In this document: positions 1-34,550 of the stretch, piece after piece
Numbering within the stretch: position 1 is the first letter of the stretch
How the letters are laid out: each line of letters starts with the position of its first letter
From: Oscillospiraceae bacterium
GTDB lineage: Bacteria; Bacillota; Clostridia; Oscillospirales; Oscillospiraceae
NCBI GenBank assembly: GCA_017621795.1
Contig: JAGASJ010000007.1
Coordinates: forward strand, 1 to 34,550
DNA length: 34,550 nt
Direction: 5' to 3'
The notes under the pieces: generated by a model
Databases searched by the model: none
What the model was told of the DNA's origin: nothing
The model's input: only the letters and a program-made list of their open reading frames with translations
Position numbers and translations under genes: made by a program

Positions 1-3000
1 CGGTAATCACAGAATCCAAATTATCATCCCTGCGGTTTTGGGCAGATGGTGGCATAGCATTTGCCAGGGTGATTGCATTGTCACCATAGGCTTGTTGCAA
101 AGCACTGTCCGTCTGATATTTTTCTTTCAGCCAACTGCGGAATGCACTGACTCCGCATTCTGAGAAGTCGCCCACATCGTCATAGGTTCCGGATAGCGCC
201 CACCAGTTCCATTCCAGCGTATCGCCGCCAGTGATCTTGAAACCAATGATATTGTTGGCGTAGGGTTGGCGCATTAAATAATCAATTACTTCCACCATAA
301 TGGCACCGGATTCCTGCTTCCACTTTTCCGATGCAAAGCTGGCTCCGGTTCTTTCCGGTGTACCGCCGGAAAGGGATACCAATTCTCCGGGATTTTGCTC
401 CAGCCACCACTGGGGGGCATTAAAATCCAATGCGACGATCATTTTAGCGTCGGGATTTCCTGCCAAGGTAGCCCACATCATATCGTCGATGCCATCGGAA
501 ACGAAGCCATTTTCCGTCCAAACGTCGCCATAATTGTTGTTCAGGAATACATAGCTGACCACCGTATCCACACCGGCATCGGCAAATTTCGTTACGGTAT
601 GCGCCTCATATAAATCCGTGTTTTCCGGGCGGGCATACCATAGCGGCACCTGGGGCTGGCCATTGACAAGAAGTGTGGCTTTACCGCCTATATTTTCAAT
701 AGAAGATGTGGTTGTGACCGGCTGTGTTATCCCCGCTACTTTAATCAGTCCGATGGTGGAATTGGTATCCTCCAGCACAACCGTATAGCTGCCCGCAGGC
801 AGAATATTTGGAATATGCAGTTGGAAATTGGCTGTGAAGCTACTGCCAACCGGCCATTGTTCTGTGGTTGTGCCATCAGCAAGCTGCAATTTACCCACAG
901 TAATTTGCTTTCCCGACTGCACGAATTTCACAGGCAAATAAGACACCGCCGGCACAGCAGAACCCAAGGTCAGCGTGCCGCTTACCGGAATGAATGTACC
1001 TGCTGAGACAGTGCTTGTAGGGAATACAAACCGCAAGGACTGGAAATCATAGGTTTTCTTTTCCGTATTGACCCCGGTCTTTTGGATGGAGATGTGGTCT
1101 ACCTTCACCGTTCCGCTGCCCGTTTTTACCACCCAAAGGCGATCATACACTGCGCTGGCCGCAGTAAACGAGCAGGTGACATCACCGCTGTGCAGAGGGA
1201 TCACGGTCTGCCCGGAAATATCACCTTTCCAATCGATGGCTTCTAAAATGATCGTTCCTTCTGCATCTTCGCTAACCTCCGCAGAAGCGGTCAGTGTATA
1301 AACTGAATCGGTCGTCAGGCAGAAAAGGTCTGTATAAAATCGGCTTTCTCCGTCACCGGTGAGGGTCATCGCACCGGAAAAATCTCCCTGTGCATTTTGG
1401 GGTGTACATTGCCATCCCCCGGGCAAGCCGGTGGTGACAGACGGCTCTGCAAAATCCTCAACATAGACGGTGTTGCCGTTTTCTGTGTAGTTATAGTAGG
1501 CAAGGTCATCGATCAGCACATCTGCGCTTGTACCGCCAACGCGCATACCCACACGGATATAATACACGCCGGCACCTACCACATAGGTCATTTCATAGGT
1601 GTCCCACTGGGACCACTGACTGCCTGCGTTGGTAATGCGCTCCTGACCGAAAACAGGCGAAAGTGCCTCCTTGCCGTTTTCTCCATAGGTATACAAAAGC
1701 ATACTGAAATGGCCGGAGATACTGTTGCGGCTGGCAATATGAGATACTACCTCGATCCGGTCTCCCGGAGAAACTGGGATGTATTCTTCCGAGGTAATGA
1801 TGGACATATCCATTTGGCCCTGCTCGCGGCACACACGCATAGCCTTTTGGCCGCTATATACATTCTCCCCATAGGCTCGCATCGTGCTGTTTGCAAGAAT
1901 GCCGTTGTGTTTCCAGCCGGATATGCTGAGGCCGACAGTTTTCTCAAAGTTCCAGTTGGCATCTGCATCGCTATTTTCACGAATCTCCCAAAAGTCGCCG
2001 TGACCTGCCAGCAGATCGTTGCCGATTTGGTCGAATAGTGTGATGTTGTCAATATAAACATCATTGGTGCCCCAATCCCGGCAGCACAGATTTAGCTGAC
2101 TGAGATTTGCTGTAAAGGTTACTTCATAATACTGCCAATCTGCACGCAGTGCCTCTGCGCTTTCTATAATCGGAAAGTTTCCGTTGTCATAGGAAAAGAG
2201 GGATTGGGTCGTCGCTGTACCCTTTGCCCACAGACCCAGGGTATACTGATTTCCGGGGGTCATTCCCACATTGATGGCAACGCCGGTGTTTCTTCTCGCA
2301 TCCGAACGCAAATGAAGCGCGCCCGCATCTCGATACCCTTCCTCTACAATTTCAGCATAATTGTATGTGCTGTCCCAAGCAGGCCAGGTACTGCTGTTAT
2401 CCGGCTGCCCCGTGGGGAACATAGGTACCCATTTATCCTCATACAGGCAGCTGTACGCATCGGATGAAAGCGCTGTGTTGATGGTCGTCGGACCAATTTC
2501 CCCGGTAACCTCTACCTCCTGGTAAAAGTCACCCAGACCTGCCAGCAGATCGTTGCCGTTTTCATCTGTCAAGGTAATATTATCCAAATAAACCTCATTG
2601 GTGCCCCAGTCACGGCAACCAATATTCAACTGGCTGAGATTTGCGGCGAAGGTCAGCTCATAGTATTGCCACTCATCACAAAGCTGCTCCGCCGTTTCAA
2701 TGATCGGTAAATCACCGTTATCATACAAAAACAGGGTTTGGGATTGGGCAGTACCTCTTGCCCACAAACCCAAAGTATAGGTTTTGCCCACAGTCATACC
2801 GGCATTGATTGCCACAGCGGTATTTTGGGATACCTGGCTTTTCATATACAGTGCGCCGACATCGTTATGTCCTGTCCCGACCACCTGGGCATAATGGGTA
2901 TCATCCCACTGGGGCCAGGTTGTGGAATTATCCGGCTGTCTCGTTGGAAACATCGGAACCCACTGATCCCAATAATCGCAGCTATAGGCACTTGCTGCCG

Positions 3001-3169
3001 TAGAGGTATCGATGGTAACCGGTATCTTTTGAATTACCGTTTGTGTTGCCCCTTTTGTTTGGTTTTCCGTTGCAGTGATTGGAAGAATGGGTACCATCTG
3101 CAAAACCATGAAAGAAATGATCAACAGGGAAAAGACGCGCTGAAGTTTTATTGTATAACGCTTTTTCAT
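1..3169 (-). CDS. Secreted multi-module GH42-like glycoside hydrolase, partial at the left window edge
   Basis: The reading frame is open from an ATG at 3169 to base 2, giving 1056 residues with no stop, so the C-terminus lies outside the window. AAAGGAGGGG stands 7 bases before the start. A signal peptide covers residues 1 to about 33. Two binding modules of about 190 residues follow, of the same family as those in the 3270-8111 protein (ending YLDNIT/YIDNIT and LLAGxGDF). Further beta-sandwich modules come next, then the start of a TIM-barrel-like catalytic region with the signature APQWWLEQNP, also present as APGWWLDQNP in the 18413-23908 enzyme. GGDTLEWNWW aligns with GETQEYM of that enzyme, so Glu986 is the likely acid/base. 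The predicted nucleophile is beyond the window. It probably cleaves an extracellular glycan. The GH42-like label is inferred from fold-level motifs; another clan GH-A family is possible. Confidence 0.72.
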   Translation of the reverse strand, partial: MKKRYTIKLQRVFSLLIISFMVLQMVPILPITATENQTKGATQTVIQKIPVTIDTSTAASAYSCDYWDQWVPMFPTRQPDNSTTWPQWDDTHYAQVVGTGHNDVGALYMKSQVSQNTAVAINAGMTVGKTYTLGLWARGTAQSQTLFLYDNGDLPIIETAEQLCDEWQYYELTFAANLSQLNIGCRDWGTNEVYLDNITLTDENGNDLLAGLGDFYQEVEVTGEIGPTTINTALSSDAYSCLYEDKWVPMFPTGQPDNSSTWPAWDSTYNYAEIVEEGYRDAGALHLRSDARRNTGVAINVGMTPGNQYTLGLWAKGTATTQSLFSYDNGNFPIIESAEALRADWQYYEVTFTANLSQLNLCCRDWGTNDVYIDNITLFDQIGNDLLAGHGDFWEIRENSDADANWNFEKTVGLSISGWKHNGILANSTMRAYGENVYSGQKAMRVCREQGQMDMSIITSEEYIPVSPGDRIEVVSHIASRNSISGHFSMLLYTYGENGKEALSPVFGQERITNAGSQWSQWDTYEMTYVVGAGVYYIRVGMRVGGTSADVLIDDLAYYNYTENGNTVYVEDFAEPSVTTGLPGGWQCTPQNAQGDFSGAMTLTGDGESRFYTDLFCLTTDSVYTLTASAEVSEDAEGTIILEAIDWKGDISGQTVIPLHSGDVTCSFTAASAVYDRLWVVKTGSGTVKVDHISIQKTGVNTEKKTYDFQSLRFVFPTSTVSAGTFIPVSGTLTLGSAVPAVSYLPVKFVQSGKQITVGKLQLADGTTTEQWPVGSSFTANFQLHIPNILPAGSYTVVLEDTNSTIGLIKVAGITQPVTTTSSIENIGGKATLLVNGQPQVPLWYARPENTDLYEAHTVTKFADAGVDTVVSYVFLNNNYGDVWTENGFVSDGIDDMMWATLAGNPDAKMIVALDFNAPQWWLEQNPGELVSLSGGTPERTGASFASEKWKQESGAIMVEVIDYLMRQPYANNIIGFKITGGDTLEWNWWALSGTYDDVGDFSECGVSAFRSWLKEKYQTDSALQQAYGDNAITLANAMPPSAQNRRDDNLDSVIT

Positions 3170-3210
3170 ACGCTTCCCCTCCTTTATTACAGTGTTCTTT
3201 GACGCTCCGG

Positions 3211-3245
3211 AAAAGGGCTGCCGCCAGGCGGCAGCCCCCTTTTTT
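3211..3245 (-). terminator. Hairpin terminator or attenuator between two exported glycan proteins
   Basis: An 11-base GC-rich inverted repeat (GGGCTGCCGCC at 3215-3225 and its complement at 3227-3237) is flanked by four T on the minus-strand side and by a T run on the plus-strand side. It follows the stop of the 3270-8111 gene by about 30 bases and precedes the start at 3169 by about 45 bases. It probably ends or attenuates operon transcription before the last gene. Confidence 0.75.
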
Positions 3246-3269
3246 AGGTTTTATAGGATTCTCTCTTTT

Positions 3270-6200
3270 TTATGCTGCGGTATAGTTTGCTGCGGCCAGG
3301 TAATAGCCGTAAAGTGCCTGTACCAAAGCCTTGGCCTCTTCCGTAGAATCTGCCTTATTATACATACGAATCATATAATTTAAGGGACTGTAGCTGACAC
3401 TCAGGCCGTCTACTGCGACCTCGATCTTCTCGCCCAGATCCTGCGGATTGATGCCGGATACTTCTACATAGGTCATATTGTTTTTCGTGCCAACGACCGC
3501 TTCTCCACCGTTTGCGGTAACCGTCAGGCCTTCCAAACTGCCGGCAAAGTAGAACCGAACCGCTGTTTTGCTTTCCAGAACAAGTGCCGCGCCGTAGAAC
3601 CGCACCCCGTTGGCACTGCCGGAAATACCTATATTGCTGTCGCCCACAGGTACCTGTGCATTCACCGTAATGCCGCTGCTTGCCAAATTCTCTGTATTGT
3701 AGCCGAAATAGTTCTGTGCGGCGCCACCGTAGACCAGCATATTCTTCACCAGGTCGTGGCAATCGCTCTTGGTAGAATCGGCCAGGATCACATCGGCATA
3801 CTTGCGGACAGAATAGGTATTTGCCAAAGGCAGACCGTTGACGGAAATGGCAATTTCATCCATCATCTGGGCAGCAGCCACATTGACGGAGAATAAGCCG
3901 TCTGCTATAGTGCAATCCACTGCGTTGCCGTTTACGGTCACTGCAACCACATCGGTTTCAGCCAGTGCCATCCGGAAGTTCACACCAATGTTGTCCTTCA
4001 GGGTGATGTTCCAGCCGGTTACGGGATTTGCAAGCACGGGAATCTCCTCGGTCACCACTTCGCCGCAAAGTGCGCAGGTCTTGCTCTGAGAGCCTGCTGT
4101 AGTGTAGGTGGGTGAGGCCGTCACATTCCAGTCGCTGTAGCTGTGGCTGCAGCCGGAGGGAGTGATCACAACATCATAGATGTTGAATTCGCCTGCACGG
4201 CCTGCTGCTTCCAGCATACTCTCGGGAACATCCATACTGCTTGCCGTAGAGGTAATGGCAAATACAATGGGCTGACCTTCCGCTGCGGGAGCCATCTGCA
4301 TCGTTACATTCTTATTGCTTGCAGGCTGGGTCATACCGTTATAGGTCACGCTGAAGTTCTGATCGCCGGCAGTGTAGCCGTATTCCACATGGTTGGAAAT
4401 GCTGACATTGCTTTGCCCTGCGTAGAACATATAATACATCGTGTTGCTGTTGAGGATCTCTGCACCGTCAGCAGGCAGGATGATGGGGCAGCTCTCAGAA
4501 CCGCTGTCCATAAAGTTACCGGCACCGCCCAACACATCGTTGCCCTCGGGATCCAAAACCCGGATGTTATCAATATAGAAGTGGCTGCCCCATACATACT
4601 GGGACATTTTCAAAACCAGATAGGCAAAGCCGTTATCGCCGCCGTTATAAGGCAGTTCAAACTGAATATTTGTCCACTCAGGCACATAGAACCGCTCATA
4701 TTCACCACAGGTGATGCCCAAAACCTTTTTCAGCTCCTTGGTGATGTTCATCTGTTCCTTTGCTTCTGTTTCCGTCATATAAGCCGGGAAAACAGACAGA
4801 ATTTCGCCGCTGTTGCCGAATACGCCCTTGACATTCATAGACAGGGTGTAGGTCTTATTATCGGATCTGTCCAATGCCATCGTGTTAAGCAGCGTCAGGC
4901 ACAGATCCTGCTTGGTCTCGTTCTGCCAAATGTTCAGTGCGCCGGGATCCTCACAGCCCTCCGCAATGATTTCCACATTGTTATTGACAGAGGGTGTCAG
5001 CGTTGCGCCGCCCAAAGCATCTGCGTTCCAGTACCAGCGGTAGGCGCGCTCAACATTGGAGCTGATCACTGCCAGATCAGGAATATCCTGAGAAACAACA
5101 CTGAAATTACCCTTGTTGCCCAAGATATTGTTGCCGTCACTGTCGATAATCTGCAGATCATCCACATAGATATCTGCCACGCCGGTGCTGCCGCTGACCA
5201 TCAGCTGCAGGGCCGTGCGGTCTGCCACAAAGGTATGGGTCACTTGTACCCAGTCGGCATTGTTCTCAGCCACCTGATGATAGCCGAATTTTGCGATCAT
5301 ACCGTCGCCATTGGCGTACATCTGCAAGCCGCCGTCGGTGGTCTTGGTATAGCCCTTGACATAGGCCTTCAGGATGTAGGTATTACCGGGAATCATACCG
5401 GCTTCCAGTGCCACGCCCACATTTTCATTGGCGCTGCTGTGTGCAAAATGGAGAGCACCTGCATCGGACTTGCCGATAGCAGCAATCTCCGCATAGTTGT
5501 AGCTGTCGCCCTCGGTTTCCCAGGCAGTCCAGTTTGTATCGGCACGAATGCCTGCGGGGAAGAAAGGCGTCCAGGCATCCATGTGGGACAGGCCGTCCCA
5601 GGATTGCTTGCCGGTGTTGATCGCATCGGCAGTGCCGCTTACCACATCGTCAGTGGGAACATTGGGGTCTTCCTTGTTTTCTACCTTGCAGAAATCGCCG
5701 TAGCCTGCCAGCAGATCCACGCCGTCTGCATTCTTGAGTGTCACATTATCAATGTAAACATCGGTGGTACCCCAGTCAGAAGCAACCAGATTCAGCTGCT
5801 TTCTTACATCAGCAGTAACGGTAACCTCATAATAGGTCCAATCCGCACTCAGATTCTGAGCTGCGCCAATGATGATCGCATCACCGTTGCCGTAGCTGAA
5901 CAGAACCCTTCCGGAGTTGGAGGTTCCCTTTGCCCACAGGCCCAGGGTATAGCTCTGACCGTTTACCAGGTTCACGCCGATGGCAACACCCACATTCTTG
6001 GTGCCATCGCTGGCAAGATGCAAAGAACCTGCATCCAGATTGCCCTCTGCAACGATCTCGCCGTAAGGTCTGTCGCTGTTCCAGGCAGGCCAATACTGAG
6101 TCGGTTCACCGATCTCATACATCACAGACCATTTGTCTGTGGGTGCGCCGCCGTAAGAGGGATAGGCAACACTTGTGTCAATAGACACGAGCTCTGCCGG

Positions 6201-8111
6201 TTCCTCCGGCGTAATGTATGTATAGAAGTCACCGTTTCCGCTCAAAAGGTCGGTGTCGGCGGCATTTTTCAGGGTAATATTGTCAATATAAAGATCGGTG
6301 GCTGTGCCCCAGTCAGAGGTATAAAGTGCAATACCCGACCTGTCAGCAGTAAAGCTGATGGAATAATATGTCCAATCTGCTCCCAGCTCTGCAGCTGCGC
6401 CGATCACTACGGGGTCACCGTGTCCATAAACAGCCAGCACCTTGCCGCTATTGGATGTGCCCTTTGCCCACAGACCCAGCGTGTAGGTCTCTCCGGGAAC
6501 AAGACCGGGGTTGATTACCACGCCGACGTTTTTGCCTGCACTGACCATGTGCAAAGCACCCGGATCATTATGTCCGTCTTCAGCGATCTGAGCATAGCTT
6601 ACACCGTCTTCCCATGCAGGCCAGTTGCTCTGATAGCTGCCCCAGGGTGTAAAAGACACCCATTGTCCCACAGGCGCACCTGCCCAATCATCAGAAACTT
6701 TAGAAGCATCCAGCATCTGTGCATCAGGCCACTGCTTGGAAATGCCGCAGTTTACGCAACGGGAATGTCTGTCGCTGTCGGGCGCACCGAAGCTGTGGCC
6801 CAAAGCCGCAATTTCCGTCTGTGCAATAAAAATCTCATTACAAACGGAGCAGTGCTTACCCTCGCTCTTACCCGCTTCGGTGCAGGAAGGTGCAACGGCA
6901 GCATCCACCACAGCCTTGTGGCAGAAATTGCCGGCACAACCCAGCAGCTCATTGCCGTCAGCATCCGTCAAAGTAATGTTGTCCACATAGACATCGTTGC
7001 TGCCCCAGTCGCGGCAGCACAGGTTGAGCTGGCTCAGATTTGCAGTAAAGGTAACCGTAAACTGCTTCCACTCATTGCTCAGTGCCTCCGCCGTTTCAAT
7101 AATAACCGCATCTCCATTGGCATAAGAGAACAAAGACTGAGACTGCGCTGTTCCCTTTGCCCACAGGCTTAAGGTGTACTGTTCACCCACCGTCATACCG
7201 GCATTGATGGCAAGGCCGGTATTCTTTCCGGCGGCGCTGACCATGTGCAGAGAGCCTGCATCGGCATAGCCATTTACCACAAGCTCAGCATAGTGCTCCG
7301 TATCCCAGGTGGGCCAGCCGTCTGCTTCTACGCCGGCAGGAAGCATCGGCATCCATACCTTCTCAGTGGCATTGTAGGACGCCACGATTGTGGAGGCATC
7401 CAAGAAAGCCTCATCTATCAGCTCGTTGGTGACATCGCTGTCCTTCACCACTTCGCCGTAGGTGTAGAAATCGCCGTAGCCTGCCATCAGGTCTGCACCG
7501 GAAGAATTCTTCACGGTGATATTGTCGATATAAATATCGTTCTCGCCCCAGTTGCTTGCCCAGAGATTCAGCTGATTCAGGTTTGCGGTAAAGGTTTTTT
7601 CCACATAGGTCCACCCATCACTGATGGCAGCGCTTGCAGTGGCACCGTCAGCAGAATATTCTGCCGCGCCAATAATGGTGCCGTCACCGTTTGCATACAG
7701 GGAAAGGACCTTGTTGGGGTTTGTGGTAGCGCCCTTTACCCACATACCCAGGGTGTAGGTCTCACCGGGGGTCATACCGATATTGATGCCTACAGCAACC
7801 GTACTACCGGCAGTACTTTTCATGTGCATCGCACCGGCATCCTGCTTGCCCTCGGAAACGATTTGGGCATAGTAGGCATCCGACCACGCGCAAAATGCGC
7901 CGCCATCGGGCTGACCGGATTCCGTTCCCATCACAGGAACCCAGCCGCCGCCATAGGGTGCGCCCCAAGGGCTATAGGTGGTTTCCGTAAGGATGGTCAC
8001 AGGAATTTCGTCTATCACCGTGTATTCTTCACCGCTGGCAGTTAGGCCAAAGATCGGCATCATGCCAACAATCAGTGACAGACAGACTATGATACTAAGT
8101 ATACGCTTCAT
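3270..8111 (-). CDS. Secreted protein of six tandem carbohydrate-binding-like modules, no catalytic domain
   Basis: This 1613-residue protein starts with a signal peptide (MKRILSIIV...). The ATG at 8111 lies 7 bases after GGGAGG; ATG at 8114 is the alternative, and a further upstream ATG overlaps the ribosome site. Six related modules of about 190 residues follow, most showing WPxW, DAGALHM, TLGLWAKGT, YANGD, DWG-DVYIDNITL and LLxGxGDF; the sixth is divergent. They resemble CBM4/9-type jelly rolls. A Cys-rich spacer (CSVC, CVNCG) follows module 2. Another (CALCG) precedes a C-terminal domain of about 250 residues, seen by me in other Clostridia surface proteins but of unknown role. No transmembrane anchor, LPXTG or dockerin is visible. 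It likely binds glycan outside the cell. Its modules also occur in the next gene at 1-3169, which points to duplication within the operon. Confidence 0.8.
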   Translation of the reverse strand: MKRILSIIVCLSLIVGMMPIFGLTASGEEYTVIDEIPVTILTETTYSPWGAPYGGGWVPVMGTESGQPDGGAFCAWSDAYYAQIVSEGKQDAGAMHMKSTAGSTVAVGINIGMTPGETYTLGMWVKGATTNPNKVLSLYANGDGTIIGAAEYSADGATASAAISDGWTYVEKTFTANLNQLNLWASNWGENDIYIDNITVKNSSGADLMAGYGDFYTYGEVVKDSDVTNELIDEAFLDASTIVASYNATEKVWMPMLPAGVEADGWPTWDTEHYAELVVNGYADAGSLHMVSAAGKNTGLAINAGMTVGEQYTLSLWAKGTAQSQSLFSYANGDAVIIETAEALSNEWKQFTVTFTANLSQLNLCCRDWGSNDVYVDNITLTDADGNELLGCAGNFCHKAVVDAAVAPSCTEAGKSEGKHCSVCNEIFIAQTEIAALGHSFGAPDSDRHSRCVNCGISKQWPDAQMLDASKVSDDWAGAPVGQWVSFTPWGSYQSNWPAWEDGVSYAQIAEDGHNDPGALHMVSAGKNVGVVINPGLVPGETYTLGLWAKGTSNSGKVLAVYGHGDPVVIGAAAELGADWTYYSISFTADRSGIALYTSDWGTATDLYIDNITLKNAADTDLLSGNGDFYTYITPEEPAELVSIDTSVAYPSYGGAPTDKWSVMYEIGEPTQYWPAWNSDRPYGEIVAEGNLDAGSLHLASDGTKNVGVAIGVNLVNGQSYTLGLWAKGTSNSGRVLFSYGNGDAIIIGAAQNLSADWTYYEVTVTADVRKQLNLVASDWGTTDVYIDNVTLKNADGVDLLAGYGDFCKVENKEDPNVPTDDVVSGTADAINTGKQSWDGLSHMDAWTPFFPAGIRADTNWTAWETEGDSYNYAEIAAIGKSDAGALHFAHSSANENVGVALEAGMIPGNTYILKAYVKGYTKTTDGGLQMYANGDGMIAKFGYHQVAENNADWVQVTHTFVADRTALQLMVSGSTGVADIYVDDLQIIDSDGNNILGNKGNFSVVSQDIPDLAVISSNVERAYRWYWNADALGGATLTPSVNNNVEIIAEGCEDPGALNIWQNETKQDLCLTLLNTMALDRSDNKTYTLSMNVKGVFGNSGEILSVFPAYMTETEAKEQMNITKELKKVLGITCGEYERFYVPEWTNIQFELPYNGGDNGFAYLVLKMSQYVWGSHFYIDNIRVLDPEGNDVLGGAGNFMDSGSESCPIILPADGAEILNSNTMYYMFYAGQSNVSISNHVEYGYTAGDQNFSVTYNGMTQPASNKNVTMQMAPAAEGQPIVFAITSTASSMDVPESMLEAAGRAGEFNIYDVVITPSGCSHSYSDWNVTASPTYTTAGSQSKTCALCGEVVTEEIPVLANPVTGWNITLKDNIGVNFRMALAETDVVAVTVNGNAVDCTIADGLFSVNVAAAQMMDEIAISVNGLPLANTYSVRKYADVILADSTKSDCHDLVKNMLVYGGAAQNYFGYNTENLASSGITVNAQVPVGDSNIGISGSANGVRFYGAALVLESKTAVRFYFAGSLEGLTVTANGGEAVVGTKNNMTYVEVSGINPQDLGEKIEVAVDGLSVSYSPLNYMIRMYNKADSTEEAKALVQALYGYYLAAANYTAA

Positions 8112-8178
8112 CATGATTCCTCCCATATTTTTTAATTAACAAAATTTCTTTTGTTTTTTACCTTGTGATGTTATGGGT

Positions 8179-9399
8179 TTATTCCTCCAAAGGCAGAACA
8201 TCTTTGGATTCCCGCAAAACCCATTTCCCGCCGGTAAAATCCGGAATGTCGATGGGCATACCGCCGTTGGCGATGGAGGCTTCTGTCAGGCAGGTAATGA
8301 CCATCCAGCTTGCGGCATCGTATACATCAATGGGCATTTCCTCGCTGGAAAGCGCCGCACCGAAAAATGCCTGCAAGGTCAAGGTGTCCATACCGCCGTG
8401 ACCGGCTTCGATCTGCTCTTTCGTGATGCTTTTCCAAACAGCCGGCATATTTTCTTCATACACAGCCTTATCATTTCCGCTGTATTCAGACATTTCTTTA
8501 TCGTGATCAAAGGTCATTTCATCCGTTAGCACCACATGATCCGGAACGGAGAACAAACCCTTTGTACCGCTGACTGTAAATTCCCGGCTATAGGCTCTGG
8601 GCAGGCTGGTGTCCAGCTTCAAGCTGATGAGGGTGCCGTCAGCACAAAGGATATTGGTACAGACCACATCTGCCTGCGCAAACTGTTTATCCTGCAAAAA
8701 CGCATATTCCTCTTTGCCCTGCACATAGGCACGAAGCCCTCTTGCCTTGGATGCCATAGAGGTCAGCTTCAGCATCCGGTTTCCCCGGTTGATATTCAGA
8801 AGCTTGGCAATGGGGCCTAAGTTGTGGGTAGGATAGTTATCACAGTTGCGGATCAAATAGTTTCGCAGACGGTAGTGCCGGTTTTTGACACCGCCGCAGA
8901 TCTCACTGCGCAGGTCGTGACCGTAAGCACCGTGGGCAAAAACCACTTCGCCCAGCTTTCCCTGACGCACCATTCGCGTAGCCACCAGCTCTTCCTTGCC
9001 GAAGCAGCAGTTTTCCAAAAACATAAACGGCGTTTTGGTCTGCTCCCAGGTATGTACCAGCGACCAACAATCTTCCACACTGTAGCCGCCGCCAACCTCC
9101 AGACCGCATACTTTTCCATTTTGCATTGCTTCAATGGCAAGAGGAACGTGTGCCTCCCAGGAAGCGGAAATGATGACGGTGTTTACCTGCGGGTCACGCA
9201 GGAGCCTGCTATGATCGGTATACACAGCCGGTTGTGTGCCCCTTTTTTCCTGCACGCGCCGGGCATTGGATACCGCGCGGTCCTCGTACTCGTCACACAG
9301 CGCCGCAACCTCCACATCCGGAAAATTGTTCAGCACATTGGTTAACAGAATCTCGCCTCTTTGTCCAAGTCCCAAAAAGCCTAATCGAATCTTATCCAT
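8179..9399 (-). CDS. GH109-like Gfo/Idh/MocA-family NAD-dependent glycosidase
   Basis: This 406-residue protein has no signal peptide, so it acts in the cytoplasm. The Rossmann motif GLGQRG (GxGxxG) is at residues 10-15. In place of the usual dehydrogenase EKP motif it has LEVGGG (Glu101). The stretch EDCWSLV, then LENCC (128-132), then NYPTHNLGP with Tyr189 and His192, then GHGGMD (333-338), match the pattern of family GH109 alpha-N-acetylgalactosaminidases, which use NAD in an oxidation-elimination mechanism. The start has GGAGAG 9 bases upstream. It lies between two binding-protein genes in the operon. I infer release of a terminal N-acetylgalactosamine or related residue from imported oligosaccharide. 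A plain sugar dehydrogenase is the alternative, made less likely by the GH109-type signature. Confidence 0.78.
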   Translation of the reverse strand: MDKIRLGFLGLGQRGEILLTNVLNNFPDVEVAALCDEYEDRAVSNARRVQEKRGTQPAVYTDHSRLLRDPQVNTVIISASWEAHVPLAIEAMQNGKVCGLEVGGGYSVEDCWSLVHTWEQTKTPFMFLENCCFGKEELVATRMVRQGKLGEVVFAHGAYGHDLRSEICGGVKNRHYRLRNYLIRNCDNYPTHNLGPIAKLLNINRGNRMLKLTSMASKARGLRAYVQGKEEYAFLQDKQFAQADVVCTNILCADGTLISLKLDTSLPRAYSREFTVSGTKGLFSVPDHVVLTDEMTFDHDKEMSEYSGNDKAVYEENMPAVWKSITKEQIEAGHGGMDTLTLQAFFGAALSSEEMPIDVYDAASWMVITCLTEASIANGGMPIDIPDFTGGKWVLRESKDVLPLEE

Positions 9400-9449
9400 T
9401 TATTGATCTCTCCATTTTTGTATGCACCGTTTCTCTCAACCGCAGGTAT

Positions 9450-12400
9450 TTACTTTCTCTTTTTCTTTCGGATCACAAGAACGATCAAGCACACAACAAC
9501 GGCTGCTGCGCCAAGGCCGCCTAAAACGATCCACAGTATATTATTTTCTTCCTCCTGCTGAGGCATCGGTTCGGTAGGTTCCTGCACAGGCGGTTGGGTT
9601 TCCCCCTCCGTCGGCTTTGGTAAGGGCTCTCCGTAGGAGAAGGTCTCTGTTCCGATCTCGCCGCAGAAGCAGCTGTAATAGAACAGTGTGGGAGATTCCT
9701 CTGTTGCCATAGCTGCCAAATACTGATCGTGATAGTCCATTTGGTCAAACACATGGACATGCTCGCCGACAGTCAAATCATCCAGATACACACTGCCGCT
9801 GACACTTCCTTCGGCCGCATGGGTATGCAGCGTAATTTTAACAATCAGGTAGCGGGTATCTTCTAAGGTACGGATCTGAGATTTCAGCTGCCGCCAATCC
9901 GTTCCGAAATTTTCGTCACCGATGAAGAAAACAGAACCGTCCAGATCGATCTTTTCCCCAATGACATCCCTGCCGTTGCTATACACGGTAAGGTATCCGG
10001 TGGCACCGATCAGCCCCGCATTCTTCATAAAATAAGAAATGTCATAAAGGGCATCGGCTTCTACATCAATTCGATTGGAAAGCAGCTCCTGATAAGTGCC
10101 CTTGCTGTTTGCTGTGAATTGAAGGCTCCTGCTGCCGCCGTGAACCTCTCTGCCGGGGGTCGCCGCAATGGCATTGGGCGCTTTGTTGATCATTGTCCAG
10201 TTGGTCAGGATATTGTGATTGGAATCGTAAAGCTCAAACCCTCCATCCAAAGTGCCGGTATTGGCCTTGGGAGGCGGCGGTGCAACTTTAACGGTCACAT
10301 CATCCAAATACACACTGCCGCTGACCGCACCCTCTGCCGCATGGGTATGAACGGTGAAGCGGACAACCACAAATGTGGTATCCTCCTTGGTGGTAAACTG
10401 GGGCTTCAGTTCATTCCATGCACTACCGTAGGAATTGCCGGAAATATAGAACACAGAACCCTCCAGGTCCTCTTTACCCAAAAGCTCTGTGCCATTGCTG
10501 AATACAGACACATAGCCGGTTGCGCCGATCAGACCGGCATTCTTGACAAAGTAAGAAAGCTCGTATGTCACATTGGGCTCTACCTCATAGGCATTGGAGA
10601 GTACCTGCTGATAAGTCCCCTTTTGTGTGGCAGTAAATTGCAGGCTGCTGTTACCGCTGTGGGCCTGAGTGCCTGCAGTGGCAGAAATGGCATTGGATGC
10701 CGTGTTGCTTAACGTCCAGTTTGCCAGGATGTTATAGATGGGATCGACGATCTCAAAGCTGCCGTCAAAGCTGCCATCGTTTGCCATGGGGGGATCCGGT
10801 GCAATCGCAACAGACAGATCATCGATTAGTACACTGCCGCTGACAGTATCCCCGGCTGCATGGGTATGCACCGTGATGCGGATCAGCACACTGCCCGTAT
10901 TTTCGCCGGTGGTGAACTGTGTCCGCAGCTGCTGCCAATCGGTAGGATAATTTTCATCGGCAATGTAGAACACAGAACCGTCCAAATCCTCTTTGCCCAG
11001 CATTTCCCCACTGTCAGCAAATACACTCAAATAGCCCGTGCCGCCGATCAGACCGGCATTTTTCACAAAATAGCTCAGATCATAGGTGGTATTGGGTTCA
11101 ACCGGGACCGGGTTGGAAACGATCTGCTGATAGGTGCCTTTTTCGCTTGCCATCAGCTGCAGGCTGCTGTTGCCGCTGTGGGCATCGGTGCCGGCAGTCG
11201 CCGAAATAGCATTGGATGCTGTATTGTTCAGTGCCCAGTTGGGCAATGTGTTGTAGTTGGGATCGACGATCTCAAAGCCGCTGTCAAAGCTGCCGTCATT
11301 TGCCAAAGGCGGTACCGGCATTTCTTCCACCGCAACATCGTCAATATATAAGGTCTTTCCGGTGGTATCTGATGCCACCGCCCAGGTATGAACTGTAAAG
11401 CGAAGTACCACGGAGGTGGTCTCGCTATCGGTGGTAAACTGCCCCTTCAGCTGCTTCCAATCTGTTCCGAAGGAGCTGTCTCCCACAAAGAAAGGCAAGA
11501 GATCCAGCTTGCCGATGGGCGCACCGGGATCGCCGTTTTTGAATACGGACACATAACCCGTTGCACCGATAAAATCCACATTTTTTACATAATAGGAAAT
11601 GTCGTAGGTGGTATCGGGCTTTACTTCCAAAGCGGCGGAGGTAATATCCTGATATCCCTGCGCGCCGCCGCTGAACATAGCCGCATAGCTTCCGCTGTTT
11701 GCCACCGTACCCGGCTTTACCGACAGGGCGTTGGCACTATTTCCGGGGAACCAGTTGGTAAAGGCATTACCGGAAACCGTTTCAAAGCCGCCGTCAAAGG
11801 TAACCGGCAGAGGCTCGGACGGCTCGGTCGTCTCCGGCTCGGTGGTCTCCGGCTCGGTGGTCTCCGGCTCGGTGGTCTCCGGCTCGGTGGTCTCCGGCTC
11901 GTCCACATGCTCCCAAATCACCAAATCATCCAGCACCACCGTGCCGTCTGTATCTGCGGGCTGGTCGATGGCGTTCATGGCAACCACCCAGATAATGGCG
12001 TATTCCACATCACTGCCGGAAGTATACTGCCCCGTAGCAGTCACCGTCCCGGCATCCTTGGCGTAAATGGTGCAGGTCGCCAGCATATCCACCGGGGTCA
12101 CGTTCTGCTCAAACACCCGTACCCAGGCGGTTACGCCCTGGATCCCCTGATGGGAGAGGGTGTAGGAAATATCGTAAGTGGTATTGGGCTTTACCGGCAC
12201 GGAAGCACTGGAAAACACCACATGGTCACCGGCCTTACTGCCGCCAGGAACGCCAACGGTCATCTTTCCGTCCTCAGCAGAAAGGGTCATTTGGTTGGCA
12301 CCGCCCATTTGCGCAGTCCAGCCCGTCCAGTTCTTTCCGTCAATATCTATTTGGCTTTCCGGAGTCGGTTCGGGTTCGGGTTCTGCCCCCTGCTCCTGAA

Positions 12401-12932
12401 TAGACAGGTCATCCAGCACCACGGTGCCGTCTGTTCCCGTAGGCTGGTCGATGGCGTTCATAGCAACCACCCAGATAATGGCGTATTCCACATCACTGCC
12501 GGAGGTATACTGCCCCGTAGCAGTCACCGTCCCGGCATCCTTGGCGTAAATGGTGTAGGTCGCCAGCATATCCACCGGGGTCACATTCTGCTCAAACACC
12601 CGTACCCAGGCGGTTACGCCCTGGATCCCCTGCTGGGAAAGGGTGTAGGAAATATCGTAAGTGGTATCGGGCTTCACCGGCACGGAAACACTGGAAAACA
12701 CCACATGGTCACCGGCCTTACTGCCGCCGGGAACGCCAACCGTCATCTTTCCGTCCTCGGCAGAAAGAGTCATTTGGTTGGCACCGCCCATTTGCGCAGT
12801 CCAGCCCGTCCAATCCGTGCCATCCACAGCGATGGTGCTCTTTTCCTCTGTAGCCCCTACAGACAGCAGCGGCAGCAGAAGGGTAAAGGCAAGAAGCATC
12901 GCTATGATTCTCTTGTAACAGTTTTCTTTCAT
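9450..12932 (-). CDS. Membrane-anchored protein of six glycan-binding-like modules
   Basis: This 1160-residue protein has an N-terminal signal peptide and ends with a hydrophobic helix (WIVLGGLGAAAVVVCLIVLVI) followed by RKKKRK, so it is fixed in the membrane facing outwards. Two near-identical modules (DWTGWTAQMGG...VLDDL) come first, joined by an E/P linker, then a PETTE-repeat linker, then four modules of a second type (GFE...NW...YDISYFVKN...VSVF...VYLDDLTV). A short Cys-containing domain (CFCG) and a Pro-rich stalk lead to the anchor. No catalytic motif is visible. The first module type also opens the 18413-23908 enzyme. The ATG overlaps the stop of the upstream rhamnosidase gene as ATGA, with AAGGAG 11 bases before it, so translation is probably coupled. 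Its likely role is to hold the glycan or its fragments at the cell surface near the ABC transporter. Confidence 0.8.
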   Translation of the reverse strand: MKENCYKRIIAMLLAFTLLLPLLSVGATEEKSTIAVDGTDWTGWTAQMGGANQMTLSAEDGKMTVGVPGGSKAGDHVVFSSVSVPVKPDTTYDISYTLSQQGIQGVTAWVRVFEQNVTPVDMLATYTIYAKDAGTVTATGQYTSGSDVEYAIIWVVAMNAIDQPTGTDGTVVLDDLSIQEQGAEPEPEPTPESQIDIDGKNWTGWTAQMGGANQMTLSAEDGKMTVGVPGGSKAGDHVVFSSASVPVKPNTTYDISYTLSHQGIQGVTAWVRVFEQNVTPVDMLATCTIYAKDAGTVTATGQYTSGSDVEYAIIWVVAMNAIDQPADTDGTVVLDDLVIWEHVDEPETTEPETTEPETTEPETTEPETTEPSEPLPVTFDGGFETVSGNAFTNWFPGNSANALSVKPGTVANSGSYAAMFSGGAQGYQDITSAALEVKPDTTYDISYYVKNVDFIGATGYVSVFKNGDPGAPIGKLDLLPFFVGDSSFGTDWKQLKGQFTTDSETTSVVLRFTVHTWAVASDTTGKTLYIDDVAVEEMPVPPLANDGSFDSGFEIVDPNYNTLPNWALNNTASNAISATAGTDAHSGNSSLQLMASEKGTYQQIVSNPVPVEPNTTYDLSYFVKNAGLIGGTGYLSVFADSGEMLGKEDLDGSVFYIADENYPTDWQQLRTQFTTGENTGSVLIRITVHTHAAGDTVSGSVLIDDLSVAIAPDPPMANDGSFDGSFEIVDPIYNILANWTLSNTASNAISATAGTQAHSGNSSLQFTATQKGTYQQVLSNAYEVEPNVTYELSYFVKNAGLIGATGYVSVFSNGTELLGKEDLEGSVFYISGNSYGSAWNELKPQFTTKEDTTFVVVRFTVHTHAAEGAVSGSVYLDDVTVKVAPPPPKANTGTLDGGFELYDSNHNILTNWTMINKAPNAIAATPGREVHGGSRSLQFTANSKGTYQELLSNRIDVEADALYDISYFMKNAGLIGATGYLTVYSNGRDVIGEKIDLDGSVFFIGDENFGTDWRQLKSQIRTLEDTRYLIVKITLHTHAAEGSVSGSVYLDDLTVGEHVHVFDQMDYHDQYLAAMATEESPTLFYYSCFCGEIGTETFSYGEPLPKPTEGETQPPVQEPTEPMPQQEEENNILWIVLGGLGAAAVVVCLIVLVIRKKKRK
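11821..11895. repeat. Five tandem 15-base units coding the PETTE linker
   Basis: Five head-to-tail units of GGCTCGGTGGTCTCC (the first has one changed base) encode ETTEP repeats on the minus strand. The unit is a multiple of three, so gain or loss of copies changes linker length but keeps the frame. Confidence 0.95.
11926..12330. repeat. Long direct repeat, copy A (module B of the surface protein)
   Basis: About 405 bases here are nearly identical to 12409-12813, with only scattered single-base differences by eye. The two copies encode the two first-type binding modules of the 9450-12932 protein. The closeness suggests recent duplication or ongoing gene conversion. Confidence 0.93.
12409..12813. 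repeat. Long direct repeat, copy B (module A of the surface protein)
   Basis: This is the second copy of the repeat at 11926-12330, 483 bases away in the same orientation. Recombination between the copies would delete one module in frame. Confidence 0.93.
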
Positions 12933-15181
12933 TTAGGTCCGCACTCCTTTCCAAACGTAAAAGTGTTCTGACCGTTTTTCAGGGGATATTCCCTTCCGCC
13001 ATAGGAAAACACACCGGAAAGTCCATCCGGCATACCTACCACAAAGCAGAAGCCGTCTTCATTTGCCTGCCAGGAGGAACGCACCGTTCCTTTTTCCGTT
13101 TGATAGCTGGCACAGGCCCTGCGAATACGAAGCTGAGGATCCGGCTGCGGCGCGATCCGCACACCGGCAAAGCCCGGCTTTGTGGGCTGAATGCCGCACA
13201 TATATTCCGAGAACCACTGTCCGCAGCTTCCCAAGCTGTAGTGATTAAAGGAGTTCATCGCCACATCTCCAAAGCCGTGTTCTTTGGTATAGCTGTTCCA
13301 GCGCTCCCAAATGGTTGTGGCACCGTTTTTGATGGAATAGCCCCAGGAAGGATAGGTATCCTGCAGTAGGATCTTATACGCAAGGTCATTTCTGCCGATT
13401 TTCGACAGCACCGGCAGCAGCAGGCTGATCCCCACGAAGCCGCAGGTCAGGTGGTCATCATCCTTATGGATGGATTCCACCAGGCGGTGAGCGACCCTGT
13501 CCGCCAAAGCCCCATCCACCAGAGAAAAGCCGATTGCCAGCAGATAGGCACACTGAGAATCAGACTGAATGAAGCCGTCCTCCTGCACATAGTGGCGGTG
13601 GAAGGCATCTTTTACCTTCTGGGATAAACTCTTGTAGTACTGTTCTTTTTCTGTTTCGCCAATTTCACCGCACAGCTCCGATAAAAGCTGAGCAGTATAG
13701 GCAAAGTAGGCTGTGCCAAGCATATCCCGGGGTGTTTCATTTAAGCGAACAGAAAGCCAGTCGCCGTATCCTTCATCGGGACGGATATAATCCCGGCTGG
13801 TGCGGTTTTGGTATTCCACCCAGCCCTCCATAGCTTCTAAATTTTCATAGATCACGGACTTGTCACCGTAAAAACGGTAATGCTGATAGGGAATTACTAC
13901 AATCGCATCCGCCCACGCCGCAGTTCCGTAGCCCAGACCGTAAATATAAGGTGCAAGGTCGTAGGGTGCACCATCTTCATTGATGGTATCCCGAACATTT
14001 CGTAAGTACTTTTTGTAAAAGTTGCGGCAATCCAGATTGTACATTGCCGTAGGGCAAAACACCTGGGTATCGCCGCACCAGCCCAGTCGTTCATCCCGCT
14101 GAGGGCAGTCGGTGGGCAGATCTACAAAATTGCCCCGCATACCCCAGATAATATTGCTGTAAAGCTGATTGACCATGGGATTGTCGCAGACAAACTCTCC
14201 CCGTTTAGGAAGAATAGAGGTCAGGACAATACCCTCTATCCGGATCAGCTCCGCGCCTGACAGCCGAAGCTGCATATAACGGAAGCCGTGGAAGGTTAAA
14301 GAAGGCCGGAAGCACTCCTCCCCCTCACCTGCACAGACAAACCGGTCTACGCTGGCCGCGCCCCGCAGATTGGCAGTATAGACACTTCCGTCGGGATTGA
14401 GCATCTCACCATACCAAGCAGTGACTGCTGTATGCCGCTTTGCCCTGAGAACAAGCTCCGGGATGCCCACAAAGTTCTGACCAAAATCCAAAACAAGGCT
14501 ATCGCCCATTTGCCGGATAGATACCGTTTGCATACGGCGTTCCTCTCGAACCGCCATTTCATAATCCGGTAAAAGCGCACCGTCAGTACCCTGTCCCAAA
14601 CGGACGGGAAAACCTGCCGGTCCGCCGGCAGCAAAGCATTTTTCCGGCCCGGGATAATTATGATCTGTCCACTGACCCATATAGAAATCTGCATAACGGA
14701 CATTGCTTTCCAGAAAACGGAAGCTTTCATCAGAGCCAACCGTTTCCTCGGTACCATCGGCGTAATGCAGCTTGAGCACCATTGCCAGCTCCGGTTGCCG
14801 GTCACCATAGGTCGTTTTGCGGCACAAGGAAAGATTGCCTGCAAACCAGCCATCTCCCAGTACAGCACCGAACCGATTGTGTCCGCAGTTCAAATACGCT
14901 GTCACATCTAAGGTCTGAACATAAACGAGCTTCCGGTAATCTGTCCAGCCGGGGGCAAAATAGCGGCTCCCCACCTGCTTACCATTGATCCAAGGCTCAT
15001 AGATACCCAATGCTGTGATCTGCAATCGGGCAGAAACCGGTTTTTCCCGCAGCTCCAGATCCCGGTAGATATATGGGACGATCCTGCCCACCTTGTTGCC
15101 GTCCCGGGTTTCAAAAGGGCAGTGGATCTGCCCGGTGGATGCACCGATAAAATTATTCTTTTGAATCCAAATCTCTTTCAT
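12929..15181 (-). CDS. GH78 alpha-L-rhamnosidase, cytoplasmic
   Basis: This 750-residue enzyme has no signal peptide. The N-terminal part carries YEPWINGKQVG and APGWTDYRK followed by LGDGWFAGN, typical of the GH78 N-terminal beta-sandwich domains. The (alpha/alpha)6 barrel contains DCPQRDERLGWCGD (residues 358-371) with Glu364 as the expected general acid and Asp371 conserved, then TTIWERWNS with Glu626 as the expected base, then MNSFNHYSLGSCGQW. GH78 enzymes remove terminal alpha-L-rhamnose with inversion. The gene starts 4 bases after the stop of the permease gene, with AAAGGG as ribosome site, and its stop overlaps the next start (ATGA). Rhamnose is thus a likely component of the imported oligosaccharide. 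It is somewhat shorter than many GH78 enzymes of 850-1000 residues, because extra N-terminal domains are missing. Confidence 0.93.
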   Translation of the reverse strand: MKEIWIQKNNFIGASTGQIHCPFETRDGNKVGRIVPYIYRDLELREKPVSARLQITALGIYEPWINGKQVGSRYFAPGWTDYRKLVYVQTLDVTAYLNCGHNRFGAVLGDGWFAGNLSLCRKTTYGDRQPELAMVLKLHYADGTEETVGSDESFRFLESNVRYADFYMGQWTDHNYPGPEKCFAAGGPAGFPVRLGQGTDGALLPDYEMAVREERRMQTVSIRQMGDSLVLDFGQNFVGIPELVLRAKRHTAVTAWYGEMLNPDGSVYTANLRGAASVDRFVCAGEGEECFRPSLTFHGFRYMQLRLSGAELIRIEGIVLTSILPKRGEFVCDNPMVNQLYSNIIWGMRGNFVDLPTDCPQRDERLGWCGDTQVFCPTAMYNLDCRNFYKKYLRNVRDTINEDGAPYDLAPYIYGLGYGTAAWADAIVVIPYQHYRFYGDKSVIYENLEAMEGWVEYQNRTSRDYIRPDEGYGDWLSVRLNETPRDMLGTAYFAYTAQLLSELCGEIGETEKEQYYKSLSQKVKDAFHRHYVQEDGFIQSDSQCAYLLAIGFSLVDGALADRVAHRLVESIHKDDDHLTCGFVGISLLLPVLSKIGRNDLAYKILLQDTYPSWGYSIKNGATTIWERWNSYTKEHGFGDVAMNSFNHYSLGSCGQWFSEYMCGIQPTKPGFAGVRIAPQPDPQLRIRRACASYQTEKGTVRSSWQANEDGFCFVVGMPDGLSGVFSYGGREYPLKNGQNTFTFGKECGPK

Positions 15182-15185
15182 TTTA

Positions 15186-16022
15186 TTACCCTTTCACGCC
15201 CTCATCGGCAGATACGCCCTCCTGGATCTGCTTTTGGAACAATCCGTAAAGCACAAGCACGGGAATGAGCGCAATGACCAGTCCGGCAAACACAACGCCC
15301 TTGTCGCCTACACTGTTTTCCATAAAGTGCAGGCCGATGGAAACCGGATACTTCTCCGGTGAGGAAATGAATGTCAGGGCGATGGTATATTCATTCCAGG
15401 TACCCATAATGTTGCCGATCACAGAGAAAAACAGCACAGGCCGCACCATCGGAATCACGATCTTGCTGAAGATCTTAAACTCACTGGCGCCGTCCAATCT
15501 TGCTGCCTCCAAAAACGCATCGTTGATCTGCGCCATAAATCCGGAAACCATAAAAATGCTTGCAGGCAGAGATATCACCGCATAAATGACCATCAGTGCG
15601 ATCAAGTTATCTGTCCAGCCAAGGGAATCAAACAGGTAATACATTGGCGTCAGCATCAAAACCGCCGGGATCATCATCGCCACAAAATAGCACATCCGCA
15701 TTGCGTTTTTCAGACGGAAACGGTATTTTGCCAAAATGTAGGAGGTTGTGGAAAGCATTACAAAATAGAGCACTGCCGTTCCCACTACCAGCAGCAGGGA
15801 ATTGAGGAAATACTGAGAAAGATTCATTTCCTGCCAGGCTGTTAAGTAGTTGCTAAGCCGCCAAGCCTCAGGCATCGCCATGGGATCGGACATAAATTCC
15901 AGTTGATTTTTAAAGGAGGAAATTACCAGCCACACCACAGGAAAAGCTACCAAAAGCAGGCAAAGCAGCATAAAGATTCTGAGAAACCACTTCAGAAAGA
16001 TTTTTCCCACAGGGATCTTCAT
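15186..16022 (-). CDS. Sugar ABC transporter permease, MalG/CUT1 type
   Basis: The protein has about 278 residues and six predicted membrane helices. The cytoplasmic EAA loop is visible as EAARLDGASEFKIFSKIVIP, which contacts the ATPase. It forms the inner-membrane channel with the product of 16035-16973. ATG at 16022 is chosen because it lies 7 bases after AAGGAGG; the ATG at 16028 is only 1-2 bases from it. The gene is in the middle of the operon, 12 bases after the partner permease and 4 before the rhamnosidase. No ATPase gene is in the window, as is usual for Firmicutes CUT1 systems that share an MsmX-type ATPase. Confidence 0.93.
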   Translation of the reverse strand: MKIPVGKIFLKWFLRIFMLLCLLLVAFPVVWLVISSFKNQLEFMSDPMAMPEAWRLSNYLTAWQEMNLSQYFLNSLLLVVGTAVLYFVMLSTTSYILAKYRFRLKNAMRMCYFVAMMIPAVLMLTPMYYLFDSLGWTDNLIALMVIYAVISLPASIFMVSGFMAQINDAFLEAARLDGASEFKIFSKIVIPMVRPVLFFSVIGNIMGTWNEYTIALTFISSPEKYPVSIGLHFMENSVGDKGVVFAGLVIALIPVLVLYGLFQKQIQEGVSADEGVKG

Positions 16023-16034
16023 AGCCATACCTCC

Positions 16035-16973
16035 TTATCGCTTGTCTTCTTTTCCGCTGATCATACGGTTCAGACTGTAGCACAGCACAAAACTGACGAT
16101 CATCAGAATAACAGCGGCGGCATTGGCATAACCTACACGGCTAATGCCGTTTTCTGCCGTCAGACCGTATTTGTACACATAAAGACCCATCACCGTGGAG
16201 GTGTTGCCCGGCTGACCGTTGGTCAGCGGCAGCACCAAATTTAGGTTGGATGCCAACGTAGAGGAGATGATATACACCATCACATACCGCACCTGCCCTA
16301 AAATTCCCGGCAGTGTCACCTTCGTAAATTGCTTCCATTCCCCGGCACCGTCCAGGGTCGCCGCTTCGTACAGCTCGTTGGGAATGTTGTTGATCGCCGC
16401 GATCAGCACGATCATACTGTAGCCGGTGCCGCACCAGATCGCCACGAAGGAAATCACCGTTACGGGATTTTCCGCGATCCAGGAGGTCATATTCATAACG
16501 AGCTCCTGTTCCCGTCCGGAGAGCGACAGGATCAAGCTGTTCAGCACGCCGCTTTGCTCAAAAACCAGCTTCCAAACAATGGTTATGACCACGATGGGCA
16601 GCACTGTAGGCAGATACAGCATATAACGGTAGATTTTCTTTTCCGTCTTGCCAAGGCTGGAACGGGTCAGTGCTACCGCAAACAGCAAGGAAAGCGCTGT
16701 GATCAGCACCAGCTTGAAAAAGGAGATCACCAGGTCATTTTTCAGGGCAGTATAGAATATCGGATCCCTGAAAATCTCCATATAGTTTGCAAATCCCACC
16801 GGTGTTTTCGGTGTTCCCGCAATACCCATCCAGTCTGTAAAGCTGTCATGGACTGCACAAAACAGCGGGACGATGCAAACAAAGCCGTATACCATCAGGG
16901 TGGGCACGCCAAAGATCCATAAAAACGAACGTTGTGAGCCACTGAGTCTGGCTCTATGGGAACGCTTTGCCAT
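16035..16973 (-). CDS. Sugar ABC transporter permease, MalF/UgpA/LplB type
   Basis: The protein has about 312 residues, a basic N-terminus and six predicted helices. The EAA loop reads YEAATLDGAGEWKQFTKVTLP. It pairs with the 15186-16022 permease as the transmembrane part of an oligosaccharide importer. ATG at 16973 has AGGAGG 8 bases upstream; the ATG at 16979 would sit immediately behind the ribosome site. The ribosome site overlaps the end of the solute-binding-protein gene, which stops at 16985. Confidence 0.93.
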   Translation of the reverse strand: MAKRSHRARLSGSQRSFLWIFGVPTLMVYGFVCIVPLFCAVHDSFTDWMGIAGTPKTPVGFANYMEIFRDPIFYTALKNDLVISFFKLVLITALSLLFAVALTRSSLGKTEKKIYRYMLYLPTVLPIVVITIVWKLVFEQSGVLNSLILSLSGREQELVMNMTSWIAENPVTVISFVAIWCGTGYSMIVLIAAINNIPNELYEAATLDGAGEWKQFTKVTLPGILGQVRYVMVYIISSTLASNLNLVLPLTNGQPGNTSTVMGLYVYKYGLTAENGISRVGYANAAAVILMIVSFVLCYSLNRMISGKEDKR

Positions 16974-16984
16974 ATCCATCCCTC

Positions 16985-18409
16985 CTAACTGTTCTTTTGG
17001 GCAGCTTCCTTCAGCTGCCGGATGCCCTGTTCCACACTCAGGCTTCCCTGCGCGATCTGATTGGCAACATTATTAAAGGTTTCACCCACATTGCCCCAGT
17101 CGCAAACCTTATAAACAACGGTTACATCCTCACCGCGGATGTATTGCATTACCTTTTGGGAAATGGGAGAATAGGCCGCTATTTCCGGCTGCCATTGGGA
17201 TGCGGATACATAGCCATAAGATACTGCCAGACGGTTCAGGTTTTCATCCCTGTACAAATACCGCAGGAAGGTCTTGGCATTTTCCGCGTTTTGGGTATTG
17301 GCGGAGATCGCCACACCCACACCCATCAGGGCGATGCCCGGATTCTGTCCGGCAGCGTTCAAGCCTGCCGTGGTAAAGTGCATTTCAAAATTGCCGGGAA
17401 TGGAGTTTTTCATTTCCGCCTCCAGCCAAATACCGGAGGATACCAATGCCGCGCGGTGGTTCAGCCAGTCGCTCTGTGCACCCAGGTGATCCTGTGTAGC
17501 GGAAGCGGAGATATAGCCTGCCTGGGAAAGGGTGTGCAAATTATTTAAAACCCCAACAAAGCGGGCATCCTCATAAGCCTCCGGCTCCTGACCGGATGCC
17601 ACCCGGTTGAAAAATTCCTGCCCGTAAGCTGCCACAGCAGGCATCACCGTACCCCAAACCAAATAGTTGGAGTACATACCGGGATAAATCAGGGAGTTTT
17701 GCCAGTTTTGCTTCAGCACCTGGCCGTTTGCCAGCATACCGGAAAAATCCCTGTGGGCAGAAATACCCATCGCCTGATAGCTGGCTTCATCATACCAAAG
17801 CCCGTAGCAGTTGAGCATCAGCGGCGCTTTATACTGGCATCCGTTATAACGCTCCAGCGCATCCGTGTTGACTTTATCCCATATTTTCCCATCGGTACCG
17901 TAAACCGTTGCGGTTTGGTACCAATCTGTCAGATCCAAGAAGCTGCCTGCTGCGGACATGGAGTATTCCGAAAGTCCTTTGCCGTCCAACAGAACAATAT
18001 CCGGTGTATCCTTTCCGGAGTTCCATTTGCTTGCCAGCTGGGAATTTACATTGGGTCCGATATATGTAGTCAGCTCCAAGCCCGGATTTGCCTGCTCAAA
18101 TTCATCCAAAATCTTTGTCCAGGCGTCCTCACCAACACCGTTTTCGTTGATGAAGATCTGCACCGTCAGTTTTCCGGTAATGGGTGCTTCCTCCACCACC
18201 TGGGCATCCTGATCCGGGCCGCCTACTTGCCATTCCGGCGTGGTGGCATCCGGGTGATCGTAGTCGATATCTCCCGAATTGCCACCCAGCAAAACATACT
18301 CGGTTCTGTCTTTTGTGAGATTGATCCCACAGCCGGTGCTGCCAAAAAGCATCGCTATGACCGCAGCAAAGGCAGCCACTGTTTTTATGCAATTCAATTT
18401 CAACATCAT
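16985..18409 (-). CDS. Extracellular sugar-binding lipoprotein of the ABC transporter (family 1)
   Basis: This 474-residue protein begins with a lipoprotein signal ending in STGC, so Cys27 is the lipid-modified residue. An acidic linker with many Asp and Glu follows. The mature part has features of family 1 solute-binding proteins: TGKLTVQIFINEN at the start of lobe one, FEQANPGLEL, then TPDIVLLDG, and a NAENAKTFLRYLY region near the C-terminus. It captures oligosaccharide and delivers it to the two permeases that follow. The ribosome site GGAGGTGA contains the stop codon of the upstream 18413-23908 enzyme, so production of enzyme and binder is probably linked. A second ATG directly follows the first. 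The ligand cannot be read from the sequence; the neighbouring enzymes suggest a rhamnose-containing oligosaccharide. Confidence 0.92.
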   Translation of the reverse strand: MMLKLNCIKTVAAFAAVIAMLFGSTGCGINLTKDRTEYVLLGGNSGDIDYDHPDATTPEWQVGGPDQDAQVVEEAPITGKLTVQIFINENGVGEDAWTKILDEFEQANPGLELTTYIGPNVNSQLASKWNSGKDTPDIVLLDGKGLSEYSMSAAGSFLDLTDWYQTATVYGTDGKIWDKVNTDALERYNGCQYKAPLMLNCYGLWYDEASYQAMGISAHRDFSGMLANGQVLKQNWQNSLIYPGMYSNYLVWGTVMPAVAAYGQEFFNRVASGQEPEAYEDARFVGVLNNLHTLSQAGYISASATQDHLGAQSDWLNHRAALVSSGIWLEAEMKNSIPGNFEMHFTTAGLNAAGQNPGIALMGVGVAISANTQNAENAKTFLRYLYRDENLNRLAVSYGYVSASQWQPEIAAYSPISQKVMQYIRGEDVTVVYKVCDWGNVGETFNNVANQIAQGSLSVEQGIRQLKEAAQKNS

Positions 18410-18412
18410 GGC

Positions 18413-21400
18413 TCACCTCCGTGCTTTTTTCGACTTTTTAAGAAAGCCCAGCAGCGCTTCTGCGCCGGTACCTGCGACAGCGATCCCCAGTGCCGACAGG
18501 GTAAACAGTACTATGATCAGTCCCCACCGCACATCGGTTTTTGTGACCGCCACCTGATACCCCTCATCACCGTAGGTTTTGACCTGTCGAATGATAAACT
18601 CGACGGTAGAAGACTTTTCTACATTCTGCAATGAAACAGTATTTGCAGGTTCAACCTCTACACCGTTGATCCGCACGCCTGCCAGATAATAGCCAAAGTC
18701 TACGGTAACGGTAACCGCATAATCGGAACCGGACACAACCTGACTGACGCCCGGTGCAGAGAGCTGTGCGTGACCGCCGCTGGTCTGTGCCAGTACTGCA
18801 ATTTTTTCCGCTTCCATCAGACGGAACAGTTTGGCATCGTTGTCGTTTAACGAGAATGTAAAGCTGTTACCGTTTACATCTACATACTGTTTTTCGTACA
18901 CATCGTATACAGAATAGGTTCCTGCCGGGAGCGTAACAGTACGCTCACCGCCATAGAGGCTGTACACGCTGACATAATTGGTACTGGCATGAACAATATC
19001 CGAAGCATTGTCCGAATAGATATGTCCGCCGGTATACTTCAGCAGATTCCGGAAGAAGCCGGACGGCAGATTCATCACGGTAGAATAGATGGAGGTCCAA
19101 TCCCCCATATCCTTCATCGCCATAGCAGTCTTACTGTCGTCATAGGTAAACTCTGCCAGCTCCACTGCCTCGGTATCACCGCTTAAATCAATATAAGGCA
19201 AAGGTCCGGCTGAATCCAGGTAGCTATCCAGGTCATTGCCGTAACAGAAATCCTGAAGGCCCTCTGTCAAGGGATGCTCCCCGGTAAATCTGCCGTTGAG
19301 CATTCCCCGCTGGGTATAGTAACCCACTCGGAAACCGGTCAGCGCCTCAATGTTTGCTACATCATTTTTTGTGCCGTCAGAAAGGCCGGGCAGATAGACC
19401 CAGAGGATCACTTTGCCGTCCTTCATCAGCTTGCTTTCAATCGCCGCCCGCTCCTGCGGTGTCAGTTCAAAGGGAGAAAGCATCACATGGATCTTATACT
19501 CCTTGCTGAGATTGTCATTGACAAGGTCGCTGATCTGATATGTATCATAGCCTGCACCAATGGTACCCAGATTCCGGCGTTGCTGATTGAACAGGAAATA
19601 TAGTGTCTGATAAGCACCGTATACATCCGTAGGAGAGATATACGGATAGGTCATCTCATCCACAAAAATCGCGATATCACTGGTGCTGGCAGAGGGGGTG
19701 TGACTGCTGAAGGACATTTCTGTCTTTACCTCGCGGAGATAATCATAAATCTGCTGATCATACCACCAGGAGCCATACATATTAAAGATCCAGAAGCCTG
19801 CACCCTTGGTAATCAAACCGCCAATATCACGCTTCAGGGATGCAATGGTTTCTTCCATGGTGTAGCAGTAACCCACATCCGCATCCCAGTCCGCATTACC
19901 GGTGGCAGTTTCAAATACCGTTCTGGTATCGATCTCCAAAATATAGAGCTTGCCGGCATTCTGCACGCCGTCCAGCATAGCATCATAAGCGGCATTTTCA
20001 CCGATATCCCGCTCTCCGTAAACAAAGGGAGAACAGATAAAATCCACATCTTCCGATTGCAGAATGCGCTCTACCGCAGGATGGGTAGAGCCTACACCGG
20101 AGGTGGCAAAGTTCCACAGATAACCGTGATAAGCTCCGCTCAGCAGCTTTCCGTCGGAAGCTTCCTTCACGATTTGAGCATAGTGCAGGAATGTATCGCT
20201 GGTGATCTTTCCCATATAATAATGGTAATCAATGGTGATTCGATTGGTCGCCGGGTCTAAAACGCAGGTCTGTCCCACGCCGTTTTGATACAGCCAAACC
20301 TGACCGCGCTCATCCCAGGTAGGGATCGTCACCGTATCAAAGGTAACTGTTTCATCCTGATAGGCTGCCTGCAAAGCAGCTTCCGTTCCGTATAGTTCCT
20401 TCAAATACTTCCGGAAACCGTTTACAGCGCTTTCCGAAAAATCACCGATCACCCAGTCTTCCACACCCTGTGTCATATATTCCTGGGTCTCGCCGTCCTG
20501 AATCTTGATACCCACAATATGACTGGCATAGGGAGCGGTTTTGATATGCTCCACCAGCTTACGAAGCACTTCGCCTGCCTCCTGACGGTACTTTTCAGAA
20601 GCAAACGATACTGCACGGGTAGCAGGATTTTTCGTCTCACCGGTACGGGAATCGTACAACACGATCTCCTCGGTGGGGTTCTGGTCCAGCCACCAGCCGG
20701 GGGCCTGCATTGCCACATCCACAATGATCAGCGCATTGGGATTGGCAGACAGAGGCTCATAAATATACCGGTCAAAAGTATCAAAATCAATGGTATCGGC
20801 ATCCAACCAGATCGGCTCGGTTTTGTTGCCGTTATTATTTAAATAGGTACAGTTGGTTACATACAGCTCGATCCCGGAGCCTTCGCAAAACTCCGCTTCC
20901 TTCTGCAAGTCCCACCACAGGTCGCCTGCCGGGGACAGATAGAAAATGGAAGGCTTTGCCTCGCCGTCGATATAGACCACAGGTTTTCCGCTATCCATAC
21001 GAATTTCCGCAGTGGGAAGCTGGGCCTTTTGCCAGGGTTCTACCACAGAAATGGTGGCAAACATCCGATCCACCACTTCTTCATTGGTCAGATAATAATA
21101 GCTGTCACTGAGCTGCAGGGTATATTTACCGGTTTTCAAATAGTCCGGCACATACATTTCAAACACCACATCATTGGCACCCACCGTCCACTGGGAAGGT
21201 TTGCTGCCCTCTACGATGTTCAGTACCGCCGATGTGATCTGTTTGGTGGAGTTTTTCCGGTAGATCAGCACCTCAAAGGGGAAATCTCCGGTGATCGGCT
21301 CTGTAATGGTGATCGTCGCCGGGATCCGAACGGTGGAATCTGCCCGGAGTTCTTCTTCTGCCCCAAATTCAGTGATCTCAATTTGGTTTTCCGCATACAG

Positions 21401-23908
21401 TGCGGAATTAAAGTACAAAGCGCCCCAGGGGGACACACCCATCACACCGATCTCCTTGGGTGCGATCCAGTTACTTGTGTTAAAACCGACTTGATTCCAG
21501 CCTGATTGTGCTGTTTTAGAAGCCACAACCTCCGCCATATTGGAGCAGACCATAACCTGGGTCTGATCTTCCAAGGTAATGCGGGCATCATACACAAGTC
21601 CTGCATAGGACACCACGTTGAGCGCCTCCACGGCGATGACATTTTCCCCTTCCTGCAGATAGGGCAAAATGTCAAAGGTCTGGGGTGCCTGCCACTGATC
21701 CTGACCGGCTCCTATATTGCCGCCAACCTCTGTGCCGTTGACATAGAGGGTATAGTTATCGTCACAGGAGATCTGCAGGGGTGCATAGGTGGCAGCTCCA
21801 TTTAATGCAAAGCTCTGCACAAAGTACCGGGTTGCGTTTTGCGCCTGGGTCAGAGCATCTTCGTTGTACCAGAGCCAGCGACCCAGCCAGCTTTGGGAGG
21901 CATTGGGGGCATAAACCTCGATCACATCCAGCTTTTGCAGGCTGTAAGTTCCTTCGCTACCGCCAAAAAACAGCTTGGCCGTAGTGCTGGAGGGAACTGT
22001 GAGAGAAATGGTGTATTTCCCATTTTCTCCTGCCGGGATGATCCCTGTTACATCCTGTTCTTCCAGCCAATTGCCCCGGTAATCGTAAAAACAGATCCGA
22101 TATTCCATATCTGCCGATGCACTGTAATCCACAAGATTCAGGACATAGCTGTTGCCGCTTACCAGATAATCAGCGCTGTATGCCATATAAGCCCGGGCAC
22201 CCGGGTCTACCTGCAGAACACCTTTTCCATCTGTCACAGAAAGCCCCGCGTTGCCGGTTTCTTTTTCAAGACTCCATCCGGAGATCATTCCATCACTGCT
22301 TACATATTCAAAGCCGGAAAAATCCACCAGTGTCTCATCGGCAGACAGATTGCAGATGCGGTAGAACAGATCGTCCAGCCACACCTCGGCCTGACCCTCT
22401 GTGATCACCACATCGAAGCCCACCGATACGGTGTCATCTGGCACCGGAACCGCGATCATCAGCTTCATCCAATCGCTGGGGTTGCTGTCACTGTTAAGCG
22501 GCACTGCCCGTCCCAGCATGACCCGCAGGCTCAGGTCCTCCTTAATAACAGAGCCATTTGCATCATAGCAATTCAGGTTGATGCGCAGCTTGGTATTGAT
22601 ATTGTTTTTGGATTTCACATAGCCGCCAAATAAAAAGGTTTGTCCCAGAGATGCATCCACTCTGGCGCGGGAGGTAATATGGGTCTCCTGAGAGCCGTTT
22701 TTCTTGATATACAGAGATTGCTTACCGCCGTGATAAACGGAGGTATCAATGGAAGCCTGACCACCCGTCACAGTCCAGTTAATGGTATCCTTTTCAAATC
22801 CAAGGTTCAGGGAATTATCCGCTTCCGCTTCTTCCATTTGGAAATTGTCAAAATATGCTACCGCAGGCGTTTCCTGATTGAAATTCTTTGGCGTATGTAA
22901 AGTAAGCTCCAAATTCAGCCTTTCCTGGTCAGCTGCGGTAGTCAGATAATAGACCTGCTGCAGCCATTGGGACTGATTTCCGCTGATCTGACCGGCGCGC
23001 TGATAATCGCCGCCGGTAGCACTTCCGTCAGCCTTCATTGACCGGAGCTGTACATAGGTATCACAGCCTTTGGCATTTTCTGTTTTTACATAATAGGTGA
23101 GTTTATAGGTCTGGTTCGGCTTTACCGTAATGGGCATTGTCTGATTCACTGCCACAAAGCCGTATACATCTGCCTGCAAGCGCAGCGCCTGGTCACCATT
23201 TTGACCGCCCTGCACCTGCTGACCGGACATATTGTGGGACACACCCGATGCCGCACCGTTGGTCTGGGGATCCAGCGGCACCGGGATCACAGACCAGGAG
23301 GCAAGACCCATTTTTTCGAAGTCAGCATTTTTGATCATACCCGTATCCGGGGTCTGATCCGCAGCCGGTTTGATCACCAGATCATCAATGCGCAGCTTGC
23401 CGGTAGTCAGCGGCGTCTGCATCACTGCACATTGGGCGGTCACCCGAACCGTCAGGCTGGTTTGATTGGCTCCTGTGGTAAAGCTGCCACCGACTTTTGT
23501 GCCACTGGCAGTATTTCCGGTAACGTCTGCCCTGGCCAGCAGATCATCTCCCTTTACCGACACCCAGGTGGTCATGTTCTTAATATGCTCTTGCGAAACC
23601 ATGTATGTAATATCGTAGATGGTATTTGGCTGCACAGATACCTGCTTGCTGACATAGTAAATCTGTGCGCCGGCCTCTGTACCGCCGGGAACCGTCACCT
23701 CGAAAGCGCCGCCGAGCTGGGCAGTCATTCCCTTGGCATACTGCGTTCCGGCAGTCCACCCCTGCCAATCACTGCCATCGATATCCAATTGCCCATCTGT
23801 TGCCGCAAAAACACGCAAACCGCCAATTCCGGGGGCTAAAACAGTAAGTAGCAGCGCCGCGGAAAGGACCAGTGCATGCAATCTTCTTATCCACTTTTTT
23901 ACAACCAT
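18413..23908 (-). CDS. Membrane-anchored 1831-residue GH42-like glycoside hydrolase with binding modules
   Basis: A signal peptide (to about residue 37) is followed by binding modules at about 41-180, 190-360, 365-520 and 525-670. The first matches modules of the 9450-12932 protein. A beta-sandwich at about 673-830 with WLWYNE and ISCDDNYTLYVNG resembles accessory domains of GH78 and GH2. A linker domain precedes the barrel (about 965-1400), which has APGWWLDQNP, GIKIQDGETQEYM (Glu1143, likely acid/base) and LYILEIDTRT (Glu1325, likely nucleophile). A Rossmann-like region with FVDEMTYPYI and VMLSPFELTP (about 1405-1560) resembles the GH42 trimerisation domain. A helix at about 1795-1815 followed by KKSKKARR anchors it. 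GGAGG lies 8 bases before the ATG. It heads the operon. The family is inferred; beta-galactosidase-type or other retaining activity is expected. Confidence 0.78.
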   Translation of the reverse strand: MVVKKWIRRLHALVLSAALLLTVLAPGIGGLRVFAATDGQLDIDGSDWQGWTAGTQYAKGMTAQLGGAFEVTVPGGTEAGAQIYYVSKQVSVQPNTIYDITYMVSQEHIKNMTTWVSVKGDDLLARADVTGNTASGTKVGGSFTTGANQTSLTVRVTAQCAVMQTPLTTGKLRIDDLVIKPAADQTPDTGMIKNADFEKMGLASWSVIPVPLDPQTNGAASGVSHNMSGQQVQGGQNGDQALRLQADVYGFVAVNQTMPITVKPNQTYKLTYYVKTENAKGCDTYVQLRSMKADGSATGGDYQRAGQISGNQSQWLQQVYYLTTAADQERLNLELTLHTPKNFNQETPAVAYFDNFQMEEAEADNSLNLGFEKDTINWTVTGGQASIDTSVYHGGKQSLYIKKNGSQETHITSRARVDASLGQTFLFGGYVKSKNNINTKLRINLNCYDANGSVIKEDLSLRVMLGRAVPLNSDSNPSDWMKLMIAVPVPDDTVSVGFDVVITEGQAEVWLDDLFYRICNLSADETLVDFSGFEYVSSDGMISGWSLEKETGNAGLSVTDGKGVLQVDPGARAYMAYSADYLVSGNSYVLNLVDYSASADMEYRICFYDYRGNWLEEQDVTGIIPAGENGKYTISLTVPSSTTAKLFFGGSEGTYSLQKLDVIEVYAPNASQSWLGRWLWYNEDALTQAQNATRYFVQSFALNGAATYAPLQISCDDNYTLYVNGTEVGGNIGAGQDQWQAPQTFDILPYLQEGENVIAVEALNVVSYAGLVYDARITLEDQTQVMVCSNMAEVVASKTAQSGWNQVGFNTSNWIAPKEIGVMGVSPWGALYFNSALYAENQIEITEFGAEEELRADSTVRIPATITITEPITGDFPFEVLIYRKNSTKQITSAVLNIVEGSKPSQWTVGANDVVFEMYVPDYLKTGKYTLQLSDSYYYLTNEEVVDRMFATISVVEPWQKAQLPTAEIRMDSGKPVVYIDGEAKPSIFYLSPAGDLWWDLQKEAEFCEGSGIELYVTNCTYLNNNGNKTEPIWLDADTIDFDTFDRYIYEPLSANPNALIIVDVAMQAPGWWLDQNPTEEIVLYDSRTGETKNPATRAVSFASEKYRQEAGEVLRKLVEHIKTAPYASHIVGIKIQDGETQEYMTQGVEDWVIGDFSESAVNGFRKYLKELYGTEAALQAAYQDETVTFDTVTIPTWDERGQVWLYQNGVGQTCVLDPATNRITIDYHYYMGKITSDTFLHYAQIVKEASDGKLLSGAYHGYLWNFATSGVGSTHPAVERILQSEDVDFICSPFVYGERDIGENAAYDAMLDGVQNAGKLYILEIDTRTVFETATGNADWDADVGYCYTMEETIASLKRDIGGLITKGAGFWIFNMYGSWWYDQQIYDYLREVKTEMSFSSHTPSASTSDIAIFVDEMTYPYISPTDVYGAYQTLYFLFNQQRRNLGTIGAGYDTYQISDLVNDNLSKEYKIHVMLSPFELTPQERAAIESKLMKDGKVILWVYLPGLSDGTKNDVANIEALTGFRVGYYTQRGMLNGRFTGEHPLTEGLQDFCYGNDLDSYLDSAGPLPYIDLSGDTEAVELAEFTYDDSKTAMAMKDMGDWTSIYSTVMNLPSGFFRNLLKYTGGHIYSDNASDIVHASTNYVSVYSLYGGERTVTLPAGTYSVYDVYEKQYVDVNGNSFTFSLNDNDAKLFRLMEAEKIAVLAQTSGGHAQLSAPGVSQVVSGSDYAVTVTVDFGYYLAGVRINGVEVEPANTVSLQNVEKSSTVEFIIRQVKTYGDEGYQVAVTKTDVRWGLIIVLFTLSALGIAVAGTGAEALLGFLKKSKKARR

Positions 23909-24003
23909 ATCGGAACCTCCATTTTGCGATCATACATACCGATACCTTTATAATTGCATTTTACTATACACACAGGCAATATCCTACGCCCATTTTTTAA
24001 CAT

Positions 24004-24033
24004 ATTATTCTTTTTCTTTCAGCATTTTTACAA
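24004..24033 (-). promoter_or_regulatory. Candidate promoter of the glycan operon
   Basis: On the minus strand TTGTAA (24033-24028) and AATAAT (24009-24004) are separated by 18 bases, about 90 bases before the start of the operon. The 23909-24208 interval is AT-rich, holds no gene, and must contain the operon promoter and regulator sites. No clear AraC-type direct repeat was recognised. Other weak candidates exist in the same stretch. Confidence 0.35.
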
Positions 24034-24147
24034 CTACCCGCTAATCCATTCCAGTATTTTTGAATATTTTAACAGTTTTTATCATTTTTTTAGGCCTTTG
24101 CTAAGATCCCTCCTTTTATTTCTTTTCGGTTTTTTTAAAAATTTCTA

Positions 24148-24176
24148 TTGAGGTTTGGGCTGTAATTTGATAAGAT
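24148..24176 (+). promoter_or_regulatory. Candidate promoter of the AraC-type regulator
   Basis: TTGAGG (24148-24153) and TAAGAT (24171-24176) are 17 bases apart, 32 bases before the start codon at 24209. Each matches the sigma-A consensus at four of six positions. Confidence 0.5.
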
Positions 24177-24208
24177 AGGCGTATCATGGCAGATAGGGAG
24201 GTCAATGT

Positions 24209-25036
24209 ATGGATTTTACAGAATACTTGTCTTTGCAATTTCGTGATCTGACCAAGCATCACAGTTGCACCTACAACTGGCATAAAGTGGATGCCGAACC
24301 CCATAAGCATGAGGATTTTTATGAATTGGGTCTCATCAGCCAGGGGAGCTATATTCAGCATTTCGGCGGCGAAGATTTTGTTTTCGAAGAGAGAACCTTA
24401 TATCTGTTTAACATCGGACAAGCACATGCCATGACGGTGCAGCCCCCCGGAGCCATCCATTTCAATGTCTGTTTTCATAAGCGATACTTTGAACTGATGC
24501 TTCAGCTTTTCTCCTTCAGCAACATTTTTGATAAACAAAATATGGTCTATGTGAAATTGACAAACAACTCCTTTGAGTACATTTTATCCATCTGCAACGC
24601 TTTGTCTGCCGGCCAGCAGGAATCCTCCAATATCAAATTGCTTTTCCATAATGCGCTCAGCCTTTTGACAAAGGAATCTGTCTATTCCGCAGATGATTCA
24701 GATATTATGGTAGACGATATCATGGAAAAAATTCGTAATTTTACATATCTTTCCACCCCTGTCCAGGATATTTATAACAACTATCCCTACTCTCCGCCGA
24801 CGATCATCAAGCGATTTAAGCAGCGCACCGGTATGACGATCGTGCAATTTCAAACCTATATTAAAATGGACTGCGCTTCCAGAATTCTCCTGGAAACCTC
24901 ACAACCAATTGACCAAATTGCCGCCAACCTGGGTTTTATGTCTAACAGCCACTTTTACGAGTGCTTCAAGGCCCGCTTTGATATCACCCCCACCGCCTAC
25001 CGGGCAAAACATAAAATAGGCTTTCACGAAAAATGA
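24209..25036 (+). CDS. AraC-family transcriptional regulator with cupin sensor domain
   Basis: The 275-residue protein has an N-terminal cupin-like beta-barrel (HHSCTYNWH, HKHEDFYELG, GQAHAM) that in this family binds a sugar. A C-terminal double helix-turn-helix follows (about residues 165-270: VQDIYNNYPYSPPTIIKRFK and IDQIAANLGFMSNSHFYECF, ending in TPTAYR). GGGAGG lies 8 bases before the ATG. It is divergent from the 24-kb operon with 300 bases between them, so it is the natural candidate activator of that operon and perhaps of itself. A rhamnose-derived or related inducer is a guess from the neighbouring enzymes. A Rho-independent terminator follows. Confidence 0.92.
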   Translation: MDFTEYLSLQFRDLTKHHSCTYNWHKVDAEPHKHEDFYELGLISQGSYIQHFGGEDFVFEERTLYLFNIGQAHAMTVQPPGAIHFNVCFHKRYFELMLQLFSFSNIFDKQNMVYVKLTNNSFEYILSICNALSAGQQESSNIKLLFHNALSLLTKESVYSADDSDIMVDDIMEKIRNFTYLSTPVQDIYNNYPYSPPTIIKRFKQRTGMTIVQFQTYIKMDCASRILLETSQPIDQIAANLGFMSNSHFYECFKARFDITPTAYRAKHKIGFHEK

Positions 25037-25085
25037 ATTATGGAATCGGTATGCAGAAATACATTTTTGCTGCCAATATTTGAAT

Positions 25086-25127
25086 GAGCCTGAAGACGCG
25101 GTTATTATGCGGATTCAGGCTCTTTTT
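25086..25127 (+). terminator. Rho-independent terminator of the AraC-type gene
   Basis: GAGCCTGAA (25086-25094) pairs with TTCAGGCTC (25114-25122), extended by an inner CGC/GCG pair, and is followed by TTTTTATT. It lies 50 bases after the stop at 25036. Confidence 0.9.
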
Positions 25128-25140
25128 ATTAGGAAAACCG

Positions 25141-25200
25141 TCTTGAAATTTGGTAATACACAGCATTTTCCCCAACACGACCTATAACAGCACCGCCACT
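25141..25200. repeat. Degenerate direct repeat related to 25475-25532
   Basis: The words TTGAAA, CATTTT, CCCCAACA and ACAGCAC-GCC occur in the same order here and at 25475-25532. Each copy leads directly into a hairpin (25203-25224 and 25525-25551). The two look like diverged copies of one non-coding unit flanking the phosphatase remnant. Confidence 0.45.
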
Positions 25201-25202
25201 GC

Positions 25203-25229
25203 GGGAGGATGTGGGCATCGTCCCCTACA
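25203..25229 (-). repeat. GTAGGG palindromic repeat, copy 1
   Basis: Read on the minus strand the element starts TGTAGGGGACGATG and ends CATCCTCCC, forming a 9-base stem with one mismatch and a four-base loop. It is a diverged member of the family seen at 25275, 25318, 31537 and 34394. Confidence 0.6.
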
Positions 25230-25231
25230 AG

Positions 25232-25260
25232 TTGCAATAGCACGCAATGCGTGCTATAAT
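25232..25260 (+). promoter_or_regulatory. Promoter of the phosphatase remnant, with a perfect palindrome in its spacer
   Basis: TTGCAA (25232-25237), 17 bases, then a consensus TATAAT (25255-25260). The functional phosphatase gene has the same arrangement at 27910-27938, including GTTGCAA and GTGCTATAAT. Unlike that copy, the spacer here holds a perfect 9-base inverted repeat, TAGCACGCA/TGCGTGCTA (25238-25256), overlapping the -10 box. Confidence 0.7.
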
Positions 25261-25312
25261 GTATGTGAAATGCAGGGAACGACCTATGTGTCGTTTCGCA
25301 GAAATCACATAC
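25261..25312 (+). repeat. GTAGGG repeat copy 2 inside a long hairpin
   Basis: GTATGTGA (25261-25268) pairs with TCACATAC (25305-25312), TGC with GCA further in, and AACGAC (25278-25283) with GTCGTT (25290-25295) around a six-base loop. The core GGGAACGACC...GTCGTT at 25275-25300 is a diverged GTAGGG repeat. It lies right after the promoter at 25232, so it would be at the 5' end of the transcript. Confidence 0.6.
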
Positions 25313-25317
25313 CGGCA

Positions 25318-25344
25318 GGGAGCGGCACCCAGGCCGTTCCCTAC
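25318..25344 (-). repeat. GTAGGG palindromic repeat, copy 3
   Basis: On the minus strand this reads GTAGGGAACGGCC then GGCGCTCCC-like complement, with stem GGGA-CGGC/GCCG-TCCC and one G-T position. It is close to the copy at 31537-31562 and in the opposite orientation. Confidence 0.75.
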
Positions 25345-25358
25345 GAGGAGATTGCATT

Positions 25359-25397
25359 ATGACAAAGATTTTATTCATCTGCCACGGGAAGATTTGA
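25359..25397 (+). pseudogene. 5' remnant of a low-molecular-weight phosphatase gene
   Basis: ATG at 25359, preceded by GAGGAG at good distance, encodes MTKILFICHGKI and then stops. The intact gene at 27964 begins MIKILFICHGNI, and the DNA of the two agrees at most positions over these 13 codons, including the run ATTTTATTCATCTGCCA. The match ends at the stop; no later part of the phosphatase (RSPMAEF, DPW) follows. With the matching promoter at 25232 this looks like the front of a second copy of the gene, truncated and interrupted by palindromic repeats. A short leader peptide is a less likely reading. Confidence 0.7.
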
Positions 25398-25474
25398 CCC
25401 AGGAACGGCATACCAAGCTATGCAATGCTATACCACTCTTTGCAAGGTGATTTCCCTATTTGTACTACTCGCAT

Positions 25475-25532
25475 ACTACTTTTGAAAATAACCACATTTT
25501 GCCCCAACATAACACGAAACAGCACAGCCGCC
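25475..25532. repeat. Degenerate direct repeat related to 25141-25200
   Basis: This is the second copy of the unit described at 25141-25200, with the shared words TTGAAA, CATTTT, CCCCAACA and ACAGCAC-GCC. The remaining bases of the 25398-25609 interval show no gene. Confidence 0.45.
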
Positions 25533-25551
25533 TCCATCACGGAGGCGGCTG
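25525..25551. terminator. Strong hairpin between the remnant and the lipoprotein gene
   Basis: CAGCCGCCTCC (25525-25535) and its complement (25541-25551) form a perfect 11-base stem with a five-base loop. On the plus strand GTTTCTAT follows; on the minus strand TGCTGTTTCG. The U tracts are weak, so it is a likely but imperfect terminator for transcripts from either side, including the lipoprotein gene ending at 25610. Confidence 0.6.
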
Positions 25552-25609
25552 TTTCTATCTGTTCGACATATTGGAATTTGTCTAACGCTTATTATATCGG
25601 TAGATGGTT

Positions 25610-26125
25610 TTATTTTTGCAAGGAATCCAATATAGATTGAATCTCTTCGTCCGTAAGCTCAATTGTGCATATTAGTTCATCGTTATTTGTAATTATTACT
25701 GCACCACAGTTACAAATCGCAAACCGATAATGCCAGGGAATATCTTCGCGTTCGTTATCAAACATATAGATGTAATACAAAAACTCACATTCCGATGTGT
25801 CCATGATAGCATTTTTTCCATCAGTCGCTTGAAAAATAGTTGTTAGGATATCGTGCCTATCATTGTACATCGTTCCATTTGACATATCAGTAATTGAAGC
25901 GTTTGAATATACGATGCAAGGTGTTGTTGCAATTCTTTGGAATCTGAATTTTCCATTCATAACTTCCAGATTTAACATTGCATCATATGGAACTTGGTCG
26001 TGATACCCTTCATCAGTATTGGCTGATTGTGTTGGACTTGTTGTATCTTGTTGCCTGTACTGATTGCAACCAATCAAAGATAACATGCAACCCAACGCTA
26101 AAACCATTGCCATGAACTTTTTCAC
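25610..26125 (-). CDS. Small lipoprotein of unknown function
   Basis: The GTG at 26125, with GAAGGGG 9 bases upstream, begins a 171-residue protein. Its signal peptide ends in LIGC, so Cys20 is the lipid-attachment site. A Ser/Thr/Gln-rich linker follows, then a compact domain with FRFQRI, a CEFLYYIYMFDNE strand, CNCGAVIITN and a final short helix (LTDEEIQSILDSL). I do not recognise the family. The reading frame extends upstream to a TTG at 26152, but that part crosses into the IS110 left end. Base composition is AT-richer than the glycan locus. The gene sits alone, and the IS110 element lies 28 bases before its start, between it and a promoter-like sequence at 27713-27741. Confidence 0.75.
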   Translation of the reverse strand: MKKFMAMVLALGCMLSLIGCNQYRQQDTTSPTQSANTDEGYHDQVPYDAMLNLEVMNGKFRFQRIATTPCIVYSNASITDMSNGTMYNDRHDILTTIFQATDGKNAIMDTSECEFLYYIYMFDNEREDIPWHYRFAICNCGAVIITNNDELICTIELTDEEIQSILDSLQK

Positions 26126-26189
26126 ATAATTACACCCCTTCGTCAAATTCAAGTTGGTAATATATAAGCGAGGGTTTAATAGCCTTCGC

Positions 26190-26345
26190 TTTTCCTATAT
26201 GATGAAGGGGACCGGTCTAACGGAATTTCAAGTTGGGACGCCACGCCCGTAGCAAAATGTGTTAGCCACCCTTCATCATTCTGCATTCGATTTAGCTAGT
26301 TGGGACAGAATGCTGCTCCCGTTTTACGCACCAATCTGAATGAAT
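26190..26345 (+). ncRNA. Predicted IS110 bridge RNA with target-binding and donor-binding loops
   Basis: The non-coding left end folds into two stem-loops of the kind described for IS110 bridge RNAs. Target loop: an 11-base stem (26198-26208 with 26269-26279) and an inner stem CTAAC/GTTAG (26216-26220 with 26261-26265) enclose a left guide (26223-26232), an inner hairpin (26235-26248) and a right guide (26254-26260). Donor loop: stem CATTC/GAATG (26284-26288 with 26338-26342) encloses a left guide (26290-26299), an inner hairpin (26302-26320) and a right guide (26330-26337). Left guides copy the left flank (TTCAAG) and right end (TTAGCTAG). Right guides can pair with the right flank (ATTT) and, with one bulge, the left end (AGTTGGT). 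RNA ends are approximate. Confidence 0.72.
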
Positions 26346-26392
26346 TTTGAAGCGATGGAACCGATCAATATCATTCATAAAGGAGGATCACT

Positions 26393-27586
26393 ATAATTGC
26401 TGTTGGAATCGATGTTTCAAAGTCCAAGAGCACAGTTGCTATCCTGGATTCCTATGGAACCGTCTTGGCAACTCCATTCAACATGGCACATACTCAGCCA
26501 GAAATGAATGCCCTTGTATCCCGGTTAAAGGCTTTTGACGAACCGGTAACTATCCTGTTGGAGTATACCGGACACTATCATTACCCTGTCCTAAAGAAGC
26601 TCCAGGATGAAGGCTTGCCGGTGTGTGTTGTCAATCCGTACCAGATGAAGAAGTACGGTGATGTAGAGATTCATAAGGCAAAAACAGACAAGAAGGATGC
26701 CCTTCGCATCGCAACCTATGCTCTGGAGAGATCCTACAGACTTGTTCCCTACAGCGCGATGGAGCAGAAATACGAAGACCTCAAATTTCTCTCAAGGCAG
26801 TACCAACAAAGGATTGGTTTGGTCTCAAGATTCAAGGTTCAGCTTATTAATCTTCTTGACCAAACAATGCCTGGAATCACCAAAATACTTACTTTGAGAA
26901 GCAGAGAACCGGAAAAATGTGCTTTATTGCTCTTTATTAAGCGATATAAGTCCTTTGATGAAATCCAGCGCATTGGAAAAACGAGATTTCTCTCTACTTA
27001 CGCAACACTCATGAAAAAGACACCAGATAAATATGCTCCCAAGAAAGGCTTGGAAATTTACGAATTGGCCCGTGACAGTATCACTACCCGGGGAGAAGAT
27101 CCTTACATCTGGGCTGCACAGGATCAGTGTGTAGATCTGCTGGCTGCTGCTCAGAATGCTGCAGATGAAATCATTACGCAGATGCAGAACATTGCAGAAA
27201 CCATTCCAGAATACAAGGTGCTGCGTGCTATGAACGGTGTTGGTGACCGGCTAGGTCCCGTTATTCTGGCTGAGATTGGAGATATACGGCGCTTCCATAG
27301 TGCCAAGGCCCTGAATTCCTTTGCGGGCAATGATGCGCCGCCATACCAGTCTGGACAGTTTGAGAGCAGAAACCGCCATATCTCGAAACGTGGCAGCTCT
27401 GCTCTCCGGAAAGCTTGTTTTGAGGTCATGCAGGCCCTTAAACTGACAAAACCTCAGGACGACCCTGTATACCAATTCATTTTGAAAAAGGAACAGGAAG
27501 GAAAGCCCTACAACGTGGCCAAGATGGCTGGTGTAAACAAGTTCCTCCGAATCTACTACGCAAGAGCCATGGAACTCTACCGGTAG
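26393..27586 (+). CDS. IS110-family transposase (DEDD plus Tnp_20), apparent ATA start
   Basis: From base 26393 the frame encodes 397 residues. The N-terminal RuvC-like DEDD domain shows AVGIDVSKSK (first Asp), LLEYTGHYHY (Glu) and KTDKKDA (Asp). The C-terminal Tnp_20 part shows NGVGDRLGPVILAEIGD and SGQFESRNRHISKRGSSALR, which contains the serine region of this family. These proteins act with a bridge RNA to recombine donor and target. AGGAGG stands 6 bases before the triplet ATA at 26393, where relatives have ATG (MIAVGID). No ATG, GTG or TTG occurs in frame until TTG at 26465, which would remove the first catalytic Asp. So translation either uses ATA or ATT, or the element has lost its start. 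The rest of the frame is intact. Confidence 0.88.
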   Translation: MIAVGIDVSKSKSTVAILDSYGTVLATPFNMAHTQPEMNALVSRLKAFDEPVTILLEYTGHYHYPVLKKLQDEGLPVCVVNPYQMKKYGDVEIHKAKTDKKDALRIATYALERSYRLVPYSAMEQKYEDLKFLSRQYQQRIGLVSRFKVQLINLLDQTMPGITKILTLRSREPEKCALLLFIKRYKSFDEIQRIGKTRFLSTYATLMKKTPDKYAPKKGLEIYELARDSITTRGEDPYIWAAQDQCVDLLAAAQNAADEIITQMQNIAETIPEYKVLRAMNGVGDRLGPVILAEIGDIRRFHSAKALNSFAGNDAPPYQSGQFESRNRHISKRGSSALRKACFEVMQALKLTKPQDDPVYQFILKKEQEGKPYNVAKMAGVNKFLRIYYARAMELYR

Positions 27587-27680
27587 ATCTCTTTCATTAT
27601 ACACAAAATTTTAAAGCCCGCAATCTGGTGGGTTAACTTTCTGCGCCCTTTTTTAGGAACAACAGAGCAGAATTTTAGGC

Positions 27681-27686
27681 TTGACA
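27681..27686 (+). promoter_or_regulatory. Consensus -35 box at the IS110 right end (junction promoter half)
   Basis: A perfect TTGACA lies 12 bases before the inferred right end. If the ends join in a circle, it is followed 16 bases later by TAATAT of the left end (26158-26163), with TATATA or TATAAG slightly further. IS110-family circles are known to form such junction promoters, which would drive the bridge RNA and transposase. Confidence 0.55.
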
Positions 27687-27712
27687 AACATTAGCTAGAT
27701 TTATCTAACTGA

Positions 27713-27741
27713 ATTATACTCCCACACCACGCAGAAATCAA
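27713..27741 (-). promoter_or_regulatory. Probable original promoter of the lipoprotein gene, now beyond the IS110 element
   Basis: On the minus strand TTGATT (27741-27736), 17 bases, then a perfect TATAAT (27718-27713) points towards the element. With 26154-27698 removed, this promoter would lie about 40 bases before the lipoprotein start at 26125. Confidence 0.65.
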
Positions 27742-27758
27742 GATTTACCCATAAATTA

Positions 27759-27813
27759 CCGCTACCCGCCCTTATCTGCAAATGCTGCTAAAATAGAGGT
27801 AGCGGGCTTTTTT
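27759..27813 (+). terminator. Terminator-like hairpin with T run
   Basis: CCGCTACC (27759-27766) pairs with GGTAGCGG (27798-27805), followed by GC and six T. The loop is long (31 bases). No plus-strand gene other than the inserted transposase ends nearby, so it may be left from a lost gene. The rest of 27587-27963 holds the element end, the two promoters listed here, and no gene. Confidence 0.5.
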
Positions 27814-27909
27814 ATGCCCATTTTGTCGGTGCTTGCGACCTTGCTCAAAAGCCGATTTTTCGTCATCTACTTTAGAGGCGTAACTCTTGCCGACGGGATG
27901 AGGCAGAAG

Positions 27910-27938
27910 TTGCAAACGCATATTTTCTGTGCTATAAT
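27910..27938 (+). promoter_or_regulatory. Promoter of the phosphatase gene
   Basis: TTGCAA (27910-27915) and TATAAT (27933-27938) are 17 bases apart, 25 bases before the start at 27964. The same arrangement precedes the gene remnant at 25359. Confidence 0.75.
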
Positions 27939-27963
27939 AACGCCACGAAAGCGAGGGCTTTTT

Positions 27964-28395
27964 ATGATCAAAATTTTATTCATCTGCCATGGGAATATTT
28001 GCAGAAGTCCCATGGCGGAATTTGTGATGAAGGATCTGGTGAAAAAGGCAGGTCTTACGGATCAGTTTTATATTGACTCTGCCGCCGTCAGCCGGGAGGA
28101 GCTGGGCAACCCCATCTATCCCCCCGCCCAGCGGGAGCTTGTAAAGCACGGCATAGTGGGCGCGTCCCACCGCGCACGGCAGATCACAAGCGCGGATCTG
28201 CAAGAATTTGACCGCATCTACTATATGGACAGCAGTAACGCCCGCTATTTGCGCCGACTGTTTCCGGAGCATTCGGGATTTCTGCCCTTTTTGCCCTACG
28301 ATGTTGCTGACCCCTGGTATTCCGGGGACTTTTCCCAAACCTGGCAGGACATCGAAACCGGCTGTCGAAAAATTCTAAGCGAAGTTGTTATGTAA
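27964..28395 (+). CDS. Low-molecular-weight protein-tyrosine phosphatase
   Basis: The 143-residue protein has the phosphate-binding loop CHGNICRS (residues 8-15, CX5RS) with nucleophile Cys8 and Arg14. The DPW motif carries the general acid Asp116. Length and layout fit the low-molecular-weight family, which removes phosphate from tyrosine or sometimes arginine. ATG at 27964 is chosen over an upstream start at 27814 because it is the canonical MxKILFxCxGN start, has GAGGG about 7 bases before it, and lies just after a strong promoter. The DUF2284 gene follows after 20 bases and is probably co-transcribed. Confidence 0.93.
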   Translation: MIKILFICHGNICRSPMAEFVMKDLVKKAGLTDQFYIDSAAVSREELGNPIYPPAQRELVKHGIVGASHRARQITSADLQEFDRIYYMDSSNARYLRRLFPEHSGFLPFLPYDVADPWYSGDFSQTWQDIETGCRKILSEVVM

Positions 28396-28415
28396 ACCTT
28401 TTAAGGAGTGTGCCT

Positions 28416-28949
28416 ATGAATATCCGGTTACTGGAAGAGCAGCTTTCTCTTTTGCCGCTGTACACTTATTTTTATACCGAGCCGGGCAGTCTGGAATTCT
28501 CCCGGCGCATCCGCCACATTTGCAAAGCGGAATGTCCCATGTACGGCAAGACCTGGGCCTGTCCCCCGGCGGTGGGTACGGTGGAGGACTGTGAGAAAAA
28601 GTGCCTTGCCTACAAAAACTGCCTGGTGATCGGCACCATCGTGGAGGTATCCGACAGTGCGGATATCGCCGAGAGCCTTGCCACCCGTCATGACCACGAA
28701 GCCATCACCGATCAGGTGCGGGATCTTTTTCGGGCGCAGGGTACAGAGCCCTATGTGCTGTCTACCGAGGCCTGCGCCATTTGCAGCCGCTGTGCCTACT
28801 TAGACGGCCTGCCTTGCAGAATGCCGGAAAAAATGCACCCCTGTGTGGAAAGCCACGGCATCAACATCATCCCCACTCTGGAAGCCCAGGGCCTGGATTT
28901 TATATACGGCAGCAACATCGTTACCTGGTATTCCCTGTTCTTTTTCTAA
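28416..28949 (+). CDS. DUF2284 predicted metal-binding protein
   Basis: This 177-residue protein carries an N-terminal CKAECPMYGKTWACPP cluster followed by CEKKC, and a C-terminal ACAICSRCAY...PCRMPEKMHPCVE cluster. The Cys spacing is typical of DUF2284, a family predicted to bind metal or an iron-sulfur centre; its function is not known. ATG at 28416 has AAGGAG 7 bases upstream. The frame also extends to a GTG at 28410, which is too close to the ribosome site. It follows the phosphatase gene by 20 bases and ends before a strong bidirectional terminator. Confidence 0.88.
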   Translation: MNIRLLEEQLSLLPLYTYFYTEPGSLEFSRRIRHICKAECPMYGKTWACPPAVGTVEDCEKKCLAYKNCLVIGTIVEVSDSADIAESLATRHDHEAITDQVRDLFRAQGTEPYVLSTEACAICSRCAYLDGLPCRMPEKMHPCVESHGINIIPTLEAQGLDFIYGSNIVTWYSLFFF

Positions 28950-28965
28950 GCGCACCTATAAGGCG

Positions 28966-29009
28966 AAAAAGCCTCCCGGGGGCAGTGTAGTGTCCTCGGG
29001 AGGCTTTTT
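28966..29009. terminator. Bidirectional terminator between convergent genes
   Basis: AAAAAGCCTCCCG (28966-28978) and its complement (28997-29009) form a 13-base stem with A and T runs on the two sides. It serves the plus-strand DUF2284 gene and the minus-strand GDPD gene. Confidence 0.92.
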
Positions 29010-29018
29010 ATATAAAGA

Positions 29019-29837
29019 TCAGGGCTCAAAATTTTCAAAAATGGAGATCCAGCCGTCCCGGGTGACTGCCCGTTGGGTCTTCTCATCCTGCACGGTCCAG
29101 CATACCCCCTGCACGTGCCACAGCTTCTTGCAGATCTTGGTGGTAAACATCCCCCGACTGCGGATACTGCACGCCAAAAAATCCGGCTTTGTCAGGAAAT
29201 TAAACATAGAATGGGTCAGTGCAAACCGCAAAAACCAGGGTGCAAAGTTTTTCTGGCGCATAAAATAATCGGTCAGCTGCCCCCGCACCACCCGGGGATA
29301 ATGCTTTTTCAGGTAGTGGACACAGCGGGGGTCGAAGGATTCGATGCAGTAAAGCCCCTCGTAGTCCTTCAGCTCTGCCATCACCCGATCGACCAGCGGT
29401 GCAACCCCGCTTTTCAGGTCGGCTTTCAGCTCAATGATCATCGGCGCTTTCCCGTCAAAAAGCTGCAATACCTGCCTAAACGTCGGAATGGTTTCCGATG
29501 TGCCTTCCAAGCGGTAATGGGGCAGGTCCTGCTCTGTCAGTTCCTCGATGCGCCCCCGGGCACCGGTGGTGCGTTTTAAAAGGCTGTCGTGGATCACCGC
29601 CAGATTGCCGTCTTTCATCAGGTGCACATCCAGCTCAATGCCGTACCCTTTTTCCAGTGCGGCGCGAAAGGCAGACATCGAGTTTTCCGGGCGTGCCGCG
29701 TTATGCAGTCCCCGATGGGCATAGTGCCACTGCCGCAGCTGGGGCAGCAAGCTGTGTCCCCGCCGTCCACGAATGGAAAACAGAAACAAAAGCCCCAAAA
29801 GCAGCACCAAAGCCAAAAATATCCAAAGAAAAACCAT
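29019..29837 (-). CDS. Membrane-anchored glycerophosphodiester phosphodiesterase
   Basis: The 272-residue protein starts with one hydrophobic helix (residues 2-20) followed by RGRR, so it is anchored to the membrane. The GDPD domain shows AHRG (His41, Arg42), PENS, IELDVHL (Glu68 and Asp70 for metal) and VIHD (His83), then IIELK. GDPD enzymes split glycerophosphodiesters into glycerol 3-phosphate and an alcohol. The gene begins 2 bases after the stop of the MFS transporter gene, with GAGGA inside the end of that gene as ribosome site, so the two form an operon. The transported substrate of the partner might be related, but this is a guess. Confidence 0.93.
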   Translation of the reverse strand: MVFLWIFLALVLLLGLLFLFSIRGRRGHSLLPQLRQWHYAHRGLHNAARPENSMSAFRAALEKGYGIELDVHLMKDGNLAVIHDSLLKRTTGARGRIEELTEQDLPHYRLEGTSETIPTFRQVLQLFDGKAPMIIELKADLKSGVAPLVDRVMAELKDYEGLYCIESFDPRCVHYLKKHYPRVVRGQLTDYFMRQKNFAPWFLRFALTHSMFNFLTKPDFLACSIRSRGMFTTKICKKLWHVQGVCWTVQDEKTQRAVTRDGWISIFENFEP

Positions 29838-29839
29838 AT

Positions 29840-31366
29840 TCAGTCCTCAATATCCATGGCTTCCAGGCCCCGTTTTGCAACCGGCTTGTTGTCGCCGTGC
29901 TTTACAAAGTACATGGTCAAAAACGCCAGGCCCACAAACAGCGCCGCATAGGGGAACAGGGAGACCATTGCGATATTTTCCATACACAGACCGGAAAGGT
30001 AAGGGGTCAGCGCCTGCGCGCCCATGGATGCGGTATAGTACACGCCGGTGTATTTGCCCACATCACTGCCCTTGCACAGCTCCACCACCATGGGGAAGGA
30101 ATTGACATTGATGGTAGCCCAGCCCACACCTGCCAGGCAGAACATCACATACATCAGCCAGGAAGGGGATGTGGAACGCATAAAGCCTGCCACAAAGAAG
30201 GCGGTAAAGAGCATCGCAACGCCTGCCAAAATGGTCTTCTTCCGCCCCACCTTGGAGGAGACGATGCCTACCGGCAAATAGGATACGATGGCGGCGGCAT
30301 TGGCGATCATCAAAGTCATAGTCGCATCCTTATCCAGCACGCTTTGGGCGTACACGGCGTACTTGGAGACGACCGCATTGTAACCGAAGTACCACAAGAC
30401 CACAGAGCTCAGGATCAGCAACAGGCTCTTTTTTTCGCCCTTGGTCATTTTCCGTTTTTCTCTGCTGTCCTCGTCCTCTTCTTCCTCGCTGATGGACAGC
30501 TCCCGGCTCTTTTCCTGCATCTGACGGGCCCACTTGGGCTCTTTCACCGTAAGCATAAATACCGCCAGTGCTGCCAGCATCAGCATTGCCACCAGCGCAT
30601 AAATGACCGTATAGCTCATATAGGCGTTTTTCACCTTGGAAATGGCCATTACAGAGCCCAATGCCAGCACGATAATGCCGCCAACCGTACCCATCAGGTT
30701 GATCACCGCGTTGGCCTTGGAACGCAGGGGCTTTACCGTCACATCCGGCATCAGCGCCACCGCAGGCGTGCGGAAGGATGCCATTGCAATGAGCAAAAGC
30801 AGCAAAACACCGATGTAAATATACAAGGTGGTGGGGTTTTGCGCCGTCACAGCGGCGGCACAGGCCTGACGGGCCGGCACCACATAAGTAGTATAGTCGG
30901 CGTCCTCGGTGGTGATCCCCATAAATTCCTCACGGGTAAACTTTTCTTCCAGGGTGTAGGAATTGCCGCCGGGGGTCTTGAGCACCGTATCTGCCTGCTC
31001 ATCGTAGATGACCGCCATGGTGGCAGGGTCATCCACACGGGAGTACTTTTCGATGCCCTCCAGCTGCACATTGTCCACCACGGAAAGCCCCAGCATCAAG
31101 ATCACCGCCAGGATCGTACCCACAACAATAAAGGGGGTGCGCCGTCCCCGGGGATTTTTACAGCGGTCGGAAATGCTACCAAACAGCGGCAGCATAAACA
31201 GCGCCAAAATATTATCCAGCGCCATTACGATACCGGAATGGTCCTGACTCATACCGAATTTATTGGTCAGGGTCATGGCAATGGACACGTCGTAGATCTG
31301 CCAAAATGCGCAGATCAGGAAAAAGGCAAAGCCTACCAGTACCGTGCGTCTGTAATTGAGCCTCAT
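29840..31366 (-). CDS. MFS transporter, sugar/cation symporter-like
   Basis: The protein has about 508 residues and roughly 12 hydrophobic helices. The loop after helix 2 reads GSISDRCKNPRGRRTP, the MFS motif A form found in the SLC45/GPH-like branch that carries sugars. An unusual hydrophilic insertion of about 80 residues (from about VDNVQLEGIEK to the VPARQACAAA region) splits the N-terminal half, and a charged loop rich in Glu, Asp and Lys separates the halves. AGGAGG is followed by ATG at 31372 after 3 bases and by ATG at 31366 after 9 bases; the second is preferred. It is co-transcribed with the GDPD gene. Confidence 0.85.
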   Translation of the reverse strand: MRLNYRRTVLVGFAFFLICAFWQIYDVSIAMTLTNKFGMSQDHSGIVMALDNILALFMLPLFGSISDRCKNPRGRRTPFIVVGTILAVILMLGLSVVDNVQLEGIEKYSRVDDPATMAVIYDEQADTVLKTPGGNSYTLEEKFTREEFMGITTEDADYTTYVVPARQACAAAVTAQNPTTLYIYIGVLLLLLIAMASFRTPAVALMPDVTVKPLRSKANAVINLMGTVGGIIVLALGSVMAISKVKNAYMSYTVIYALVAMLMLAALAVFMLTVKEPKWARQMQEKSRELSISEEEEDEDSREKRKMTKGEKKSLLLILSSVVLWYFGYNAVVSKYAVYAQSVLDKDATMTLMIANAAAIVSYLPVGIVSSKVGRKKTILAGVAMLFTAFFVAGFMRSTSPSWLMYVMFCLAGVGWATINVNSFPMVVELCKGSDVGKYTGVYYTASMGAQALTPYLSGLCMENIAMVSLFPYAALFVGLAFLTMYFVKHGDNKPVAKRGLEAMDIED

Positions 31367-31395
31367 TTGCATATTCCTCCTATGTTGATGATCCT

Positions 31396-31401
31396 ATTAT
31401 A
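31396..31401 (-). promoter_or_regulatory. Perfect -10 box upstream of the MFS gene
   Basis: TATAAT on the minus strand lies 30 bases before the MFS start. No good -35 box is at 16-18 bases, so it is only a candidate. Confidence 0.35.
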
Positions 31402-31437
31402 ATGCCATCCCTTCCAAAAAGCTACTACTAAATTCTC

Positions 31438-31466
31438 TTGCGCAGAAGCGGGGAATATAGTATGAT
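31438..31466 (+). promoter_or_regulatory. Promoter-like sequence before a 14-codon ORF
   Basis: TTGCGC (31438-31443), 17 bases, then TATGAT (31461-31466), 30 bases before the ATG at 31496. Confidence 0.45.
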
Positions 31467-31495
31467 ATCCTCAGAACATATCAGGAGGAAAACGA

Positions 31496-31540
31496 ATGAG
31501 ACACCCCCAAAAAATGAATATTATTAGAATTTTACTGTAG
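31496..31540 (+). other. Fourteen-codon ORF with promoter and ribosome site, ending in a GTAGGG repeat
   Basis: ATG at 31496 has CAGGAGG 7 bases upstream and encodes MRHPQKMNIIRILL. The TAG stop is part of the TGTAGGG start of the palindromic repeat at 31537. No coding continuation is visible, and the minus-strand ATPase gene ends only 44 bases later. It may be the front of a gene cut off when the repeat or the ATPase region arrived, or a small peptide. Confidence 0.4.
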
Positions 31541-31562
31541 GGAACGGCCTGTGTGCCGTTCC
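31537..31562 (+). repeat. GTAGGG palindromic repeat, copy 4 (best preserved)
   Basis: TGTAGGGAACGGCC...GGCC-type arms form GGAACGGC/GCCGTTCC (31541-31548 with 31555-31562). The hairpin lies 22 bases after the stop of the minus-strand ATPase gene and might help end its transcript, though no T run follows. Confidence 0.8.
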
Positions 31563-31583
31563 TTTATTGCATATTCTATGGCA

Positions 31584-33479
31584 TCAGTCAAATTTTCGGT
31601 CGTACAGCAGCGCGGCGATCAGTATCACGAAGCAAGAGCCCCCGTTATGCACCAGCGCGCCGGTGGTGGGATTCAGCACACCAAGAACAGACAGTGCTAC
31701 CGCCAAAACATTGATCAACAGGGAAAGCCCAATGCTGAATTTCATGGTCTTTTGTGTGGCGTTGGACAGCCGCTTGAGATAGGGCAGTTTGGAGATATCA
31801 TCGCTCATCAGCACAATATCCGCCGCATCCACCGCAATATCACTGCCCAGTCCACCCATCGCAACGCCCACATTGGCCGTTTTCAGCGCAGGCGCATCAT
31901 TCACACCGTCCCCGATCATACAGACCGTTTTGCCGCTTTCCTGAATGGATACGATGTTTTTGACCTTTTCTTCCGGCAGAAGCTGTGCCCGCACCTGCCG
32001 AATGCCCACCTGACCGGCAAAATAATCCGCGGTCTTCTGATTGTCACCGGTCAGCAAAACGATATCCGTATTCATACTGTGCAGACGGTCCACCATACTC
32101 TTGGCAGACCGGCGCAGCACATCGGACATTGCCACCACACCGATGCATTTTGTACCCTCTGCCACCAAAACAGAGGCCTTTCCCTGGGTACGGAGCTTTT
32201 CAAGGGTGCTATAGACCCCATCGCTGAGCACCACGCCCCGGTTTAAAAGATGCGCTTCACTGCCGCACAGCAGCTTTCTGCCTGCTACCTCCGCATAAAT
32301 GCCCTTGCCTGCAGTCATTTTAAATACATCTGATTCCAAAACAGCCACATTGCGGCTTTTGGCGCAGGCGACAATGGCCTTGCCCAAAGGATGCTCGCTT
32401 TTGGCTTCGGCAGAGGCCGTCAAGGACAGCAGCTCCTCCTCCGTGATATGGGGCTCAAGGGGCACAATATCGCTGACCTCCAAACGGCCATAGGTCAGTG
32501 TGCCGGTCTTATCGAAGGCAACAGTATCCACCCTGCCCATCTTTTCCAGTGCTTCGCCGGACTTGATGATCACGCCGTGCTTGGTGGCCTGACCGATGGC
32601 CGCCATAATGGCCGTGGGCGTAGCCAAGACCAGCGCACAGGGGCAAAACACCACCAGCACCGTAACCGCACGGACAACATCTCGGGTTATAAGGCCTGTA
32701 ATGATCGCGATCAGCAGCGCAACCGGAACAAGCCAACTGGCGGCCTTGTCTGCAATGCGTGCCATGGGCGCCTTCTTGTCCTCCGCTTCCTGCACCATAC
32801 GGATCAGCTTTTGCAGAGAGCTGTCCTCTCCGATCTTGGTTGCCTGAATGTCGATGGCGCCGAAGCAGTTGATAGTACCGCAGAACACTTCTTCTCCCAC
32901 GGTCTTATCCACCGGCAGGGATTCGCCGGTCATAATAGACTGATCCACGGATGTCTCGCCGCGAATAATGATCCCGTCCACCGGGATGGTCTCACCGGGC
33001 AGAACACGCAGAACATCTCCCCGACAGATCTTTTCGGCAGGAATCATTTTTTCTTCCCCGTTAAAGAGCAGTCTGCCCCGGGTCGGCGTCAGGGATATCA
33101 GCTTTTTCAGTCCCTTTTTCGCCCGTTCGGTGGTCTTATCCTCCAAAATACCTCCGATGGCCATGATCCAGGCCACCTCACCTGCGGCAAACAGGTCACC
33201 GATGGCAATGGCCGCAACCATGGCGATGGTGATCAGCAGCGCAGAGGATATTTTGCGGATACCGGGGTTGTGGATCATACGCCATATCCCGCGATAGAGT
33301 ATCGGAATACCGCTGATCACAACGGTCACCCACACCGGGTCGAAGGGCAAAAAGCTCAAATTTACCGCCGTGCCGCCAAATTCTTCTATCAGATGGGGGA
33401 TCAGATCCAGCAGCAGGAATAAGCCTGCCAGGATGGTGGCAGGTACCCCTGCCAATAGGTCTGTGATTTTTTTGAGCAT
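31584..33479 (-). CDS. P1B-type heavy-metal-translocating ATPase
   Basis: The 631-residue protein has the actuator motif TGES (184-187), the intramembrane metal site CPC (279-281, in VVFCPCALVLATP), the phosphorylation motif DKTGT (323-327), SEHPLGKA in the nucleotide domain and GDGVNDAP in the hinge. Near the C-terminus the membrane segment has HNGGS. It pumps a soft or transition metal out of the cell using ATP. No N-terminal HMA metal-binding domain is present. The CPC class covers Cu(I) and Zn/Cd/Pb pumps; the divergent C-terminal motif leaves the metal open. ATG at 33479 has AAAGGAGG 9 bases upstream; the frame extends to a TTG at 33506 that overlaps nothing better. A TetR regulator is divergent from it. 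Confidence 0.94.
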   Translation of the reverse strand: MLKKITDLLAGVPATILAGLFLLLDLIPHLIEEFGGTAVNLSFLPFDPVWVTVVISGIPILYRGIWRMIHNPGIRKISSALLITIAMVAAIAIGDLFAAGEVAWIMAIGGILEDKTTERAKKGLKKLISLTPTRGRLLFNGEEKMIPAEKICRGDVLRVLPGETIPVDGIIIRGETSVDQSIMTGESLPVDKTVGEEVFCGTINCFGAIDIQATKIGEDSSLQKLIRMVQEAEDKKAPMARIADKAASWLVPVALLIAIITGLITRDVVRAVTVLVVFCPCALVLATPTAIMAAIGQATKHGVIIKSGEALEKMGRVDTVAFDKTGTLTYGRLEVSDIVPLEPHITEEELLSLTASAEAKSEHPLGKAIVACAKSRNVAVLESDVFKMTAGKGIYAEVAGRKLLCGSEAHLLNRGVVLSDGVYSTLEKLRTQGKASVLVAEGTKCIGVVAMSDVLRRSAKSMVDRLHSMNTDIVLLTGDNQKTADYFAGQVGIRQVRAQLLPEEKVKNIVSIQESGKTVCMIGDGVNDAPALKTANVGVAMGGLGSDIAVDAADIVLMSDDISKLPYLKRLSNATQKTMKFSIGLSLLINVLAVALSVLGVLNPTTGALVHNGGSCFVILIAALLYDRKFD

Positions 33480-33589
33480 TACAGTATACCTCCTTTGCGC
33501 CTGCAAGGGTATTCGTTTTCATTTAAAATGCTCCCGGCGGTGCGTGATCCGCTTTCCACAGACCCGCCCCTGCTCTGCAAACCGGGCTA

Positions 33590-33618
33590 TTGACATTTTT
33601 CCGCAGTCAATGTACAAT
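33590..33618 (+). promoter_or_regulatory. Strong promoter of the TetR-type regulator
   Basis: A perfect TTGACA (33590-33595) and TACAAT (33613-33618) are 17 bases apart. The leader to 33745 is about 120 bases long and contains GTTACGATAC-type inverted motifs near the start point that could be operators. No good promoter for the divergent ATPase gene was seen in 33480-33589. Confidence 0.7.
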
Positions 33619-33745
33619 TTATACGTTACGATACACTTTGTTCGCTATCTTCATTTTATCAAAGCAACATCATTTCGCAAGAATCAATTTGAGACGAATG
33701 TAAGATACCGAATATTTTTCGGGATTTGTACGGGAGGAACATCCG

Positions 33746-34384
33746 ATGGACAGACGTCAGCAGAAAACAAGAGCTTCCATTTTCAGCGCATTTTCCAACC
33801 TTCTTCAAACGAAACGTTACGAGCACATCACCGTGCAGGAGATCATTGACGAAGCCAACATCGGCAGAAGCACCTTCTATGCCCATTTTGAGACCAAGGA
33901 CGAGCTGCTTCGGTCTATGTGTACCGATATTTTTCAGCACGTTTTTACCCAGGAACTGCCCCAGGAAACTGACCGCGGCTGCAATGCGGACATCAGAAAC
34001 CTGGAACTGAAGCTGGGCCATATACTGTACCATCTGCAGGAGAATCAGCTGAATCTGAAAGGGCTTCTTGCCAGCGAAAGCGGGGAGTTGTTTATGTCCT
34101 TTCTGAAGGATTATCTGCGAGATCTTTTTTCCCGGTATTTGGACCAATTCTCTTTGGATGTTCCGGAGCATTACCTGCTGCACCACCTGACCGGCAGCTT
34201 TGCCGAGACGGTGAAATGGTGGGTGGCGCAGGATATGACGCCCGCACCGGAAAATATGGCCGGTTATTATATGGCCGTTATTCGAAACCAAGCAAGTACG
34301 GGCGCCGTCTCAAAATGTGTATGTGAATGGTCTGTCGATCATTCCTCCAGAGGATCAAAGGAACACCAAACCGTCAAAATATAA
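33746..34384 (+). CDS. TetR/AcrR-family transcriptional regulator
   Basis: The 212-residue protein has a TetR N-terminal helix-turn-helix: RRQQKTRASIFSAF, then YEHITVQEIIDEANIGRSTF, then YAHFETKDELL (residues 1-55). The C-terminal part is helical (SFLKDYLRDLFSRYL, HHLTGSFAETVKWWVAQDM) and would bind a ligand and form the dimer. GGGAGGA lies 8 bases before the ATG. It is divergent from the metal ATPase gene, so regulation of that gene is possible, but no metal-binding site is evident. The last 30 residues (from ASTGAVSKC onward) are polar and unlike the usual family end, which hints at a changed 3' end next to repeats and an IS3 element. Confidence 0.92.
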   Translation: MDRRQQKTRASIFSAFSNLLQTKRYEHITVQEIIDEANIGRSTFYAHFETKDELLRSMCTDIFQHVFTQELPQETDRGCNADIRNLELKLGHILYHLQENQLNLKGLLASESGELFMSFLKDYLRDLFSRYLDQFSLDVPEHYLLHHLTGSFAETVKWWVAQDMTPAPENMAGYYMAVIRNQASTGAVSKCVCEWSVDHSSRGSKEHQTVKI

Positions 34385-34393
34385 ATTTAAATA

Positions 34394-34410
34394 TGTAGGG
34401 AACGGATCTC
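34394..34410 (+). repeat. GTAGGG repeat, copy 5, truncated
   Basis: TGTAGGGAACGGATC matches the start of the palindromic repeat family, but the second arm is missing. The sequence changes at 34411 into the end of an IS3-family element. Confidence 0.6.
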
Positions 34411-34550
34411 TGAACTGCCCCAGTTTGTGCGAACAGCACAAAAAAGGGACTCCCTTGCAGGATAATTGAATTTTAAGCGGAGTGGCGTAGCGTCAGCGGC
34501 GCCACTCCCGTTCTGTTTTGGATTCGTTCATGGTTGTAAAAGTAAATGTA
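34411..34550 (-). mobile_element. Right part of an IS3-family insertion sequence, cut by the window edge
   Basis: The end of a transposase gene lies at 34473-34550 on the minus strand. About 60 non-coding bases follow to a probable terminus, which on the plus strand starts TGAACTGCCCC at 34411. Ends of this kind (GGGGCAGTTCA on the gene strand) are typical of IS3-family elements. The boundary is inferred from where the GTAGGG repeat is broken. Confidence 0.65.
34473..34550 (-). CDS. IS3-family transposase OrfB, C-terminal 25 residues only
   Basis: The minus-strand frame reads YIYFYNHERIQNRTG then VAPLTLRHSA and stops with TAA. The YI-FYN-ERIQ-TG-(A/T)P signature is the conserved C-terminal end of IS3/IS150-type rve integrases. 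The rest of the gene lies to the right of the window. A hairpin at 34479-34508 falls inside this coding stretch. Confidence 0.85.
   Translation of the reverse strand, partial: YIYFYNHERIQNRTGVAPLTLRHSA

Follow-up and report, generated by a model that had tools for sequence, protein, structure and literature searches.

Comparison with related sequences indicates that the window, the 34,550-nucleotide stretch of Oscillospiraceae DNA analyzed here, contains a jumping element of a gut bacterium with a small RNA of its own, in which four short guides would choose the insertion site and recognize the element's own ends. We interpret it as an IS110-group insertion sequence with a bridge RNA in its left end, a TT core, a promoter formed at the circle junction, and a target motif located in 5' leaders, and we put the probability of this whole explanation at roughly 0.93. 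The first-pass annotation mainly claimed that the left end encodes an IS110 bridge RNA carrying guides for target and donor; related copies, whose guides co-vary with their own flanks and ends, upheld this, with uneven support among the guides. The guides, ends, core, structure, and target motif were established by comparing sequences, while transcription, the circle, strand order, and handshake pairing are proposed by analogy with IS621. The element thus appears to be a well-supported new example of the IS110 bridge-RNA systems, a recently discovered kind, and our literature searches found no paper on this element family with a bridge RNA. The features discussed below are collected in Table 1.

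Table 1. Predicted features of the element and its flanks, in window coordinates
Feature	Position	Strand	Remarks
IS110-group element	26154-27701	+	TT core at both ends; insert of 1546 bp, counting a single TT
Left target positions 1-7, ATTCAAG	26147-26153	+	Positions 2-7 copied by left target guide; tested in 45 copies
Left core TT (positions 8-9)	26154-26155		Basis: left-end tally, uninterrupted leader, tandem junction
Right donor dinucleotide GG	26156-26157	+	Complemented by right donor guide
-10-like TAATAT	26158-26163	+	Candidate promoter part
5' stem-loop of bridge RNA	26166-26191	+	Helix 1: 4/8 pairs with two-sided changes; 98.0% of cells paired
Target-binding loop	26199-26279	+	Outer stems 26199-26208/26270-26279 and 26214-26221/26261-26267; inner hairpin 26235-26248; helices 2-4
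Left target guide, positions 1-9, TTTCAAGTT	26226-26234	+	Position 1 mismatched in window
Right target guide	26251-26257	+	A26255-A26257 pair core TT and T10; 26251-26252 pair positions 14-13; 26253-26254 mismatched
U, candidate handshake base of target loop	26258	+	Would pair donor A27699 after strand exchange, on the IS621 scheme
Donor-binding loop	26284-26342	+	Outer stem 26284-26288/26338-26342, 94.7% of cells paired; inner hairpin 26302-26320; helices 5-6
Left donor guide, TTAGCTAGTT	26292-26301	+	Compared with donor positions -1 to 8
Right donor guide, ACCAATCT	26330-26337	+	Complementary to AGATT|GGT of circle junction
IS110 DEDD/serine transposase	26393-27586	+	PF01548 1.6e-42, PF02371 3.4e-18; ATA where relatives have the ATG codon
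-35-like TTGACA of right end	27681-27686	+	Candidate promoter part (sequence only, as for TAATAT)
Left donor, TTAGCTAG plus A7	27691-27699	+	
Right core TT	27700-27701		Basis: uninterrupted leader, tandem junction
Right target positions 10-14, TATCT	27702-27706	+	

The open frame of the element (26396-27583) encodes 396 residues, matches both IS110 Pfam domains, and scores 199.8 bits, against a cut-off of 140, with the NCBIfam model NF033542.1, "IS110 family RNA-guided transposase." The catalytic D, E, D, D, and serine residues (6, 56, 98, 101, and 319 of the query) are identical to residues 13, 62, 104, 107, and 243 of the IS621 chain, for which we inferred an offset of two between chain and published numbering; ISCro4 and IS621 were the only solved structures related by sequence. 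The host genome (2.03 Mb in 105 contigs) has a single IS110-domain match. Elsewhere in the window, a large carbohydrate-use cluster occupies the minus strand from 3270 to 23908, with CBM_4_9 proteins, an alpha-L-rhamnosidase, a GH109-like protein, and ABC sugar-transport parts.

Relatives at E up to 1e-60 were found in 45 of 400 genomes of the family. The plasmid collection held no near match to the element, and all 31 records from the phage collection were below 60% identity. Our scans gave 70 loci from genome contigs and 3 from viral contigs; with L098 (28% identity) left out, the 72 that remained and the window made up 73 records. Alignment A1 consists of 49 of these, after omission of 16 truncated on the 5' side, 3 lacking the anchor motif, and 5 identical ones, with the end of L051 set by hand. 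The left target guide was tested in 45 of the 46 copies with a full left flank, the exception being L040, whose flank is another copy's right end, and the right target, left donor, and right donor guides were tested in 32, 40, and 53 of the 73 records, respectively; loci L001-L031 lie outside the guide tests.

The boundaries of the element rest on an uninterrupted leader in a congener (locus L106 of genome G464) and on a tandem junction in L040. A probe made of the joined flanks aligned to G464 over 224 bases at 88% identity and was gapless over the join, where this genome reads AAATTCAAGTTTGTC, the wild-type target sequence of the uninterrupted leader; G424 is identical at that spot. This leader has the form AAATTCAAG-TT-TGTC. 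Because homology on the left side extends for only ~35 bases and a different gene follows, we regard it as the same leader uninterrupted and not as a strict empty allele. In L040, a right end abuts a left end and is preceded by the tail of another transposase copy; the locus reads TTAGCAAGATTAGTAATA, which gives a right-end/left-end junction of TTAGCAAGA-TT-AGTAATA. Taken together, the leader and the tandem junction assign the extra A to the donor and leave TT as the shared bases. At left ends, the core is TT in 44 of 45 copies and AT in one, L092, in which the right donor guide likewise reads AT. For the TT-core element, the predicted circle junction is TTAGCTAGATTGGTAA / TTAGCTAGATTGGTAATA.

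A stricter form of the junction pattern matched L040, L061, and L093 among 294 loci, and only L040 runs on as a left end; a looser form matched at least 120 AT-rich stretches in viral contigs. We also observed that the right flanks of L061, L093, and L094 start with CTTAA, resembling the element's own left end and not TTTRT, and that L091 and L092, which lie on the same contig, have altered right ends and a right donor guide reading an AT core. L044 carries a tandem duplication of ~20 bases of its left end, in which the outer copy has the flank AAATTCAAG and the core AT.

When the donor guides of relatives were checked against the ends of the same copies, the left guide was found to follow the right end and the right guide to follow the left-end dinucleotide. 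In the window, the left donor guide shares TTAGCTAG with the right end, as had been claimed (26292-26299 equals 27691-27698). In each of the 40 copies with intact right ends, this guide equals the donor at positions -1, 1 to 6, and 8; position 0 agrees in 12 of them and position 7 in none. L037 alone carries CTGG, in guide and right end alike, in place of the CTAG of its relatives. In 53 of 53 copies, the dinucleotide that follows the core is complemented by the right donor guide, compared to a mean of 18.4 and a maximum of 30 in shuffles, and this happens through five combinations of dinucleotide and guide (CT/AG in 27 copies, GG/CC in 13, CG/CG in 7, AG/CT in 5, and CA/TG in 1). This guide had been described as pairing across the left end (AGTTGGT) with a bulge. 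The guide itself is real, and the bulge disappears at the circle junction: the reverse complement, AGATTGGT, is absent from both ends of the integrated copy and appears once the ends are joined as in the circle, which removes the bulge. We ruled out a bulged pairing with the left end, since pairing with AGATT|GGT is gap-free. The TTGACA-17-TAATAT spacing, with its 17-nt spacer, also exists only when the ends are joined. The U column that follows the right target guide is invariant in A1, and all 40 copies examined have A at donor position 7; as the left donor guide never matches A7, this base may be kept free for a handshake.

The left target guide had been said to copy the left flank, and in the window TTTCAAGTT agrees with flank plus core (26147-26155, ATTCAAGTT) at 8 of 9 letters. 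In relatives, guide and left flank co-vary well above shuffles, as a check suggested at the outset anticipated. Over positions 2 to 7, 236 of 270 letters agreed with the copy's own left flank in the 45 copies, compared to 151.4 on average and at most 181 in 20000 shuffles, from which relatedness was not removed. The count was 130 of 162 versus 85.3 in shuffles for the 27 unique guide-flank pairs and 72 of 84 versus a mean of 46.5 and a maximum of 63 with one copy for each of the 14 distinct guides. All six positions matched in 28 of the 45 copies and the match was incomplete in 17, with the worst misses in L032, L082, L034 (whose flank has one extra T), and L044 (whose left end is duplicated); position 1 was mismatched in 43 of 45.

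The match of the right target guide is the weakest of the guide matches. T10 was paired in 31 of 32 copies and position 14 in 17 of 32, while positions 11 to 13 were paired in 63 of 96 cases, a modest excess over the 52.6 seen in shuffles (63 was reached in 38 of 20000 shuffles; the figure on unique pairs is 185 of 20000). In the window, the guide pairs at positions 10, 13, and 14 and mismatches at 11 and 12 (3 of 5). A pairing of AAAT with ATTT had been proposed here; AAA (26255-26257) does pair with TTT (27700-27702), and A27699 is part of the donor end rather than of the target.

We drew a six-helix structure from the window and then counted its pairs on the 49 distinct related left ends of A1. 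Both loops have the order that had been claimed (outer stem, left guide, inner hairpin, right guide, outer stem) and lie within the extent given for the RNA, 26190-26345; the 5' stem-loop lies to the left of that interval. The strand 26165-26350 folds at -61.8 kcal/mol, compared to -45.9 +/- 4.1 kcal/mol for shuffled sequences (z of -3.91), and 0 of 200 shuffles equaled it. Standard pairs make up 97.4% of cells in the six-helix structure, compared to 38.9 to 50.1% with slid partners and 94.7% with shuffled 3' letters, a value that stays high because the columns are conserved. We counted 78 two-sided changes among the 49 relatives versus 23.4 in shuffles, and 8 pairs with a two-sided change versus 5.4 (1 of 500 shuffles reached 8), while further pair types were not above shuffles (25 versus 23.8, reached in 85 of 500). 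The inner hairpins are nearly invariant, those of the target loop having pairs that never vary, so covariation is silent on both. RNAalifold returned 43 pairs, 14 of them with two-sided changes, and paired the base of the donor loop partly otherwise; the donor-loop outer stem appears to be the least certain part of the structure. A search of Rfam found nothing at gathering score across the window, nor at E up to 1 over 26100-27760.

A small gene, which we take to be lipoprotein-like, has the insertion site between its TATAAT box and its ribosome-binding site, and the element points against this gene. With up to 2 mismatches, the motif CAAATTCAAGTTTRTCNAA occurs at 297 sites in 84 of 136 genomes of the genus, compared to 18 for a reversed-pattern control, and at none elsewhere in the window's own genome. 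When the centre of the motif was left free, we found 132, 41, 40, 15, and 12 sites in five of nine chosen genomes and 0 in the other four, with 0 for the control. Among 34 sites that were read, 17 have a -10-like box upstream, 16 have a ribosome-binding site and start downstream, and 11 have both, compared to 4.5%, 4.1%, and 0.3% of random positions, respectively. At the insertions of relatives, a ribosome-binding site and start were found in 13 of 42 left flanks and a -10 box in 6 of 21. The 16 hosts of relatives contain 61 motif sites, of mixed centres, versus 11 for controls, so the high copy number seems to be a feature of the window's genus. That the target is a 5'-leader motif accounts for the expected separation of genes from their promoters by these insertions.

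We made several further observations on this motif. In the form TTMGAYAAANNNNAATTTG, it recurs in 5' leaders between a -10 box and a ribosome-binding site (for example, in G433, G435, and G464; L115-L174), with 132 free-centre sites in G433 and none in the window's own genome. At the leader beside a low-molecular-weight phosphatase gene (L106, L107, and L108 versus window 26125 and 27702-27900), the gene behind the motif differs among congeners, as if exchanged. On contig 27 of G445 (L295), three promoter-plus-motif units, at 1507, 4233, and 5789, lie on one strand within ~4.3 kb, with a different gene after each. Hairpin-rich repeats end right at the upstream side of the motif at L145, L151, L165, L170, L171, and other loci; they presumably resemble REP or MITE elements. 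We dropped a reading of the motif as an integron attC site because its TTCGAY variant seems at odds with the attC core.

We weighed other explanations for the left end and its boundaries. It could be a structured leader of the ordinary kind, controlling the transposase gene, with the guide matches a by-product of AT-rich sequence; the left end is a structured leader upstream of the gene, and both flanks and guides are AT-rich. A plain leader, however, predicts neither that a copy's own guide fits its own flank far better than the guides of other copies do nor that the donor guides change along with the element ends, and we consider this explanation very improbable. The first-pass annotation had placed an AG core at the ends, which would then lie two bases further out, and AG is present at both ends of the window copy (26152-26153 and 27697-27698). 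Such a core predicts a target of AAATTCAAG-ATTTATC and a donor of TTAGCTAG-TTGG, but the uninterrupted leader lacks that A and the tandem donor has it, and both the G464 leader and the L040 junction give TT, contradicting both an AG core and the boundaries it implies. Among the 45 copies, the base ahead of the core also changes with the guide, and many relatives have GA or AA rather than AG as the two bases preceding TT at the left end. There is accordingly very little chance that the AG version is correct.

A different question is whether the window copy, with a true bridge RNA, is a stalled or non-autonomous insertion that is poor at making recombinase. We lean somewhat against this but treat it as a serious possibility. 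Its codon at 26393-26395 is ATA, where relatives have ATG in 58 of 60 copies and TTG in one, positions 11 and 12 of its own flank are not matched by its right target guide, and the element is single-copy in its genome. On the other hand, the frame is otherwise open for all 396 residues with the catalytic residues kept, a good ribosome-binding site is still there, and the following codon ATT, or ATA itself, may start weakly; ATA could also be a single-base assembly error, and L044 has an identical right target guide yet an ATG start. A more speculative idea, which we think unlikely, is that TTMGAYAAANNNNAATTTG, a recurrent near-palindromic leader site exploited by the element family, is itself a place of gene exchange or joint regulation in this genus; the guides would then have evolved to follow its variable centre, and the site could be an undescribed cassette-type recombination site or operator. 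This idea draws on the differing genes behind the site at one orthologous promoter, the 132 sites of one congener, and the three successive promoter-plus-site units of another.

In the reading that we prefer, that of an IS110-group element guided by a bridge RNA, excision would join the right end to the left end. The joined ends would rebuild the TTGACA-17-TAATAT promoter and give rise to a transcript made of the 5' stem-loop, the target loop, and the donor loop. In the target loop, the left guide would read ATTCAAG-TT on one strand and the right guide TT-T plus TC on the other, while the two donor guides would read the circle junction, TTAGCTAG-A-TT-GGT. The DEDD/serine recombinase would then link both DNAs at the TT core. 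Following the IS621 scheme, left guides would pair with bottom strands and right guides with top strands, cleavage would occur after the core, and the handshake base following each right guide would pair with position 7 of the other DNA. With a recurrent 5'-leader motif as the preferred target, a copy would come to sit between a -10 box and a ribosome-binding site.

Bridge recombinases are under development as programmable DNA-joining tools. The element family provides a natural set of matched guide/target pairs, with 14 left target guides and five right-donor states, and it shows a mismatch conserved at position 7 of the left donor next to an invariant U, a candidate handshake base, so that the handshake idea could be examined in a second lineage. 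The curation of ends is a recognized weakness: for many ISfinder ends, evidence from an uninterrupted target or from a circle junction is said to be needed (PMC11187229), and both kinds were found for this family.

Compared with IS621 of Escherichia coli, as described in excerpts of two reports (PMC11208160, PMC11208158), the element is alike in having a DEDD and serine recombinase, a left-end bridge RNA built of 5' stem-loop, target loop, and donor loop, a shared rule for which strands the left and right guides read, and a dinucleotide core read from both sides. Both insert into repeated host sequence, REP elements in the case of IS621. Excerpts of PMC11208160 also report a promoter at the circle junction of IS621, for which the counterpart here is predicted from sequence, and a left end longer than the right end in the IS110 group; here ~237 bases precede the start position and ~115 follow the stop. 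The two elements differ in their cores, CT in IS621 and TT here, and a TT core is reported to be functional with IS621 in an excerpt of PMC11208158. They differ further in that the left donor guide here never matches donor position 7 (0 of 40) and the left target guide almost never matches position 1 (2 of 45); IS621 is reported, in the excerpted text of PMC11208160, to be tolerant at donor position 7. The target here is a 5'-leader motif of Clostridia hosts, and the protein is distantly similar to that of IS621 (phmmer, 3.7e-13).

ISCro4 (PDB 9t56), an IS110-family transposase with a solved structure, is similar in both domains by protein alignment (2.2e-13). In ISEc21 and the IS1111-group elements with seekRNA, a noncoding RNA likewise picks the target, and IS110-type RNA lies upstream of the gene, according to an extract of PMC11187229; the IS1111 group differs in having the RNA downstream of the gene and longer subterminal inverted repeats (PMC11187229, PMC11208160, extracts). 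The close relatives in metagenome-assembled genomes and isolates of gut Clostridia (L032-L104) belong to the same element family and share its RNA, with 63 to 100% protein identity for nearly all long matches; their guides and flanks differ, and the 45 copies tested carry 14 distinct left target guides.
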